Source: Phycisphaerae bacterium (GTDB lineage: Bacteria; Planctomycetota; Phycisphaerae; UBA1845; Fen-1342). Taken from it: a stretch of 64,000 bases of DNA. Under the pieces are notes generated by a model that saw only the letters and a program-made list of their open reading frames with translations, was not told the DNA's origin and searched no databases. Location of the stretch: positions 1 to 64,000 of the forward strand of contig JANQNU010000076.1 of assembly GCA_028279405.1 (NCBI GenBank), in the 5' to 3' direction. Below are positions 1 through 64,000 of the stretch, in pieces. The translations under genes and the position numbers were made by a program. The stretch's first letter is position 1. Each line of letters opens with the position of its first letter.

Positions 1-964
1 CGAGCGCGTCAGGCGTCTGCTCGTCAAACCAGACCCCGGTCACGTCGGGCGTCACCGTCTCGGTCGCGCCGCCGACGGCATACGCCGCCACAGGACAGCC
101 GTGGGCGATCGCCTCGACCGGCACGATGCCGAAATCCTCCTCGCCAGGGAACAACAAGGCCCGTGCCCGACGATAGTAATCCGCGATCTCCGACGCCGAC
201 CGCCAACCGACGAGCTGCACATGGTCCGCCCGCGCCAGGTCGAGCCGGGCCAGATCCGGGCCTTCGCCGACCACCACCAGCCGACGGTTCAACCGCCGAC
301 AAGCCTCGACCGCGAGATCCAGACGCTTGTACGAAACGTGATAGCCGACACACAAAAAGAAGTCCTCCCGCGCGCCGACTGCTGGCGCATCCGGCAGCTC
401 GACCGGCGGGTACACAACGACGGCCTCGCGGTCGTAGTGTCGCCGAATGCGGTCGGCAACGTGGCGCGAATTGGCCACGAACTGATCGACACGGTCAGCG
501 GCCCGACGGTCAGCAGACTGTAGGCGCCTGCACAACCACCGCCAGAGCGGACGTGCGGCGGCCGGCAGCGTGTGGGCGTACGTGTCCGACAAGTCCCAGA
601 TGTAGCGCATCGGCGAGTGGCAATAGCACACGACGGCGCTACTATTGGCGGCTTGCATCGCCTTCGCAATCGCGGCGTCCGAACAGAGCACCAGGTCCAC
701 TGGGGGCAGTCGCACGCTGCGCGCCGCTGATGGCAGGATGGGCAGCAGCTTCGGATAGTGCCGTCGGGCGCCGGGCAGGCGCTGAAGCCACGAGGTGTGA
801 ACAGTCGGCCAATCGTCGTTCAGATGCGTCGGATCGTGCAGCAGTGTGTAGACCTCTGCATCCGGAACCAACGACCGCAACGCGCGCAGTACCTTCTCGC
901 CACCCCGTTCACGCACGAGCCAGTGGTGCGTCAGCACCGCCGAGCATTCGAGCGGAGCAATCAC
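1..964 (-). CDS. Glycosyltransferase family 4, partial (C-terminus off the left edge)
   Basis: Reading the minus strand from a GTG at 964 gives an uninterrupted frame to the window edge (321 codons). It looks like a GT-B fold, family 4 glycosyltransferase that moves a sugar from a nucleotide-sugar donor to a lipid or polysaccharide acceptor in the cytoplasm. Visible landmarks are an N-terminal strand with THHWLVRERGGEKVL (residues 12-26), YCHSPMRYIWD (114-124), a linker into the second Rossmann half near 200, and the donor-site motif EEDFGIVPVE (275-284) with the usual E-x7-E spacing. The frame stays open upstream through another GTG at 1018, but the family normally begins just before the THHWL strand, so 964 is preferred; no clear ribosome site decides it. 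The acceptor cannot be told from sequence. Confidence 0.85.
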   Translation of the reverse strand, partial: MIAPLECSAVLTHHWLVRERGGEKVLRALRSLVPDAEVYTLLHDPTHLNDDWPTVHTSWLQRLPGARRHYPKLLPILPSAARSVRLPPVDLVLCSDAAIAKAMQAANSSAVVCYCHSPMRYIWDLSDTYAHTLPAAARPLWRWLCRRLQSADRRAADRVDQFVANSRHVADRIRRHYDREAVVVYPPVELPDAPAVGAREDFFLCVGYHVSYKRLDLAVEACRRLNRRLVVVGEGPDLARLDLARADHVQLVGWRSASEIADYYRRARALLFPGEEDFGIVPVEAIAHGCPVAAYAVGGATETVTPDVTGVWFDEQTPDAL

Positions 965-1046
965 GGTATCTTGCAGCTCGATCGTCTGGTCCACGTACGT
1001 GGTTGTCGTGAACGGCACGAGGATTGTCAAGCCGACAGGGCCGTCC

Positions 1047-1069
1047 CCCCACCCCAAGATGGGATGGGG
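1047..1069. repeat. Intergenic hairpin, CCCCACCCC/GGGGTGGGG class
   Basis: CCCCACCCC, loop AAGAT, then GGGATGGGG: an imperfect palindrome. Near-identical copies lie at 1254-1276 and 22812-22834, always between genes. Part of a 335-base gap (965-1299) that is filled with such elements and holds no gene. Confidence 0.7.
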
Positions 1070-1077
1070 TGCCTGTT

Positions 1078-1096
1078 GGCGGGCGAGACGCCCGCC
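1078..1096. repeat. Intergenic palindromic element, perfect core copy 1
   Basis: GGCGGGCG-AGA-CGCCCGCC, a perfect 8-base stem with a 3-base loop, followed on the right by CCACCC. The same 19 bases in the same orientation occur at 24428, 46631 and 60723. A shortened copy follows at 1172-1190. Confidence 0.85.
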
Positions 1097-1129
1097 CCAC
1101 CCTGGTTTCTTGGGGACTGCTCTTGCCGG

Positions 1130-1152
1130 GGCAGGCAGCGTCGATGCCTGCC
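1130..1152. repeat. Intergenic hairpin
   Basis: GGCAGGCA, 7-base loop, TGCCTGCC: perfect 8-base stem lying between two members of the palindromic element family. Confidence 0.5.
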
Positions 1153-1171
1153 TCATCCTGGCAGCTTGCTG

Positions 1172-1190
1172 CCCGGGCGAGACGCCCGCA
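1172..1190. repeat. Degenerate palindromic element copy
   Basis: Contains GGGCG-AGA-CGCCC, the inner part of the 19-base core seen at 1078, followed by CACCAC instead of CCCACCC. Confidence 0.6.
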
Positions 1191-1253
1191 CCACGCATAG
1201 CGACCGCACGTTCCGAACACTAGCGGACAAGCCGCCAGTGCCACCCGCGGGTC

Positions 1254-1276
1254 CCCCACCCCAAGATGGGGCGAGG
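1254..1276. repeat. Intergenic hairpin, CCCCACCCC class
   Basis: CCCCACCCC-AAGAT-GGGGCGAGG, one or two changes from the copies at 1047 and 22812. It sits just past the stop codon of the MlaD gene (minus strand, stop at 1300) and could also serve as that gene's transcription end, though no T-run follows. Confidence 0.65.
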
Positions 1277-1299
1277 CACCAGCCCTTCCTGCGGCAACA

Positions 1300-2379
1300 T
1301 CAGACGCCGATCTTGATCCGGCCCTTCTGCCATTCCTTGGCTAACAAGCGGTACTCTTCGAGCATCTCGCCGAGCCGGCGCATCGTCAGCACGAGCGTCT
1401 CGTACAGCTCGTTATCCCTGATGATCCGGCCGATGGTGCCTTCTCCGCGGGCGATCGGTTGAGCGATTTGATTGAGTGTGTCGAGGAAGCTGTCCATCTT
1501 ATTGAGGCTGCCGCGCACGCTGCGCGAGACGGTTTTCACTTCGCCGTCGAGTCCGGTGATCGTCTGGTTGAGCTTGTCGACGCTGCCGCGCGCCGTCGCC
1601 ATCAGCTCGCGGGCGTCAGTGGCGGCGGAGCGGAAGTCGGACATGACCAGCTTGCCGTCTTCGGTCATCTGGTAGAGGTTCGCGACACCGTCGCGGAGCT
1701 GGCTCTTGGTCTCGGGGTCGCCCAGCACATCGTTGAAGTGACGCAACGACTGATCGAGCCGGGCCATTGCGCTGGACAGGTTCCCTTGCATGGCGGTGGC
1801 GCGGTCCACGTCGGTCGGGTCGCGCTTCTCGAGAATCTCGTGCAGATCGCTGAGCACCGGGGTCAAAGCGCGTGCGGAATCGGAGATCTGCGTGGCGGCG
1901 TTGGTGAAGGTCGAGACCACGTGCCCCGGGAAGATCGACTCGACCGCACCTCGGACCTCACCACTGATGGTGGAACCGGCAGCGAGTGCGGGAGCGCTGG
2001 GGTCGCCGGGCAGGATCTCGACCGGAGGTCGACCCTGGCCAAGGACCGGCTCGGTCAGGCGCGCGGTGGTGCCTTCCGTGAGTTGGTAGCGAGTGTCGAC
2101 CTGGATCGTGACCCGGACGTTGTACTCCTCGGCGAGCGCGGCACTGTCGAACAACCCGACCTCAGAAACGCGGCCGATCTCGATGCCGTTCAACGTAACG
2201 AGGTTCCCGGCCCGGGTGCCGGCGGCCTCGCGCAGCTTGACCTGCACCGGGTACGTCTGCGACCCGACGACCCACATCGCTCCGCGGTCGAAGAGGATCA
2301 CGAGCACGGCCAACGCCGCGATCGCGACGATCGCGAACAACCCGACGACGAAGTTCCGACTGGCAGTGTTACCCATCAT
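1300..2379 (-). CDS. MlaD/MCE-domain lipid transport protein
   Basis: A 359-residue membrane-anchored MCE-domain protein. MCE proteins form hexameric rings that carry phospholipids across the periplasm with an ABC transporter. Residues 11-30 form one transmembrane helix, 43-125 the MCE domain (SQTYPVQVKLREAAGTRAGN and LNGIEIGRVSEVGL), and 160-359 a long helical, probably coiled-coil tail similar to tunnel-forming MCE proteins. The start is set by ATGATGGGT at 2379 with GGGAG eight bases upstream; the frame could be extended to 2454 but that would run through the divergent promoter. No MlaE permease or MlaF ATPase lies in the window, so its partners must be encoded elsewhere. It is transcribed divergently from the receiver gene at 2493. 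Confidence 0.88.
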   Translation of the reverse strand: MMGNTASRNFVVGLFAIVAIAALAVLVILFDRGAMWVVGSQTYPVQVKLREAAGTRAGNLVTLNGIEIGRVSEVGLFDSAALAEEYNVRVTIQVDTRYQLTEGTTARLTEPVLGQGRPPVEILPGDPSAPALAAGSTISGEVRGAVESIFPGHVVSTFTNAATQISDSARALTPVLSDLHEILEKRDPTDVDRATAMQGNLSSAMARLDQSLRHFNDVLGDPETKSQLRDGVANLYQMTEDGKLVMSDFRSAATDARELMATARGSVDKLNQTITGLDGEVKTVSRSVRGSLNKMDSFLDTLNQIAQPIARGEGTIGRIIRDNELYETLVLTMRRLGEMLEEYRLLAKEWQKGRIKIGV

Positions 2380-2439
2380 TGCGAATCTCCCGAGCCTGCC
2401 CCCAATACGCCCAAATGCGTGGTACGTTGCAAACCGCGT

Positions 2440-2468
2440 TTGTAACCGGTCCAATAGGGTACTACAAT
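2440..2468 (+). promoter_or_regulatory. Sigma70-type promoter of the receiver gene
   Basis: TTGTAA (2440-2445), 17-base spacer, TACAAT (2463-2468), followed by a leader of about 17-19 bases and an AAGGAG ribosome site at 2481-2486. Inferred from consensus match and spacing. Confidence 0.7.
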
Positions 2469-2492
2469 TTTAGGATCGATAAGGAGTACGCC

Positions 2493-2885
2493 GTGGCTGC
2501 ACCCTATGACGGTAAAAAGATTCTGATCGTTGACGACGATCCGGACATTCTGACGGCGATTAAGACGACACTTTCCGACAGCGGGGCGACGATCCTGACC
2601 GCGTCCGACGGCGCTCGGGCGGTCCAAACGTCGGACGCCGAGAGCCCTGATCTGGTGATTCTCGATATCATGCTGCCGCAGAAGAGCGGCTTTCTGGTGC
2701 TCGAGAAGCTGCGTCAGAACGCCCCGGCCAACGGTAGGCCGTTCGTGATCATGATTACCGGCAACCAGGGCAAACGCCACCGTCAATACGCCGAGGCGCT
2801 CGGGGTCAACGAATACCTCAACAAGCCGTTCTCGATGGACCAGCTCGTCGAGCTGGTGGAGAAACAGCTCGCGCGGGTGGAATAG
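2493..2885 (+). CDS. Single-domain response regulator (receiver only)
   Basis: A 130-residue stand-alone CheY-like receiver domain. The acidic pocket is VDDDPD (residues 13-18), the phosphate acceptor is Asp58 in ILDIMLP, the switch residue is Thr89 (MITGN) and the conserved lysine is Lys111 (NKPF). There is no output domain, so it probably acts by protein contact or passes phosphate on. The frame extends upstream to an ATG at 2379, but the GTG at 2493 has a perfect AAGGAG six bases upstream and the promoter at 2440-2468 lies inside the longer version, so the GTG is the start. No sensor kinase is adjacent; the nearest kinase is at 40117. Confidence 0.9.
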   Translation: MAAPYDGKKILIVDDDPDILTAIKTTLSDSGATILTASDGARAVQTSDAESPDLVILDIMLPQKSGFLVLEKLRQNAPANGRPFVIMITGNQGKRHRQYAEALGVNEYLNKPFSMDQLVELVEKQLARVE

Positions 2886-2948
2886 CCGCTCGCCGACCTC
2901 TGAGTGGCGGCCGAAGTCGAGCACGCCTGAACGAACCTGGGTTCCCTC

Positions 2949-3731
2949 ATGACTCCGAACGAACTCGCGGCGTGGCTCGATTCGTACCATGCGAGCGCAA
3001 GATCTGCGCTTCAGCGGGCGGCCCGCGACGGCTATCGTCGAATCCACGCCAACGCGAGTCGCGGCGAACTCTCCGCTCCCGAACTGACAGCCAGCGGACG
3101 ACGACACCTGCGCCGCTATCTTGCGGACCTCGGCATCCGACTCGATGGAATGGCCTTGCCGCTGCCCGGCGCGGGACTGGCCGACGCGGCTACCGCGGAC
3201 AGCAACCTCCAGCAACTGCGTGACACGCTCGGACTTTGCCGGGAACTGGGCGTCTCGCAGGCATCCGTGCGTCTCGGCGGGTTCGATGACCCGCAGAATG
3301 CAGCCCTGGCCGGCGAACTGCTGGCAACCGTCGCCGACTTGGCCGACCGGGCGGATATCGACGTTAACGTGTATTCGGACGTGGATCAGACCGGCAGTGT
3401 CTTGTCAGCGGTGGACGCGCTGCGCTGCCCGCAGTTGCACGCGGCGCTCGATCCGGCCGCATTGGGCCGTGAGGCCGCTCAGGTCATCGGTACGGCCTCG
3501 TCCCTCGGCGCTCTGTTCCTCCGGGACGCACGAGTGATCGACGGCGGCGTGGAAGAGGTCCGGTTCGGCGAAGGGGACGTCGACTTCGCGTCCGTCCTTG
3601 CAGCGACGCAAGCACTCGGCCGGCCGGTCGGGCTGATCGTCCGTCGACGTCCCACGGGTGACGTTGACGCGATGCGCCAGGGATACGAATATATGTCTAC
3701 GCTGTTGCGGGAGCCGTCGGCGCAGGGGTGA
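2949..3731 (+). CDS. Xylose isomerase-like TIM-barrel protein
   Basis: A 260-residue cytoplasmic protein with the alternating pattern of a sugar phosphate isomerase/epimerase-like TIM barrel (AP endonuclease 2 superfamily). Strands are visible at GIRLDGMALPLPG (about 62-74), SQASVRLGGFDDP (about 99-111), IDVNVYSDVDQTG (about 135-147), QLHAALDPAAL and VGLIVRRRPTG near the end. The usual metal-binding Glu/His set is hard to place, so activity is uncertain. It lies 63 bases after the receiver gene on the same strand. The substrate is unknown; the fold assignment comes from pattern only. Confidence 0.6.
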   Translation: MTPNELAAWLDSYHASARSALQRAARDGYRRIHANASRGELSAPELTASGRRHLRRYLADLGIRLDGMALPLPGAGLADAATADSNLQQLRDTLGLCRELGVSQASVRLGGFDDPQNAALAGELLATVADLADRADIDVNVYSDVDQTGSVLSAVDALRCPQLHAALDPAALGREAAQVIGTASSLGALFLRDARVIDGGVEEVRFGEGDVDFASVLAATQALGRPVGLIVRRRPTGDVDAMRQGYEYMSTLLREPSAQG

Positions 3732-3810
3732 TCGGCGTCGCGCGACGGAACCTTGCCCGATGAACGCCTGAACGCTGGTCGACGAAACCTCTGACGGAAG
3801 GATCAACGTG

Positions 3811-4671
3811 ATGACCGTGCTGAACTGCCTGCTCTTGCTGGCACCGCTGACTTTTCAGCAACCGCCCCAGAATCCCGCTCAACCGCCACAACCGCAGGCC
3901 GGTCCGGCGGCGCCCGTCGAATCGGCTCATGCCAAGGGTGAGATGCGGGTCGAGATCTCCGCCATTCTGGAAGGTCGCTATCGTTACTTCGATGCCGCCA
4001 GCGAGCGCAAGCCCGAGATGCGAATCCAGTTTCGCGTCGCCGGCGACAAGATCGGCAACGTCGTCCGGTACGGCAACCTCATTCTCGAGGAGGCCCTGGA
4101 CGAGACCGGCAAGTCGCTCGTCGACGCCAGCCAGATCACTCCCGAGATGCGCGCGCAGACGCGCACGTCGACGCTGCCTGCGGACCGACTCCGGGAGACC
4201 GGGCTGTTGCTGGTGGCCCGGGCCGACGCGAGCGAGCGCAAGGCGCAGAAGCTGTCGAAGCTGCGCGGCACCGTAAAGATCGTGGTCGCTGACAAGCATG
4301 AAGAAGTGATGATCATCAACCCCAGTCAGTATTCCGGCAGTCAGCTGGCAAGCGATCGGCTGCGGGAGATGGGTGTCTCGGCGGAGGTGGTCGCCCCCGA
4401 CCAGCTCGAAAAACCATACCAGCCGAACCGCTCGATCGCGCTCCGCTTCTCCGATGACAATCGGATTCGCAAGGTCGAGTTCTTCGACGGTTGGATGCGA
4501 AATGTCCGTAGCCGGGCAGCGAACGTCAAGGACAAGGAAGGTCGGCCGTGCATGCTCTACTCGGTGCTGGGCGGTGAACTTGGCGATGATGCACAACTGG
4601 TCCTGCACGTCTTTCCGAAAATCGAAGCAATGGATCTGCCGTTCGAACTGAAGGACGTCGCCCTGCCATAG
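3811..4671 (+). CDS. Secreted protein of unknown function
   Basis: A 286-residue protein I do not recognise. Residues 4-15 (LNCLLLLAPLTF) form a short signal peptide, followed by a Pro/Gln-rich linker (QQPPQNPAQPPQPQ, about 16-31). The remainder is a mixed alpha/beta region with many charged residues and two separate beta-rich segments, ILEGRYRYFDAA near 51 and RSIALRFSDDNRIRKVEFFD near 210. It probably works outside the cytoplasm. GGAAGG precedes a GTG-ATG pair at 3808/3811 and either could be the start. A hairpin with a T-run follows the stop, so it is probably the last gene of the group beginning at 2493. Confidence 0.7.
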   Translation: MTVLNCLLLLAPLTFQQPPQNPAQPPQPQAGPAAPVESAHAKGEMRVEISAILEGRYRYFDAASERKPEMRIQFRVAGDKIGNVVRYGNLILEEALDETGKSLVDASQITPEMRAQTRTSTLPADRLRETGLLLVARADASERKAQKLSKLRGTVKIVVADKHEEVMIINPSQYSGSQLASDRLREMGVSAEVVAPDQLEKPYQPNRSIALRFSDDNRIRKVEFFDGWMRNVRSRAANVKDKEGRPCMLYSVLGGELGDDAQLVLHVFPKIEAMDLPFELKDVALP

Positions 4672-4735
4672 CCGCCGGGATACGGATCGTCGCGCGCACG
4701 CCGCCCGATTCGGCGTATAGCCGTATACAACCGCT

Positions 4736-4772
4736 ACCGGCGCGGGCTGTGGCCTGTGCCGGTTTTCTTTTT
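4736..4772 (+). terminator. Rho-independent terminator
   Basis: ACCGGC (4736-4741) pairs with GCCGGT (4758-4763), with an inner GC-rich loop, followed by TTTTCTTTTT (4763-4772). It ends the 2493-4671 transcription unit and argues against starting the next gene at the GTG inside the hairpin (4749). Confidence 0.8.
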
Positions 4773-4817
4773 GGGAGGCCCCGCCTGAACGCATCATCGC
4801 CGATTGGTTACGCTCCG

Positions 4818-6125
4818 ATGGGCCCGCGCTCCGAGGGCAAACGGACGCTGCGGGCCAACATCATCTATGCAGTTTCCGGAATGGGGCTCTATAGCGCATG
4901 CCTGTTCCTGGTGGACGTACTCATCGCGAAGTTCGCTTCGGCCGAGATCCAGGGGCAGGTCTTCCTGGCAATCGCGATGGCAACGCCGATCGCGACCTTC
5001 TTCTCGCTCGAATTGCGCGGCGTGCTGGTCTCGGACGCGAACAACCATTTCAGCTACGGCAGCTACCAAACGCTACGGCACCGAATGCTGTGGGTCGGTG
5101 CCGTCGCCATGGGTTTGGCGACCCTTTACGCGCTCCGATTCGACACACGTCTGCCGTATGTGCTGATCTTCATCGGGATCTGCGCCCACAAGCTTACCTG
5201 GTTCGTCGCCGAGATCACCTGGGGTGTGTTCCAGCGTCGCGAGCGGCTGGACCTCATGGCCTGGGCAACGTCCTCCCGCGGCCTGATCATGCTGGTCCCC
5301 CTGGCGGTCGCGCTACCCCTCATCCACGCCGTCGGCGGAACCGAGCAAGCGGCAGCATGGGCCGTCGCTTGCGGGATGCTGTGGACGGCCACCGCGTGGT
5401 TGCTGATGCGTTACGCGCTCGAGGGCCGCTGGTTGCGTCAACGCACCGACCTGGATTATTCGACGGATTCGGCAGCGCAAAGCCGGCTCTTCCTGCAAGC
5501 GCTGCCACTCGGACTGGTAGCGCTGATCGTTCCGCTATGCGAAAGCGTGCCGCGATTGTTGGTCGCCGACGATAGCCGGGAGGCCCTCGGCTATTTCGGT
5601 GCGATGGTCCGAATCACGATGATCCCCAACCTTATCGTGATCCAGATGGGCCTCGCCTCTTCCAATCGAATCGCACTCTATTACCAGACAGACCGAGGCC
5701 GATTCTGGCGCCTGCTGGCCCAACTCGGTGCTATCACCCTGCTGATCGGAATCATTTTTGTCGGCGCGGCAAGCCTGGCGGGCGAGTGGATCCTCCGAAT
5801 CGTGTTTACCCCGGCGTACGCGGTCTACGCCGCGGAATTCCAGATCGTGGTTCTCGCTCAGGCCTTGGCACTAATCAGCAATATTCTCGGCGTCACCGCG
5901 ACGCAAATGCGATTGTTCTGGCTACAGGTCCCAGCCCAGGTCGGCGTGCTCGTCGTGACCGTTGTCGCGGGACTCCTGCTCATCCCCCAAGACCCGGTCG
6001 GCGGTGCCGCGAAAACCATCCTGATCCGTGCGGCAGTCCACGTCGGCCTATACGCGACGTGCATGTTTATCGGACTTTTACGCAGCTCCGGCGCGCATGA
6101 AGAAGGCTCCCCAACCGATGGTTGA
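4818..6125 (+). CDS. Polysaccharide flippase-like membrane protein (Wzx/MOP family)
   Basis: About 435 residues, nearly all hydrophobic helices (12 or so), resembling Wzx-type oligosaccharide flippases of the MOP superfamily, which move lipid-linked sugars across the inner membrane. The N-terminus (TLRANIIYAVSGMGLYSAC) is typical of the family, as are the LRGVLVSDANNHFSYGSYQ loop and the ISNILGVTATQMRLFWLQV segment near the C-terminus. The start is uncertain: the open frame begins at a GTG at 4749 inside the terminator hairpin; a CTG at 4785 has a perfect GGAGG six bases before it; ATG 4818 is the first standard start. The neighbouring GT4 and GT39-like genes also fit a surface glycan role. 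Confidence 0.8.
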   Translation: MGPRSEGKRTLRANIIYAVSGMGLYSACLFLVDVLIAKFASAEIQGQVFLAIAMATPIATFFSLELRGVLVSDANNHFSYGSYQTLRHRMLWVGAVAMGLATLYALRFDTRLPYVLIFIGICAHKLTWFVAEITWGVFQRRERLDLMAWATSSRGLIMLVPLAVALPLIHAVGGTEQAAAWAVACGMLWTATAWLLMRYALEGRWLRQRTDLDYSTDSAAQSRLFLQALPLGLVALIVPLCESVPRLLVADDSREALGYFGAMVRITMIPNLIVIQMGLASSNRIALYYQTDRGRFWRLLAQLGAITLLIGIIFVGAASLAGEWILRIVFTPAYAVYAAEFQIVVLAQALALISNILGVTATQMRLFWLQVPAQVGVLVVTVVAGLLLIPQDPVGGAAKTILIRAAVHVGLYATCMFIGLLRSSGAHEEGSPTDG

Positions 6126-6133
6126 GGAGCCTT
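6103..6133 (-). terminator. Terminator of the tRNA-Asp gene
   Basis: AAGGCTCC-CCAACC-GAT-GGTTG-A-GGAGCCTT forms a nearly perfect 13-14 base stem; read on the minus strand it is followed by CTTCTTCAT. It begins three bases past the 3' end of the tRNA and overlaps the last codons of the flippase gene on the other strand, so it may stop transcription in both directions. Confidence 0.8.
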
Positions 6134-6136
6134 GAA

Positions 6137-6210
6137 CGAGGTCGACGGGACTCGAACCCGCAGCCTCCGCCGTGACAGGGCGGCGCTCTGGCCAATTGAG
6201 CTACGACCCC
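6137..6210 (-). tRNA. tRNA-Asp (GTC)
   Basis: The minus strand folds into a cloverleaf: acceptor GGGGTCG / CGACCTC, D arm with AGCTCAATTGGCCAGAGC, anticodon stem CCGCC / GGCGG around loop CTGTCAC (anticodon GTC), and T arm GCGGGTTCGAGTCCCGT. The discriminator base is G, as expected for tRNA-Asp. CCA is not encoded. The gene has its own promoter and terminator. Confidence 0.97.
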
Positions 6211-6225
6211 TGAGTCGAGCACTGT

Positions 6226-6253
6226 ATTCTACGAATCGTCTCGAACCTGTCAA
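6226..6253 (-). promoter_or_regulatory. Sigma70 promoter of tRNA-Asp
   Basis: On the minus strand: TTGACA, 16-base spacer, TAGAAT, ending 15 bases before the mature tRNA. This is the best consensus promoter in the window and suggests the organism's housekeeping sigma factor reads TTGACA/TAGAAT-like sites. Confidence 0.88.
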
Positions 6254-6447
6254 CGCGCCGATGGTCGGAACGTCCGCTCGAACAAATCCGCGGCGCCTCG
6301 CTGTTTCGCTGGAGAAACCGGGGCCCCCATAAATTCTCGACGTTCAAACGATTCGGACAACAAAAGCTCGCCTTGGGCGCAACCGATACCCCATTGGCTC
6401 GGAGGCAGACTCCGGGCGTCCGATACGCCCGCATGGGGAGCAGGTGC

Positions 6448-7524
6448 ATGGCAGGAACGAGCAAAGGCCCAATGATCCGCGTCCTGGTCGTGGATGACAG
6501 CGCGCTTATCCGCGCGATGCTTCACCGAGCGCTCCAAAACCATCCACGGATTGAAGTTATCGGCGAGGCCGAGAATGGAATCGACGCGATCAAGAAGATC
6601 GCGGCGCTGCGGCCGGACGTCGTCACGCTCGACGTCGAAATGCCGCAGATGAACGGCATCGGCGTGCTGGAACGTGCCGCCGGCAAGGTACCGGTGAGCT
6701 TCGTGATGGTTTCCACGCTAACCGAGAGCGGTGGCCGAATTACGCTGGAGGCGCTGCAGAAGGGCGCGTTCGATTATGTGACCAAACCGTCGGCGACCGA
6801 TGTCCGCGATGCGGAATTTCAGGACGCTGTCATCCGCAAGGTGTTGGCGGCCTCGCTCGCCAAGGGCAAGTCGCGGCAGATCTTGCGCCCCCCCGGGCAG
6901 AATGCACCGAAAATCCCGCCGAACAAGGTCACCGGCTGGGTCGTGACCATCGGAATCAGCTGCGGCGGCCCGCAAACCCTGACCGAAATGCTGCCGGCCT
7001 TTCCGAGCGACTTCGTGCCGATCATCATCACCCAGCACATGCCGGCGCAGTTCACCAAAGCCTTCGCATCACAACTCGACGCGGTGGCGGCGATGCGCGT
7101 CAAGGAGGCGGCGGACGGGGACAAGCTCGAAAACGGCATGGTCTATGTCGCCCCGGGCTCGCATCACCTGACGCTGCGCCGCAGCGGCGTGAAGATGACG
7201 ATCAAGCTGGACGACGGGCCGAAGGTCTCCGGACACCGACCGTCCGCTGACGTCATGTTCCGCTCGGTCGCCGAGCAGTGCGGCGGGCGCGCCGTCGGGG
7301 TCATCATGACCGGTATGGGACGCGATGGCGCAGACGGAATCGTGGCAATGCACGAAAGCGGAATCCAGACGGTCGGTCAGGACGAACAGACCAGCCTGGT
7401 GTACGGCATGCCGAAAGTTGCTGCGGAAACCGGTCACCTCGACCACGTGGTGCCGCTGCACCAGATTCCTCAAGCGATAAACCGCCTGCTGAAGTCCGGA
7501 AACCCGGCAGCTGCAGGCGTCTGA
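6448..7524 (+). CDS. cheB: Chemotaxis response regulator / protein-glutamate methylesterase CheB
   Basis: A 358-residue CheB: an N-terminal receiver (DDS at 16-18, acceptor Asp62 in TLDVEMP, Lys113 in YVTKPSA), a linker at about 140-160, and a C-terminal methylesterase that removes methyl groups from chemoreceptor glutamates. The catalytic triad is Ser171 (GISCGGP), His197 (TQHMPAQ) and Asp293 (GMGRDGADG). The nucleophile motif is GISCGGP rather than the usual GASTGGP. The ATG at 6448 has GGGAG upstream; an in-frame ATG at 6373 lacks a ribosome site, and the receiver core begins at MIRVLVVDD (9). The gene heads a run with cheX and cheY, but no CheR, CheA, CheW or receptor gene lies in the window. 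Confidence 0.93.
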   Translation: MAGTSKGPMIRVLVVDDSALIRAMLHRALQNHPRIEVIGEAENGIDAIKKIAALRPDVVTLDVEMPQMNGIGVLERAAGKVPVSFVMVSTLTESGGRITLEALQKGAFDYVTKPSATDVRDAEFQDAVIRKVLAASLAKGKSRQILRPPGQNAPKIPPNKVTGWVVTIGISCGGPQTLTEMLPAFPSDFVPIIITQHMPAQFTKAFASQLDAVAAMRVKEAADGDKLENGMVYVAPGSHHLTLRRSGVKMTIKLDDGPKVSGHRPSADVMFRSVAEQCGGRAVGVIMTGMGRDGADGIVAMHESGIQTVGQDEQTSLVYGMPKVAAETGHLDHVVPLHQIPQAINRLLKSGNPAAAGV

Positions 7525-7651
7525 TGAGATTTCGATCGCTGCGACACGAACACCGGAGCCGATCTGACCGATAGCTCCCCAGAGGCATGTCGCCCGGCAC
7601 GGACGACAGCCGAAACCGGCGGCCGATGATCCGCCTGTGGAGGTCCATCGA

Positions 7652-8116
7652 GTGAACGTTCAATTCATCAACCCGTTCGTGGAAGGCGTGGACAACGTCT
7701 TTGAAACGATGCTGGGTATGAAACCCAAGCGTCACCAGCTCAAGGTGAGCGGCAGCCTCCCCGACGATGTCCAGTGCCTTACGTCGATGATCGGCATCAG
7801 CGGCGAGGTCAGCGGAATGGTCGCTCTGCGCTTTCCGGAGGCCACCGCGCTGGCGCTGGCCGGCCGATTCCTCGGCAACGAACTCAGCGAGATCGACGAC
7901 TCGGTCGTGGACGCGATCTCGGAACTGGTGAACATGGTGGGTGGGTCGGCCAAGGCCAAGTTCGACCACGATCCACCGTTGCAACTGGGACTGCCGACGG
8001 TGGTCGCCGGTGCCAAGTATCGCGTGAAGTATCCTAGCAAGTCGATATTGCTGGAAGTGCCCTACAGCAGCGATGCGGGCGATTTCGCGATGGAAGTCAC
8101 GTATAGCCCGAATTGA
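7652..8116 (+). CDS. CheX-family CheY-P phosphatase
   Basis: A 154-residue CheC/CheX/FliY-type protein. CheX dephosphorylates CheY-P using a Glu/Asn pair in a long helix; here these are Glu91 and Asn94 in SELVNMVGGSAKAKF, matching the E-x2-N pattern. The order of beta strands and one such helix suits CheX (one active site) rather than CheC (two). GTG 7652 is the start because GGAGG lies eight bases upstream; the in-frame GTG at 7637 overlaps that site. It ends 11 bases before the CheY-like gene, its likely substrate. Confidence 0.85.
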   Translation: MNVQFINPFVEGVDNVFETMLGMKPKRHQLKVSGSLPDDVQCLTSMIGISGEVSGMVALRFPEATALALAGRFLGNELSEIDDSVVDAISELVNMVGGSAKAKFDHDPPLQLGLPTVVAGAKYRVKYPSKSILLEVPYSSDAGDFAMEVTYSPN

Positions 8117-8127
8117 GGTGAGACGAG

Positions 8128-8496
8128 ATGAAGGCGCTTGTTGTAGATGATTCGCTTACCATCCGACGCATCGTGATCAAAGCGCTCGGAATGGCGGGTA
8201 TTCAGGAAACGGCCGAAGCCGGAGACGGCCTCGAAGCCATCAACGCGCTCCAGAAAGACAAGTTCGATCTGGTCCTCCTCGATTGGAACATGCCCAAAAT
8301 GAGCGGGATCGACGCGCTAAAGAAGATGCGCGCCGACGGCTTCAAGACGCCCGTCATCATGGTCACCACAGAGGCCGAAAAAACCCGCGTCATCGAGGCG
8401 ATCAAGGCAGGCGCGAACGACTATCTGATCAAGCCGTTCTCGCCCGACCAGCTGGCCGCCAAGGTCCGCAACATCGTCGGGGCTCCCGCCTCTTGA
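8128..8496 (+). CDS. CheY-like response regulator
   Basis: A 122-residue single receiver domain. Asp7/Asp8 and Asp52 (LLDWNMP) form the acidic pocket with Asp52 the phosphate acceptor; Thr80/Thr81 and Lys102 (LIKPFSP) complete the site. The WNMP sequence after the acceptor matches chemotaxis CheY proteins. It sits 11 bases after cheX, and the CheX-type phosphatase next door probably removes its phosphate. A hairpin follows at 8529-8562. No flagellar motor gene is present here, so the output could be motility or another pathway. Confidence 0.92.
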   Translation: MKALVVDDSLTIRRIVIKALGMAGIQETAEAGDGLEAINALQKDKFDLVLLDWNMPKMSGIDALKKMRADGFKTPVIMVTTEAEKTRVIEAIKAGANDYLIKPFSPDQLAAKVRNIVGAPAS

Positions 8497-8528
8497 TCTG
8501 ACACTCGCGTCACCCCCTATCATTCAGC

Positions 8529-8562
8529 GGAATCCGCCCGTGTGGTGTGGACGGCGGGTTCC
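8529..8562 (+). terminator. Probable terminator after the cheB-cheX-cheY run
   Basis: GGAATCCGCC pairs with GGCGGGTTCC with one mismatch. Only a weak CCCCTTC tract follows, so the call rests on stem strength and position. Confidence 0.5.
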
Positions 8563-8658
8563 CCTTCAGTATGATCCCCTTCGGGTCGGCGCGAAATCGG
8601 TGCGCCGGCCCGCAGTATCCAATCGTCCCAGGAGCAGGGAGGCGGCTAGGCTCGTACC

Positions 8659-10263
8659 ATGAGAGTCATCGTCTTACAGGACGGTGCGATGATCGCCGAC
8701 GTCACGTGCGGGCACGAGGCCCTGTATGTCGGATCGAAGGAGTCCGCGCGCGTTCACCTGCCCGACGCCGGCATCGCCCCACAACAGCTCGTCCTCTTCC
8801 CCGGCAGCGCCGGATGGACCGTCGAGCAACTCAATCCCGAGGTCGAGGCGTTCCTCAACGGGGCGCGGCTCACGACGTCGACCGCCCTCAAGACCGGGGA
8901 CGAAATCGCCCTGCCCGGCTACCTGCTGCGGATCTTCCCCGAGTTTGTCGAACAGCCCGCCGAACGCAAGGCCGTCTCCACGACCAAGCAATCGCTCGAG
9001 CGCTTCGCCCAGACCCAGCTCCCCGCCGGAACGGTCATCAAGAAAGAAGAGGAGCCGGTCGAAATCGCGCAGGCGGCGCTGCAACGGATCAGCGAGCTGA
9101 ACGTCAACGTCTCACAGTGTACGCTCGCGCAGGAGCTCATGGACACGATGCTCGATACGTTGTTGACGGTCTTTGCCGCCCATCGCGTCTGGATCGGCAT
9201 GCGACGCGTCAACTACGGCCCGATGGAGTTCGTCGAGGGTCGACTGATCAACGGTCAGAGCGCCGACCTGACCGAGTTGGGCGAAAACCTCAAGCCCCGC
9301 GTGCTCGACCGCTCCCAAACGATCCTGATCCCGCGAATCGAAAAGGGCGGGGCCTCGGTGCTGACCGGACCGCTGATCGGCCCCGACGGCGTTCTTGGCA
9401 TGGTGTACTTCGACAGCGGCGACAGCGGTCGACGCTTTGAACGCCACGATCTCGACCTGTTCATTCTGCTTTGCAGCGTCTACGCCGGCCAACTCGACGC
9501 CATCTTCAAAATGATCGCCCGCAATCGTGGTGCGCTGATCGAGGGCCAGGTGGCGGTAGCCCACGACATCCAATCGCAACTCACCCCCAAGAAGCTCCCC
9601 CAGTGGGACGGGTTGCAATTCGGCGCGTTCCGCGAGACCGGGCGCGACCAATCCGGCGACATCTACGATGTGGTCAAGCTGGCCAACAATCTCGCGGCGT
9701 TCATGGTCGCGCATCCCAACGTCACCGGGAGCTGGCCCAGCATGCTGATGTCGCAGGCGCATGCCGCGTTCCGTTGCGCGTGCATGCATCAGGACAATCC
9801 GCAGATCTTCTTCCGCCAGCTCAACTGGCTACTGTACGATGCGCAGGACGAGCGTACGCTGGATTGTTTCATGGCCGGGCTGAATCCCGATACGGGCGAA
9901 ATGCGCTACGCGATCGCCGGCGATATCGGGGCCTACATCATCAACGCCCGCGGCGAGGAACGTCGGCTCTGCGGTACCGAACCGACACCGCCGATCGGTA
10001 AGAAACGAACGATCACCTATCCCCTGCTGAGCGAGCACCTCGAGTCCGGCGAGACACTCGTGCTCTTCACCAGAGGAGTCACCACCGCCCGCAACTCACG
10101 CGAAGAGGTCTTCGGCGAAGAACGGCTTGTGAACCTGCTCTGCGACGGCTTCGGCCAACAGGCCAGCGCAATGCTTCGCGAGATGCTCTCCGACCTGCGG
10201 GCCTTCACCGAAGGCGGAATTCAGCCCGACGATATTACAGTCGTGCTGACACACCGCGTCTGA
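8659..10263 (+). CDS. FHA-like/GAF/PP2C-type protein with degenerate phosphatase site
   Basis: A 534-residue cytoplasmic protein. Residues 1-95 resemble an FHA domain (phosphothreonine reader), about 130-275 a GAF domain, and about 300-533 a SpoIIE/RsbU-type PP2C domain. PP2C enzymes need aspartates that bind Mn/Mg. Here the first is present (GDIYD, 334-338), but where active members have DVSGHG this protein has AHPNV with His352 in place of Asp, and where they have TDGV it has TRGV with Arg472. The late DDITVVLT motif is kept. It is therefore probably a pseudophosphatase that binds rather than hydrolyses, or its site is rearranged. It follows the chemotaxis-like genes on the same strand but after a hairpin. 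Confidence 0.78.
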   Translation: MRVIVLQDGAMIADVTCGHEALYVGSKESARVHLPDAGIAPQQLVLFPGSAGWTVEQLNPEVEAFLNGARLTTSTALKTGDEIALPGYLLRIFPEFVEQPAERKAVSTTKQSLERFAQTQLPAGTVIKKEEEPVEIAQAALQRISELNVNVSQCTLAQELMDTMLDTLLTVFAAHRVWIGMRRVNYGPMEFVEGRLINGQSADLTELGENLKPRVLDRSQTILIPRIEKGGASVLTGPLIGPDGVLGMVYFDSGDSGRRFERHDLDLFILLCSVYAGQLDAIFKMIARNRGALIEGQVAVAHDIQSQLTPKKLPQWDGLQFGAFRETGRDQSGDIYDVVKLANNLAAFMVAHPNVTGSWPSMLMSQAHAAFRCACMHQDNPQIFFRQLNWLLYDAQDERTLDCFMAGLNPDTGEMRYAIAGDIGAYIINARGEERRLCGTEPTPPIGKKRTITYPLLSEHLESGETLVLFTRGVTTARNSREEVFGEERLVNLLCDGFGQQASAMLREMLSDLRAFTEGGIQPDDITVVLTHRV

Positions 10264-10303
10264 CCGCACGAAGACGCCCCGGCGCCGCGCCTAGGGGCTC
10301 GTC

Positions 10304-11152
10304 TCAGGAGCCATCCGGCCAGAGCCCAGTGAATACTTCGGTGGCCGGGCCGGTCATGAAAACGTGGTCGCTCGGATCCCATTCCAGTTGCAATTCGCCG
10401 CCGGGGAGCCGGGCAACGACGCTCCGGCTGGTGACGTCGTTCAGCACGCCCGCGACGCAGACCGCGGCGGCACCGGTGCCGCAGGCCTGGGTCGGGCCGC
10501 TGCCGCGCTCCCAGGTCACCATGTGAACGCGCTCGCGACTGATCACCTGGACGAAATGAGCGTTTACCCGCTGCGGAAAGAGCGGATGACGCTCGATCTC
10601 CGGGCCCCATTTCGTCAGCGGAACCTCGTCGAGCGTGTCGACGAAGATCACCGCATGCGGGTTGCCCATCGAAACACATGTCATCCCGAGAATCGCCTCC
10701 CGCAAGGGCAGCGGCTGCGACACGACACGCTCACCACCGAGCATCACCGGGATCCGACGCGGATCGAGAACCGGCATCCCCATGTTGACCCGCACGCGCT
10801 CGACCTTGTCGTCAACGATCTCCAGGTCGAGCTTGAGGATCCCGGCGCCAGTCTGCACACGCAGCGCCGACTCGCGCGCATAGCCCCGCTCGTACGCCAA
10901 CTTTGCCACGCACCGGATCCCATTGCCGCACATCTCCGACTCGGAGCCGTCGGCGTTGAACATCTGCATTCGCACATGGGCGCCCGCTGCCTCCGTCGGT
11001 CCCACCAGAATCAGCCCATCACCGCCAATCCCGCGGTGCCGATCGCTGACCGCACGGGCCAACGCGGGCGGGTCCGGCACCTGCGTTTCAAACAGACTGA
11101 CATATACGTAGTCGTTTCCCAGTCCATGCATCTTCGTGAATGGAATCGGCAT
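10304..11152 (-). CDS. dapF: Diaminopimelate epimerase
   Basis: A 282-residue DapF, which converts LL- to meso-diaminopimelate for lysine and peptidoglycan synthesis in the cytoplasm. Both active-site cysteines are present: one in ADGSESEMCGNGIRC, the other in GPTQACGTGAAA. Substrate-binding GNPHAV is also visible. The ATG at 11152 has GGGAG eight bases upstream; an ATG six bases earlier is possible. It converges on the PP2C-like gene, with 40 bases between the stops. It stands alone rather than in a lysine operon. Together with PBP2/RodA at 43 kb it indicates DAP-type peptidoglycan. Confidence 0.96.
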   Translation of the reverse strand: MPIPFTKMHGLGNDYVYVSLFETQVPDPPALARAVSDRHRGIGGDGLILVGPTEAAGAHVRMQMFNADGSESEMCGNGIRCVAKLAYERGYARESALRVQTGAGILKLDLEIVDDKVERVRVNMGMPVLDPRRIPVMLGGERVVSQPLPLREAILGMTCVSMGNPHAVIFVDTLDEVPLTKWGPEIERHPLFPQRVNAHFVQVISRERVHMVTWERGSGPTQACGTGAAAVCVAGVLNDVTSRSVVARLPGGELQLEWDPSDHVFMTGPATEVFTGLWPDGS

Positions 11153-11214
11153 CGTCATCGCTCCCGGGCTCACATGCCCTATCCAGGCCGCCAGTTCCAG
11201 CTCCCGACGACCAC

Positions 11215-11296
11215 CATCCCAGCCCCCATCCCAGCCCCCATCCCAGCTTCCATCCCAGCTCCCATCCCTTCCGCCATCTCAGCGGCATCCGAGCCT
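11215..11296. repeat. 12-base tandem repeat (minisatellite)
   Basis: About six to seven head-to-tail units of CATCCCAGCCCC, exact in the first two and increasingly changed afterwards. It lies between the divergent dapF and HD-GYP genes, about 60 bases upstream of dapF, and may change in copy number. Confidence 0.75.
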
Positions 11297-11483
11297 TATC
11301 GACGGGCCGGACGGGTGGAGGGACGCGTGTTCAGATCATAGCGGAAGCCGCAGCGGGGACGAATGCCCGTACGCTGGACAGGTGCCGAAGCCGCACGTGC
11401 GGTCCAGCGGCGCTATAATCCGAAAATGGCCGCTGCCGATCCTCCGAGCTTGCCATCGCGGCGGCGTTTAAGAGGCGCGCTAC

Positions 11484-12593
11484 ATGACGGATCGTCTTCC
11501 TGTTTCCTTTTCCGAAGCGAGAACCGCCGCGTCCGAATCGTTCATGGCGGCATTCGGTGCTCTGAGCTGCGGCGTCCTGGTGCTCGACCCCGCACAGCAC
11601 GTTTGCCATGTCAACCCGGAGTTGATCCGCATGACCGGCGGACACGCGGCGCAGTGGCCCGGGCACTCGATTCGCGCGATCGCGCAGGGTACGCTGGCGG
11701 CGCGCCTGCTCGGCCCGGATGAGGCGATTCCGGCGCTTGATCGCAGCGCCCACTTGGAACTACCGGCCGGCAACGGAGGAACGATCCCCGTAACCGCCAT
11801 CGCGCGACGCGGCCCGCGCAGTACGCTCTACTGTAGCCACGTCGTCATCACGATCGTCGATTGTTCCGATACGCACCCGGAAATCGACGCATTTCGCGAG
11901 CGTACGCGGATCATGACTGAATTGAGCGACACGGTGCTCGAACAGGCGTTGCGCCTGAACAAAGAGAACGAATGGCTCGAGCAGCGCGTTCGTGAACGAA
12001 CGGCGCAGGTCTACGAAGCGCACCGCGAGACGATCTTCATGCTTGCGGTCGCATGTGAGGCGCGCGACGCCGACACCGGCGCGCACGTCCGGCGCGTCCA
12101 GAATTGGGTCGAGCGCCTGGCGCTCGCGATGGGTCTTTCAGAATCACAGGCCATGGACATCGGACTGGCGGCCATACTGCACGACGTCGGAAAGGTCACG
12201 ATTCCGGATCGGATCCTGCTCAAGCGCGGTCGGCTGAATGCCGACGAGCGGCACGAGATTCAACAACATACCCTCCGCGGCGAAATGCTCCTTGGCGACA
12301 AGCCGCACTTCGAGACCGCACGGCAGATTGCCCGACATCACCACGAAAACTGGGACGGCAGCGGCTACCCGGACGGACTGGCACGGGAAGCCATCCCGCT
12401 GGCGGCACGACTGGTGCGCGCTGTCGATGTCTTCGATGCGCTCTCGCACCCGCGACCCTACAAGGACGCGTGGACAATCGATGCAGCACTTGAGGCGCTG
12501 CAGGCCGGCGCGGGGAAACAATTCGACCCGCAGGTCGCTACCCGGCTGATCGAACTGATCGAAGCCTCACGCGCGACGATCGAACAAGACTAG
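11484..12593 (+). CDS. PAS-like/HD-GYP domain protein, probable c-di-GMP phosphodiesterase
   Basis: A 369-residue protein with a PAS-like sensor segment (about 17-130), a coiled-coil linker (about 145-180) and a C-terminal HD-GYP domain. HD-GYP domains hydrolyse cyclic di-GMP. The metal-binding signature is HDVGK (233-237) and the GYP motif is GYP (294-296) in DGSGYPDGL, both intact, with an additional HHHENWDGS just before. No receiver or transmembrane segment is present. An AAGAGG ribosome site precedes ATG 11484 by eight bases. Its stop overlaps the stop of the convergent GT39-like gene by four bases. Confidence 0.9.
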   Translation: MTDRLPVSFSEARTAASESFMAAFGALSCGVLVLDPAQHVCHVNPELIRMTGGHAAQWPGHSIRAIAQGTLAARLLGPDEAIPALDRSAHLELPAGNGGTIPVTAIARRGPRSTLYCSHVVITIVDCSDTHPEIDAFRERTRIMTELSDTVLEQALRLNKENEWLEQRVRERTAQVYEAHRETIFMLAVACEARDADTGAHVRRVQNWVERLALAMGLSESQAMDIGLAAILHDVGKVTIPDRILLKRGRLNADERHEIQQHTLRGEMLLGDKPHFETARQIARHHHENWDGSGYPDGLAREAIPLAARLVRAVDVFDALSHPRPYKDAWTIDAALEALQAGAGKQFDPQVATRLIELIEASRATIEQD

Positions 12594-13807
12594 TCGGGCG
12601 TACGTTCGGGAAACGACATCGCCATCGGTCGAGCGGGCAGCAGCACCAACGCCGAACTCACCGCCAGCAGTGGCATCAACGGCACCCGGTATCGAACACT
12701 GCCGATGTAGATGCAGTGCAATAGCGAAAAGTAGACGATGGGCAACCAGAGCGCCACCAACAGGTTTCGGCGACGGCGTCCGACGTACAGGCCGGTCAGT
12801 GCCACGACGACGATCGGGACCGTGTACCCGGCGGACGCCGCCATCACGACGGGTCGGCGGTACGCCCCATAGTTCGGCACTGGGTTCCACGTACGAAGGA
12901 ACTTCACGCCGACCAGTTCGAGCACGCGCTGCGGATCGTCTCGCATTTGGGTGAGCGCCGCCCGCTGAAGTTCCCGGTCCCGTTCCACCTCGCTAAGACG
13001 CGCGAAACGCTCTTCCTGGAGAAACGCCTGATCGCTGCTGCCGTCGGCTTGCGGCCCCTGCGCATCGTACAGGGTGACGCCGCCGTTTGCCGAAAGCCAG
13101 CAGAAGGCGCCCAAGACCGCCTGGTTTCGCAAGCCCCAGGGCAAAAACAACACTGCCGACACGGCGAGGACGGCACCGGCGCGCACTACGGCGCGCGGTC
13201 TGTGCCACAGATGCCACGCGAGCCAGCCCCAAACCAATACGATCCAGCCGGCGGCCGAAGGACGCGTAAGGATCGCCAACGGACCGAGCAATGCGACCCA
13301 CGCCAATGAGACACCGACACCGCGATCCGTGCCCTCCAGGAAGCGCCAAACCGCATCAACAAACAGTAGCGCCAACAATGTAAAGAGCGTCTCGGTCAGC
13401 AAGAGTTGCGTGAAGAAGATACCGAATGGGTCAATCGCGATCACCACGCCGACGATCCACGCTGCCCGTTGTCCGACGGCGTCACGGGCCAAGCGGTATC
13501 CCGCTACCGCGACCGCTGCACCAAGTGCCGCTTGTGCCAGTCGCGCCCCGAGGACGCCAACGTTCCCGAGCGCCGCGAACGGCGCGAGAAATAGCGGATA
13601 AAGTGGCATTCGAGCGGCAAAGCGTCCGTCGTCACTGACAAGCGCACCCTGCTCGATCAGGTTGCGGGCCAGCGCCCAATGCAGACGTTCGTCGTCGAAC
13701 TCCAGGGTCGGCCCGACCTGTGACCAGCGGAGCAGCACCCACGCTGCCCGTAGCGATAAGGCCAACAGAAACATCCCGCCTAGGCCGCGCAGCACCGATC
13801 GGCTCAA
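12590..13807 (-). CDS. GT39/ArnT-like membrane glycosyltransferase
   Basis: A 405-residue integral membrane protein with about nine to eleven helices, resembling the ArnT/PMT (GT-C, family 39) glycosyltransferases that use polyprenyl-phosphate sugars outside the inner membrane. The acidic first-loop motif is FDDERLHWALA with Asp38-Asp39-Glu40. A hydrophilic C-terminal segment follows FLRTWNPVPN. Its ATG overlaps the stop of tilS by four bases (ATGA), so it is translated with tilS. The sugar and the acceptor (lipid A, protein or cell-surface glycan) cannot be told. Confidence 0.82.
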   Translation of the reverse strand: MSRSVLRGLGGMFLLALSLRAAWVLLRWSQVGPTLEFDDERLHWALARNLIEQGALVSDDGRFAARMPLYPLFLAPFAALGNVGVLGARLAQAALGAAVAVAGYRLARDAVGQRAAWIVGVVIAIDPFGIFFTQLLLTETLFTLLALLFVDAVWRFLEGTDRGVGVSLAWVALLGPLAILTRPSAAGWIVLVWGWLAWHLWHRPRAVVRAGAVLAVSAVLFLPWGLRNQAVLGAFCWLSANGGVTLYDAQGPQADGSSDQAFLQEERFARLSEVERDRELQRAALTQMRDDPQRVLELVGVKFLRTWNPVPNYGAYRRPVVMAASAGYTVPIVVVALTGLYVGRRRRNLLVALWLPIVYFSLLHCIYIGSVRYRVPLMPLLAVSSALVLLPARPMAMSFPERTPD

Positions 13808-15279
13808 TGCGCGTCCTTTCGCGGTCCGTTCATCGGCTGCAGCGTCAGTCGAAGCGCCCGGCGGGTCGTCGGGCGCAGCTTGACACGCTCGTCAATCCGC
13901 AACGGCATGATCCAAACCGGCCCGTGCTGGTCACAGAGCACGCCTGTCTTGGCGCGTGTCGGGGGATCGACCTTCTCGCCGATCAGAAAATCACTCAGCG
14001 TCTTGGACCCATGCGCCCCGAGTGGGTGGAAGCGGTCTCCGTCCTTCCGGCCCCGGACGATCAGCGGCGGCGTCAGTCGGTCCAGGTCGAGCCATTCCTC
14101 ATACGGATGGGTGTGACTGCGCAGCGCTTCGATGATCGTCGGGTCGACGTTACGGATCTCGGCGGAGAGTTCCATCGCAATCGCCGGCAGAGCCGTCTCG
14201 CCTGGATAACGAACATGGACGGGCTCGATCCCGGCATCCGGCTCGCGGTCTTCGAGCGGGCGCAAGTCGAGTCGCCCGTAGATCTTTTGAACCAGCACCG
14301 GCCCCGGCAAGTGGACCTGCTTGCCGCTGCTACGTTCTTCGGCCAATTGCAGCACGTGCTCGATATTCACGAAGCTGAGGTCTTGTTCGCGCCCCAGAAC
14401 GAGCGAGACCGCTCGTCGAACGACCTCTGCCTGGATAATCCGCTGTTTGGCAAGCAGCCCGTGCGTATTGAGCACCAGATGCCGCGGCTCCTCTGCGACC
14501 ACCAGCGACTCGAACGTGCGTGACGCTGCATCTTCCAGATACTGCCCCATTCGGCGAGCCTGCTCGCTGAGCCGCAAGAGCGCCTCCGCGATGTTGGGGT
14601 TCATCTGGTCCCGCAGCAGCGGGAAGATCTGTTTTCGAAGCTTGCCGCGGGTGAAATCCAACGACTCGTTCATGCTGTCGAACCGCGGGCGCAGCGTGCG
14701 CTCGCTGCAGAGGCCTTCAATGGTCGACCTTCTTGCGCGCAGCAGCGGTCGCACCAATCGGACCCGACTGCCGGGTTGTATTGCTCGGACCTCCGACATG
14801 CCCCCCAGGCCGCGCAATCCCGTCCCGCGGCATACCCGATGGAAAACCGTCTCGGCATTGTCGTCCGCATGATGCCCTACCGCGACGCAATCGCAGCCGG
14901 TCTTGAACGCGACGCGCTCCAGAAACTCGTACCGATTGCGCCTTGCGAACTCCTCGGTGTTGCCCCCGCCCGCATCACGAAGTTGCGCCGGAATATCCAC
15001 CTGATCGTAGTGGTAGGTCAGCCCCAGCCGTTCGGCCAGATCCTTGACGAAGTCGGCGTCGCCGTCGGCCTCGGCGCCCCTGAGCCCATGGTGCAAATGG
15101 GCCACGTGAAACGTCCAGCCCAGGCGCTCCCGCTGCTCGATTGCGGGCATGACATGGGCCAGGATTGTCGAGTCGGGTCCGCCGGAGATTCCCAATACCC
15201 ACCGGAGTCCCGGAGTCAGCAGACCATGATCAGAAAGGGTGGCGCGGACGCCATCAGTGAAGGTGTCCCAGGTACCCAT
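13804..15279 (-). CDS. tilS: tRNA(Ile)-lysidine synthetase
   Basis: A 491-residue TilS, which attaches lysine to C34 of the tRNA-Ile CAU anticodon so that it reads AUA. The PP-loop ATP site is GISGGPDST (30-38). The central TilS domain and the C-terminal substrate-binding domain (PPLIVRGRKDGDRFHPLG) are present, so it is full length. The ATG at 15279 has GGAG upstream; an in-frame ATG at 15339 does not. It is the first gene of a two-gene operon with the GT39-like gene, with a 4-base overlap. Confidence 0.95.
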   Translation of the reverse strand: MGTWDTFTDGVRATLSDHGLLTPGLRWVLGISGGPDSTILAHVMPAIEQRERLGWTFHVAHLHHGLRGAEADGDADFVKDLAERLGLTYHYDQVDIPAQLRDAGGGNTEEFARRNRYEFLERVAFKTGCDCVAVGHHADDNAETVFHRVCRGTGLRGLGGMSEVRAIQPGSRVRLVRPLLRARRSTIEGLCSERTLRPRFDSMNESLDFTRGKLRKQIFPLLRDQMNPNIAEALLRLSEQARRMGQYLEDAASRTFESLVVAEEPRHLVLNTHGLLAKQRIIQAEVVRRAVSLVLGREQDLSFVNIEHVLQLAEERSSGKQVHLPGPVLVQKIYGRLDLRPLEDREPDAGIEPVHVRYPGETALPAIAMELSAEIRNVDPTIIEALRSHTHPYEEWLDLDRLTPPLIVRGRKDGDRFHPLGAHGSKTLSDFLIGEKVDPPTRAKTGVLCDQHGPVWIMPLRIDERVKLRPTTRRALRLTLQPMNGPRKDAH

Positions 15280-15638
15280 GCATCGGCTCCGTCCAGACTG
15301 CAATCCGCCGGCAAGTCGCCGACGAGCGTCGTGAACCACTCACTATAGCACGAGCCGCAGGCAGTTTGCAGGGATTTTTGGTCCGACCCGACGAACGAGC
15401 GCTGGCCTGGAATAGCAGCGACGAGCCGCTGGCTAGCGAGACGCCCGCCCTACCCTGGTGTTTCTTCGCAAGCGACGGCCCAGGTCGTCTCGCGCACCTT
15501 GATCCCCTCGCTGGCGCTCGGGGCTCGTTGCGTTCGATCCTCGCGGGCCGTTACGGAGCCAAGCGACGTCGATGCGAGCCGCGAGCCCAAGCGAGCGGTC
15601 ATTGGCGGCGGGTGGCATTTGTCACACAGTCAGCGGAC
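15280..15638. other. Intergenic region with a degenerate palindromic element
   Basis: No gene is supported here. It contains a worn copy of the 19-base core (GGCTAGCGAGACGCCCGCC at 15431-15449) and a GC-rich stretch with CTCGCTGGCGCTCGGGG-type palindromic sequence near 15507-15525. It presumably contains the tilS promoter near 15300-15350, but no convincing one was found. Confidence 0.6.
15431..15449. repeat. Degenerate palindromic element copy
   Basis: GGCTAGCGAGACGCCCGCC: two changes from the 19-base core, both in the left arm, followed by CTACCC. The right arm and loop match the perfect copies. Confidence 0.6.
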
Positions 15639-17126
15639 TCACTCCCCGGTCACGAGCGAGACGAAACAGTTGATGTCGCCGACGGTGATCTGGTCATCGC
15701 CGGAGCAATCGCCGTTCAGCGGATCGCAATCCGGGAATGCCGCGAGGTACCCGGCCGGGTCGGTCAGGGCCAGCACGAAGGGGTTGATGTCCCCGACGCT
15801 CACGACGCCATCGCAGTTCATGTCACCAACGCGGGGAATGTTGGCCTGAACGCGCAGGAATCCCTGACCGGCGCTCGTTCCGTTCGGGAACTGCATGTCG
15901 ACCATCATGTAAACGTAGTCGCGGCGACCGAGGAACACATTGTCACCGATGAAGTCGCCGACCACGACGAAGTCATCGTCGACGCCGTTCTCGTTCAGGT
16001 CGATCGGGTCGCCGGTGCGCGCCACGACGACGTCGTTGTTGGCGACAATCACCTTGTCGCCGGCATCCGTCGCACCGCCGATGATGTAGTCGCCGGCCTG
16101 GTTGGCGCGTGCGAGAAAGAACGTGTTGGGTTCGTCGGCGTCGGCCCAGCGCTCGGTGGCGCCGGCAAGGATCGGGCCGCCCGTTTTGGCCAGAATCCCG
16201 TCGGCGCTCAGCACCCAATCCTGCTGGTCAACGTTATCGCCCCAAATGAACCAGTCACCGCCGGCCCCCATCGTACCGTCGAAGACCGTCTCGACCGGCG
16301 ACGTGAATCCGCCGACAGTCGAACCGAGCGGAGCGGGAAGCGTTCCGTTAACGGTCACGTTGTTGATGACGAGCGCCGTGGGATCGACATCGACCTTGGC
16401 CAGCCAGCTACTACCGTCCTGGTCGGTTGCATAGGTTCCGGCCGTGACGCCATCGAACGTGTGGCCGGCGTTCGTTGGCACGCCCGTTTGCAGGATGACC
16501 TCGTCGCCCAAATAGAGCGCGGTCCAGAAGTCGGTGCCGACGTTGTGGATCAAGCTCGTGCGAAACGCCAGCCGGCCGTCGTTGAGAACGTGGACGGAAT
16601 CGAGCCGATCGCCGAGCGTCTCGTCGCCGACAATGTTGCCCGGATCGAGCAGTCCGGGTGCGGGACTACCCTCCGCGAAATCGATACTGTTGATGAACAC
16701 GAACCCGCGAATGATCGCCGCATCGTTGGCGTTCGGACGATCGAGCCGCGTACCGAACACGTGAACGCCGCCGTCGTTGATGCCGACATCGATGCTCATT
16801 TCTCCGAGGGTCTCGGTCGGAATACCCGTGACCGGCTGCCCTTCCTGGGCCACCAGGCCTCCGTTGGCATTCATCCCCGCGATGACCACTTCGTTCGAAC
16901 GAAAGTTCGAGTTGCGATCACTCGCTTGGAAGATCCAACGGTCGCCGCGCGGGTTCATTTCAAAGTTTTGTGCGAAGAAGCGGAACTCGCCCCCTTCGAG
17001 ACCTGGAATCCGAGCGGTCGGGTGATCGTCGATGTTCGTGAAGATCGGCTGAATCAACCCCGCCTGAGCACCGCCAACCAGCGCCAGCGCTGCAATTGCC
17101 GCGGCATATTCGCTTCGGAACCACAT
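15639..17126 (-). CDS. Secreted GC-type dockerin protein, paralogue 1
   Basis: A 495-residue secreted protein. Residues 1-22 are a signal peptide ending AQA. The long middle part has recurring ND/D-G-(V/R) motifs such as INDGGVHVFG and LNDGRLAFR, typical of planctomycete beta-rich repeat proteins. Residues 434-495 form a dockerin-like Ca-binding pair, GDMNCDGVVSVGDINPF and DDQITVGDINCF, joined by DCDPLNGDC, so four cysteines are placed to form disulfides. ATG 17126 has GGGAGG seven bases upstream. It is the last of three tandem minus-strand paralogues. Function is unknown; the tail probably attaches or cross-links the protein outside the cell. Confidence 0.88.
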   Translation of the reverse strand: MWFRSEYAAAIAALALVGGAQAGLIQPIFTNIDDHPTARIPGLEGGEFRFFAQNFEMNPRGDRWIFQASDRNSNFRSNEVVIAGMNANGGLVAQEGQPVTGIPTETLGEMSIDVGINDGGVHVFGTRLDRPNANDAAIIRGFVFINSIDFAEGSPAPGLLDPGNIVGDETLGDRLDSVHVLNDGRLAFRTSLIHNVGTDFWTALYLGDEVILQTGVPTNAGHTFDGVTAGTYATDQDGSSWLAKVDVDPTALVINNVTVNGTLPAPLGSTVGGFTSPVETVFDGTMGAGGDWFIWGDNVDQQDWVLSADGILAKTGGPILAGATERWADADEPNTFFLARANQAGDYIIGGATDAGDKVIVANNDVVVARTGDPIDLNENGVDDDFVVVGDFIGDNVFLGRRDYVYMMVDMQFPNGTSAGQGFLRVQANIPRVGDMNCDGVVSVGDINPFVLALTDPAGYLAAFPDCDPLNGDCSGDDQITVGDINCFVSLVTGE

Positions 17127-17176
17127 GTTGCGACCTCCCTCAATGGTCTACAGATGTGCGGCAGAAACCCGTATGG
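17127..17176 (-). promoter_or_regulatory. Conserved leader of dockerin paralogue 1
   Basis: Read on the minus strand, the 45-50 bases before the ATG (CATAC, GGGTTTC, GCACATCTG, then GAGGGAGGTC) align with the leaders at 18847 and 20847 and with the leader of the decayed copy at 19077. The conservation includes a strong GGGAGG ribosome site. Confidence 0.5.
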
Positions 17177-17310
17177 CTTCATTATTGCCCACTATGATTG
17201 CTCTGTGTCGCAAAAATCTCGGGCCAGAAAGCGGGTTTTCCGCAAATTCTCTCCCCGGGGAACCGCGGTGCGCTCGCACAAGGACGCCGATAGCGGCCGG
17301 CGCGACGGCC

Positions 17311-17343
17311 GTGGTTGATACGGGCGCTACCCGCACCAACCAC
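17311..17343 (-). terminator. Conserved hairpin downstream of dockerin paralogue 2
   Basis: GTGGTTG (17311-17317) and CAACCAC (17337-17343) enclose CGGG/CCCG. A homologous hairpin at 19213-19246 has GTGGCTG/CAGCCAC, a compensating pair change. It starts 40 bases after the paralogue 2 stop. There is no T-run, so it may be an mRNA end protector or processing site as easily as a terminator. Confidence 0.6.
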
Positions 17344-17382
17344 CGCCAACTTCCGGACACCATAGCACTACGACCTGTCGGA

Positions 17383-18846
17383 TTACGCGCCGGTCACCAG
17401 TGCGACGAAACAATTGACGTCGCTGACCGTAACCTGCCCGTCGTCTGAGCAGTCACCGTTAAGGATGTCGCAATCGGGGAACGCGTCGGCATATCCCTGC
17501 GGGTCGGTCAATGCCATTACGAACGGATTGATGTCGCTAACCGTGACGACGCCGTCGCAGTTCATATCGCCGGGCCGCGGAATGTCGATCTTCACGCGCA
17601 GGAAGCCGGACCCGATGCGGTCGCCATTGTTGTTACGCAGGACGCCTAACATGTATACGTAGTCATCACGTCCGAGGAAGACATTGTCGGATATTGGCTT
17701 GTCGAGGAACGCATCATCATCAGCGTGCCCGTCACGATCGAGGTCGACCGGATCGCCTCCTCGGATGGCGATGGCATCGTTGTTGACCACGACGATCGCT
17801 CGTCCGGCATCGGTCGTTCCGCCCAGGACGAAATCCCCCGCCGAGTTGGCGCGCGCGACCGAGAAGGTTCGGCCATTGACGGCCGCCCAGCGCTCGTTGG
17901 CGCCAGCGACGACCGGGTCGCCGGTTCTCGCGATCAGCCTGTCACGTCCCAGCATCCACTCGTCCTCATCAGCGTTCTGTCCCCGCATGAACCAATGTCC
18001 ACCGGGTCCCATCCAACCCCACCATACGCGAACAACGGGAGAGTCGAAGCCGTCCAACTGCGAACCGAGAGGGACTGGAATCTCGCCATTTACCGTCACG
18101 TTCCACTTTCCCGACGCCATAACCACCGTCGCGAGCCAATTACCATCCCGATCGCTCGTGATGCTGCCGTGCCGGATACCGTAGAATGGGGTTGGTACGC
18201 CGGCCGAAATCCCGGTTTGGACCAGAACTTCGCTATCGCGGTAGAGTGCGGTGCCGAAATCGCTTCCCACGTTCCCAATGAGCCCAGCCCGAAAGGTGAT
18301 CCGCCCGTCGTTGAGAATGCCTACCGAACTGAGTTCGTCTCCGAAGATCTCATCGCCTGCAACATCGTCCGGATCCCCCAAACCAAGTGCGAGATCTCCT
18401 TCGATGAACTCGATCGTATTGACACCATCCGCGCTACGAATGACCGCTCTATCACTACCGCTCGGGTGACCGTTTAGCTTGGCTGCAAACCCATGGACTC
18501 CATCGTCGTTGATGCCCACACCCCAGTTGAAGAACCGAAAGGTTTCGGTCGGATCGTTGGATACCATCTGCCCTTCCCGAGCCACGACGTATCCGACGTT
18601 TCCAATGCCCGCCATCATCACCGAGTTGCTATCGCGATCAATCACCCCGAAGATCCAGCGATCACCGCCTGGGCTCATCTCGAACGTGTCGGGAATAATC
18701 AAGAACTCTCCACCGTCTTCCCCAGGTATCCTCGCGGTTGGATGATTCGCGATGTTCGTGAAAATTGGCTCGATCAGGCCAGCGTGTGTGCTAGCGGCGA
18801 TGACAACTGCTGCAACCACCCCTTCGAATCCGTTGCGGAAACTCAT
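17383..18846 (-). CDS. Secreted GC-type dockerin protein, paralogue 2
   Basis: A 487-residue paralogue of the proteins at 15639 and 19341. Signal peptide 1-22 ends THA; the mature N-terminus GLIEPIFTNIANHPTARIPG matches paralogue 1 closely. The middle keeps the VGINDDGVHGF and LNDGRITFR motifs. The dockerin (426-487) has GDMNCDGVVTVSDINPF and DDGQVTVSDVNCF with the same four cysteines. The frame extends upstream to 19044, but ATG 18846 has GGGAGG seven bases before it and starts the signal peptide. Paralogues 1 and 2 are the most alike at the N-terminus. Confidence 0.88.
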   Translation of the reverse strand: MSFRNGFEGVVAAVVIAASTHAGLIEPIFTNIANHPTARIPGEDGGEFLIIPDTFEMSPGGDRWIFGVIDRDSNSVMMAGIGNVGYVVAREGQMVSNDPTETFRFFNWGVGINDDGVHGFAAKLNGHPSGSDRAVIRSADGVNTIEFIEGDLALGLGDPDDVAGDEIFGDELSSVGILNDGRITFRAGLIGNVGSDFGTALYRDSEVLVQTGISAGVPTPFYGIRHGSITSDRDGNWLATVVMASGKWNVTVNGEIPVPLGSQLDGFDSPVVRVWWGWMGPGGHWFMRGQNADEDEWMLGRDRLIARTGDPVVAGANERWAAVNGRTFSVARANSAGDFVLGGTTDAGRAIVVVNNDAIAIRGGDPVDLDRDGHADDDAFLDKPISDNVFLGRDDYVYMLGVLRNNNGDRIGSGFLRVKIDIPRPGDMNCDGVVTVSDINPFVMALTDPQGYADAFPDCDILNGDCSDDGQVTVSDVNCFVALVTGA

Positions 18847-18896
18847 GGCAGGACCTCCCTCAGGTACCATCAGGTGTGTGGTAAGAACCCAGTATG
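18847..18896 (-). promoter_or_regulatory. Conserved leader of dockerin paralogue 2
   Basis: On the minus strand: CATACTGGGTTC, CACACACCTG, GAGGGAGGTCCTGCC then ATG. Aligns with the leader of paralogue 1 and shares GGGAGGTCCTGCC exactly with the decayed copy at 19077. Confidence 0.5.
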
Positions 18897-18934
18897 CAGT
18901 TTTCTTGCTCGACGCGGTTGCCGAGCGGCTTGGC

Positions 18935-18951
18935 GATCTCGTGCCGAGATC
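18935..18951. promoter_or_regulatory. Perfect inverted repeat upstream of dockerin paralogue 2
   Basis: GATCTCG-TGC-CGAGATC, about 90-105 bases before the paralogue 2 start. Could be an operator; no copy was seen before the other paralogues. Confidence 0.3.
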
Positions 18952-18977
18952 AGGCGGCGATTGCTCGCTACTCCTTC

Positions 18978-19076
18978 CTACGGCCTTTTTGGATGAACGG
19001 AGCGCCGGCCGAGAGCGTTCCGCTGGTAGGCGTGTGTGCTGCAACCACCCCGTTCGATCTCATTGCGGTTACACAT
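18978..19076 (-). pseudogene. Decayed 5' remnant of a fourth dockerin paralogue
   Basis: On the minus strand an ATG at 19076 is preceded by CGGGAGGTCCTGCC, identical in its last 13 bases to the leader of paralogue 2. The following 40 or so bases align with the paralogue 2 signal-peptide codons: CGCAA, ATCGAA (TTCGAA in paralogue 2), GGGGTGGTTGCAGC and ACACACGC are shared. A one-base insertion shifts the frame and about 16 bases are missing before ACACACGC, after which similarity stops. The open frame ends after 32 codons without any dockerin. It is best read as the surviving start of a duplicated gene. Confidence 0.7.
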
Positions 19077-19212
19077 GGCAGGACCTCCCGCTGATGAACA
19101 GGGGCGTGGTGCAAGACCGTAACCCATCCTAGGCGACGCTCGAGAAGCTTTCTCACGCGAGTATTGAAATTTCCCCCGGCGGAATTGCTGATGCGTTGGC
19201 ACGGTCGGGGCC

Positions 19213-19246
19213 GTGGCTGATGCGGGCGCTTACCCGCACCAGCCAC
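19213..19246 (-). terminator. Conserved hairpin downstream of dockerin paralogue 3
   Basis: GTGGCTG (19213-19219) pairs with CAGCCAC (19240-19246) around GCGGG/CCCGC. Homologous to 17311-17343, with both strands of one outer pair changed together (T-A to C-G). It lies 95 bases past the paralogue 3 stop. Confidence 0.6.
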
Positions 19247-19340
19247 CGCCGACACTCCCCGACTTGCGTTGCGAATCGTCGAACAGAGCGACGCGCGACG
19301 TGTCGTCATGCCGCGCGACGCCCATCTACCGGCGATAGCG

Positions 19341-20846
19341 TTACCCGCCGGTTACCAGCGCGACGAAGCAGTTGATATCACCGACGCTGACCTGCCCATC
19401 GTCAGAGCAGTCGCCGTTGAGAATATCGCAATCAGGGAACGCGGCGGCGTATCCCTTCGGATCGGTCAGCGCGAGCACGAACGGGTTGATGTCGCCGACC
19501 GACACTGTGCCGTCACAGTTCATGTCGCCGAGCAGACCGCCGAGATCGACAGCGACGCGCAAGAATCCGTCACCGACATCGGTGCCGGCCCCATTGCGCA
19601 GGTCGACGAACATGTAGAGGAAGTTGTCATCGCTCAAGAAGCAATCGTTCAGCTTGAAGTTGTCGATGAAGACGTCGTCATCGGCCATACCGTTGCCGTC
19701 AACGTCAACCGGATCGCCTTCGCGGACGGCGACGAACTCACCGTTGACGACGATCACGCGGTTGAGTCCCAGGTCTTCGTTGTCAGTAGCCCCGCCGAGA
19801 ATGTAGTCGTTGTTGCCGTTGGAACGGGACACGAAGAACGTCGTCGAGGCTTCCGCATCCGACCAGGTTTCGGTAGCGCCGGCGAAGATGGGATCGCCGG
19901 TCGTGGCCAGCAGTGTACCACTGCGCAACACCCAGTCCTCCTGGTCGACGTTATCACCACGCACGAACCAGTCGCCGGTGGGTCCCATGGACGGCGGCGT
20001 GAAAACGCTCTCGACCGGCGAAACGAACCCAGGCAGCGCGACGCCGATCGGCGCCGGAATGTCGCCGTTCACGGTAACGTTGAAGGTCGAGCTGAAGCCC
20101 GGCTGGACATCGACGCGCGCGGTCCAGTTGTCGCCGGTGGCGTCGTTTGCAAACGTGCCGGAGAAGTAGCCGTAGAACGTGGCGGTGCCGACATCGAACG
20201 CGACGTTCTCCTGCGTCACTACGTCCTCGCCGCGATACAGCGCCGAGCGGTAATCGCTACCGATGTTCTGAATCAGGTCGGCGTGAAAAGCGACTCGACC
20301 GTCGTTGAGGATATGCGCGGAGTTGAGTGAGTTGCCGTACAACTCGTCGCCTGAGACGCCGACCGGATCGCTGAGACCGGGTGCTGCTTCGCCTTCCAGA
20401 ACAGCGATGCCGTTGACGCCCCCGGTTCCCTTGAAGATCGATTCGTCACCGCTGCTGGGGCGACCTTCGATGCGGTTGCCGAAAACATAGGTACCGCTGT
20501 CGTTGATCCCCACATCCGAATCCATGAAGCCGTAGACGTCCTCGGGCAGCGCCGAGAAGGGGTCGCCTTCCCGTGCGACGAACGTGCCGACCGTTCCAGA
20601 TCCCACCATGATGTAGTCGAGATTTGCGGTATCGAACGCCTTGAAGATCCAGTGATTGCCGCTCGGGCTCATTGCGAGATTCAGCCCGAAGTCGCGAAAT
20701 CGTTCGCCGGCGCCGCCGGGGATGAGCGAAGACGGATCCGTCCCGATGCTGGTATGGATGACTTCGACCAACTCGCCGGCACCGACGCCGACCGTCAGTC
20801 CCAGCGACGCGACCCAGATCCGAAAGCCCTTACGAAGCCCCTTCAT
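19341..20846 (-). CDS. Secreted GC-type dockerin protein, paralogue 3
   Basis: A 501-residue paralogue of the proteins at 15639 and 17383, with a more divergent N-terminus. Residues 1-24 form the signal peptide (RIWVASLGLTVGVGAG). Shared landmarks are VGINDSGTYVFG, ILNDGRVAFH, FNVTVNGDIPAPIG and a WFVRGDNVDQEDWVL segment seen in all three. The dockerin (440-501) has GDMNCDGTVSVGDINPF and DDGQVSVGDINCF. The frame could begin at 21005, but ATG 20846 has GGAGG upstream and begins the signal peptide. It is probably the first gene of the tandem set. The matching middle domains may form a beta-propeller or similar repeat fold; this is inference. Confidence 0.88.
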   Translation of the reverse strand: MKGLRKGFRIWVASLGLTVGVGAGELVEVIHTSIGTDPSSLIPGGAGERFRDFGLNLAMSPSGNHWIFKAFDTANLDYIMVGSGTVGTFVAREGDPFSALPEDVYGFMDSDVGINDSGTYVFGNRIEGRPSSGDESIFKGTGGVNGIAVLEGEAAPGLSDPVGVSGDELYGNSLNSAHILNDGRVAFHADLIQNIGSDYRSALYRGEDVVTQENVAFDVGTATFYGYFSGTFANDATGDNWTARVDVQPGFSSTFNVTVNGDIPAPIGVALPGFVSPVESVFTPPSMGPTGDWFVRGDNVDQEDWVLRSGTLLATTGDPIFAGATETWSDAEASTTFFVSRSNGNNDYILGGATDNEDLGLNRVIVVNGEFVAVREGDPVDVDGNGMADDDVFIDNFKLNDCFLSDDNFLYMFVDLRNGAGTDVGDGFLRVAVDLGGLLGDMNCDGTVSVGDINPFVLALTDPKGYAAAFPDCDILNGDCSDDGQVSVGDINCFVALVTGG

Positions 20847-20892
20847 GATGGGACCCTCCTCCTGATACAAAGGTGCTGTTTCGAAACCCTCG
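20847..20892 (-). promoter_or_regulatory. Related leader of dockerin paralogue 3
   Basis: On the minus strand: AGGGTTTC, GCACC, TGTATCAGGAGGAGGG before the ATG. Shares GGGTTTC, GCAC, TGTA and the purine-rich ribosome site with the other two leaders, less closely than they match each other. Confidence 0.4.
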
Positions 20893-21005
20893 AAACCCCC
20901 ATTTTTACAGTTAGGACGCGAAAAACGGAAACATTTTCGGGCCCGTGAGCGTAATTTCGCGACCGAAAGTAAGCCTTTCGGATTCCAACGCTGGGTGGCA
21001 CGCAC

Positions 21006-21011
21006 TAGAAT
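21006..21011 (+). promoter_or_regulatory. Possible -10 element for the GHL10 gene
   Basis: TAGAAT, identical to the tRNA-Asp -10 element, 66 bases before ATG 21077. The -35 region 17 bases upstream (TTCCAA) matches poorly. Confidence 0.35.
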
Positions 21012-21076
21012 ATGATGGGCGATTGTCCAGCGCAGGTACGGCGCTCCGACCTCCGATACCAGGATATCAGGACCTC

Positions 21077-22771
21077 ATGATGCGTCATTTGTCGGCATAT
21101 TTCACCGTGATCGCGTTCTCCCTCGCTGCCTCGAGCCCCGTGCTCGCCGGCGGCGCCGAGTTTCGGGCCTTCTGGGCCGACGCCTTCAGCCCGGGGTACA
21201 AGAGCAGCCAGCAGATCGACGACATGATCACCCGTGCGTTATCGGGCCGCTACAACGCGATCATCATGGAGGTGCTCGCATTTCACGACAACGTCGGGAC
21301 CGGTCACGGCGCCTATTGGGATTCGGCGATCGTGCCACGGGCAGCGGACATCAGTGGTGGGATCGACCCGCTGGCGGATGTCGTCGCGCAGGCGCACGCC
21401 GCCGGCATCGAGGTGCATGCCTGGATCGTCCCCTACCGCGTCAGTTCCAACTGGCCGCCGAGCGGAAACACGCAACTCACGTCCCACCCGGAATGGTTCA
21501 TGACCTCGCGGGAGGACATGGGATCGGGGCCGTCGCGCGTCGAGGGGCACTACGTGCTCGACCCGGGCTCGCCTGATGCGCAGGAGTACCTGACCGCGAT
21601 CGTTCGTGAGTTGGTGACGAACTACGAGATCGACGGGATCAACCTCGACTATATCCGCTACGTCACGACCAACGCCGGCTATCCGGCGGACACGAGCTAT
21701 GAGCAGTCGACACTGGCGCGGTTCCGACGGATCGAGGGTTTTGTGGGAACGCCGAACGCCACCGGTGTGACGAGCTGGAACGATTTTCGCCGACGGACGA
21801 TCACCGAGTTCGTTCGCCGACTGCGCGGCGAGGTCCCGGCGATCACGAGCAACCCGCGACAGCCGTTGCGGCTCACCGCTGACCTGATCGCGTTCGGCGA
21901 CGCGCCGACCAACTTCACCAGCACGAGTGCGTACATCCTGCACCAGAACTGGAGGTTCTGGATGGAGCAGGGTTACCTCGACCTCGGGATCCCGATGAAC
22001 TACAAGCGCGAGCAGACCGGCCAGCAAGCCACCTGGTACCGCAACTGGGTCGATCGATCGCTGCAGTGGAAGGGACCACGGCACATCGCCGCCGGGCAGG
22101 GGAACTACCTGAACCGTCGCGAGGACAGCATCGCGCAATTGAGCTACGCGCTGAACGCGGGCACCGACGGCGTCGTGAACTTCGCGTACGACGCAACTGC
22201 CGACCAGAACCTCGACGGCGTACCCGAGCAGGACTGGTCGTGGTACCCGCTCCTCGGGAATCAGCTCTTCGTCACGCCGGCACCAACCCCGACGATGCCA
22301 TGGCGCAACCCCGCCACCGCGACGGAAGGCACGCTCTGGGGGCGCGTGGTCGACGATCTGACCGGCGACGGAATCGACGACGCGCTCGTCGACGTCGCGG
22401 GTATCGGCAGCGTACGCACAGACGCCAACGGCTATTACATCGTGACGCTGATCCCCGCAACGGCCGGTGGTGCCAACGTCTCAATCGCGATCAGCAGTTC
22501 GGGCTGCCCAGATATCAACACCAACGCCACGATTTTTCCCGCTGGCCTGACGCGCGCGGACGTACGGGTCTGCCCGACCGAGATTCAGCCCGGCGACATG
22601 AACCGTGACGGCGCGGTCAACGCCGCCGATCTCAACCTGTTCTTCTTCTGCTTCCGCGGTGTCGGCTTCGTCTACCCGGATGGCAATGTCTGTCTCAACG
22701 GCGATAGCGACGAAGATGCCGACGTCGACATGGTCGACCTGCACCAGATGCAAAAGGCCTACGGGCAGTAG
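21077..22771 (+). CDS. Secreted GHL10-type glycoside hydrolase with dockerin
   Basis: A 564-residue secreted enzyme. Residues 1-24 form the signal peptide (ending VLAGG). About 28-420 match the glycosyl-hydrolase-like 10 family (DUF187-type TIM barrel): AEFRAFWADAFSPGYKS, a central DGINLDYIRY motif (186-195) typical of the active-site strand, and IPMNYKRE. About 425-500 look like a carboxypeptidase-regulatory-like beta sandwich (GRVVDDLTGDGIDDALV). The last 60 residues form a dockerin pair, GDMNRDGAVNAADLN and DEDADVDMVDLHQM. It probably cuts a polysaccharide outside the cell; the substrate is unknown. It is transcribed divergently from the dockerin cluster at 230 bases distance. Confidence 0.85.
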   Translation: MMRHLSAYFTVIAFSLAASSPVLAGGAEFRAFWADAFSPGYKSSQQIDDMITRALSGRYNAIIMEVLAFHDNVGTGHGAYWDSAIVPRAADISGGIDPLADVVAQAHAAGIEVHAWIVPYRVSSNWPPSGNTQLTSHPEWFMTSREDMGSGPSRVEGHYVLDPGSPDAQEYLTAIVRELVTNYEIDGINLDYIRYVTTNAGYPADTSYEQSTLARFRRIEGFVGTPNATGVTSWNDFRRRTITEFVRRLRGEVPAITSNPRQPLRLTADLIAFGDAPTNFTSTSAYILHQNWRFWMEQGYLDLGIPMNYKREQTGQQATWYRNWVDRSLQWKGPRHIAAGQGNYLNRREDSIAQLSYALNAGTDGVVNFAYDATADQNLDGVPEQDWSWYPLLGNQLFVTPAPTPTMPWRNPATATEGTLWGRVVDDLTGDGIDDALVDVAGIGSVRTDANGYYIVTLIPATAGGANVSIAISSSGCPDINTNATIFPAGLTRADVRVCPTEIQPGDMNRDGAVNAADLNLFFFCFRGVGFVYPDGNVCLNGDSDEDADVDMVDLHQMQKAYGQ

Positions 22772-22811
22772 AAGCGAACTTCCACCAGATAAACACGACC
22801 CTGATTCCGTC

Positions 22812-22834
22812 CCCCACCCCAAGATGGGGTGGGG
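22812..22834. repeat. Intergenic hairpin, perfect CCCCACCCC copy
   Basis: CCCCACCCC-AAGAT-GGGGTGGGG, a perfect 9-base stem, 40 bases after the GHL10 stop. Same class as 1047 and 1254; may act as a terminator here. Confidence 0.75.
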
Positions 22835-23030
22835 CACCGGTTCGGCGCACACGCTCGCCGCAGTTCCCAGACAAGCCGTCAATTTGACCATCAGCGTTCG
22901 CACCAGCTAGACTCCGTTCAACGTCGCAACGCACGGGTTCTGCGAACGTAGCGCCGTTCCGTTCATCGACGGCTGGGCAGCTCGCGCGTTGATCCGAATC
23001 AGGCAGACACTCAGGCGTGGAGGCGGACTC

Positions 23031-23591
23031 ATGGCGATCGTACCCCCTGTGAATCTCCGGGAATGGGTGGAAGAAAACCGGCACCTGCTCAAGCCGCCGG
23101 TCGGCAACAAGTGCGTATTCGAGGACGAGAACTTCATCATCATGGTCGTCGGCGGTCCCAATTCGCGCAAGGACTACCACGTCAACGAGACCGGCGAGTT
23201 CTTCTACCAGGTCCAAGGCGACATTACGGTGCGGATCATCGATCCCGAGACGAAGAAGCCGCGCGACATCTACGTCCGCGAAGGCGAGATCTTCCTGTTG
23301 CCACCATTGGTGCCGCACAGCCCGATGCGACCGCGCGACACGGTCGGCGTCGTCGTCGAGATCCAGCGACCGGCGGGCGTGAAGGACAAACTACAGTGGT
23401 ACTCAGATGACACGCACGAACTGGTCTACGAGCGCGAGTTCGAGTTGAAGAACATCGCCGAGGATCTCAAGAAGATTATGGAGGAGTTCTGGTCGAACGA
23501 AGAGCTGCGCCGCTGCAAGTCGACCGGCAGCATCATCGCGCCGCCGACCGAAGCCGCTCCGCCGCCGCCGAAGACCACGGCAACGGCCTAG
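23031..23591 (+). CDS. 3-hydroxyanthranilate 3,4-dioxygenase
   Basis: A 186-residue cupin dioxygenase that opens 3-hydroxyanthranilate to the precursor of quinolinate (kynurenine route to NAD). Metal ligands are His50, Glu56 (DYHVNETGEFFYQ) and His96 (PLVPHSPMR); substrate-binding Arg46 and Arg100 are in place. Bacterial relatives normally carry a C-terminal rubredoxin-like iron site with two CxxC pairs; here only Cys162 (RRCKSTG) remains and the tail is Pro/Ala-rich, so that second site is lost. ATG 23031 has GGAGG seven bases upstream; the in-frame ATG at 22989 does not. NadC, which uses the product, is at 33253. Confidence 0.9.
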   Translation: MAIVPPVNLREWVEENRHLLKPPVGNKCVFEDENFIIMVVGGPNSRKDYHVNETGEFFYQVQGDITVRIIDPETKKPRDIYVREGEIFLLPPLVPHSPMRPRDTVGVVVEIQRPAGVKDKLQWYSDDTHELVYEREFELKNIAEDLKKIMEEFWSNEELRRCKSTGSIIAPPTEAAPPPPKTTATA

Positions 23592-23749
23592 CATCGAATC
23601 GATCGACCGACCGTAATTGCCGATGCTCGAGGTCGGCAATATCCCCCTTCGAATGCGCCACGATCAGCGCGGTACAAATCAGATCGCGCTTGTCGCGATT
23701 GCAGTTCTCGTACCGTCGTTTTTTTTGCGCGAACCTAATGTGCGCTGTC

Positions 23750-23755
23750 TAGAAT
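23750..23755 (+). promoter_or_regulatory. Possible -10 element for the PEP-CTERM gene
   Basis: TAGAAT, 90 bases before ATG 23845. A TTGCGC lies 19 bases upstream, which is a weak and slightly long match for a -35. Confidence 0.35.
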
Positions 23756-23844
23756 GGTTCGAGGAAGCCTTTCACATTCTTGTGTTCTCGAATCACGTGG
23801 GCTTGGGTCGCTCATCTCGAACCGCGACCCGGAGGGAGAAAACA

Positions 23845-24411
23845 ATGTGCCGCACCATGAAGAGTACGATGATGTTCTGTTCGATGTACGCCGCGATCAT
23901 CACGGTGTCCGAGCGAGCCGTAGCGGACACGGCCACCGACACCGTCGATCTGTTGGCTGAACAGCTTGAAGCGCCGCCCAATTTCCTTCCCGACTTCACC
24001 TTCTTTTCGTACGACGTCGAGCAGGAGTTTGCGAGCATTGACAGTATCACAATCGAGATTGCGGGAGGCGGCACCGCCGGCGAAGCGGACGTCGGCATCG
24101 GCGGCCAGGTCCGCAACTTCGGTCCTGACCTCCGGGTCAGCCTCCTGGCGTTCTCGGACACGATCACCAGCTTCAGCGGCCCCGAGTCCGTGGTGTTCAG
24201 TGGCCCGGCCGACTTCAGCGGCCTGCTGAGCGGTGCCGGCAAGGTCAACCTGGATCTACTGGGCCCGGACTTCGGCTTCAACGATATCTTCTTCCCAGCG
24301 ACGATGAGCCTGGGCTCCGCGACGGTCACGATCGACGGCACCTTCGTGCCCGAGCCGGGCGCGCTGGGCCTGCTCGCACTGTCGGCGTTGCTGGCGTTTC
24401 GTCGCAGGTAG
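23845..24411 (+). CDS. Secreted PEP-CTERM protein
   Basis: A 188-residue exported protein. Residues 1-28 form the signal peptide; the body is a single beta-rich domain (DSITIEIAGGGTAGEADVGI, VTIDGTFV). Residues 168-188 form a PEP-CTERM sorting signal: VPEPGALG, a hydrophobic helix, then RRR. Such tails are cut by an exosortase and anchor or release proteins at the envelope; no exosortase gene is in the window. ATG 23845 has GGAGGG eight bases upstream; the frame extends to 23617 but without a ribosome site. Function of the body is unknown. Confidence 0.85.
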   Translation: MCRTMKSTMMFCSMYAAIITVSERAVADTATDTVDLLAEQLEAPPNFLPDFTFFSYDVEQEFASIDSITIEIAGGGTAGEADVGIGGQVRNFGPDLRVSLLAFSDTITSFSGPESVVFSGPADFSGLLSGAGKVNLDLLGPDFGFNDIFFPATMSLGSATVTIDGTFVPEPGALGLLALSALLAFRRR

Positions 24412-24427
24412 CACGTAATCTTGGCAT

Positions 24428-24446
24428 GGCGGGCGAGACGCCCGCC
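24428..24446. repeat. Intergenic palindromic element, perfect core copy 2
   Basis: The same 19 bases as at 1078 in the same orientation, followed by CCACCC, 16 bases after the PEP-CTERM stop and between convergent genes. Confidence 0.85.
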
Positions 24447-24464
24447 CCACCCTTCGGTGCGTAC

Positions 24465-24490
24465 GGTGCGTTCCGCCCAGGGAACGCACC
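24465..24490. terminator. Hairpin between convergent genes
   Basis: GGTGCGTTCC-GCCCAG-GGAACGCACC, a perfect 10-base stem, preceded by a partial copy GGTGCGTAC. It may end transcription from the PEP-CTERM gene; no T-run follows. Confidence 0.45.
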
Positions 24491-24622
24491 ATTGGGTGCT
24501 CAGGAAGATCCCTTTCCGCGAACGGACGCACCCTCCACTTTCGCTATCATCACACCCCTACCTACAACTACGAATCCCAACCGCTACCAACGTCCTCTGC
24601 TAACGACGAAGACCGGCTGCCG

Positions 24623-25042
24623 CTAGCGCGCCGTGGTCGACGCCACCAGCAGAAAAGCGGCAACAACGGCGATCACGCTCAGAATCACTGCCGCCACCAC
24701 CTTTTCTCGACGGCGGCGCGTGTGCGTTCGGTTCCAACTCGCGAGGACGGCACGGACCGTATCCGCGTCCAGTGCCTCGGTCGGATGCACGACCCGCACG
24801 GTGATGCCCGGACCGTTCCACAGATCGGGTTCGATCTCACGGGAATGTAGGCCTGCCATAAGGTCGTCGATCTGCGTAAAGATGACGTCGTATGCCCCGC
24901 CAGCCTTGAGCAAGACGGCCACTTCGTCCAGGTCACGTGGCGCGATGTAGCGGATGTGGGCAGACGAGGCGTCGGGCACGGATGCGGGCAATGCCGCCCG
25001 ATCTTCGGCAATCACGATGCGCGCGCATTCGGTCGACGTCAT
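24623..25042 (-). CDS. Small membrane-anchored protein of unknown function
   Basis: A 139-residue protein with a soluble N-terminal part and one C-terminal transmembrane helix (about 115-135, VVAAVILSVIAVVAAFLLVA), so it is tail-anchored with the bulk probably in the cytoplasm. The N-terminal part (IRYIAPRDLDEVAVLLKAGG, YDVIFTQIDDLMAGL) has the look of a receiver-like or STAS-like alpha/beta fold but no diagnostic residues. ATG 25042 overlaps the stop of the CPBP protease gene by four bases, so the two are translationally coupled; an ATG at 25057 is less likely. I do not recognise the family. Confidence 0.7.
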   Translation of the reverse strand: MTSTECARIVIAEDRAALPASVPDASSAHIRYIAPRDLDEVAVLLKAGGAYDVIFTQIDDLMAGLHSREIEPDLWNGPGITVRVVHPTEALDADTVRAVLASWNRTHTRRRREKVVAAVILSVIAVVAAFLLVASTTAR

Positions 25043-25827
25043 GGGGTAAGGTTCCATAGGAGGACATTGAGGGTCAACAGCAGCAGCGCAACGAACCCGA
25101 CAATCCCGGCGTACGGAAAAATGCTCGCACCGAGCAAGGCAGGTGGTCCCTGATAACGGATCATGGGACGCGTTCCCATCAGCATCAGCACGCCGCCGGC
25201 ATGCAGGCCGCTGGAGAGCCAGAGCGAGCCGGTCCGCCAGAACGCGACACTCAGCAGCAATCCCAGCGCGAGGTGTCCGCCGAGCGTCCAATAGCGCTTC
25301 ACCTTGCGAACATAGTGGGCGCCGGCGAAGACCAGCGTCCCGAGGAAGATGCCGACCGGGGCGCCGAACTGGCGCTGGATATCGTGCTGCAGCACCGCGC
25401 GAAAAAAGAGCTCTTCGACGAGCGTGACTGCTACCGCGGTCAGCGGGACGCCGACGAGTCGTCGAGCCAGTCGCCGAGTCGTGTGCCGAACACGAAAGTG
25501 CACTTGGTCACTGGCCGTCCAGACCAGGTAGAGCAGCGTCAGGTACAGCACCGAAGCGGCAGCGCCGCCGACCAGCAGCCCCATGCGATCGAGGGGAAAG
25601 AACGCTCCGTAGTGATCGAGGACGGCGCTACTCCGACAAAGCGGATACGCGATCAGAATGCCCGCGAAGAAGACGTTGGTCGCAATACGCATGACGCGCT
25701 TCTGTCGCGCGGAGAGTGCATCGGTCATCAACCGCCACCGAGGCCGCTCGTGTCCGCTCCAGAGCAGCACGCTCTGCACGAGCCACAAGCCGATCGGCAT
25801 TGTCAGTACGAGGAGGATCGCGGTCAC
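25039..25827 (-). CDS. CPBP-family intramembrane metalloprotease
   Basis: A 262-residue membrane protein with about eight helices. CPBP/CAAX-type proteases cut within membranes; the signature is EELFFR with Glu138, Glu139 and Arg143, plus His171 (GAHYVRK) and His209 (SSGLHAGG), all present. Its ATG overlaps the stop of the acyltransferase-like gene by four bases and its stop overlaps the start of the small membrane protein, so three genes form one unit. The substrate is unknown; the neighbours suggest envelope lipid or membrane-protein maintenance. Confidence 0.85.
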   Translation of the reverse strand: MTAILLVLTMPIGLWLVQSVLLWSGHERPRWRLMTDALSARQKRVMRIATNVFFAGILIAYPLCRSSAVLDHYGAFFPLDRMGLLVGGAAASVLYLTLLYLVWTASDQVHFRVRHTTRRLARRLVGVPLTAVAVTLVEELFFRAVLQHDIQRQFGAPVGIFLGTLVFAGAHYVRKVKRYWTLGGHLALGLLLSVAFWRTGSLWLSSGLHAGGVLMLMGTRPMIRYQGPPALLGASIFPYAGIVGFVALLLLTLNVLLWNLTP

Positions 25828-26825
25828 GATGTCGCCACCTTGGCCGAGGCGCGCGTTCCTGTTTCCGATTCGGCTTCAGGGAGAATGCGGGCGTAGCGTT
25901 CGTCCGCCTGAATCGTCCGCGTCCAGCGCTTGTCACCCCAGAAGTACCATTGGCCGGGGTCGGCCTGCAGGAACGAGACGAGCGCGTCGGCATACCATTG
26001 CATGATTCGTGCAACCGCAGCTCGGCGTTCGTCGCGACCGCGTGACACTTCCGGCTCGAACCGCTTGCCGACCTCCAGTTGATATTCGCTGCCGACCTGT
26101 TGGACGGAAAGGAAGTATAGCGGAGCGCGCGTGCGTAGCGCGAGCCAGCCGATGCCTGCTGGCAGCCAGATCTCACGATTGAAGAATCGGACCGCGACCC
26201 CGGCGCCACTTTTTTGCGGCAAGTCCGGGGTCACAAACAGCGTTCGGTGCCGCCTCAGTCCGTCGATCAGCGGCCCGAGTCGTCCCATGGTCGCGTCACC
26301 CTCTGCCTGCTCCACCCACTCGACGCCGCTCGCGGAGTACCAGCGTTGTTTGGCGTCCTGTTGTCGCGCGGATTTGGACGGGCGCAGCAGCACGGTAAGC
26401 GGCACGTGCTGGTTCATGGCGACGAGCGCCAGCAGATAGTCGCAGAAATGGGGCCCCGCCAGAATTGCGCCGGCGAGCGATCCGTCGGCGACGCACCGTT
26501 GCAACGCCGACCCCAAGGGGAAGCGATCGAGTGCGATCGGCAACAGCGCGGATCGACGGCGTGCGTCCGTGCACGCCAGACAGCGCAGGGTGCCTTCGAA
26601 GTGTCGGCCGACCGCGGCAAAGTACGCGCGCCGCCTGGCCGGGGTATATACCCCCAGCGCCTGCATGTTCGCGCGTACGTTCCGACCGACAACGGGCAGC
26701 CACGGGCCAACCCCGCGAACCAGCGGCCCGAGCCCGCGGTAGACTCCAGGCGGCAATCCGGGCGCGATTCGCAGCGCCAACGCCCGCCCGCCTGTCGTCA
26801 TCTGCTTTCGAAGTCGTTTCAGCAT
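25824..26825 (-). CDS. LpxL/HtrB-like acyltransferase homologue with altered active site
   Basis: A 333-residue protein related to lipid A late acyltransferases (LABLAT superfamily), which move acyl chains from ACP to lipid A or similar lipids at the inner membrane. The family pattern is visible at AGPHFCDYLLAL (123-134), LLRPSKSARQQD and FVTPDLPQKSGAGV. The catalytic motif should be His-x4-Glu/Asp; here His126 is followed by Asp129 at +3 and Leu131 at +5, so the acidic residue is displaced or lost. It may still act with Asp129 or may have another role. First gene of a three-gene overlapping set. Confidence 0.75.
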   Translation of the reverse strand: MLKRLRKQMTTGGRALALRIAPGLPPGVYRGLGPLVRGVGPWLPVVGRNVRANMQALGVYTPARRRAYFAAVGRHFEGTLRCLACTDARRRSALLPIALDRFPLGSALQRCVADGSLAGAILAGPHFCDYLLALVAMNQHVPLTVLLRPSKSARQQDAKQRWYSASGVEWVEQAEGDATMGRLGPLIDGLRRHRTLFVTPDLPQKSGAGVAVRFFNREIWLPAGIGWLALRTRAPLYFLSVQQVGSEYQLEVGKRFEPEVSRGRDERRAAVARIMQWYADALVSFLQADPGQWYFWGDKRWTRTIQADERYARILPEAESETGTRASAKVATS

Positions 26826-26987
26826 TATCCGGACTATCTTGGCCGATGCTGGACATCCCTGCCAGCGACCGCCTCCACACCGCCCTGGTCAACTGCGAAT
26901 CAACGTCCATTATCGAACGCTGACGGGGGCAATGCCCTCGGCGGAGGCCGGTGCCCGCCACGACTGGCCAATGCGCGAGAGCTTTCC

Positions 26988-26993
26988 TAGAAT
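26988..26993 (+). promoter_or_regulatory. Possible -10 element of the FIST gene
   Basis: TAGAAT ends only eight bases before ATG 27002; a TGGCCA lies 17 bases upstream. If used, the transcript would have almost no leader, which fits the lack of a ribosome site. Confidence 0.4.
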
Positions 26994-27001
26994 TTGGCTG
27001 T

Positions 27002-28210
27002 ATGAGCACGACGGCAGAGAGAATCCGAATCGCGGTGGGAACGGTGGCAGCCCCCCAGCGCCACGATCTGGTCGAGACGCTCGTAGGGCAGGTCCAGGAG
27101 CGGCTCGAGGACACGCAGCCGACAGTGTGCCTGCTGTTTGCGAGTGCCCATTTCGAGCGGGAGGTTCCCGAGCTGGCGGACAAGCTGTTTGCGAAGCTCG
27201 GTCCGCGGGCCATGATCGGCGCGACGAGCGAGACCGTCATCAGCGGCGACCACGAACACGAAGGGCGCGCCGTACTCGCAGTCTGGGCAGCCGCGTTGCC
27301 CGGCGTCGATGTGAAATCGTTTCACTTGTCCAAGGACGACGTACCGCGATGCGCCGAGGATACGGTGATCCAGGACATGCTCGGCACGCGCCCCGCGGAG
27401 AAACCCTTCTTCATTCTGCTCGGTGACCCGTTTACATTTCCGGCGGTGGACTTCGTGGCGCGGCTCAATCAGGCATTCCCGACCCGCCCGGCCATCGGCG
27501 GGATGGCCTCGGGAGCGGAAGAGCCGGGTCAGACCGTTCTGGTGTTCGACGGAATTGCCCAACAGACCGGCCTGGTCGGGTTGTCGCTGACGGGCAATGT
27601 CGAAATCGACCCGATCGTATCCCAGGGATGTCGGCCCGTGGGCGCACATATGGTGGTGACCGAAGCCGAGCGCAACGTCATTCGCTCGATCGGCGGCAAG
27701 TCGCCGCGCACGATCGTGGAAGATCTGATCAGCGTTTCGGCGCCGCGTGACGTTGAACTCATGAAACAGCGCGGATTGCTGCTGGGGTGCGCGATCGATG
27801 AACACAAGCGCGCCTTCGCGGCCGGCGACTTCCTGATCCGGAACCCGATCGGGTTCGATGCAGAGACCGGCGCGATGCACGTCAACGACCTCGTTCGAAC
27901 CGGCCAGACGATCCAGTTCCACGTGCGCGATTCGGGCAGCGCAACACGTGATCTGGATGAGATGCTCGAAGAGAAGAGCGGCCAGGCGATCGCGGGGGCG
28001 TTGCTGTTCACCTGCAATGGACGGGGGACGCGGCTGTTTCCGGGACCGCATCACGACGCGCGTTCGGTGGTGGACGCATTCGGTTCGCCACCGTTGGCCG
28101 GCATGTTTTGCGCGGGCGAGATTGGGCCCCTCGCAGGAACCAACTTTCTGCACGGACATACGGCCTGTATCGCGCGTTTCGGCACGCCGGGCGAATTCCG
28201 GCATGGTTAG
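27002..28210 (+). CDS. FIST-domain sensory protein
   Basis: A 402-residue cytoplasmic protein with FIST_N (about 25-225) and FIST_C (about 226-385) domains, thought to bind small ligands in signal transduction. Visible family features are VCLLFASAHFE (about 40-50), MIGATSETVISG, PAIGGMASGA and the C-terminal GALLFTCNGRGTRLF with FCAGEIGPLAGTNFLHGHT. No kinase, cyclase or receptor module is fused to it. ATG 27002 has no ribosome site but lies directly behind a TAGAAT box. Its last codons overlap the start of rnpA by eight bases. Confidence 0.88.
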   Translation: MSTTAERIRIAVGTVAAPQRHDLVETLVGQVQERLEDTQPTVCLLFASAHFEREVPELADKLFAKLGPRAMIGATSETVISGDHEHEGRAVLAVWAAALPGVDVKSFHLSKDDVPRCAEDTVIQDMLGTRPAEKPFFILLGDPFTFPAVDFVARLNQAFPTRPAIGGMASGAEEPGQTVLVFDGIAQQTGLVGLSLTGNVEIDPIVSQGCRPVGAHMVVTEAERNVIRSIGGKSPRTIVEDLISVSAPRDVELMKQRGLLLGCAIDEHKRAFAAGDFLIRNPIGFDAETGAMHVNDLVRTGQTIQFHVRDSGSATRDLDEMLEEKSGQAIAGALLFTCNGRGTRLFPGPHHDARSVVDAFGSPPLAGMFCAGEIGPLAGTNFLHGHTACIARFGTPGEFRHG

Positions 28211-28604
28211 GCCCGTGCGGCGCGGCTTCGCTTTTCCCCCGGCCTATCGCGTCCGCAAAAAACGTGAGTTCGAAACGACATTGCGGGTCGGCGTCCGTGT
28301 CGCGGACCATCGATTGGCCGTACGGGCCTCAGCGAGCCCCTGCCCGCATCCCCGACTCGGATTGATGGTCGGAAAAAAGGCTGGTAACGCCGTCACACGC
28401 AACCGCATCAAACGTCTGATTCGCGAGGCGTTTCGCCTGGAGGCCGACCAGTTGCCCCCCGTGGACCTGCTCGTCGCGCCCCAACGGGCCCGTGGTCGAC
28501 AAGCGACGCTCCAGGAGCTGCGCGCCTCGCTGGTCGCCTTGGCGGCCCAGGCTGTGGCCCGGCTCGCGAACCGGTCCAACGGGTCGACCGGCGACGGTGA
28601 TTGA
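28203..28604 (+). CDS. rnpA: Ribonuclease P protein component
   Basis: A 133-residue RnpA, the protein subunit of RNase P, which trims tRNA 5' ends. The RNA-binding motif GNAVTRNRIKRLIREAFR (61-78) matches the family exactly. The N-terminus AYRVRKKREFETTLR is also typical. ATG 28203 lies inside the last codons of the FIST gene. In most bacteria rnpA follows rpmH and precedes yidD/yidC near the origin; none of these is here. Confidence 0.92.
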   Translation: MVRPVRRGFAFPPAYRVRKKREFETTLRVGVRVADHRLAVRASASPCPHPRLGLMVGKKAGNAVTRNRIKRLIREAFRLEADQLPPVDLLVAPQRARGRQATLQELRASLVALAAQAVARLANRSNGSTGDGD

Positions 28605-28670
28605 CGCGTCGGCCCCCGCAACTACACTCGGCGTTGGCACGAGCCAATGCGGGACAGGACGGAGGACCCT

Positions 28671-29426
28671 ATGCGGGTATTGCTCGCGATCCCGGTGTTC
28701 AACGAAGAGACCTACCTGCCGCGGGTACTGCCGGCGGTTCGGCGACAGATCAGCGACATTCTGGTAATCGACGATGGATCGACCGATCGAACGGCGGCGA
28801 TCCTGCGACGGTTTCCCGAGGTCGCGGTCATCCGGCACCCCGAGAACCGCGGTTACGGGCAGAGTCTGATCGACGCCTTCGCGTTCGCGGCACGCAAGGG
28901 TTACGACTGGGTGATCACCTTCGACTGCGACGAACAGCACGAACCGGCGACCATCGGACGATTCATCGACCTGCTCGGGCGCAGCGACGCGGACGTGCTC
29001 AGCGGGTCGCGTTACCTCCCGGATTCGCCGGTGGAGGACACGCCGCCGGCCGATCGGTTGCGGATCAACCGCACAATCAACGAACTGCTGAGCCAGATTC
29101 TCGGATTGACACTCTCCGATAGTTTCTGCGGCTTCAAGGCCCACCGCGTCAAGGCCATGTCACAGCTGCGGCTTACCGAACCGGGCTATGCGTTTCCGAT
29201 GCAATTCTGGGTCCAATGCGTGCGGGCCGGGCTCCGGATTCGCGAGGTACCGGTTCGACTGATCTATCGCGACAAGAGCCGCGAGTTCGGCGGAACGCTG
29301 GATGATCCGTCCGCCCGGCTTCAACATTATCTCGAGGTGTTCGTCAACGAACTGCGTAGCGACGTCGTGCAACCTGCCTGCCGACCGACCGGCGCCGCGT
29401 GCCAGGCTACGCAGCCCCGACCATGA
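28671..29426 (+). CDS. Family 2 glycosyltransferase (dolichol-phosphate-mannose-synthase-like)
   Basis: A 251-residue GT-A glycosyltransferase, similar to polyprenyl-phosphate sugar transferases. Residues 1-10 form the first strand (MRVLLAIPVF); DDGSTD (34-39) binds the nucleotide; DCD (85-87) is the DxD-like metal site; SDSFCGFKA lies in the acceptor region. No C-terminal membrane helices, so a soluble or peripheral enzyme. GGAGG precedes ATG 28671 by about seven bases. Its stop overlaps the start of the BshC-like gene by four bases (ATGA), so the two are coupled. Confidence 0.88.
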   Translation: MRVLLAIPVFNEETYLPRVLPAVRRQISDILVIDDGSTDRTAAILRRFPEVAVIRHPENRGYGQSLIDAFAFAARKGYDWVITFDCDEQHEPATIGRFIDLLGRSDADVLSGSRYLPDSPVEDTPPADRLRINRTINELLSQILGLTLSDSFCGFKAHRVKAMSQLRLTEPGYAFPMQFWVQCVRAGLRIREVPVRLIYRDKSREFGGTLDDPSARLQHYLEVFVNELRSDVVQPACRPTGAACQATQPRP

Positions 29427-30961
29427 TCGACCGCAACCGCCTTCGGGCGCCGTCGGACGACGGCGCGGTTCTCATCGAGCCGCCGGCGCCGCGCTTGTTC
29501 GAGGCGTTGGCCAACCCGGGTTCCGCGTCGGCGTTCTCGATCCGACTGTGCGACGACCAGACCGTAGAGCACCATCGGAGCACACTGCGCAGTGCGCTTG
29601 GCCTGCGCTCACCGGTGATCGTGACCGGCCATCAAGCCGAGTTCTTTCATGCCGGCATCATTGCAAAGAGCATCGCCACCTGGGAACTCGCCCAACGCAC
29701 AGAAGGCACCGCACTCTTTGTCACCGTCGCCTCGGATACCCCCAAAAGCGTCCAGCTCGTAGTGCCGCGGGTTGACGGCGATGCCGTCGCCCGCACTGGC
29801 GTCGCGATCCCGGGCCTGATCACGTCGTTGCCGGTGGAGCACCTTTCGACGCAGCCGCGGCGCTCATGGGTTCAGTTCTTCGAGGACGTCCGATCAGTGA
29901 CGGACGACTACGACGCCACACTGATGCCCGTGATCGAAAACGCCGTGCTGGCGATCGGGGATGAGATCTCCCCGCTCGATGCGATGGTCGCCACCCGCCG
30001 GGCTGCGGAGGCAGCGATCGGTTTGACCGGAATGCGCGACATTTCGGTCGGCACGCTGTCGGCGACGCCGGCGTTCATTGCTTACTTCCGTACGATCGCT
30101 TGTGACGCGTTGCGTTTCGCGACGTGTTACAACGACGCCCAGGCCGAGTACCGGGCGCGCAACAACGTTCGCAACCGCCAGCGTCCGGTGCCATTGCTGA
30201 ACGTCATTGACGGACGTGTTGAGTTGCCGTTCTGGCTGGAGTGGCCCGGCGCGGCGCGCCGGCGCCTCTATGTCAGCCCGACCGGTACGCAATTGACGAT
30301 CTTTGCCGATCGAGAAGAACTGGGCACGGTCTGCGAGACTGCGGTCTCCAATCCGCTGCCGAACGGCTGGCTGATTCGCCCGCGGGCACTGGCGCTATCG
30401 AGCTTCATACGGCTGTTTCTGGCAGATATGTTCATTCACGGCATCGGCGGTGCCAAGTATGACGAGATGACGGATGCGTTCCTCGAACGTTTCTTCGGGG
30501 CTGCACCGCCGTCGCTAGCGTGCGTCACTGCGACGAAGCGCCTGCCGTTGCCGGACAACGGAACAACCCCCGAAACGCTTTACGCCGCCCGACACACGGC
30601 ACGCGATCATTACTGGAACCCCCAACGTCGTGTAGCCGACGTACCCGACGACCTCCGCGACGAAAAGGCTCGGCTCATCAAGGAATCGGAAGCGCTTCGC
30701 GCCCAACAAGCTGATTCGAGCGCCCGGCGACGAACTTTCGCGGCGCTGCGCGCTGTTACGGAAATGATGCGCAAAGCAACACCCGGCTATGAAACGCAAC
30801 TGGAAGAGCAGGTGACACAGGTCGCATCGCAACTCGAACGAGACCGGATCGCGCGCAATCGCGAATACTTCTTCGGGTTGCACTCCACTGGCGCCCTAAT
30901 GGCACTGCGCAGGCAAATCGAAACACAACTTGCACACCAGCCCGCTGAGCACATGCCCTAG
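29423..30961 (+). CDS. BshC-like protein of uncertain function
   Basis: A 512-residue cytoplasmic protein. Its length, the VIVTGHQAEFFHAGIIAK motif (65-82) near the N-terminus and a long C-terminal coiled coil (about 408-475) recall BshC, the proposed cysteine-adding enzyme of bacillithiol synthesis, where the motif reads TGQQ. FIHGIGGAKYDEMTD (337-351) is a second strong block. The match is partial and I would call it BshC-like rather than BshC. It is translated with the GT2 gene in front of it; in true bacillithiol synthesis BshA is a GT4 enzyme, so this pairing is different. Another possible member of a thiol system is the YpdA-like domain at 37709. Confidence 0.55.
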   Translation: MIDRNRLRAPSDDGAVLIEPPAPRLFEALANPGSASAFSIRLCDDQTVEHHRSTLRSALGLRSPVIVTGHQAEFFHAGIIAKSIATWELAQRTEGTALFVTVASDTPKSVQLVVPRVDGDAVARTGVAIPGLITSLPVEHLSTQPRRSWVQFFEDVRSVTDDYDATLMPVIENAVLAIGDEISPLDAMVATRRAAEAAIGLTGMRDISVGTLSATPAFIAYFRTIACDALRFATCYNDAQAEYRARNNVRNRQRPVPLLNVIDGRVELPFWLEWPGAARRRLYVSPTGTQLTIFADREELGTVCETAVSNPLPNGWLIRPRALALSSFIRLFLADMFIHGIGGAKYDEMTDAFLERFFGAAPPSLACVTATKRLPLPDNGTTPETLYAARHTARDHYWNPQRRVADVPDDLRDEKARLIKESEALRAQQADSSARRRTFAALRAVTEMMRKATPGYETQLEEQVTQVASQLERDRIARNREYFFGLHSTGALMALRRQIETQLAHQPAEHMP

Positions 30962-31119
30962 CCGGAGCGTTCTCTCTGCCGCTGCCTTGCTAACGATCCA
31001 GTCTCCTGGCACCGTGACCGCTCACGGGATAATTTTACAATTCGGTGATTGATAACGTTCCGCGACACGATTAGCGTCCTCCCCCGGCGAGTCAATTCGT
31101 TCAGAAGGGAGTGTCACGA

Positions 31120-33186
31120 ATGAAGGTGTTCGGGGTTACCACGTTTGGCGCGATGATCTTACTGACGGGGGCCGCATCCGCGCAAGAATGCGACAACCCG
31201 ATCTACCGTGCCGGCTACGACCCTTCGACCAATCGCGCATCGCTCTACGAGCGCTGCGATCCACCGCCGGGACAGATCGATCCGATCCTCGTTCCGATCA
31301 TCGCGCCCGACGCGGGTACGCAGGCATTGTGGGCCAGCAATCCCACCAACCACGCACGGCCGGAAATCAATCTCACCGACGCGGCCAACGGCTTTGACCT
31401 GGTCTTCTCGTACGATCGTCCTACCGAAGCTGATCCGGCCGGCCTCGGGAACATCGTCATCGACGGCATTCGACTGGGGAACGACGTTGACCTCGTCGAC
31501 TTGCGCGTCAAGGCAATCGACGACGCGGCATTCGGCGCCCCCAACGACGGTCAGGGGCCGAACGTGCCCTTCGAGATTCCGGTGCTCACCCCGGGCAAAC
31601 AATGGCCTGACGGAATGCATCCGAACCTGAGTTATGGCGGAAGCTACTTTTCGCCGGCGATCGTGCTGCAGAACGCAACGCACACGCTCGGGATTTCGGT
31701 GCACTATCCGGTTCGGGAGCGCAAGCACAACATGCGGTTCTTCCTCGAGTCCACGAGCGAGGACCCGGTGCTTGGCAGGTCCTGGAAGCTGACCATTCGC
31801 GTGAACAGCAACGGCGCCGCCACGGCCGCCGCTGGTAATCTGCAGGTTGGCGAGCTCGGTCGGGAGTATGTCGTCGCTGTCCGCGTCCAGCGCGGCGATC
31901 CACACCTGTGGGTCCAGACCTTGGAGCCCTACCGTCGATACTTCCGCCAGTTGTACGGCTGGGTGCGCTACTCATACGACCCGCGACCGGTACGTGGGGA
32001 GCAATTCGCGCGAACGTATGCGATCCGCGCCGGGGAACCCTACGGGTTCTGGAACAACCCGGGCGGACTCGATCCGAACTATGCCGAGAACATGAACCCC
32101 TACACCTACGGCTGGAAGCCGTGGACCGAGAACCTTGTTCTTGGAACGACGGCCCTCGGCTATAAACGGACGCTGATCTGGTCGCCGGCCGGCGCGTTCG
32201 ATGTGACCTGCAACTTCCCGTTCATTTTCACGTCGAACTGGGCGAACTTTCCCGACCCGAGCGATTACCTCCAACTCCTACAGGTCGAGCAGAAGGGCGT
32301 GCAGTTGGGGCTCTACTGGGGCCGGGCCATCGAGCCGATGGCACAGCTCTCATGCGTAGTTCCCGAAGATTGCGTGGCCGAATGGGCCGCGTTCAACGGA
32401 CCCTGTCCGGAGAAACTGGACCCGAACAACGCCCAGCAGGTTGAATGGACCCTGACGGAGTTCGAGCGCGCCATGGTCGTAAACTCCACCCTGATCGGGC
32501 TGGACGCCTTCCTCGGCGGGCTCGGTCTCGCGGAACGGCTCGATTGGCTTGATACGCTACGGGACTACGCCCATTACGGATTTGGGGCCAATCCCAAGTT
32601 CCTCATCGAGCCCGCGCGCACCGATGTCTTCCTGCCGTACGCGCCACTCGCCCAGGTCGACCGCTACATCCGTGGGCCGCTCACCATGGCCGACTTCCTG
32701 GTCCCCGGACACGAGCGGTATTCGGTTGTGCAAGGGCTGGTTCCGGACCAGAACTACTCCGCTGAGGAGTTCGGCGACTACATCGTCGGCTCGGACGCGA
32801 CTGCCACGACGGCCTTCCGACGCGCCCAGGCGCGCCGCGCCGCCGAACGCGGCTGGATCCCCATCATTATGAACGCGAACAACTACGACAACGGCAACAA
32901 CGCTGCACCGAAGCCGCCGGTCAGCATTGCTGGAGACGATCCATCACTGTACGTGCCACGACGTAGCTGGCAGGTCAACCCCGAGATCCCCGACGAGCCG
33001 CAGTATCGACTGTCGGGCGACATCAATCTCGACGGCGTCGTCGACGTGCAGGACTTCAACATCGTTGTAGCGAACATGGGCAAGACGCTACCGGCATTTG
33101 ATCTCGACGGTGATCTGATTATCACGGTCAACGAACTCAGTGCCGTGGTCTTTAACCTTGGCAATGACTATCGCACCATACCTTAG
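31120..33186 (+). CDS. Large secreted dockerin-ended protein of unknown function
   Basis: A 688-residue secreted protein. Residues 1-21 form the signal peptide (ending ASA). The body has aromatic-rich segments (YRRYFRQLYGWVRYSYDPRP, near 271; FGFNNP-like GFWNNPGGLDPNYAENMNPY near 310) and looks like a TIM-barrel or beta/alpha glycosidase-like domain, but I cannot place it in a family. Residues 633-688 hold two EF-hand-like repeats, GDINLDGVVDVQDFN and DLDGDLIITVNELSA, a dockerin-type ending without cysteines. AGGGAG precedes ATG 31120; the GTG at 31111 lies between them. The gene is followed by a strong hairpin. Confidence 0.75.
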   Translation: MKVFGVTTFGAMILLTGAASAQECDNPIYRAGYDPSTNRASLYERCDPPPGQIDPILVPIIAPDAGTQALWASNPTNHARPEINLTDAANGFDLVFSYDRPTEADPAGLGNIVIDGIRLGNDVDLVDLRVKAIDDAAFGAPNDGQGPNVPFEIPVLTPGKQWPDGMHPNLSYGGSYFSPAIVLQNATHTLGISVHYPVRERKHNMRFFLESTSEDPVLGRSWKLTIRVNSNGAATAAAGNLQVGELGREYVVAVRVQRGDPHLWVQTLEPYRRYFRQLYGWVRYSYDPRPVRGEQFARTYAIRAGEPYGFWNNPGGLDPNYAENMNPYTYGWKPWTENLVLGTTALGYKRTLIWSPAGAFDVTCNFPFIFTSNWANFPDPSDYLQLLQVEQKGVQLGLYWGRAIEPMAQLSCVVPEDCVAEWAAFNGPCPEKLDPNNAQQVEWTLTEFERAMVVNSTLIGLDAFLGGLGLAERLDWLDTLRDYAHYGFGANPKFLIEPARTDVFLPYAPLAQVDRYIRGPLTMADFLVPGHERYSVVQGLVPDQNYSAEEFGDYIVGSDATATTAFRRAQARRAAERGWIPIIMNANNYDNGNNAAPKPPVSIAGDDPSLYVPRRSWQVNPEIPDEPQYRLSGDINLDGVVDVQDFNIVVANMGKTLPAFDLDGDLIITVNELSAVVFNLGNDYRTIP

Positions 33187-33201
33187 GCGGCAGTCGCATT
33201 G

Positions 33202-33233
33202 GGGTCGGCATCCGGTTCGTCGGATGTCGACCC
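33202..33233. terminator. Bidirectional hairpin terminator between convergent genes
   Basis: GGGTCGGCATCCG pairs with CGGATGTCGACCC around GTTCGT, one G-T pair in 13. It lies 16 bases after the dockerin protein's stop and 20 bases from the nadC stop on the other strand. Confidence 0.75.
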
Positions 33234-33252
33234 GCCCCTTCCCGCGGCGGAT

Positions 33253-34170
33253 TCAATGTTGTTGCATGAAATCCAAACCGACGTCGAAGTTGGGCGCCGA
33301 GTGGGTCAGCGCGCCGATCGAAATCCGGTCGACGCCGGTCGCCGCGATCGACGCCACATTCTCGATCGTCACGTTTCCACTGGCCTCGAGTAGAACTTTC
33401 CCCTCCAGCCTCAGCGCGTTACGCCGACGCACCGCACCGGCCATTTGGGCGTGGGCCAGATTGTCGAGCAGAATGATACCGATGCCCGGAATACCGCAAG
33501 CCGCCTCGAACTGCGCGTAGTTGTCGACCTCGACCTCGATGAACGCGGGCCGCAGGCGCGAGCCCTTTGCAAAGATCTGAGCGATCAGGCTGACGACCCG
33601 TGCACGAAACTCGTCATCCGGCACACCGCCGATATGGTTGTCCTTGATCAGCACCGCGTCGTAGAGGCCGTCGCGGTGGTTCTTGCCACCGCCGACACGA
33701 ACGCTGTAACGGTCCAGTTCGCGCCAGCCTGGAACCGTCTTGCGCGTATCGAGGATTGCGACCTTTGGGTTGACCGCGATCGCGCGATTCACAAACCGTG
33801 CGGTAAGGGTCGCGACGCCGCTCATCCGGCCGAGAAAGTTCAACAATGTCCGCTCGACCGATAGCACGGCCGCGTAGGGCCCAACCAGTTTCGCTACGCG
33901 CTCCCCCGGTCGAACGGCTGAACCGTCACTCGTCTCGGCAGTGACCGTGAGCTCCGCCTGAAGCCGTTTCGAGAAAGCCGCACAAACCCAGGGCACCAGC
34001 GTAAGCCCGCTGATAACACCTGAATTGCGCGCCACGACCGCCGCCTCGATGGGTCGACCCCCGTCAGGCAACAGCCGGGAGGTGATATCCCCTTCACGCG
34101 CCAAATCTTCGTGAATCGCTGCGTCGATCAGCGCCAGTGTGTGTCGCGACCATCTGGTGGGCTGGGACAT
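33253..34170 (-). CDS. nadC: Nicotinate-nucleotide pyrophosphorylase (carboxylating)
   Basis: A 305-residue quinolinate phosphoribosyltransferase: quinolinate plus PRPP gives nicotinate mononucleotide and CO2, the entry step to NAD. Motifs are DTRKTVPGWRELDRYSV (141-157), GGGKNHR (160-166), IKDNHI (175-180) and the C-terminal EVEVDN and EASGN substrate loops. The normal TTPGLR reads TVPGWR here. It is the last gene of a minus-strand operon (37446 to 33253). Its substrate can come from the 3-hydroxyanthranilate dioxygenase at 23031; no nadA or nadB is in the window. Confidence 0.95.
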   Translation of the reverse strand: MSQPTRWSRHTLALIDAAIHEDLAREGDITSRLLPDGGRPIEAAVVARNSGVISGLTLVPWVCAAFSKRLQAELTVTAETSDGSAVRPGERVAKLVGPYAAVLSVERTLLNFLGRMSGVATLTARFVNRAIAVNPKVAILDTRKTVPGWRELDRYSVRVGGGKNHRDGLYDAVLIKDNHIGGVPDDEFRARVVSLIAQIFAKGSRLRPAFIEVEVDNYAQFEAACGIPGIGIILLDNLAHAQMAGAVRRRNALRLEGKVLLEASGNVTIENVASIAATGVDRISIGALTHSAPNFDVGLDFMQQH

Positions 34171-34196
34171 CGGTGGGCGGTACTCCGTTCGTACCG

Positions 34197-35000
34197 TTAC
34201 TGCCCGCTGAATGTCGGCTGGCGTTTTTCGAGGAACGCGCGAACGCCCTCGGTGTGGTCCTGCGTTCCTCCGGCGGTCGCTTGCAAGAACGCCTCATACT
34301 CGAGCTGGTCGGCAAGCGTCGCGGTCCAGGCACGATTGAGCGCCCGCTTGGTCAGACCAATGGCCCGCGTGGGCAGCGCGGCCAGCTTCTCCGCCAACGT
34401 GCGAACGCTCGCCTCGAAATGGTCCTCCTCCACCACGCGGTTCACGAGCCCGAAACGGAGCGCGTCCTCGGCCGAGAGTTTCTCGCCGAGCATGCAGAGC
34501 TCCGCGGCGCGAGCGTAGCCGACGTGCTGCACAAGCGTCAGCGTCGCGGCCGAGTCGGGGATCAAGCCGATGTTGACGAACGCCATCACAAAAGACGCCT
34601 TGGGCGTACAAATCCGCAGATCACACGCGAACGCAAAGCTCGCACCCGCACCCGCTGCCACGCCGTTGACCGCGGCAACGACCGGCTTCTCCAGCGAGCG
34701 TATCCGCGTAATCAGCGTGTTGTACTGGTTGCGCAAATGAGCGCCGAAATCGAGCGGCTGGCCGCCTTCGCTGTAGCAGTCCTTGATTTCCTGCAGGTCC
34801 TGCCCGGCGCTGAACGCGCGCCCCGCGCCGGTCAGCACGATGCACCGGATCGAGTCATCCCGCTGCGCCATCCGAAACGCCGCCCCGAGCTCGACGCCCA
34901 TCTCACGGCTGTACGCGTTCAGGGCATCGGGACGATTCAACGTGATGGTGAAAACGCCGTTCTCCAGCGTGGTTGCGAGCGTTGAGTAGGAATCGGCCAT
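34197..35000 (-). CDS. PaaG-like enoyl-CoA isomerase/hydratase
   Basis: A 267-residue crotonase-fold enzyme. The oxyanion-hole segment is AGRAFSAGQDLQEIK; the two Glu that hydratases use are absent (GAGASFAFA where they have a CEL segment), and Asp149 in GLIPDSAAT stands at the position of the catalytic Asp of PaaG-type isomerases. It is therefore more likely a double-bond or epoxide isomerase (PaaG-like, or a delta3-delta2-enoyl-CoA isomerase) than a hydratase. It lies 26 bases upstream of nadC and 54 bases downstream of the second crotonase in the same operon. Confidence 0.85.
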   Translation of the reverse strand: MADSYSTLATTLENGVFTITLNRPDALNAYSREMGVELGAAFRMAQRDDSIRCIVLTGAGRAFSAGQDLQEIKDCYSEGGQPLDFGAHLRNQYNTLITRIRSLEKPVVAAVNGVAAGAGASFAFACDLRICTPKASFVMAFVNIGLIPDSAATLTLVQHVGYARAAELCMLGEKLSAEDALRFGLVNRVVEEDHFEASVRTLAEKLAALPTRAIGLTKRALNRAWTATLADQLEYEAFLQATAGGTQDHTEGVRAFLEKRQPTFSGQ

Positions 35001-35054
35001 TCGCGGAATCCCTCCGTCGGCGAAACGATGACCTGGGTCCGGTAGCGGAATCCG

Positions 35055-35825
35055 CTAACGACCAACAAAGACCGCTCGGCGCTTCTCCTGAAACGCACGC
35101 ATGCCTTCTTTCTGATCATCCGTCCCGAACAGCATGTAAAACAGCTTGCGCTCGTGTTCGAGCCCCTCATTGAGCGTCATGTCAAAAGCCTTCAGCACGG
35201 CTTCCTTCGCCAGTCGTAACGCAATCGGCGCCTTGCTGGCGAGCTCCTGACAAACCTTGAGAGACTCCTCGAAAAAATGTTCCCGCGGGACGACGCGCGA
35301 GATCAACCCCATCTGTAACGCCTCGTCCGCAACAATCATGCGCCCGGTGAGAATCAAGTCCATCGCGCGGGCTTTGCCGACCGCGCGGGTCAGCCGCTGC
35401 GTCCCGCCGGCACCGGGAATGACACCGATGTTGATCTCCGGCTGACCGAACATCGTCCCCTCGGCTGCAATGATGATGTCGCAGTTCATCAGCAACTCGC
35501 AGCCGCCGCCGAGCACGTAGCCGCTCGCAGCCGCCACGATCGGCTTGCGGACGCGCTTGATCCGCTCCCAACGCTCGAACTGGTTGCGTTCGTACATCTC
35601 GATCATCGACGCCTCGGCCATCTCGCCGATGTCGGCTCCGGCCGCGAATGCACGGTCGTTGCCCGTAATCAGCATGCAACGGATGTCCGGGTCCGCGTCG
35701 AACTCCTCGAGCGCCGCTACCAACTGCTTCATCAACTCAATGTTCAGCGCATTGAGCTTGTCGGGTCGGTTCAAACGCACGACGCCGATGCCGTTTTTGA
35801 TCTCGGTGATGATTTCGTTTGCCAT
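35055..35825 (-). CDS. Enoyl-CoA hydratase
   Basis: A 256-residue crotonase. Both catalytic glutamates are present: Glu110 in GGGCELLM and Glu130 in GQPEINIG, which mark a true hydratase that adds water to 2-enoyl-CoA in fatty-acid or amino-acid breakdown. AFAAGADIGEM forms the oxyanion hole. ATG 35825 is chosen; the upstream ATG at 35864 would give an atypical basic extension. With the isomerase-type crotonase behind it, the pair could handle unsaturated acyl-CoAs; the thiolase, dehydrogenase and ligase are not nearby. Confidence 0.9.
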   Translation of the reverse strand: MANEIITEIKNGIGVVRLNRPDKLNALNIELMKQLVAALEEFDADPDIRCMLITGNDRAFAAGADIGEMAEASMIEMYERNQFERWERIKRVRKPIVAAASGYVLGGGCELLMNCDIIIAAEGTMFGQPEINIGVIPGAGGTQRLTRAVGKARAMDLILTGRMIVADEALQMGLISRVVPREHFFEESLKVCQELASKAPIALRLAKEAVLKAFDMTLNEGLEHERKLFYMLFGTDDQKEGMRAFQEKRRAVFVGR

Positions 35826-35876
35826 GCCCGTCATGGTAGCCGGAAACCGTCGGGCGGCAAGCACCCGCGGCCTTCG

Positions 35877-36329
35877 CTACCCCGAGCAATGCGTGCGTTC
35901 GAAGGCAATGATCTTGTCGATCCGACGCGCGTGGCGCCCACCTTCGAACTCCGTTTCGAGAAACAGCCGCACGAGCTCGTCGACGTCGCCTTCGCCGATA
36001 CGGTCCGCGGCCAGACACAACACATTCCCGTCATTGTGTCGACGGCACATCTCGGCCGCATACTCGTCGTAACATAGCGCTGCGCGAACGCCGGCCACCT
36101 TGTTGGCTGCGATCGTCATCCCTACGCCGCTGCCGCAAACGAGGATACCGCGCTCTGCCCGCCCTTCCGAAACGTCACGCGCAACGGCGAAAGCCAGGTC
36201 CGGGTAATCGCACGGCGCCTCGGTCGTCGGTCCGTGATCCACGACCTCATGCCCCCGCTGCTCGAGCGACGCGCGGAGTCGCCGGCGGACGTCGAATCCG
36301 CGATGATCGCTACCAATTGCGATCTTCAT
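35877..36329 (-). CDS. rpiB: Ribose-5-phosphate isomerase B
   Basis: A 150-residue RpiB/LacAB-family isomerase that interconverts ribose-5-phosphate and ribulose-5-phosphate. Residues are Cys65 (LVCGSGVGM) as the base, His98 (CRRHNDGNV) in ring opening, and the N-terminal SDHRGF (7-12) phosphate-binding segment. All are intact. Its start lies within the last 20 bases of the Sua5-phosphatase gene, so translation is coupled. In Bacillus subtilis the same order, ywlC (Sua5), ywlE (arginine phosphatase), ywlF (RpiB), is found with separate genes. Confidence 0.94.
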   Translation of the reverse strand: MKIAIGSDHRGFDVRRRLRASLEQRGHEVVDHGPTTEAPCDYPDLAFAVARDVSEGRAERGILVCGSGVGMTIAANKVAGVRAALCYDEYAAEMCRRHNDGNVLCLAADRIGEGDVDELVRLFLETEFEGGRHARRIDKIIAFERTHCSG

Positions 36330-37446
36330 CGAGAAACTCCTTTACCCGCCGCGCAACGGCGCGCTCAATCTGGTCGGCACAAGCAGCATATTGTTCGGGG
36401 CCACCGCCGATCGGGTCGGCGATCGGACGGTCATCCAGCAACGTCACGCGCCCCGCCGCCGACGGCAGTCGCATCAGGATCGCTTCGCGATGATCGGCGG
36501 TCATCGCAAAGATACGCTCAGCCTGCTGCAGCAACTCCGGCGTCGTTGGCTGCGCCTGATGCGCCCGCGCGTCGATGCCGCGCTTGGCCAGCTCGTTCAC
36601 CGTTCCATCCGATGCCGCGGCCCCGGGAAACGCAGCCACGCCGGCCGATTCAACCAGATAACCGGCCTCGGCCGCTTCCGCCTCGGAAACCCCCAAGGCC
36701 TCCGCAAGCTGCTTGCGAAAGAGATACTCCGCGAGCGGCGAACGACACGAATTCCCCGTGCACACGAACAGCGTCAGGCTCTGCGACAGCCGACGAATCG
36801 TCCGCTCATCCACAGCACCCTCGCGAACAACGTTCCAATGATGACCGCGGATCTCAATGATCGTCGACGACCGGGAGAGCTGCGTGCGACCGGCATCGAT
36901 GGCATAGGTCGCTGCATCGCCCAGTTCGAGTAGCGCCTCCTCGACCGTTCCCGGCGCAGGACGGCCCGCCCGATTAGCACTGCTGGCAACCACCGGCACC
37001 GCCGACTCCAGCAGCAGCCGCGTCGCGACCGGATGATCCGGACAGCGCAAGCCGACCGTCTGCTCGTGGAACACCGCCGAACGCGCCTCCGCCGACACCG
37101 CGCGACCGAAGCTCGTCTCTTCCGGCGAGCGCTCCTCACAAATCAACGTGACCGGTCCCGGCCAAAGCTTCCGCACCAGCCGACGAACTAACGGCGTCGG
37201 CTTCGACAAGAAGTTCGCGGCCTCGCGCTTCGCACCCAGATGAACCGAGAACGGCTGCGTGCCAAGACGCCCTTTGGCCGCGCGCAAGCGCTGAACCGCC
37301 GCGGGATCCGCCGCGTTTGCACCGACCCCGTAAACGGTTTCGGTCGGGAAAATCACGAGGCTGCCTTCCCTCAAGCTGGTGGCGGCCTCACCCAACGAAG
37401 ACGCGTAAGCGTTTGTGTCTGCTGAACTTATCGTTATTGCTGCCAT
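36310..37446 (-). CDS. Sua5/YrdC-low-molecular-weight phosphatase fusion
   Basis: A 378-residue two-domain protein. Residues 1-210 are a Sua5/YrdC/TsaC domain, which makes threonylcarbamoyl-AMP for the t6A modification of tRNA (FPTETVYGVGANA, KGRLGTQPFSVHL, LWPGPVTLI, SSANRAG). Residues about 225-378 form a low-molecular-weight protein phosphatase: the loop is CTGNSCRS (Cys229 to Arg235, Ser236) and a C-terminal DDRPIADPIGGG carries the general acid. Bacillus YwlE, an arginine phosphatase, has Thr where this loop has Ser233, so tyrosine or arginine preference is open. ATG 37446 starts the Sua5 domain; the open frame reaches 37710 without a sensible N-terminus. It overlaps rpiB by 20 bases. 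Confidence 0.88.
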   Translation of the reverse strand: MAAITISSADTNAYASSLGEAATSLREGSLVIFPTETVYGVGANAADPAAVQRLRAAKGRLGTQPFSVHLGAKREAANFLSKPTPLVRRLVRKLWPGPVTLICEERSPEETSFGRAVSAEARSAVFHEQTVGLRCPDHPVATRLLLESAVPVVASSANRAGRPAPGTVEEALLELGDAATYAIDAGRTQLSRSSTIIEIRGHHWNVVREGAVDERTIRRLSQSLTLFVCTGNSCRSPLAEYLFRKQLAEALGVSEAEAAEAGYLVESAGVAAFPGAAASDGTVNELAKRGIDARAHQAQPTTPELLQQAERIFAMTADHREAILMRLPSAAGRVTLLDDRPIADPIGGGPEQYAACADQIERAVARRVKEFLDEDRNW

Positions 37447-37708
37447 ATCACCCGTAGCGCAGATTGTGGGCACGGAGCATCGCTCTGTCAAGACAACGTC
37501 CCGCGCTTCGTGCTCGATTGTAGGCACGCGACGTCGATTCCGGACGGTCCTGCAAGCTGCGCCTCCGACAATCGACGCGAACCCGTGACGGACGCAGTCG
37601 TACAGCGACGCGGGCGTCCGATCCCCGCCCGTGTGTCCGTGGCGGACTGACACCGGGCAGGATACCCTGCGGGTGAGCCGATCCTGAATCCGTAACACGC
37701 GAGCCCAC

Positions 37709-40087
37709 ATGATCTCTTCGATTCGTCGTTATACCCGCTGGCTGCATACGCGCTGGCCGGCGGGCACCGTCGAGAAGCTGCCGCGCGTCAACGAAGACGG
37801 CTCGACCAACGTTGCCGGCGTGTACATCGTCGGCGACCTGACCGGTATCCCGCTACTCAAGTTCTCGGTCGACAGCGGGGCACGCGCTGTCAGCGCGATC
37901 CTCGCGGACTCCACCTTTGAAAGAGCGCGTGGACAGAAGAGTCCCGACACGCGCGACCTCGTGATCATTGGTGCCGGCGTCTCCGGATTCGCGGCTGCGA
38001 AGGAAGCCCAGGCTCACGGTCTGGACTACACGCTGCTCGAAGCGAGCGAACCGTTCTCGACAATCGTCAACTTTCCCCGCCAGAAGCCAATCTATACCTA
38101 CCCCACGGAGATGGACCCGGCCGGCGATCTCGAGGTTTCAGCCGAGGTCAAGGAGGCGCTCCTGGAGGAACTGGAGGGGCAAACACTCGACGTCGGAATC
38201 TCGCCACAAGTCGCACGAGCGACGCGCATCCGACGGGTCGGCGGCAATCTGGAGGTCGAACTGGCCGAAGGCGGCCCGTTGCGCGCCCTGCGTGTCATCG
38301 TCGCGATCGGCCGATCCGGCAACTTCCGCAAGCTCAACGTACCCGGGGAAGAGCGCGACAAAGTCTACAACCGGCTGCACGATCCACAGGACTTCTGCGG
38401 GCAACGAGTCCTGGTCGTTGGCGGCGGCGACAGCGCGCTGGAGACCGCGATCGCCCTGACCCAGTGCGGCGCGCACGTGACACTCTCCTATCGCAAGCCT
38501 GAATTCTCACGCCCCAAGCCCGAGAATGCCGAGACCATCCGCACGCTGAGCCACGATCCCTCGGCCCAGGTCGCGGTGGAGTCGCCGAGCTCGGAACGCG
38601 TCACCACCTCGACCGGAGACTTCATTCGTCACGACAAGGCGCCCGGCAGCCTGACCCTCATGATGTCCAGCCAGGTGCTCGAAATCGCCGATGAGACGGT
38701 CCGCGTCCGTGACGCCGACGGCAACCCGGTCGAACTCAAGAACCAAGCTGTGTTTCGCATGATCGGCCGCGAAGCGCCACTGGACTTCTTTCGACGCAGC
38801 GGTATCGAAATCGCCGGCGAGATGACCGGCCGGAACTGGTTGGCGTTCGGCGTCTTCTTCGCGTTCTGCGTTTTTGTCTATCACTGGAAGAGCGACACGT
38901 ATGTGCTGCCGATCAAGCACTGGTTTCAGGAGCGAGGGTGGTTCCCTTTCAACATCCCCGCCGTACTCGCAGGCTTCGGTTCCGCTGCCGAGACCCGCGG
39001 GCATCTGCTGCACGTCCTGAGCAAGGCCAGTGCCGACCCGGGCACCTACTATACGCTCGCGTATTGCGTACTGGTCGTTGTCTTCGGTATCAAACGGATG
39101 CGCCGTCGAAAGACGCCGTACGTTCGCGCGCAGACACTAGCCTTGATGGCGTTTCAGTGTATTCCGTTGTTCCTGCTGCCCGTGATCGTGCTGCCGTGGA
39201 TGGGCGAGAACGGCTGGTTCGCGAACGGAACGCTGGGCGGTAGGATCGCCGACCAGTTTTTCGAGCCATACGATGAGGGCGGTCTCGACCGCGCGTACTG
39301 GCGCGCGTACGGGTTCGTGCTGGCCTGGCCGCTATTCGTGTGGAACTGGTTTACCGAGCAACCACTCTGGGGCTGGCTGATCGTCGGACTGCTTCAGACG
39401 GCAGTGTTGATCCCGTTGTTGATTTACTACTTCGGCAAGGGTGCTTACTGCGGCTGGATCTGTTCGTGCGGCGCCTTGGCGGAGACGCTCGGCGATGCGC
39501 ATCGGCACAAGATGCCGCACGGCCCGCTCTGGAATCGTTTGAACATGACGGGCCAGGTCGTGCTGTGGGTCGCGGTGCTGCTGATGATCGTGCGAATCCT
39601 CGGATGGATCTGGCCCGACTCGGGATTCGGATGGTTCTTCGAGGCGGCTCTCAGTGGCAAGAATGGGCTGCGCGCCCTGAACTATAAATGGACGGTGGAC
39701 GTGTTCCTGGCAGGCGTGTTGGGTGTCGCGTGCTACTTCTGGTTCAGCGGGAGGGTCTGGTGCCGCTTTGCGTGTCCGCTCGCCGCGTTGATGCACATTT
39801 ACGCGCGGTTCAGTCGCTTTCGAATCCTCGCCGACAAGAAGAAGTGCATTTCGTGCAACGTCTGCACCAGCGTCTGCCACCAGGGAATCGACGTCATGAA
39901 TTTCGCCAACAAGGGTCTGCCGATGGAGGACCCCGAGTGCGTCCGCTGCAGCGCGTGCGTGCAAAGCTGCCCGACCGGGGTGCTCAGTTTCGGGCAGGTT
40001 GATCCGCGCACGGGTACCGTGCTGCGCAAGGACCGGCTGGCGGCGTCGCTCGTTCAGTTGACGGAACAGGGTCGCGCCCGCGAATGA
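37709..40087 (+). CDS. Flavin oxidoreductase fused to a membrane polyferredoxin
   Basis: A 792-residue protein. Residues 38-58 (VYIVGDLTGIPLLKF) look like the closing segment of a thioredoxin-reductase-type fold, yet stand before the first FAD motif, VIIGAGVSGFAAAKEA (86-101), so the domain appears permuted. A second Rossmann motif VLVVGGGDSALETA follows near 235. There is no CxxC redox pair, as in YpdA-type reductases. After about residue 370 come several membrane helices, then NosR/NapH/CcoG-like cysteines (YCGWICSCG, WCRFACP) and two 4Fe-4S clusters: C713, C716, C719, C723 and C744, C747, C750, C754. It could pass electrons from NAD(P)H to a membrane acceptor; partner and direction are unknown. 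Confidence 0.8.
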   Translation: MISSIRRYTRWLHTRWPAGTVEKLPRVNEDGSTNVAGVYIVGDLTGIPLLKFSVDSGARAVSAILADSTFERARGQKSPDTRDLVIIGAGVSGFAAAKEAQAHGLDYTLLEASEPFSTIVNFPRQKPIYTYPTEMDPAGDLEVSAEVKEALLEELEGQTLDVGISPQVARATRIRRVGGNLEVELAEGGPLRALRVIVAIGRSGNFRKLNVPGEERDKVYNRLHDPQDFCGQRVLVVGGGDSALETAIALTQCGAHVTLSYRKPEFSRPKPENAETIRTLSHDPSAQVAVESPSSERVTTSTGDFIRHDKAPGSLTLMMSSQVLEIADETVRVRDADGNPVELKNQAVFRMIGREAPLDFFRRSGIEIAGEMTGRNWLAFGVFFAFCVFVYHWKSDTYVLPIKHWFQERGWFPFNIPAVLAGFGSAAETRGHLLHVLSKASADPGTYYTLAYCVLVVVFGIKRMRRRKTPYVRAQTLALMAFQCIPLFLLPVIVLPWMGENGWFANGTLGGRIADQFFEPYDEGGLDRAYWRAYGFVLAWPLFVWNWFTEQPLWGWLIVGLLQTAVLIPLLIYYFGKGAYCGWICSCGALAETLGDAHRHKMPHGPLWNRLNMTGQVVLWVAVLLMIVRILGWIWPDSGFGWFFEAALSGKNGLRALNYKWTVDVFLAGVLGVACYFWFSGRVWCRFACPLAALMHIYARFSRFRILADKKKCISCNVCTSVCHQGIDVMNFANKGLPMEDPECVRCSACVQSCPTGVLSFGQVDPRTGTVLRKDRLAASLVQLTEQGRARE

Positions 40088-40116
40088 CACACACGCGGGC
40101 CGGAGTCAGGGACGGC

Positions 40117-42876
40117 TCAGCTTGCTGATTCGTCGGCGACGGGTGCGTGCTGGAGCGCCTTAGCGAAGTGCGTCGCAACGGTCTCGATGAGTCGGGCGCG
40201 ATCGATCGGCTTGGTCGCGTAGTCGTCGCAGCCTGCCGCTAGACAGCGTTCTTTGTCGCCGGCCATCGCATGGGCCGTCAAGGCGATGATCGGGCCGCGA
40301 TAATCCTGGGCGCGAAGCCGCTCCGTAGCCTCGTACCCGCCCATCACGGGCATCTGCATATCCATGAGGATGACATGGAACGGTTCGTCGGCAGCTTCGA
40401 CGGCGTCGATCGCCTCTTTTCCGTTCTCGACGACCGTGACATCCGCACCCGCCTTGCGCAATACGAGACTGACCAAACGCTGATTGTCGGGCCCGTCCTC
40501 GGCGAACAGGATGCGGCAGCCGGCAAGCTTCGAAGGGTCCGCCTTTGGCTTGGGTTTCTTCTCCGGCGCGATCTCGCAGAGCGGGTTGTCGAGCATCGTA
40601 ACGTTGTCGAGCGAACCACAATCCACCATCAGTCGAAACGTGCTTCCCGTGCCGGGGGTGCTGGAGACGCTGAGCGCGCCGCCTAGCATTTCGGCCAGGC
40701 GCTTGCTGATCGTCAAGCCGAGACCGGTTCCGCCGAAGCGCCGGGTCGTTGAACTGTCCGCCTGCGAGAACGGCTGAAAGAGTTTTGCCATCTGCTCGGG
40801 CGTCATTCCGATGCCGGTGTCGTTGACATCGAAACGCATCGTTCCGCCGGTCTCGGATTTCTCGAAACCGACACGCAACGTGATCTTGCCAACTTCGGTG
40901 AACTTGATCGCGTTGCCGGCCAGATTGACCAGAATCTGGCGAATGCGCGTCGGGTCCGATTGAATCGTTTGCGGAACAGCGGTCTCATACTCAGCGATAA
41001 ATTCCAGTCCCTTCGCGTCGGCCCGCACGCGCATTAACGAGAAGACGTCGGCAACGAGCTGCGCAGGCGAGCACTCGATCTGCTCAACCGTCATGCGCCC
41101 TGCCTCGATCTTGGACAGATCGAGGATGTCGTTGATGATCTCGAGCAGGTGCTCGCCATTGCGCCGAATCGTCTGAATCGCCTCATCGCAACGCGGGTTC
41201 CCGGCCGACCGCAGTTCCTCCGAGAGCAGCTCGGCGTACCCCAGGATCGCCGTCATTGGCGTTCGAATCTCGTGGCTCATGTTCGCCAGGAACTCGGACT
41301 TGGCGTGGTTGGCACTCTCGGCCCACTCCTGGGCGGCAGAGAGCTCCTGGCCGCGCTGCTCGAGTATTCGGATCATGTTGACCGATTCCGTTGTGTCGGT
41401 CGCAGCGGCGATGTAACCCAACAGGCGCTGGTCGGCGTCGAAGCGCGGCGTCGTCCGACTGGAGAGCACTCGGTATTCGCCATCCGTCCCGCGCAGCCGG
41501 AAGGACGTCTCGCACGAAACCTCACGGCGGATTGCTTCGGCATGCTGCCCCACCAACTCGTCGCGGTCGTCCTCGTGCACGAAATCCAACCAGCCGTCAC
41601 CAATCTGACGCGGAAGCTCTTCGCCCACGAAGTCGAGCCAGGTTCGATTGACGTACGTACACTTCCCGCGGCTGTCGCTCATCCAGATGAACACCGGGGC
41701 GTGGTCGGCGAGAATGCGGAAGCGCTGCTCGCTCTCGGCGATGCGCTGGATGGCGTGGCGGCGCGCGGTGATGTCGACGATGGCGCTAAGTACGAACAAC
41801 CCCTCGGAGGTCTCCATCGGGTTGAGGCCGATCTCGATCGGGAACTCGGTTCCGTCCTTGCGACGTCCGAAGAGTTCGCGACCCGCCCCCATCGCACGCT
41901 TCTGCGGCTTGGCCAAGAACCCGTCGCGTTTTTCCGGATGGCCGCTGCGATAGCGTTCCGGAATCAGCATCTCGACCGGCTCGCCGAGCAGCTCGCTACG
42001 TGGATAGCCAAAGAGCGCTTCGGCCTGCTCGTTGACCAAAGCGATGCGCCCTTCCCGGTCAATCAGCAACATCGCATTGGGCGCTGCCTCGACCACTTGC
42101 CGGGCCTGCTCGCTCGCTTGCTTGCGGATCCGAACGTCTTTCTCGATCTCGGATCGAACGACGCGCAACATCGGCGCGATGAGTACGCGCCAGTTGAGCG
42201 TGAACAGCAGCAGGAGCGCGCCGCAGAGCCCGAATTGCAGCACCTGGATACTGCCGATTGCTGTCCGCTGGCGCTCCGCGGACCGGGTCACGATTCGCTC
42301 CATGACGGAAACGAACGTCGCTCCAGCAAGATCCGTTTCGGCGCTCCAGGCGGTCGTACCCTGGCGAGCCGGGAGCAATTCCGGCGGATTCGCGAGCTGA
42401 CGTCCCACGTGCAGCAGCCGAATCCGTGACGGCTCCAGGTCGGCAAACAGGTCGCGAATATGGGGGTCCGAGAACCCGTTGTGCTGGTGGCGCAGGTCCC
42501 CGCGGGTAAGCCGCGCGTGGCCCTCCTCGAACTGATCGAGTGCCTCGATCAGGGCGGATCGATTCGCTGCCGTATCGCCTTCGCCACGGCCGGCAATAAG
42601 GTATACGAAGCGCTGGATGCGCTCTGCCAGCATCCGCTGACGGCCGGCGACGTTAATGAACGCTCCATCCTGGCGTTCGAGGGAAAGCCGCTGGTTCACG
42701 ACGAATGAGATTGCGAGCAGCGCGATAAAAATCGCGGCCGAGCCGGAGAAAGCGACTGCGCGCAGGCGCCCCAGCGTCGCCAGCACTCCCGCCGCTTCCG
42801 GCGATGCCGCGTTCGGGGCCGGTACGCCGAACGATTGCTTGTCCGTATCAAGTTCCACGCGGATCTCTCGCTCCAT
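40117..42876 (-). CDS. Hybrid sensor histidine kinase/response regulator
   Basis: A 919-residue membrane kinase. A cytoplasmic start (1-40), helix 1 (about 42-62), a periplasmic sensor that resembles the PilJ/NarX type ([19 protein letters not shown]), helix 2 (about 215-235), two PAS domains (about 260-385 and 385-510), a HisKA domain with His535 ([10 protein letters not shown]), a HATPase domain ([18 protein letters not shown]) and a C-terminal receiver with acceptor Asp839 ([12 protein letters not shown]). All catalytic motifs are intact. The receiver makes it a phosphorelay; the Hpt partner is not in the window. Candidate targets include the lone receiver at 2493. It converges with the flavoprotein gene. 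Confidence 0.93.
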
Positions 42877-43039
42877 GGATTAGGCCGAGGACCCTGGCAG
42901 GCCAGGGATTCTCCTCTGTTTATCGAACGCGGGAAAGGCGACCTTCAACCGGCATGCGCCTTTCAATAGTTAGGATCGACCGTGGAGCACTCGATGAGCA
43001 TATTCTGCTGGTCTGGCGCGGTTTCCGCCGATAGCATCA

Positions 43040-45289
43040 GTGGGTTCTGTTCGTGGTTATCGGCACCGCCATAGGGAATTTCAGCGGATGTTTCGTCGCC
43101 GACTCTGGTGGTTCACGATCGGGCTTGCCGGGCTCGCAATCGTCATTGCGGTCCGACTGGTCGAGTTGCAGGTCGCGCACGCTGGCCAGTACGAGGCGTT
43201 GGCGGCCCGTCTGACGCTACGGCCGATACGATACTTGCGTCCGCCGCGCGGTCGCATACTGGATCGGTCCGGCCGCGAACTGCTTAGCGATCAACCCTCG
43301 GCGGACATCACCGTCCATTACGGAGTACTCGCGGGGGACGCAGACTATGTGCGGCGCGTGGCCCGTCAGCTTCGACGGCAGGGTTCACTCGCGGCGTCAC
43401 TCTCGACGGACGAAGCCGCGGCCCAGGTCTACCATGAGATCGACAACTTACGACAGCGACTCGCGACACTGACCGGGCGGCCCCTGGCGGAGTTGGTGGA
43501 GCGCAGCCGACAGATTCAGGAGCGGGTGCAACGGATCAAGCGCATCGTGCAGGCCCGGACGCCGACGATCAACGCGATCCAGGAAGAGAACATGTGGCAC
43601 CCGCTGCTCGAAGACGTCGACGAAGAAGTCGCGCTGGCCGTGCGGCTGGAGATGGGCCGCTTTCCGTGGATTCGTGTCCAGCCCGGTTCGACGCGCGTGG
43701 CGCAGAATGCCGACTCCATGGCGCATCTGCTCGGACGACTCGGCGCCGCAAGCGAACAGCACCTCGACCAGGATCCACTCAAGGATGACGAGCTTCACCG
43801 ACTGATGCCCCAGGACCAGGTCGGGATCAGCGGCGTCGAACGACTCTGCGAACTGACGTTGCGCGGGACGCGCGGCAAGGTCGTCGAGGATTTCGACCGC
43901 GATGTCATCGAACGGCTGGAGCCGCGTGCCGGCGAGAACGTCGTCCTGACGATCGAGCTCGATCTGCAAGAGCAGATTCTCGGGCTGCTCGAGAAGGCCG
44001 TCAGCGCATGCCCGCACCCGAGCGGCGCCGCGGCGGTGGTCATCGACGTCGAAACGCGCGAAATCCTGGCCCTGGTCAGCTATCCTACGTACCGCTACGA
44101 CGAGTATCGCGCACGGTATTCGGAGCTGGTCCGCGACAAGCAACGAATGCCGACGATGCCGCGCGCGTTCCGTGCCATCTATCCGCCAGGCTCGACGTGC
44201 AAAGCGATCGCGGCCTGCGGCGCGCTGAGCGACGGTGTCGTCTCGGCCGGAACGCGCTTTCATTGCCGTGGGGCGCTCGATCCCGTCCGGCAACCCAACG
44301 CGTTCCGCTGTTGGATCTACAACACGTACCGCACCACGCATGACGCGACACACGAACCTCGTGGACAGCGCGCGGAAGACGCAATCCGCAACTCGTGCAA
44401 CATCTATTTCTACAAGGTGGGCGGCCTGCTCGGCCCCGAACGACTATGCCACTGGTTCGACCGCTTCGGCCTGGGGCGCGATCAGGGAAGCGGGCTCAAC
44501 GAGTCGAACGGTATCAATCCGACCCCGGAATGGATGGCGCAGCGCAGTCGGCGCTATCAAGGGGGTAGCGCCTGGAACTTCGCGATCGGGCAGGGCGAGG
44601 TCAGCGCGACACCGCTACAAGTCGCTAATGTCTCCGCGACGATCGCGAGCGGCGTCTGGCGGCCAGTACGGCTCGCGCGGACGACTGACGGCCACTGGCT
44701 CTCGGATGACATCACTCCGGGAACCCCGCTCTCCGACGGCGCCCTCCGACCGATCCGCACCGGAATGTGGCGGGTTGTCAACGAGCGCGGCGGAACCGCT
44801 CACGGCCATGCTACGTTGAGCAAGGATGCGGGACCGTGGGTGCTATGTGGCAAGACGGGCTCGGCGCAGTCGTCGGCACGTGTGATCCGCAAGCGGTATG
44901 TATGTGAGTGGCCGGACGGTCGGCGGGAGGACGTGATCGCCGGGAGCGCACGAGAAGCCCTGGCCACCTTCGAGGAACCACGTCCGCGGATCATCAAGGA
45001 CTATATCGTCGAGCTGTTTCCAAGCTTGCACGAAGGCGAACGCCGACCGGCCCATGCCTGGTTCATGGGCTACACCCAGTCGCGAAGTACGAAGCCGGGC
45101 ACCCGACCGAGCGGTCGTTCATATGCCATCAGCGTACTGATCGAGTACGGTGATAGCGGCGGGCGCGTCGCAGGACCGGTCGCAAGACAGATCGCCGAAC
45201 TGCTGGTGAAGCGTGACCCGCAGGAGAGCACAGACCGCATTTTTGGGAGCACAGCCGGACTGCATGTCATCCGTCAGCCACATGACTGA
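43040..45289 (+). CDS. mrdA: Penicillin-binding protein 2, peptidoglycan transpeptidase
   Basis: A 749-residue class B penicillin-binding protein. One N-terminal helix (about 24-43), a dimerisation-like region (RPPRGRILDRSGRELLSD) and a transpeptidase domain with Ser385-x-x-Lys388 (PPGSTCKA), Ser452-Cys453-Asn454 and Lys605-Thr606-Gly607. It cross-links peptidoglycan in lateral wall growth. It carries about 120 extra residues of helical linker (about 115-200) compared with E. coli PBP2. GTG 43040 is the first start in frame; ATG 43088 with AGGGAA upstream is an alternative. It overlaps rodA by eight bases. Planctomycetes were once thought to lack peptidoglycan; this gene, rodA and dapF show the organism has the machinery. 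Confidence 0.92.
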   Translation: MGSVRGYRHRHREFQRMFRRRLWWFTIGLAGLAIVIAVRLVELQVAHAGQYEALAARLTLRPIRYLRPPRGRILDRSGRELLSDQPSADITVHYGVLAGDADYVRRVARQLRRQGSLAASLSTDEAAAQVYHEIDNLRQRLATLTGRPLAELVERSRQIQERVQRIKRIVQARTPTINAIQEENMWHPLLEDVDEEVALAVRLEMGRFPWIRVQPGSTRVAQNADSMAHLLGRLGAASEQHLDQDPLKDDELHRLMPQDQVGISGVERLCELTLRGTRGKVVEDFDRDVIERLEPRAGENVVLTIELDLQEQILGLLEKAVSACPHPSGAAAVVIDVETREILALVSYPTYRYDEYRARYSELVRDKQRMPTMPRAFRAIYPPGSTCKAIAACGALSDGVVSAGTRFHCRGALDPVRQPNAFRCWIYNTYRTTHDATHEPRGQRAEDAIRNSCNIYFYKVGGLLGPERLCHWFDRFGLGRDQGSGLNESNGINPTPEWMAQRSRRYQGGSAWNFAIGQGEVSATPLQVANVSATIASGVWRPVRLARTTDGHWLSDDITPGTPLSDGALRPIRTGMWRVVNERGGTAHGHATLSKDAGPWVLCGKTGSAQSSARVIRKRYVCEWPDGRREDVIAGSAREALATFEEPRPRIIKDYIVELFPSLHEGERRPAHAWFMGYTQSRSTKPGTRPSGRSYAISVLIEYGDSGGRVAGPVARQIAELLVKRDPQESTDRIFGSTAGLHVIRQPHD

Positions 45290-46583
45290 CTCGTTTTCAC
45301 CTGCCAACCAGCGATCGCAACTGCGTCGGCGGGAGGAGACGGTCTTGCACCTGACGCGGCTCGGCTGGAGTATCGCGGTGCCGGTGCTGCTGCTCTGCGC
45401 AGTCGGCCTGGCTTGTATTCGCGCCACCGACCGCACGGCGGCCCGCGAGGCGGCTGCCGCCAGTGAGGCTGCCAACCCTGCCGCGCCACTGGTCGAACGC
45501 AACTGGGCCCAGGATGCCTACGCGATGATCGGCCCGTTGACGATCAAACAATTGATGTTCCTCGCAACGGGCCTCGGGCTGATGGGGCTGACGATGCTGC
45601 CGCACTACGACCGCATCGGCAAGTACAGCTACTGGGTGTACTGGCTGATCATCGGCCTGCTCGCATTGCTGGTCCTCGACCGCTACATCGACATTCCGGA
45701 CGCGATCGTCCGGGTTCGGCGAAACACACGGCGCTGGATCACCCTGGGCGGCGCGTTCGGTATCCAACCGTCAGAGCTCATGAAGCCGGCGCTGATCCTG
45801 GCGCTGGCGCGCTACCTGCGCTACCGCGATTCCTATCGGCGCTGGGTCGGACTGATCCCGCCGTTCCTCTTCACGCTCTTGCCGATGCTGCTGATCCTCA
45901 AACAACCCGATCTCGGCACGCTGCTGATGCTCCTGCCCGTTTTGTTCATCATGCTCTTCGTCGCGGGGGCGCGGATCCGACACCTGGCAACGATCGTGCT
46001 GCTCGGCATCGCGACCGTGCCGGCATTCTATTTCCTGGGAATGAAGGACTATCAGAAAGAACGGATCATGGTCGTCTTCCGGCAAAACTCGGACGACGAG
46101 CACTGGCACATGGGTAAAGGCTATCAACTCCGACAATCGAAGATCGCCTTGGCCACCGGCGGAATCTGGGGGCAAGGCTATGGTCAGGGCCCGTTTCTCG
46201 AAACACGCTCCCCCCTGCTCCCCGAAGAACACAACGACTTCATCTTCGCCATCATCGGACACCAGTTCGGGCTGGCGGGATGCCTGCTGCTGATCCTGAT
46301 GTACGGCATCATCGTCGTCTGCGGGATCGAGATCGCCACGCTGACCAACGACCCCTTCGGCCGGCTGCTGGCCATCGGCGTCATCGTCATGATCGTGATG
46401 CAGGCACTCCTCAACATCTGCATGACGATCGGGCTGGCACCCATCACCGGTATGACCCTACCGTTCGTCAGCGCCGGCGGCAGCAGCCTGTGGGCGAACT
46501 TCATCGCGCTCGGACTGCTGCTCAACGTCGCCAAACGCCGACCATTGCTGATCGCGAAGACGCCGTTCGAACACGACGACTAG
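45282..46583 (+). CDS. rodA: RodA/FtsW-family peptidoglycan glycosyltransferase
   Basis: A 433-residue SEDS polymerase with about ten helices that joins lipid II into glycan chains. Typical motifs are GGAFGIQPSELMKPALI (catalytic region), HNDFIFAIIGHQFGLAG and the C-terminal PFVSAGGSSLWANFIALG. Its place directly after mrdA, with an eight-base overlap, argues for RodA (elongation) rather than FtsW (division). An in-frame ATG at 45264 is an alternative start. Hydrophilic N-terminal 20 residues precede helix 1. No mreB/C/D lies nearby. Confidence 0.92.
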   Translation: MTDSFSPANQRSQLRRREETVLHLTRLGWSIAVPVLLLCAVGLACIRATDRTAAREAAAASEAANPAAPLVERNWAQDAYAMIGPLTIKQLMFLATGLGLMGLTMLPHYDRIGKYSYWVYWLIIGLLALLVLDRYIDIPDAIVRVRRNTRRWITLGGAFGIQPSELMKPALILALARYLRYRDSYRRWVGLIPPFLFTLLPMLLILKQPDLGTLLMLLPVLFIMLFVAGARIRHLATIVLLGIATVPAFYFLGMKDYQKERIMVVFRQNSDDEHWHMGKGYQLRQSKIALATGGIWGQGYGQGPFLETRSPLLPEEHNDFIFAIIGHQFGLAGCLLLILMYGIIVVCGIEIATLTNDPFGRLLAIGVIVMIVMQALLNICMTIGLAPITGMTLPFVSAGGSSLWANFIALGLLLNVAKRRPLLIAKTPFEHDD

Positions 46584-46603
46584 GCCGAAGACGTGTCTGG
46601 ACA

Positions 46604-46625
46604 CCCTTCGCTCGCAAGCGAGGGG
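46604..46625 (+). terminator. Hairpin after rodA
   Basis: CCCTTCGCT-CGCA-AGCGAGGGG, a near-perfect 9-base stem 20 bases after the rodA stop; a small inverted repeat GTGTC-TG-GACAC comes just before it. No T-run. Confidence 0.5.
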
Positions 46626-46630
46626 TCAAT

Positions 46631-46649
46631 GGCGGGCGAGACGCCCGCC
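46631..46649. repeat. Intergenic palindromic element, perfect core copy 3
   Basis: The same 19 bases in the same orientation as at 1078, 24428 and 60723, right after the rodA hairpin and followed directly by the tandem array at 46650. Confidence 0.85.
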
Positions 46650-46716
46650 CCACCCAGCGAGACGCCGCCCCACCCAACGAGACGCCGCCCCACTCAACGA
46701 GACGTCCGTACCACCC
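46650..46716. repeat. Short 20-base tandem array attached to the palindromic element
   Basis: Three units of about 20 bases: CCACCCAGCGAGACGCCGCC, CCACCCAACGAGACGCCGCC, CCACTCAACGAGACGTCCGT, then CCACCC. The right flank of the palindrome (CCACCC) and the GAGACG of its loop recur in each unit, so the array looks copied from the element itself. Confidence 0.75.
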
Positions 46717-46746
46717 TGTGTTTGATGGACGTCGGCCTCTTCGAGA

Positions 46747-47352
46747 TTACTCGAACAAGGAATGGGGCGTACCAAATGCGTCGCCGAATACCAGCGCGTT
46801 CAGAGGCTTGCGCGTTCGCTCAGCGGCGTCGCGCTCGCGGTATCCCTCTGCAAGACGTGAATCGCCGGCCGATTCATATCCAATCGCGAAGGCGGTCGTC
46901 ACCTGAGCGTCGTCGGGCACGTTGTATGTGGCCGCTGCCTTCTCCGGCTCGATACCGGCCATCTGATGGACGGACAGGCCCCGCGCCGTCGCCTCCATCG
47001 TCAACTGGGCCACTGCCAGGCCGAGGTCATGGGGCGCGACGCGGTTGTCGTTTCCGTTCCGTGCGAACGTTTTCTGATAGACGCCCAGCGCCAGCACCGG
47101 CGCCAGTCTGGCCCATGCCTGATTCGGTTCGACCAGGCACCCGAGGAGGCGCTCGAACGCCGCGGGGTCATCACGGGTCGCGATGATGAATCGCCAGGGC
47201 TGTTCGTTGTATGAAGACGCAGCCCAGCGAGCCGCTTCGAACAGCGAACGGAGATCTTCTGCTGAGACTGGCCGGTCGGCAAAACCGTAGGGGCTCCAGC
47301 GCCGCACGATCAAGTCGTGAATCGGATGGTCCGGCTTGGCGTGCCTGCTCAT
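46747..47352 (-). CDS. Nitroreductase-family flavoprotein
   Basis: A 201-residue FMN-dependent nitroreductase-family protein that probably reduces quinones, nitro groups or similar acceptors with NAD(P)H. Family signatures are VRRWSPYGFADRPVS (about 16-30), ARWAASSYNEQPWRFIIA (about 42-59) and DLGLAVAQLTMEATARGLSVHQMAG (FMN-phosphate region). AAGGA precedes ATG 47352; the frame extends to 47436 without a ribosome site. It follows the MacB-type permease on the same strand with a gap of 91 bases. Confidence 0.9.
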   Translation of the reverse strand: MSRHAKPDHPIHDLIVRRWSPYGFADRPVSAEDLRSLFEAARWAASSYNEQPWRFIIATRDDPAAFERLLGCLVEPNQAWARLAPVLALGVYQKTFARNGNDNRVAPHDLGLAVAQLTMEATARGLSVHQMAGIEPEKAAATYNVPDDAQVTTAFAIGYESAGDSRLAEGYRERDAAERTRKPLNALVFGDAFGTPHSLFE

Positions 47353-47443
47353 GAATGTCCTTTCGTGGATATCGTTGTACCGGATTGTAACCAGGATCGA
47401 TCGCGGGGCCTTCGGGCCCGCCGGGCCCGACTTCAAGCCGCCG

Positions 47444-48651
<1,208 letters not shown>

Positions 48652-48655
<4 letters not shown>

Positions 48656-49389
48656 GACGCGAGCACCGCCTCCCGCGACGCATCGGCCGCACCCTTGTCG
48701 GCCGTCGGCTCGTCAGTAACGATCAGGCCGTCCTTGAAGACGATGTGCCGGGCAGCGTACGCCGCGATCTCGGACTCGTGCGTCACAACCACAATGCACA
48801 CCTGCTCGTCGCGATTCAGCGACGTGAAGAGATTCATGATCTCCTGACTGGTGGTCGAGTCCAGATTGCCGGTCGGCTCGTCTGCGAGAATCAACGGGGC
48901 GCGCGTGACCAACGCCCGGGCCACCGCGACGCGCTGCTGCTGGCCGCCGGAGAGTTGGTTCGAATGGTGGTGCAATCGGTCGGCGAGCCCGACGCGCTCC
49001 AGCATCTCGGTCGCGCGCCGTCGTCGCTCGCGGCGCCCAACGCCTTGATAGGTCAAGGGCAGCGCGACGTTGTCGACGATCGAGGTTCGCGACAACAGGT
49101 TGAAGCTCTGGAAGACGAACCCGATCCGGCGATTCCGCAACGCGGCAAGCTCCCTGCGATTGAGCCGTCCCACATCGCGGCGCTCGAGGTGATACGTACC
49201 GCTGGTCAGCCGATCGAGGCAGCCGAGCAGATGCATGAACGTCGACTTGCCCGAGCCGCTTGCCCCCGTGATCGCCACGAACTCGCCGCGGTCGATTCGG
49301 CATGACACGCCGCGAACGGCGCGAACCGCTACCGAGCCCGTCTCATACGTCTTGTGAGCATCGCGAATGTCGACGAGCGCGTCCGTCAT
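48652..49389 (-). CDS. MacB/LolD-type ABC transporter ATP-binding protein
   Basis: A 245-residue ATPase of the MacB/LolD/FtsE group. Walker A is GASGSGKST (42-50), the Q-loop is [12 protein letters not shown], the signature is [15 protein letters not shown] and Walker B is [12 protein letters not shown]. The D-loop and switch His (VVVTHESEI) are present. A short C-terminal extension ([17 protein letters not shown]) is not in the core family. It is translationally coupled to the permease. The adaptor gene lies 100 bases upstream. Transported substance unknown; could be a peptide, macrolide-like compound or lipoprotein. Confidence 0.93.
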
Positions 49390-49489
49390 GAACTCCGATC
49401 ACTTTCCGGTCCGGATACCGCCGCAACCAATGCTCGCGCGCCGCGCCGGTGAATTGGCTGATTGTCAAACGAGAGCGCCCTGCCCGCGA

Positions 49490-50674
49490 TCAGAACATGC
49501 GTCGGCGGGTCGACTGGGCGCGAAGTTGCGTATAGTCCCAGTCGGTTGCGATCCGGTCACCTTCCCGCAACTCCGCGCTCTCGATCGCGGTGCGCGAGCC
49601 GTCGGTCAGCCCGAGGGTGACCATCACCTCGACGAGCTGATCGTTGACGACCTTGAAGACACGGGGCTGCTTCTTGCCGGCGCCCCGTGCGGGCCGCCAG
49701 TTGATGACCCGCTTGGGCTGCTTCTCCGGATCGAACCGCAGGGCCGAGTTCGCCACGTTCAACGCACTGTCGGCCTTCGCAACCTCGAACCGAATCGATG
49801 CGGTCATGCCGGGTCGCAACAGCAACTCGGGATTCTCCACTTCGATCAACGTCTGATAGGTGACGATGTTGTCGACCACGGTTTCCGCAAATCGCACCTG
49901 CGTGACAACGCCACGGAACTTGCGGTTCGGATAGGCGTCGACGCGAAACTCGGCCGGCATTCCCTCTCGAATACGCCCAATATCAGTCTCGCTGACCGCT
50001 GCGTTGATCCGCATCCGGGCCAGGTCGTTCGCGATGGTAAAAAGCGTCGGAGCTGACAACGAGGCGGCCACCGTCTGGCCGGCATCAACGTCGCGCGAGA
50101 TGACCACCCCATCGATCGGCGAGTGGATCCGGGTCTTGCTCAACTCGATCTGGGCGGCCCTCAACTGCGCCCGCTCGGCCTCCACCTGGGCCTCGGCGGC
50201 ATGTTGAGAAGCAATCGCTGCCTGCTCCGCGATGCGAGCGCTCTCCACCTCGAACTGCGACGAGGCGTTTCGTTTCATCGCATTCTCGATCCGCGTGCGT
50301 TGCAGCCGAGCCTCCGCGACCCGAGCTTCGGCCTCCTCCACCCGCGCCAGCGCCACGTTCAACGCCGCCTGACGCTGCGCGACTGCGGCCTTCAACCGGT
50401 CCTGATCAAGCTCGGCGAGCAGGTCGTTTTCCTTGACCTCGTCGTTGAAATCCGAGTACCAGCGCATCACCGTGCCGCTGACCTGCGACCCGACAACCAC
50501 CTTGACCAGCGGCTCGACCGTTCCCGTGGCCATCACGGTGGCCACCAAATTGCCACGCTGCACCAAGCCCGTGACGTACGCTGGCCCGCCCTCTTCTCGA
50601 GGCCAGTGTTGATAGCCGTAGTAGGCCCCGCCGCTGAGCGCTGCGAGGAAAATCACCGCGAGGGTGGTACGCAT
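49490..50674 (-). CDS. MacA/HlyD-type periplasmic adaptor protein
   Basis: A 394-residue membrane-fusion protein. One N-terminal helix anchors it in the inner membrane (about 4-20). Barrel and lipoyl halves (VTGLVQRGNLVATVMATGTV, and SPIDGVVISRDVDAGQTV) flank a long coiled-coil hairpin (about 80-190, rich in EAEARVAEARLQ-type heptads). A C-terminal MacA-like domain follows (RVFKVVNDQLVEVMVTLGL). It links the inner-membrane permease with an outer-membrane channel; no TolC-like gene is in the window. GGGAG precedes the ATG by about ten bases. Confidence 0.9.
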   Translation of the reverse strand: MRTTLAVIFLAALSGGAYYGYQHWPREEGGPAYVTGLVQRGNLVATVMATGTVEPLVKVVVGSQVSGTVMRWYSDFNDEVKENDLLAELDQDRLKAAVAQRQAALNVALARVEEAEARVAEARLQRTRIENAMKRNASSQFEVESARIAEQAAIASQHAAEAQVEAERAQLRAAQIELSKTRIHSPIDGVVISRDVDAGQTVAASLSAPTLFTIANDLARMRINAAVSETDIGRIREGMPAEFRVDAYPNRKFRGVVTQVRFAETVVDNIVTYQTLIEVENPELLLRPGMTASIRFEVAKADSALNVANSALRFDPEKQPKRVINWRPARGAGKKQPRVFKVVNDQLVEVMVTLGLTDGSRTAIESAELREGDRIATDWDYTQLRAQSTRRRMF

Positions 50675-50893
50675 GGTGTTGGCTCCCGGTCGGAGATACC
50701 CGTATCACGATAGACGGCCGATCGGTGTCGAGGCTGTCGAAATCCGATGGCGCGGCCTGATTTGGCCGCACAAGGCAGCGGCCCGGCCAGACAGGACCCT
50801 GTTCCGATGGTAGCAGCCCACGCCGTAATCGCCAAACGGAAACAGGCCGGCGCAGCCGCGAGATACGGTGTCCGAAATGCGTCCGCATGCCAA

Positions 50894-52402
50894 TCAATCC
50901 CGCAGGTCGGTCGCGGGCTCGTTGGCCAAAAGGACGGCCGGACTGCCGTTCGACTCCGGATGAACGACGTCAGGCCCGGGTCTCGGCGGCTCGTTGACCG
51001 GGAAGCCGCGCGGGCCGCTGTCGAGCAGCCGAATGTTCTCCCACGCACCGCGCTGGAATCGCAAGTACAGAAAGGCGCCCAGACCAAAAATCGAAGCGGT
51101 CATTGCCAGCCAGGGGCCGTGCAGCCCCCACTGCGGGACGAAGCGCGCCAGCATCCAGGCGCACCCGATCTGGACGGTCCAGGTGATGATCGCGGTCACG
51201 ACGGCCGGTACACGCGTATCCCCGGCTCCGCGCAACGCGTTGACGTAAACGATGCTGACCGCGTCCGGGAGTTGGAACAGCGCCACCCACAACATCGCGA
51301 TCGCAGCGAACGCGAGCACCTCCGGATCGGACGTAAACAGGCTCGGCAGCGTGCTGCGGGTCAACAGGAACACCAAGCCGATCAAGGCCATGTATCCGCC
51401 CGCGAGCCGGAACGCGACGCGGGCGCGCAGCCGGGCCAGATCCGGGCGCCCGCGACCGATCGCGAACCCCACCTGCGAACTGAGGGCGATACCGATCCCG
51501 ATCGCCGGCATGAATCCGACGTGCATGATCTGGACGGCGATATTGCTCGCGGCCATGACGTGCTCGTCCCCGAGCTGCGGAACGATGACGTTCAGAAAGG
51601 CCCAGAACGCCCCGATCTCGATCAGCCAATGAATGGACATCGGCCCCCCGACCCGCGCGATCTCGAGCGTCTTGCGATAGTCGAAGGCGAACGCCGAGCG
51701 GGTCCGGTAGCGCGACTCCATCTTCGCCGGCAGCACGGCGGCGAACATGATCACAGCGCGCACGCTCCAGGCCAGGACGGTCGACACCGCGGCCCCCGCG
51801 ATCCCCATCTCGGGAGCGCCCAGCTTGCCGAAGATCAGCAGCCAGTTGCCCACGAAGTTGACGGCCAACGAGACGATCACGGCCAGCAGCGGAACGAGCG
51901 GTCGCTGCAGCCCATTGAAGAAGCCCTGGAGCCCGGCACAGAGTATCGCCGGCCCCATCATCCACAAGGCAATCCGCACATAGTCGACCTGCATCGCCGT
52001 GACGGACTGGGGGCAGCCGACCCAATTGCAGATTCCGCCGAACCATATCCCGGCGGTCAGTGTAAAAGGGGCGGCCAACGCGCAGAAAAAGATCGCGATG
52101 TAGAGGGTCTGCCAGAGATAGGAGCCGGCGCGATGCGGTTCGTTACGGCCGTCGGCCTGGGAAACGAACGTCTGAACGCTTTGGGCCATACCGAGGCCGA
52201 GGCAACTGGCGGCGAAGACGAAGATGGTCGCCGGCGAAATCGCCGCCTGCGCATCGGTCCCGAGCCGCGAGACCATGACGAAGTCGATGAAGGTCATCGC
52301 CAGGCGCGAGAGCGTCATCCCGATAATCGGACCGGCCAGCTTGAGTAGCTCGGCCGTCGGGCGCGCCGGGAGATCCTGGATGGTAGTGGCAGACGTTTTC
52401 AT
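50894..52402 (-). CDS. MATE-family efflux transporter
   Basis: A 502-residue membrane protein with 12 predicted helices in two matching halves, as in MATE drug/sodium antiporters: ELLKLAGPIIGMTLSRLAMTF in the first and RVGGPMSIHWLIEIGAFWAF in the second. Further family features are NGLQRPLVPLLAVIVSLAVN and NALRGAGDTRVP. It has a polar C-terminal tail of about 45 residues. ATG 52402 starts the first hydrophilic segment; a longer frame to 52510 looks unlike the family. It is upstream of the MacAB-like genes on the same strand but separated from them by 219 bases. Confidence 0.9.
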   Translation of the reverse strand: MKTSATTIQDLPARPTAELLKLAGPIIGMTLSRLAMTFIDFVMVSRLGTDAQAAISPATIFVFAASCLGLGMAQSVQTFVSQADGRNEPHRAGSYLWQTLYIAIFFCALAAPFTLTAGIWFGGICNWVGCPQSVTAMQVDYVRIALWMMGPAILCAGLQGFFNGLQRPLVPLLAVIVSLAVNFVGNWLLIFGKLGAPEMGIAGAAVSTVLAWSVRAVIMFAAVLPAKMESRYRTRSAFAFDYRKTLEIARVGGPMSIHWLIEIGAFWAFLNVIVPQLGDEHVMAASNIAVQIMHVGFMPAIGIGIALSSQVGFAIGRGRPDLARLRARVAFRLAGGYMALIGLVFLLTRSTLPSLFTSDPEVLAFAAIAMLWVALFQLPDAVSIVYVNALRGAGDTRVPAVVTAIITWTVQIGCAWMLARFVPQWGLHGPWLAMTASIFGLGAFLYLRFQRGAWENIRLLDSGPRGFPVNEPPRPGPDVVHPESNGSPAVLLANEPATDLRD

Positions 52403-52754
52403 CGATCCGAATGCGTTCCAATGCGTATTCTCAATAATTGGATAGTAGCAGCGGGGTTCTGTCGCGCAGTCCCGCACGAAACCAAGCGACGGCGCGGCTG
52501 CCCGTCGCACGACGAATTCTCAAAAACTCAGGGAGGACGGGCCCCCGCCAGTGCTCCCGCGGATCGACGGCCCGGCATGTGTACCCACGCGCGGACCCAC
52601 CACGCGGAATCGAGTATGATGACGTACCCGGGTCGCGTCAAGATCGCCTGGGTTATAAGAATCGGGGAAAGTTCGCATTTCCACACGACGGGAAGCGGGT
52701 ACCATTTTCGTCTCCCAATCGGGTTCATTCGAGGGACGCACGAGGTCTGAAACG
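52403..52754. other. Divergent intergenic region
   Basis: Lies between the MATE gene (minus) and the 790-residue protein (plus). No gene, repeat or clear promoter was recognised; a TATAAG at 52654-52659 lacks a matching -35 element. A GAGG at 52741 may be the ribosome site of ATG 52755. Confidence 0.5.
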
Positions 52755-55127
52755 ATGGCGAAACGCCTTGCCTGGCTGCTGCTGCTGACCACGCCCATAC
52801 TCCCGCAGGCGTCCGGGCAGGTGGTGAATGGGACGATCGATCGGATCGGCTACCCAACGTCCGGCGCCGGCTCGGTGATCCGTGACGGGCAGTGGTTTCC
52901 GATCCTCGTAACGTTGCAGATGCAGGGTAGCGGACTGTTCGCGGGCAGCGTGCGCGTCGCAATGAGCGATCTCGACGGCGATCGCGTCGCGTACATGGAA
53001 GATCCGGTGGTCATCAACGCGGAAGCGGGACCGAAGCGGATCTGGCTGTACGCGGTATCGGTTTCGGGAAAGGTGCCGGATTCCGTCGACATCCTCGACG
53101 AAAACGGTGCGCTGGTGCGGCGGATTACGGGTGCGCCGTTCGCGGAGGTGATCGGCAGCGATGCCCAGCTCATTCTGGACATCAGCAGCCGGCAGATTCC
53201 GATGCTGAGCGCGCTGCAAACGGCCGGCGCCAACAGCCTGAACGAGATGTTCGCGGCCAACCAGCCCTTCTACCGCAACGTGGGCGTTTCTCGTATGCCG
53301 GCGTCCGAGCTGCCCGATCGCTGGATCGGACTGGAGCCGGTCAGCGTGGTCGTCTGGGATCGGCCCAACCCGCAGTCGATCGACCCGACGCAGCTGGAAG
53401 CGCTGGTCGACTGGGTTCGACGCGGCGGCCAACTCGTCATCGGTCTGAGCGAGGGTACCGCGGCACTGCGTGAGTCACCGCTCGCCGACATCCTCGGCGT
53501 GACCGTCACCGGCAGCGCCGTCCAAACGCGGGCGCTGCCGATGTTCCAGCAACGGTACGTGCCCGAGAATCTCCGGCAAGAGCAGCTAACGGACCCGCTG
53601 GCGATCGCGAGCGTCGCGCCGACGTCCGACGCGCTGGTGCTGTTCCGAGACAAGCTCGTCCCCTCCGGAAAGACGGTGGACCTGATCACCAGTCGACTGG
53701 TGGGTTCGGGGCGAGTGATCACCGTCGCCGCGAGTATCCGCGACCTGGCGTTGCAGAAACCACGGCCGGAGATCCTGGGACTGCTGTTCGACCTCAATCC
53801 ACGAACGAAGAAGTTCAACGAAAACGAGCAGCGCTTGTCGATGAGCCCGCTGCAGGGAGCGGGTGAGGTGGAGCTCTTCCATACCATCACCACGCCTACC
53901 AACTTCAGTGCCGAACGCGGCTTGTTCCAGGCGGCAGCGTTCCTGTTCGTGATCCTCTACATCGGAATCGCGACGTTCGCGACTTGGCTCTGGCTGCTGC
54001 GTCGCAAGCTGGCGACCTGGAGTTGGACGGTCTTTGGCGCGTTCGCGGTCACGGCGAGCATATTGAGCCTCGCGACGGTGGGATTGACCCGCACCTTCTC
54101 GCGCGGTGTGGGTTCGGCTGCGATGGTTGATCTTGCGGCGGACAGTTCCGGGTGTGTCGTGCATGCCTGGTTCGGCTACGGCAGTCCGATTCGGCAGCGC
54201 GTCGGGCTTTCTCTGGGTGACGCAGGCTTCCTGCGGCCGATGGGGGTTGGACCGGGGCAGACGGACAAGTACGCCGCACCGGAACGGTACGTGGCCGATC
54301 CGGCCGAGGGTGTGCTGCGGAACGTCCCGATGCGGGCGACGGTGAAGCAGTTTGAAGGTGTGTGGGCCGGGGATATCGAGGGCACTATCCGCGGCCAGCT
54401 GATCGCGGACCGCGCCACCGGCAAGCTCTCGAACCAGAGCTGGCTACGCAACGACCTGAACGTGCCGATCGAGTATGGCTATCTGCTCTACCTGGATCCG
54501 CGCTCGCGGGCCGGCGTTTTCGGGCAATTGGATCGCGCCGCCGGCGTTACCGAGCATTGGCGCCTGGATGACCCCGTTCCACCCGGGTGGAACGTACTTG
54601 CGGTGCGTCTGCCGGCGCTCGAACCGGCGGAGCGCACGGTGACGCCGCTCGGCGTAGATGAGTACACCGCCATCGGCCAAGCGCTTCGCGATTGGCTGCG
54701 GATGCGCCAGCCGAAGGAGATTCAGCGGCCGGACCTGAACACGCTGTGGCGGATGCAGCTCTATTGGGCCGATCAGCTCGCAGCGCCGCGTGGTAATCAC
54801 CCGCGCGATTCGTTCGGCGCGCGAATGATGCTTGCGTCCACGCGCAACTTCTTCCTGCACAACAAGAACGAGGTCGAATTCGACGAAGCCGGTACGCGGC
54901 GAATCACCACCCAGGGACTCCCGGAGTTGGACGTCACGCATTGGCTGCAACGAGGGCAAGCGGTGTTGCTGCTCTTCTCCCGAACGCCGGGGCCCATTGA
55001 CCTGCAGAATGACGGAGTCGCGATGGAGGCCCGCACGGGCGTCACACTCTACCGTGTCCGGATTCCCATTACGTTCACCGGCAACCCGGTGCCCCCGCCG
55101 CCGACGCCGAGCGAGGACCCATCGTGA
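52755..55127 (+). CDS. Large membrane protein of the 52.7-57.9 kb ABC operon
   Basis: A 790-residue protein that I cannot assign to a family. Residues 1-21 form a signal peptide. About 25-380 is an extracytoplasmic region whose IDPTQLEALVDWVRRGGQLVIG and DSVDILDENGALVR segments recall a class-I glutamine amidotransferase-like Rossmann fold without catalytic residues. Two helices follow (about 392-443, FQAAAFLFVILYIGIATFA and WTVFGAFAVTASILSL). The C-terminal 340 residues are again extracytoplasmic and end in a Pro-rich tail. Its stop overlaps the GTG start of the ABC ATPase by four bases, so it is probably part of that exporter. Similar large proteins next to ABC-2 exporters resemble the Gld/auxiliary subunits of gliding and copper/nitrous-oxide systems. 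Confidence 0.7.
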   Translation: MAKRLAWLLLLTTPILPQASGQVVNGTIDRIGYPTSGAGSVIRDGQWFPILVTLQMQGSGLFAGSVRVAMSDLDGDRVAYMEDPVVINAEAGPKRIWLYAVSVSGKVPDSVDILDENGALVRRITGAPFAEVIGSDAQLILDISSRQIPMLSALQTAGANSLNEMFAANQPFYRNVGVSRMPASELPDRWIGLEPVSVVVWDRPNPQSIDPTQLEALVDWVRRGGQLVIGLSEGTAALRESPLADILGVTVTGSAVQTRALPMFQQRYVPENLRQEQLTDPLAIASVAPTSDALVLFRDKLVPSGKTVDLITSRLVGSGRVITVAASIRDLALQKPRPEILGLLFDLNPRTKKFNENEQRLSMSPLQGAGEVELFHTITTPTNFSAERGLFQAAAFLFVILYIGIATFATWLWLLRRKLATWSWTVFGAFAVTASILSLATVGLTRTFSRGVGSAAMVDLAADSSGCVVHAWFGYGSPIRQRVGLSLGDAGFLRPMGVGPGQTDKYAAPERYVADPAEGVLRNVPMRATVKQFEGVWAGDIEGTIRGQLIADRATGKLSNQSWLRNDLNVPIEYGYLLYLDPRSRAGVFGQLDRAAGVTEHWRLDDPVPPGWNVLAVRLPALEPAERTVTPLGVDEYTAIGQALRDWLRMRQPKEIQRPDLNTLWRMQLYWADQLAAPRGNHPRDSFGARMMLASTRNFFLHNKNEVEFDEAGTRRITTQGLPELDVTHWLQRGQAVLLLFSRTPGPIDLQNDGVAMEARTGVTLYRVRIPITFTGNPVPPPPTPSEDPS

Positions 55128-56053
55128 TCATCCAGACCATCAATCTCACCAAGCGTTACGGCGAGTTGATCGCGCTGAACAATCTGCACCTCAACATCGA
55201 GGAAGGTGAGTGCTTCGGCTACATCGGTCCCAACGGCGCCGGTAAGACGACAACGATCCGCATCCTGGCGACGTTGCTGCGACCGACCTGGGGCGAAGCG
55301 CGCGTTTGCGGGCACGTCGTAGGCTACGAATCGCGGAAGATCCGCCCCTTGATCGGATATGTACCCGACTTCTTCGGCGCCTATGAGGACATGGTCGTAC
55401 AGGAGTATCTCGAGTTCTTCGCTGCGGCCTACAACATTACCGGCAAGAAGCGCCAGCAGATCGTGGGGGACGTTCTCGAACTGACCGACTTGACCTACAA
55501 GCGCGACGGTCTGGTGGACTCGCTCTCGCGCGGCATGAAACAGCGGTTGAGCATCGCGCGCGTTCTGCTCCACGACCCGCGCGTTCTGTTGCTCGACGAG
55601 CCGGCGAGCGGGCTCGACCCGCGGGCGCGGATCGAGATTCGCGAGTTGCTCAAGGAACTGCATCGGATGGGCAAGACCATCATCATCAGTTCGCACATCC
55701 TGCCGGAGCTGGCCGACCTGTGCACCAGCATCGGGATCCTCGAGCGCGGTGAGATGATCTTTCAGGGCTCGGTGACCGAAGCAGTGCGCCGGGCGCGGAT
55801 GGGGACGGTGGTGCATGTTGCGACGCCCGACGATCAGGAACGGGCGCGGCAAGTGCTGGCCGAGCTGCCAAACGTCGAGAACGCCATGCTCCGCAACGGT
55901 TTCGTGGTGCTGAGCCTGCAGAACGAGACGACGGACTTCAGCTTCATCGCCAACGCGATGATCCGCAACGAGCTGCGAATCCATGAGATCAAGCAGGAAG
56001 AGGTCAACCTCGAGACGGCCTTCATGCGGCTGACGAAGGGCATCGTGCAGTGA
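55124..56053 (+). CDS. ABC-2-type exporter ATP-binding protein (GldA/NosF-like)
   Basis: A 309-residue ATPase of the CcmA/GldA/NosF class. Walker A is GPNGAGKTTT (35-44), the signature is LSRGMKQRLSIARVLL and Walker B LLLDEPASGLDP. The last 90 residues form the usual C-terminal domain (DDQERARQVLAELP to the end). Start is GTG 55124, overlapping the preceding stop (GTGA). The downstream permease begins 19 bases after its stop. The signature has SRG instead of SGG, common in this class. Confidence 0.93.
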   Translation: MIIQTINLTKRYGELIALNNLHLNIEEGECFGYIGPNGAGKTTTIRILATLLRPTWGEARVCGHVVGYESRKIRPLIGYVPDFFGAYEDMVVQEYLEFFAAAYNITGKKRQQIVGDVLELTDLTYKRDGLVDSLSRGMKQRLSIARVLLHDPRVLLLDEPASGLDPRARIEIRELLKELHRMGKTIIISSHILPELADLCTSIGILERGEMIFQGSVTEAVRRARMGTVVHVATPDDQERARQVLAELPNVENAMLRNGFVVLSLQNETTDFSFIANAMIRNELRIHEIKQEEVNLETAFMRLTKGIVQ

Positions 56054-56072
56054 CCACGGGGAGGATGCGACC

Positions 56073-57929
56073 GTGACGATCTTTCACGACATCGGGCTCT
56101 GGCTCTGGCGGCTGCTACCGGCCAACCCGATCCTGACGCGCGTCGTCGCGACGGGCAGCAAGCGCCAGAAGCATATGTGGGCCCGAGCGGCGTATCTCGG
56201 CGTGCTGTTCTTCGTCGTCATCGTTCAGGCGAATGCCGGTGGTGCGGGCCCGGCCCCCAGTCTGGCCGCGGCCGCCAAGAAATCGACGCAGGTGTTCTGG
56301 TTCGTCAGCCTCGCACAGCTTACGCTGATGAGCTTCATCGCGCCGGTGTTCTGTGCCGGAGCGATCACCCAGGAAAAGGACTCCAACACTTTTCATATCC
56401 TGCTCACAACGCCACTCTCCAGCGGCCAGATCGTGCTGGGCTCGCTGTTCAGTCGCATCTTCTTCGTATGGGTGCTGCTGCTCTCAGGTGTGCCGATCTT
56501 TTGCATCACGATGATCTACGGCGGCGTCACGACGACAGAGGTGTTTCAGAGCTTCGGACTGGCCGCCTGTACCGGACTGATCACGGGCTCGAGCGCCATC
56601 ATGATCAGCTTCCTCAAGATCGGCACGCGCCGCACGATCTTCTTCTTCTTCGTCGGCGTCGCGGTATACCTGCTGGGAGTGGGTGCACTGGGCGCTTCGC
56701 CCTGGGGCGCGCTATCGGCGGCACCGGCAGCCAAGGCGAACACCTTCGGCCTCCACCAAATGAGTTGGCTGGCGCCGATTCATCCGTTTCTGTCGCTGAT
56801 GGTCGTGACCGGGCAGACGCCCGCGCCCGACATCTCGGACGTCTACAAGTACGGCTGGCCCGGTCGCTGGCTGCTGGCCTACCCGCAATACGGCTACATG
56901 TTCCTGACGACCCTGGGGTCGGCGTTGATGATCGCCGTGAGCCTGCTCTTCGTTCGCCGTGGTGCGCTGGAGGGTGAAGCCACCTGGCTCAACCGCATCG
57001 TCGCGCTCCTGAGTCTTCGCGGCCTGCGCAAGAAGCCCGAGGGCGAGCTCTCCAAGGAACCGCGCAAGGTTTGGAACAACCCGATCGCCTGGCGCGAAGC
57101 CAACACCCGCGGCTCTGCCAGCGGCGGCCCTGTCGTTCGCTGGGCGATCGGCATCATCGGTCTGGGGGCCGGTCTGCTGCTTTACTGTGCCTACCTCGGA
57201 AATTGGTGGGGAATCGCACCCAGCATTCGCAGCTGGCTCGTGGCACTGACCTGGATTCAGCTCGCGGTCGTGTTGCTGGTCGTCACCAACACGGCCGCTT
57301 CGACGCTGACCCGCGAGCGCGAATCGCTGACGATGGAGATCCTCCTCACGACCCCGCTGACCAGCAATTACATCATTGCGGGCATGCTCCAGGGGCTGAT
57401 TCGATACGCGATTCCTCTGATCAGCGTTCCGGCGATCGCGTTGCTGCTGTTCGCCGTTACCGACCTCCTACGACCACCGCCCGGCGGGCCGGCGGCGACG
57501 ATCGAGTCCGTCGTTATCGTGCCGGCGCTGATGACCGCGTTCGCCTCGGTCGCGGCGATGATCGGCCTGCAGTTCTCGCTTCTCCAGAAACGGACGGTCA
57601 CGGCCGTCATGCTCAGTGTCTCGGTCGTTCTCGGCGTGGCCGGCGGACTGTGGGCATGCGGCGGCGTCTTGCGCAATGCGGGAATCGGCGTCACGTCCCT
57701 GATTTACCCGTTTCTCCCGTTCCCGGCGATCCAGGCGCTCGTCGATCCCAACGCGCTCGTAACCGATCTGGGTGGAGGCAAGCCCAGCCCCGCCATGGCG
57801 CAAACTGCGCGCGTGACGCGGATCGTGGCCAGCACGATCGCGATCGGCGTGTATCTGCTCATTACTTACAGCCTTTATCGCAACATGGTCCGCAGCTTCG
57901 ACATGACCGTCCGCAAGCAATCGTCGTAG
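56073..57929 (+). CDS. ABC-2-type exporter permease, internally duplicated
   Basis: A 618-residue membrane protein with about 12 helices in two halves. The conserved ABC-2 cytoplasmic elbow occurs twice: ITQEKDSNTFHILLTTPLSS (about 97-116) and LTRERESLTMEILLTTPLTS (about 412-431), each followed by a transmembrane helix. Usually such permeases are one half and dimerise; here a full pair is joined in one chain. GTG 56073 has GGGGAGG eight bases upstream. It follows the GldA-like ATPase; together with the 790-residue protein they would form one exporter whose cargo is unknown. Confidence 0.88.
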   Translation: MTIFHDIGLWLWRLLPANPILTRVVATGSKRQKHMWARAAYLGVLFFVVIVQANAGGAGPAPSLAAAAKKSTQVFWFVSLAQLTLMSFIAPVFCAGAITQEKDSNTFHILLTTPLSSGQIVLGSLFSRIFFVWVLLLSGVPIFCITMIYGGVTTTEVFQSFGLAACTGLITGSSAIMISFLKIGTRRTIFFFFVGVAVYLLGVGALGASPWGALSAAPAAKANTFGLHQMSWLAPIHPFLSLMVVTGQTPAPDISDVYKYGWPGRWLLAYPQYGYMFLTTLGSALMIAVSLLFVRRGALEGEATWLNRIVALLSLRGLRKKPEGELSKEPRKVWNNPIAWREANTRGSASGGPVVRWAIGIIGLGAGLLLYCAYLGNWWGIAPSIRSWLVALTWIQLAVVLLVVTNTAASTLTRERESLTMEILLTTPLTSNYIIAGMLQGLIRYAIPLISVPAIALLLFAVTDLLRPPPGGPAATIESVVIVPALMTAFASVAAMIGLQFSLLQKRTVTAVMLSVSVVLGVAGGLWACGGVLRNAGIGVTSLIYPFLPFPAIQALVDPNALVTDLGGGKPSPAMAQTARVTRIVASTIAIGVYLLITYSLYRNMVRSFDMTVRKQSS

Positions 57930-58038
57930 CCTGGATTCGCAACTTTATCGATTCCTTAATCTTCTCCTTCGACTTGCGCACACACAGCGCGCCCACGCTG
58001 TCCGCTCGTTGCAGTTGAAGTGAACAAAGGAGGAGAAG

Positions 58039-58905
58039 ATGCGGCTTGGTTCCTGTGTACTCATCGCGGCACTCGCGGCGCCGGTCCTGGCGGGCGGTTC
58101 GTTCGACCTCGCCAACTATCAGCTCACGGCGCGGCACCTGTTGCCGCCCACCGAGGCATCGGAGGCATCCGGAGTCGCCTACAATACGGATTCGGGTACG
58201 CTCTTCGTGCTCGGTGACGAAGGTGAATTCCTGGCCGAGATCGGCCGCGACGGGACGTTCATCGGCAGCATGACGCTCACCGGTTTCGGCGATACCGAAG
58301 GGCTGACCTACATGGGCAACGGTCAGTTCGTACTGGTCGAGGAGCGGCTTCAGAACGCATACCAGTTCTCGTACACGCAGGGCGGCACGGTGGCGCGCTC
58401 GGGTCTGCAGAGTGCTTCGCTCGGACCGACCATCGGTAACACGGGACTCGAAGCCATCTCGTTCGACCCGACGTCCGGTGACTTCGTGCTGGTCAAGGAA
58501 AAGACGCCGCAGCGGGTGTTCGAGGCGACGATCGACTTCGCCGCCGGCACGGCGACGACCAACGACCTATTCACGCCGAACCTGGGCGTGTCGGACCTTT
58601 CGGGGGTGCAGGTGCTGTCGGTCGTTCCCGGGCTCGACGGGACCGCAGACGCCGACAATCTGCTGATTTATAGCCAGGAATCGTCGCTCCTGCTCGAGGT
58701 GACGCGCGACGGCACGATCCAGAGCCAGTTCGATTTCTCGAGCCTCGCGGGCAACGCCGAGGGGCTGACGATCGACAGCGACGGCAACATCTACGTGGTT
58801 GGGGAAACGCCGGAGATGTTCGTGCTGTCACCGATTCCCGAGCCGGCCTCCGTGCTGCTGCTCGTGTGCGGCGGCCTCGGAATGTTCCACGGCCGTCGGC
58901 GCTAA
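58039..58905 (+). CDS. SdiA-regulated-like beta-propeller protein with PEP-CTERM tail
   Basis: A 288-residue secreted protein. Residues 1-18 form the signal peptide. The body (about 25-255) matches the SdiA-regulated/YjiK beta-propeller family: SGVAYNTDSGTLFVLGDEGE, EGLTYMGNGQFVLVEERL and NAEGLTIDSDGNIYVVGE are three of its repeats. Residues 266-288 form a PEP-CTERM tail (IPEPASV, helix, GRRR) that directs envelope anchoring. The ATG has the strong AAAGGAGG site upstream. It may bind a lipid or sugar at the cell surface; function unproven. Confidence 0.85.
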   Translation: MRLGSCVLIAALAAPVLAGGSFDLANYQLTARHLLPPTEASEASGVAYNTDSGTLFVLGDEGEFLAEIGRDGTFIGSMTLTGFGDTEGLTYMGNGQFVLVEERLQNAYQFSYTQGGTVARSGLQSASLGPTIGNTGLEAISFDPTSGDFVLVKEKTPQRVFEATIDFAAGTATTNDLFTPNLGVSDLSGVQVLSVVPGLDGTADADNLLIYSQESSLLLEVTRDGTIQSQFDFSSLAGNAEGLTIDSDGNIYVVGETPEMFVLSPIPEPASVLLLVCGGLGMFHGRRR

Positions 58906-59006
58906 GGCGCCACCCATCCCGATTATCCAGCGAAGACACCCTGGTGCGTCAGTGCTGGGGTGGTTGGCGAGGTGCCCACTCCAGTGGGGAACGCATTTCT
59001 CAAAGT

Positions 59007-59030
59007 GCCCCACCCTTCAAGGGTATGGGG
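59007..59030. repeat. Intergenic hairpin related to the CCCCACCCC class
   Basis: GCCCCACCCTTCAAGGGTATGGGG: CCCCACCCTT / AAGGGTATGGGG, an imperfect stem between convergent genes, 29 bases from the stop of the next gene. Resembles the elements at 1047 and 22812 in its CCCCACCC start only. Confidence 0.45.
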
Positions 59031-59058
59031 CGCGTCGCGTCTTCTTCGTTACGGTGGC

Positions 59059-59769
59059 TCAGCGTCCGATCGGGGGCGCGACGATCGTCGGCGGCGCGCC
59101 ATTCGCGGATTCGAACCCCTTTTTGAGCAGGGCGATCGCCGCCGCGAGCTGTTCGGGTTCGACGAACTCGACCTTGCCGCCCGCGAAGAGAATCATGCTG
59201 CCCTCGCTCGCGTAGTATTCGAGATGCGTCCACGCGAGCGGCCAGCGCGGATCCGCATCGGTCGTCAGCCCCGCCACGTAGTAGTAGTCGCCGCCTGGGG
59301 TGGTGGAGTCGAACTCCAGCGGGCACTGTAACTCGTCGGCTGTAAGCAGCCCATGACGCACCAGCGTCTGCAACGCGGGTGGATAGACTCCATCGTTCTC
59401 GGAAGCGTATGCGGTGCAGGCGCCGCGGATCGCCCGGAGGTGCGCCTGATCGACGCTACCGTCGACCACCGAGCGCGCCCGCGAGAAGAACAACGTCATG
59501 ATCATGCCGGGAAGAACCAGGATGCTGACGATGAGGCTGACGCAACTGATCGCGAGCCCGGCGACCGCGAACCCCTTACCGCTGAACTCGTCCGGCCGAT
59601 GACTGATGCGCGTCAACGCCACCGCCGCCAGCACGATGCCGCTAATCGCGAACGGCGGGCAGCAGAATCCGGCCAGACCAAACACGAACGCTAAGATCGC
59701 CAGTTGCTGTCGCGGCTTGGCATAATGACGCGGCGATTCGACCGGCTGGATCGGCGGCACGACGGACAT
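59059..59769 (-). CDS. DUF4190-like membrane protein with pseudopilin-like C-terminus
   Basis: A 236-residue protein. Residues about 22-53 and 66-95 hold three or four helices of the DUF4190 type (QLAILAFVFGLAGFCCPPFA, GKGFAVAGLAISCVSLI). The C-terminal half resembles the non-helical part of planctomycete pseudopilin-like proteins: LRAIRGACTAYASENDGVYPP, DELQCPLEFDSTTPGGDYYYVAG and SMILFAGGKVEFVEP in place of the common VDGH. It has no type IV prepilin cleavage motif. A GGAG site precedes ATG 59769. Paralogue of the next gene, 78 bases apart on the same strand. Confidence 0.75.
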   Translation of the reverse strand: MSVVPPIQPVESPRHYAKPRQQLAILAFVFGLAGFCCPPFAISGIVLAAVALTRISHRPDEFSGKGFAVAGLAISCVSLIVSILVLPGMIMTLFFSRARSVVDGSVDQAHLRAIRGACTAYASENDGVYPPALQTLVRHGLLTADELQCPLEFDSTTPGGDYYYVAGLTTDADPRWPLAWTHLEYYASEGSMILFAGGKVEFVEPEQLAAAIALLKKGFESANGAPPTIVAPPIGR

Positions 59770-59847
59770 GCGATACTCCGGAACAAGGTCACGCGTGCGT
59801 CGAAGTTCGAAACCGCTCGTAACCGTATCCGGCCCGCACTCCGATGG

Positions 59848-60594
59848 CTACTCCCCGCGGTCTTCGGGCGCGAGAATCGTCGGCAGTAAGCCGTACTTTT
59901 CCGCGTATTCCTGAACGAACGCGTCACGCAACGCCTCGAACCGCTCGGTATCAACAAACTCGGCATGTCCGTCGACGAAGAGGACCATGGCTCCCCGGTC
60001 GCCGTAATGCGATCGATCGCACCATGCGAGCGGCCATTGATTCGCGTCGTCGGTCACAAGCCCCGAGACGTACGTGTAGTCCCCGCCCGCGGTATTCGGG
60101 TCGCCCTCCAGCGGACATTGCAAGACGCGGTAAGCGCCAGGCTCAATTGCGTCGCTCAGCTCCGCCGGAAACGCCTCGTCATGATCGTTCGAATAGATGT
60201 AACACGCCTTCCCCAGTCCGCTCAGATTCGCCGCGCAATTCTGAGGGTACCCTAGTGAACGCGCGGTGATCAGGACGGAACCGAGGAAGCCGACACCACC
60301 CAAGACCAGGCTCGCTGCTCCCGAGACCACACCCACGATCGCCTTACCGCGATCGCGGCGCGCGAGCCGCGGCAAAGCATCACTCCCCAGCAAAACCGTT
60401 GCGAACCCGAGAACGACTGCCAGCGACCCCGACACTGCCACCAAACCGGAGCCGCGCGCGCTGCCGACGAGGACGATCATCGCAACAGTCCCCGGCACGA
60501 GCCCCATCAGACCGAGCGCAATGACCAGCGTCGCCAGCGCAGACGGTGGTTCGTCCGTTGTCGGTACAGGTTCGGTTGGCGGCGTGTGACTCAT
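59848..60594 (-). CDS. Membrane protein with H-x9-DG-like C-terminus, paralogue
   Basis: A 248-residue relative of the 59059 protein: a Pro-rich start, four hydrophobic segments (about 20-115) and then a soluble C-terminal half with NLSGLGKACYIYSNDHDEAFPAEL, QCPLEGDPNTAGGDYTYVSGL and MVLFVDGHAEFVD. That last motif is the planctomycete H-x9-DG-type signature of pseudopilin-like proteins (DUF1559). Cys pairs (CAANLSG, CYIY, CPLE, CDRS) may form disulfides in the periplasm. ATG 60594 is preferred to 60648 as it starts before the Pro-rich segment; no strong ribosome site supports either. Confidence 0.75.
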   Translation of the reverse strand: MSHTPPTEPVPTTDEPPSALATLVIALGLMGLVPGTVAMIVLVGSARGSGLVAVSGSLAVVLGFATVLLGSDALPRLARRDRGKAIVGVVSGAASLVLGGVGFLGSVLITARSLGYPQNCAANLSGLGKACYIYSNDHDEAFPAELSDAIEPGAYRVLQCPLEGDPNTAGGDYTYVSGLVTDDANQWPLAWCDRSHYGDRGAMVLFVDGHAEFVDTERFEALRDAFVQEYAEKYGLLPTILAPEDRGE

Positions 60595-60722
60595 CGGGTC
60601 GTCCCGACTGGGTTCGTACAAGGCGTGTTCGCAGCCTTCTGCGGACACTAACAGTAGTTACGAACTGCACGCGGACAACCCGTAGACCGAGTTCCGGTCA
60701 ACGGTGCTTTGCCACCCAGATT

Positions 60723-60741
60723 GGCGGGCGAGACGCCCGCC
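60723..60741. repeat. Intergenic palindromic element, perfect core copy 4
   Basis: The same 19 bases in the same orientation as at 1078, 24428 and 46631, followed by CCACCC and then the array at 60742. The 60595-61035 gap (441 bases) is otherwise empty. Confidence 0.85.
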
Positions 60742-61010
60742 CCACCCGTTGGTATCTGGCCCTACCCGTTAATGTTCTGGCGTCCGGCTTTGGTATCTAG
60801 CCCCTACCCGTTGATACTCTGGCGCGCACTGTTGGTATGTGGCCCCCACCGGGTGATATTCTGGAGCCCGCCCCTTGGTACTGTGGCCCGCACTAATTAG
60901 CGGTGCGGCCCGCACTCGTTCGTGTTGTGGACCCCACCCAGAGGAACCGCCCCTCACCCGTCGGTACTGCGCCCCCCACCGATGTCGATGTTGTAACCCG
61001 AACCCGTTGA
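60742..61010. repeat. Degenerate 19-24-base tandem array
   Basis: About 13 head-to-tail units that start with CCC(A/T)CCCG, continue TTGGTAT or TTGATAT and end CTGG or TGTGG. Units vary from 19 to 24 bases, so the array does not keep a reading frame. It starts at the right edge of the palindromic element at 60723 and its first unit reuses that element's CCACCC flank. Divergence rises toward 61010. Confidence 0.8.
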
Positions 61011-61035
61011 TCACGTGCGCCCCGCCACGGGCGGC

Positions 61036-61965
61036 TCAGGCCGCACGGCGTGAGAGCACGAACGCGCCGGCCCCGGTCAGCAGCAAGAGGAGGATCGTTG
61101 CACCGATCTCGCTCGTCGTTGGTACGGACGGTCCAATCGGCCCGGTCGTACCCTGGAGTGCGACACCCCAGATGTCAGGCAGGTTGTCCTCGACGGTCTC
61201 CACAAAGCTGCCGTCCAGGTTCGCGCGCATGACGGCGCCGCGTGTAACCGTCCAATACACCTTGCCGGCTTCGGCGTCGACTGTGAGATCGATCGGAAAG
61301 TCCGGGAATGTATTGATGACTTCGCTCATCCCCGTCCCGTCGCGATTCGCGCGCATGATTCTCCGGCCCGTGATGTCGGTCCACAGCAACGCATCGTTCG
61401 GCTCGTCGATCACGACGTAGTAAGGCCCGTCCGTGCCGGTGACCACCGTCTCCGGGTCGGAGCCGTCGAGCCGCGCCCGATTGATCGTGTGCGTGACATA
61501 GTCCGTCCAGTACAGGCGTTTCTCGGCATCGTCGATCGTGACGCCGACCATCCCGGACCAGCCATGGACGTCCAGGAGCGTCTGAACGTTGCTACCGTCA
61601 AGGTCCGCGCGCTGCACCAGCCCGGCCTCTTCGGCAACCCAATACAACTTATTGTTAGTTTCATCGAGGGTAACGCCGCGGGGATCGAGCTCGGGTGGCA
61701 ATGCGACCAATAGTGTCGGATTGGAACCGTCGCGATTGGCGCGCATGATCCCGCCTTCGCGCTGGGACCAGTATACGTACTTGCCCGCCTCATCCAGCGC
61801 CAACGCCAACGGGGGCGGCGTCTTGTCAATCACGGTTTCGACCCGGCCGGTTCGCAGGTCCTTCCGATAAATGGCCATATCCGAATCGGACGCCCAGTAC
61901 AGCGTTTGCGCGCTCGCGACCGATGCGAGCAACACCATCAACAGGACCGCCTTAAACTGAGCCAT
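61036..61965 (-). CDS. Secreted YWTD-repeat beta-propeller with IPTL-like C-terminus
   Basis: A 309-residue exported protein. Residues 1-19 form the signal peptide. The body is a six-bladed YWTD propeller: YWAS, YVYWSQ, LYWVAEE, LYWTDY, LLWTDIT and VYWTVT each mark a blade, with (R/N)ANRDG or RADLDGS between. The C-terminus, VPTTSEIG followed by a hydrophobic helix and SRRAA, is like the IPTLSEWG-type (IPTL-CTERM) sorting signal with changes. GGAGA precedes ATG 61965. It probably sits on the outer surface and binds a ligand or polymer; no partner visible. Confidence 0.85.
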   Translation of the reverse strand: MAQFKAVLLMVLLASVASAQTLYWASDSDMAIYRKDLRTGRVETVIDKTPPPLALALDEAGKYVYWSQREGGIMRANRDGSNPTLLVALPPELDPRGVTLDETNNKLYWVAEEAGLVQRADLDGSNVQTLLDVHGWSGMVGVTIDDAEKRLYWTDYVTHTINRARLDGSDPETVVTGTDGPYYVVIDEPNDALLWTDITGRRIMRANRDGTGMSEVINTFPDFPIDLTVDAEAGKVYWTVTRGAVMRANLDGSFVETVEDNLPDIWGVALQGTTGPIGPSVPTTSEIGATILLLLLTGAGAFVLSRRAA

Positions 61966-62452
61966 CGCGGCATCTCCGATAACTGCAATGATCACCGATG
62001 GGACTCTTTCGCCTCCGGGCTGACTTGCAGTCAATTAGTATACCACCGTCGATGAACCGCGGAGAAAATGACACGAATTCGGCGTCACGCTCACTCGGCC
62101 CGACTTCCGCGGACAAAACCCGCCATGCGCGATCCGAATCTTCGGTGAAGAGACATGCCTTGCGCCCCCATCGACCGCTGTCCGCGCCAACGCGCGAGCG
62201 ACAGCGCCCACAGTATTCTGTGAGTCCGCAAGTTCCGGCACGCGGAGCCACTATATGCCGCGGGTCGAACCGCTCTTCATTAAGACACCGGCCGGCTGGG
62301 ACCTTTCGGCGCAATTGGCACACCGAGTGCATCGGCATGGTCGATCCGATGGAGCGGGTTGGTTGTTGGCCGGACTTCCGGGTGCCATGCTCGCTCTCCT
62401 GCCGCCAATCGTTCGACTCCGCCAGCAATCATCAGGTCTTGAGGATCTCGAG
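61966..62452. other. Divergent intergenic region
   Basis: 487 bases between the YWTD protein (minus) and the open-ended protein (plus). Holds the extended -10 promoter at 62037-62045 for the former; GAGGA at 62441-62445 is the ribosome site of the latter. The rest shows no gene or repeat I can support. Confidence 0.6.
62037..62045 (-). promoter_or_regulatory. Extended -10 promoter of the YWTD gene
   Basis: On the minus strand TGG-TATACT, a TGn-extended -10 box, about 70 bases before ATG 61965. No good -35 box, as is common with extended -10 promoters. Confidence 0.5.
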
Positions 62453-64000
62453 ATGACGCGCGTGAGTTCAAGATGGCGGTGGTCAGTCACGCTGGCGTGG
62501 CTCGGGTGTGCTTCAGCGGCGGCGCAGCAGATCCGGCTCGATGTGGTCGCGCTCTCTGGAGAGCCTGCGGTCGGAGCGGCACCGGGCGCGCACTTCAGTG
62601 GCCTGACCTCGGTCTGGAACCATGCGGTCATGGCCCCGCGGATCGACACGCGCGGGAACGTGACGTTTGTCGCGTTTGTCGCCGGCGCCCCCGGAACGTA
62701 TTCAGATCGCGTCGGGCTCTGGCAATGGAGCAGCGTCGCCCACACGCTTCGCTTGATCGCGCTCACTGGTGACCCGGCGCCGGAGACGGCGGAGGACGTG
62801 ACGTTTGCCGGCTTCCCGGACACCGTCCTGCCAGTCCCGCCAGAGGTCGCGGATGGCAACGTACTGTTCCAGGCAACGCTCAACGGACCGGGGGTCTCGG
62901 CTCAGAACGACGCCGGGTTGTGGCTCTTCGATGGGTCGGCCACGACGCGGGTCGCGCGCAATGGGGACGGGGCCCCCGGTTATCCCTCTGGCGTCAAGCT
63001 CGCATCGGTTGGCGGACAAGTCGCCGACGACGGAACGGTCCTCGTACGCGCGACACTCTGTGGCCCGAACATATTCTCCTGGAACGACGAGGCGCTCGGT
63101 CGCACGTCGCAGGACCGCACGATCTCGTGGTGGCTGCGCGAGTCTGACCCGGTACCGGGCGATCCGGAGCTACTGATCGGCAACCTCACTCAGCACGGCA
63201 CGTTGAGCATCGGGGATGCCACCATCAGTGCGAATGGCCGGCTCGCGATTCGCGCAAACGTCGTGGGCGTCGGCGTCTCGCGTCATAACGATGAGGTCGT
63301 CATCGCAGAGGAGGGCCTGGGGCCGGCGAGCATGATCGCGCGCGAAGGCGACCCGATCCCGACGCTGCCCGACGTGCACTTCGGCGGGACGGCGGCGGCG
63401 CTGCTGATTCGCGATCTGCAGATCAACGAATTCGGCATGGTTGCCTTCACCTGCCAGGTCGGCGACGCCGACACCAGCACCGTCGGCGGCCTTTCGAGCT
63501 GCCCGGGACCATTGGAGCCCTTCGCGATCGGCGCGCCGTTCACGCTACCCAGCGCCCTGGAACGCTTCACGACGATCGAATGCACAAAGCTGAATCCCGT
63601 GGGGCGGGTTGCTGTCGCGGCGCGAACTGCCGCGGATGACGCGGTGTTCCCGCCGATGAGCGGATTGTGGGTCGCCGCTGCCGGCACGCTGACCCCGAAG
63701 GTCTTGCCGCACGATCCGATCTCCGGCGCCCCGCTCCATCTGACTTTCCATGCCGTCAACCAGATCGTTGGGTTTTCGGGCAACGGGTGGATTGCAATGA
63801 CCGCAACCGTCGCCGCCGATTCGTCGCTTTCGACGGCGCTGATCGTCGTCTCTCCGACGGGCGAAACACACGTCATCGCCCGCGTCGGCGACTGGCTGCC
63901 GATCCGTAGCGACGATCGTCGACAGGTACTGCGGATCATCCCGGGCGGAACGAGCGCATCCGGCGACGTCGCATTCCGCGCGGACTTCGTTGACGGGGCG
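62453..64000 (+). CDS. Secreted repeat-rich protein, partial (runs off the right edge)
   Basis: Open to the window end (516 codons). Residues 1-25 are a signal peptide (SVTLAWLGCASAAAQQ). The rest consists of repeating beta-rich units with N-x-x-G-x-(V/M)-x-F and G-(D/E)-P-(A/I)-P motifs: DTRGNVTFVAFVAG, ALTGDPAPETA, ISANGRLAIRANV, REGDPIPTLP, INEFGMVAFTCQVG. This is a style of extracellular protein frequent in Planctomycetota, and its rhythm recalls the middle parts of the three dockerin paralogues. GAGGA lies seven bases before ATG 62453. The C-terminal anchor is not in the window. Function unknown. Confidence 0.8.
   Translation, partial: MTRVSSRWRWSVTLAWLGCASAAAQQIRLDVVALSGEPAVGAAPGAHFSGLTSVWNHAVMAPRIDTRGNVTFVAFVAGAPGTYSDRVGLWQWSSVAHTLRLIALTGDPAPETAEDVTFAGFPDTVLPVPPEVADGNVLFQATLNGPGVSAQNDAGLWLFDGSATTRVARNGDGAPGYPSGVKLASVGGQVADDGTVLVRATLCGPNIFSWNDEALGRTSQDRTISWWLRESDPVPGDPELLIGNLTQHGTLSIGDATISANGRLAIRANVVGVGVSRHNDEVVIAEEGLGPASMIAREGDPIPTLPDVHFGGTAAALLIRDLQINEFGMVAFTCQVGDADTSTVGGLSSCPGPLEPFAIGAPFTLPSALERFTTIECTKLNPVGRVAVAARTAADDAVFPPMSGLWVAAAGTLTPKVLPHDPISGAPLHLTFHAVNQIVGFSGNGWIAMTATVAADSSLSTALIVVSPTGETHVIARVGDWLPIRSDDRRQVLRIIPGGTSASGDVAFRADFVDGA

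Follow-up and report, generated by a model that had tools for sequence, protein, structure and literature searches.

The locus and its domain organization

The gene described here occupies positions 37709-40087 on the forward strand of the window, by which we mean the whole 64,000-nucleotide stretch of Phycisphaerae DNA that was analysed. It encodes a protein of 792 amino acids in which, as judged from the reading frame, Pfam matches, an alignment of 69 sequences and AlphaFold models, an apparently permuted FAD/NAD(P) domain is followed by a six-helix NapH/NosR-like module and a 2[4Fe-4S] ferredoxin. The open frame comprises 799 codons and has an in-frame stop seven codons 5′ of the start, so no front half-domain has been lost in frame, and a truncated upstream gene was ruled out by this stop. 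Pfam matches were obtained for Pyr_redox_3 (residues 85-368), Fer4_5 (565-602) and Fer4_10 (706-755), while two NCBIfam models, YpdA at 83-267 and NapH at 561-761, scored far under their cut-offs. By eye, the divergent upstream gene (36310-37710, reverse strand) resembles a fusion of a Sua5-type threonylcarbamoyl-AMP synthase with a low-molecular-weight phosphatase; it adjoins a gene that looks RpiB-like (35877-36329, reverse strand).

All features of the protein are given in forward-strand coordinates. An N-terminal extension (residues 1-20; 37709-37768), marked out by the alignment, the distant loci and pLDDT, carries a near-invariant YxxWLHxxWP and is missing from distant relatives. Behind it, starting at the 37769 boundary, lies what we read as the displaced segment that closes the FAD domain (residues 21-72; 37769-37924; GVYIVGDLTGIP, with an invariant G42-D43), delimited by the alignment, profile matches and a model of the domain alone. 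Pfam and the alignment then place the first half of the FAD domain (residues 80-200; 37946-38308), with GxGxxG at 88-93 and an invariant E111, and the NAD(P) domain together with the return strand of the FAD domain (residues 225-366; 38381-38806), with GGGDSALE at 238-245, invariant R262 and R268, and IGR at 352-354. The missing CxxC of the NAD(P) domain, remarked on in the first-pass annotation, was confirmed: its only cysteines are C230 and C253, and neither is conserved (13/69 and 35/69). A loop within this part (residues 283-312; 38555-38644) varies in length, is modelled by AlphaFold with low confidence and is missing or expanded in homologues. At one homologous locus (L031:3017-5485) the loop contains a zinc-ribbon-like insertion with a pair of CxxC motifs (CEGCGG...CPGCGK), and the protein of locus L032 is equal in length.

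The C-terminal half had been described in the first-pass annotation as a NosR/NapH-like membrane module with two 4Fe-4S clusters, and the Fer4_5 and Fer4_10 matches, the conserved cysteines and the modelled helices agree with this in part, the first of the two membrane-side cysteine motifs departing from CX3CP; the helices are seen likewise in the AlphaFold model, at residues 374-394, 444-467, 470-500, 554-575, 613-634 and 659-679 (module, 38828-39745). Lysine and arginine are dense in the loops 461-472 (4.4 per 10 residues) and 576-612 and in the C-terminal part, and sparse in the loops 395-443, 501-553 and 635-658, a pattern that fits six helices and from which we infer that the two termini lie in the cytoplasm. 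Two motifs are invariant in 69/69 sequences: C581-GWI-C585-S-C587-G (39449-39469), a CX3C motif with serine where proline is usual, and C685-RFA-C689 followed by P690, a CX3CP motif (39761-39775). Pfam and the alignment place a ferredoxin-type 2[4Fe-4S] domain at residues 706-761 (39824-39991), with C713, C716, C719 and C723 and C744, C747, C750 and C754. These eight, together with C581, C585, C587, C685 and C689, make up the 13 conserved cysteines of the C-terminal module, twelve of them invariant and C750 present in 68/69. NapH, NosR and RdhC have in common a membrane module in which a CX3CP motif of unknown function occurs twice; NapH and NosR also have two C-terminal 4Fe-4S motifs, and NapH has been proposed to act at quinol (PMC5928378). 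NapH-like modules are paired with many partners (PMC8238504).

The closing segment of the FAD domain precedes its core

Flavoproteins of the thioredoxin reductase (TrxR) type are among the best-studied enzyme folds, and to our knowledge their FAD domain is always drawn as closed by a C-terminal segment. The first-pass annotation had noticed that a segment of this tail type precedes the first FAD motif, and it does: GVYIVGDLTGIPLLKF occupies residues 37-52, N-terminal to the GAGVSG motif at 88-93. When residues 15-80 were moved behind residues 81-374, the Pyr_redox_3 match was extended from profile positions 1-281 to 1-305 of 305 (101.6 to 107.0 bits) and the Pyr_redox_2 match from 2-187 to 2-282 of 291 (74.2 to 87.3 bits), a core-only construct serving as the control. 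A distant ferredoxin-fused relative reordered in the same manner covered 2-305 of 305 in Pyr_redox_3 and 4-291 of 291 in Pyr_redox_2, with a rise from 97.0 to 108.5 bits.

The position of the segment in canonical enzymes points the same way. A profile of residues 1-72 matched best at a position C-terminal to that of the core in 27/27 canonical TrxRs; each score is weak (7.6 bits or less), so that the evidence lies in the position and not in the score. Of the 329 TrxR columns, hhalign paired 10-258 with the core (P 1e-40, probability 100%) and 241-313 with the segment (P 2e-4, probability 20%, a low probability being expected for 72 columns). The YpdA model is covered over about 1-265 of its 316 positions by the permuted proteins and over 1-314 by true YpdA. 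A second closing segment behind the NAD(P) domain was not found in any homologue examined, and a duplication of the tail was rejected on this ground. Cases flagged as having both tails by a loose G-D regular expression were judged false, though not every case was inspected, because a conserved SGVxIxGE just after the core fits the G-D pattern by chance. The preference of the first-pass annotation for permutation over duplication is thus upheld by the reordered profiles, the position of the segment in TrxRs, the YpdA coverage and the single tail.

The predicted structure has a mean pLDDT of 86.6 for the whole protein and of 87.2 for residues 1-372 modelled alone. The domain-only model forms a strand at 38-42 and a helix at 50-66, in blocks with mean pLDDT of 75-97; residues 1-80 hold almost no other strand, so the strand at 38-42 would have to pair elsewhere. 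The best PDB matches are YpdA structures (Z about 20). All the sequential structural alignments listed run from about residue 77-82 of the model to residue 370-372, and they end near residue 253-278 in ordinary TrxR, FNR and YpdA chains of about 300-346 residues (AhpF and NTRC have extra N-terminal domains), which leaves the canonical C-terminal part with no sequential partner. Aligners of this kind keep sequence order, and can neither reveal a permutation nor place the N-terminal segment on TrxR. The membrane module has no match among those listed by the structure searches, which is not evidence of absence since one domain dominates the matches. Residues 1-20 have pLDDT values of 80/65 in the full-length model and of 55/48 in the domain alone, and because of this drop they probably pack on the membrane/ferredoxin module.

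Conservation of the order and the wider clade

A genome scan recovered 80 loci, a few of them contig-edge fragments, with 49-65% identity in the best segment and most aligned to about residues 1-786 of the query. Their record titles, which are MAG labels taken as given, name Planctomycetota, Verrucomicrobiota, Latescibacterota, Gemmatimonadota, Acidobacteriota, Myxococcales, Gammaproteobacteria and others, so that the order of segment, core and membrane module, for which the first-pass annotation had suggested a search in other genomes, is found in many phyla. The N-terminal segment is kept in 69/69 aligned homologues, with Y8, W11, L12, H13, P17, G37, G42, D43, G46, P48, L49 and L50 invariant. 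In a sample of the window's own phylum, Planctomycetota, 42/294 genomes had a family match, and among 26 loci of this phylum taken in detail the order was segment, core, membrane in all 24 that have the front of the gene, distant members included; the remaining two are a fragment without the front (L101) and a contig-edge fragment that keeps just the segment and the core (L102). An origin of the segment from a fused partial gene, named by the first-pass annotation as an outcome that would count against permutation, was not borne out, no recent fusion being seen in the homologues examined. One contig (L017) has two tandem family members, in ORFs at 1006 and 4065, one of them of a distant type. 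At five Latescibacterota loci (L040, L042, L045, L047 and L050) two sulfatase-like genes lie upstream together with a conserved gene of about 340 residues, in the same order.

A search of 149 genomes with the permuted domain alone brought out other architectures with the same order. One type, of about 420-470 residues, has an N-terminal hydrophobic stretch and a ferredoxin before the segment; the other, of about 730-820 residues, has a C-terminal membrane part added. In the latter the segment was recognised by eye (e.g. GLFLAGEVTAHALIKTAI) together with a flanking core match, its profile score being below the threshold used. Permuted domains with an N-terminal ferredoxin, some with the extra C-terminal membrane part, occur at loci L132-L151, and most of those read have histidine at one of the usual cysteine positions of the second cluster motif (CxGHxxCxxxCP). 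In a FastTree analysis of 86 core domains the permuted proteins fell into a single branch (support 0.968); YpdA was its sister and TrxR lay outside it, and the ferredoxin-first group (0.96) was nested among distant NapH-fused members. The simplest reading is a single origin of the permutation. The family with this domain is real, conserved and uncharacterised, and, as its sequences show, the segment that closes the FAD part of a TrxR/YpdA-type domain sits before the rest of the domain (about 80-366) in an order that is old and conserved.

Relation to known flavoproteins and membrane modules

YpdA/Bdr, the bacillithiol disulfide reductase (TIGR04018; PDB 7a76, 7a7b, 7apr), is the closest curated model as well as the best structural match and the sister in the tree. 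In contrast to the permuted family, which has the end of the domain in front, YpdA has the canonical order, is soluble and has neither an Fe-S nor a membrane module. Our protein scores 114.8 bits against TIGR04018, and 123.8 after reordering, where the cut-off is 339.9, and the permuted proteins do not match the C-terminal end of that model. The thioredoxin reductase model TIGR01292 gives 59.2 bits against a cut-off of 343.45, with the CxxC absent, and the NapH/MauN model TIGR02163 gives 65 bits, over residues 561-761, against 213.05. What the family shares with the superfamily of FAD/NAD(P) two-dinucleotide-binding flavoproteins is the GxGxxG for FAD, the acidic residue, the second GxGxxG-type motif for NAD(P) and the closing G-D, all of them invariant, with the G-D at the front. 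Ferredoxin:NADP+ oxidoreductases of the TrxR type (e.g. PDB 3ab1, 6gar) have the same fold, also lack a CxxC and pass electrons from NADPH through FAD to an iron-sulfur partner, but unlike the permuted family they have the canonical order and are soluble, with the ferredoxin separate. NapH, NosR and RdhC (PceC) resemble our protein in having a transmembrane module with two CX3C(P)-type motifs, although the first motif is CX3CSC here and CX3CP there. Where those systems carry flavin it is covalent FMN outside the cell, whereas our protein has an NAD(P)H-FAD domain fused on the cytoplasmic side.

Proposed electron path and alternatives

Our reading is that the protein is a membrane-bound flavo-iron-sulfur oxidoreductase with a permuted YpdA/TrxR/FNR-type domain, in which electrons would pass from NADPH to FAD, to Fe-S centres and to the membrane, and we give it a probability of roughly 0.6. 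The relocated segment would fold back and complete the FAD site, NADPH would reduce FAD, and the electrons would move on to the pair of [4Fe-4S] clusters in the cytoplasm and to the invariant cysteine motifs on the membrane side; the NapH/NosR-like helices would be their way out, with quinone as the simplest acceptor. The parts of this reading differ in strength. That the FAD/NAD(P) domain is circularly permuted we regard as nearly certain, and transfer between NAD(P)H, flavin and Fe-S is likely. In TrxR, HRRxxxR binds the 2′-phosphate; the invariant R262 and R268 fall near these positions in the hhalign alignment, with R268 offset by one, which suggests NADPH as the donor. A putative role of quinone as the main acceptor is plausible but somewhat doubtful: NapH/NosR systems are thought to carry electrons outward from quinol, and against a reading as quinone reduction, our protein has no exported cofactor of the kind found in those systems.

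Three other explanations were weighed. The N-terminal segment could be a remnant from a gene that was fused or truncated, or a small domain of its own outside the FAD domain, as might be supposed from the failure of a sequential aligner to place it on TrxR and from the poor definition of residues 1-20 without the membrane module. We consider this very improbable: the segment persists in every aligned homologue with an invariant FAD-binding G-D motif, precedes the core in clear distant members too and makes the profile match full-length once the order is restored, and the core has no other closing segment. The closeness of YpdA in both model and structure might equally suggest that the enzyme acts as a thiol-disulfide reductase, as YpdA and TrxR do, and uses its membrane part as an anchor; since the flavin/NAD(P) domain has neither a CxxC nor any conserved cysteine, this too is very unlikely. 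By analogy with NapH/NosR-like modules elsewhere, thought to take electrons from quinol, the path may instead run in reverse or bifurcate, with NADP+ or a low-potential iron-sulfur acceptor being reduced at the expense of quinol or a membrane gradient. A flavin flanked by Fe-S clusters would suit such a scheme, but no ion-pump subunit was recognised near the gene, and we judge it unlikely, if less so than the other two.

Association with arsenosugar genes

Around 97 family loci the recurrent neighbours were DUF547 (15), GT87-type (10), ArsS (10, the one at L055 weak), GT2 (7), DUF2064 (7) and ArsM-like (6) genes; neighbour cluster c3, mostly reverse-strand shadow ORFs, was left out. NCBIfam identified the ArsS of L061 as TIGR04167 (434.8 bits, cut-off 300) and confirmed TIGR04282 in L074. 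At L103 an apparent operon runs from DUF547 through the family member, an ArsM-like gene and ArsS to a GT87/GT2/DUF2064 fusion of 908 residues. The arsenosugar gene set (ArsS TIGR04167, TIGR04282, TIGR04283, ArsM-like), although a frequent neighbour of the permuted family, includes no member of it in NCBIfam or the literature searched, and in open-access titles and abstracts on arsenosugar genes no paper ties them to the family. In Colwellia mytili KCTC 52417 (L080) ArsM-like, DUF2064, GT2, GT87 and DUF547 genes form a cluster, and the genome has no ArsS match.

In the Planctomycetota sample, ArsS is present in 31/42 genomes with the family and in 61/252 others (odds ratio 8.8, P 9e-10, with kinship not fully controlled); by taxonomic family the figures are 14/18 and 18/72, about 90 families being assumed. 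In Verrucomicrobiota they are 6/9 and 8/185 (P 3e-6), or 5/8 without the chosen centre genome, with odds ratios of 37-44. ArsS lies within about 6 kb of the family gene in 10 of the 31 Planctomycetota genomes that have both, from seven genera, and within about 2 kb in three Verrucomicrobiota genomes; the probabilities computed for such closeness take gene placement to be random. In the genome from which the window comes, ArsS lies on contig C89 and DUF547 on contig C13, neither of them beside the gene at 37709-40087. This co-occurrence with ArsS, often as a neighbour, in two phyla is new in this analysis, and the genomic link suggests that the permuted family serves the arsenosugar pathway in at least some bacteria.

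A stronger proposal is that the protein is dedicated to supplying electrons for the synthesis of arsenosugars or arsenolipids, and would feed the radical-SAM ArsS or reduce pentavalent methylated arsenic at the membrane, beside ArsM-like methyltransferases and membrane glycosyltransferases. The close ArsS genes in 10 Planctomycetota and three Verrucomicrobiota genomes, the L103 arrangement with the recurrent neighbours, and the co-occurrence in both samples speak for it. However, most loci, that of the window among them, are found outside such clusters; in the Planctomycetota sample the family is missing from 61 of the 92 genomes with ArsS, and ArsS from 11 of the 42 with the family. The clustered Colwellia mytili genome has no ArsS match either, and the co-occurrence counts are inflated by shared ancestry. 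We treat the proposal as tentative and less likely than not.

Implications

In the open-access titles and abstracts searched, no natural circular permutation of the TrxR/flavoprotein fold was described. A conserved natural permutation would mean that the FAD domain can receive its closing segment from the front, and the new ends that it makes are attachment points for ferredoxin or membrane modules. Profile libraries give partial, below-cut-off matches of such proteins to YpdA and TrxR, and they are easily misread as thiol reductases. It is conceivable, if speculative, that a whole superfamily of permuted FAD/NAD(P) oxidoreductases is built on ferredoxin and membrane modules in varied orders, with the NapH-fused branch powering arsenosugar or arsenolipid biosynthesis. 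The association with ArsS is a concrete and testable clue to an electron-transfer step of arsenic metabolism.
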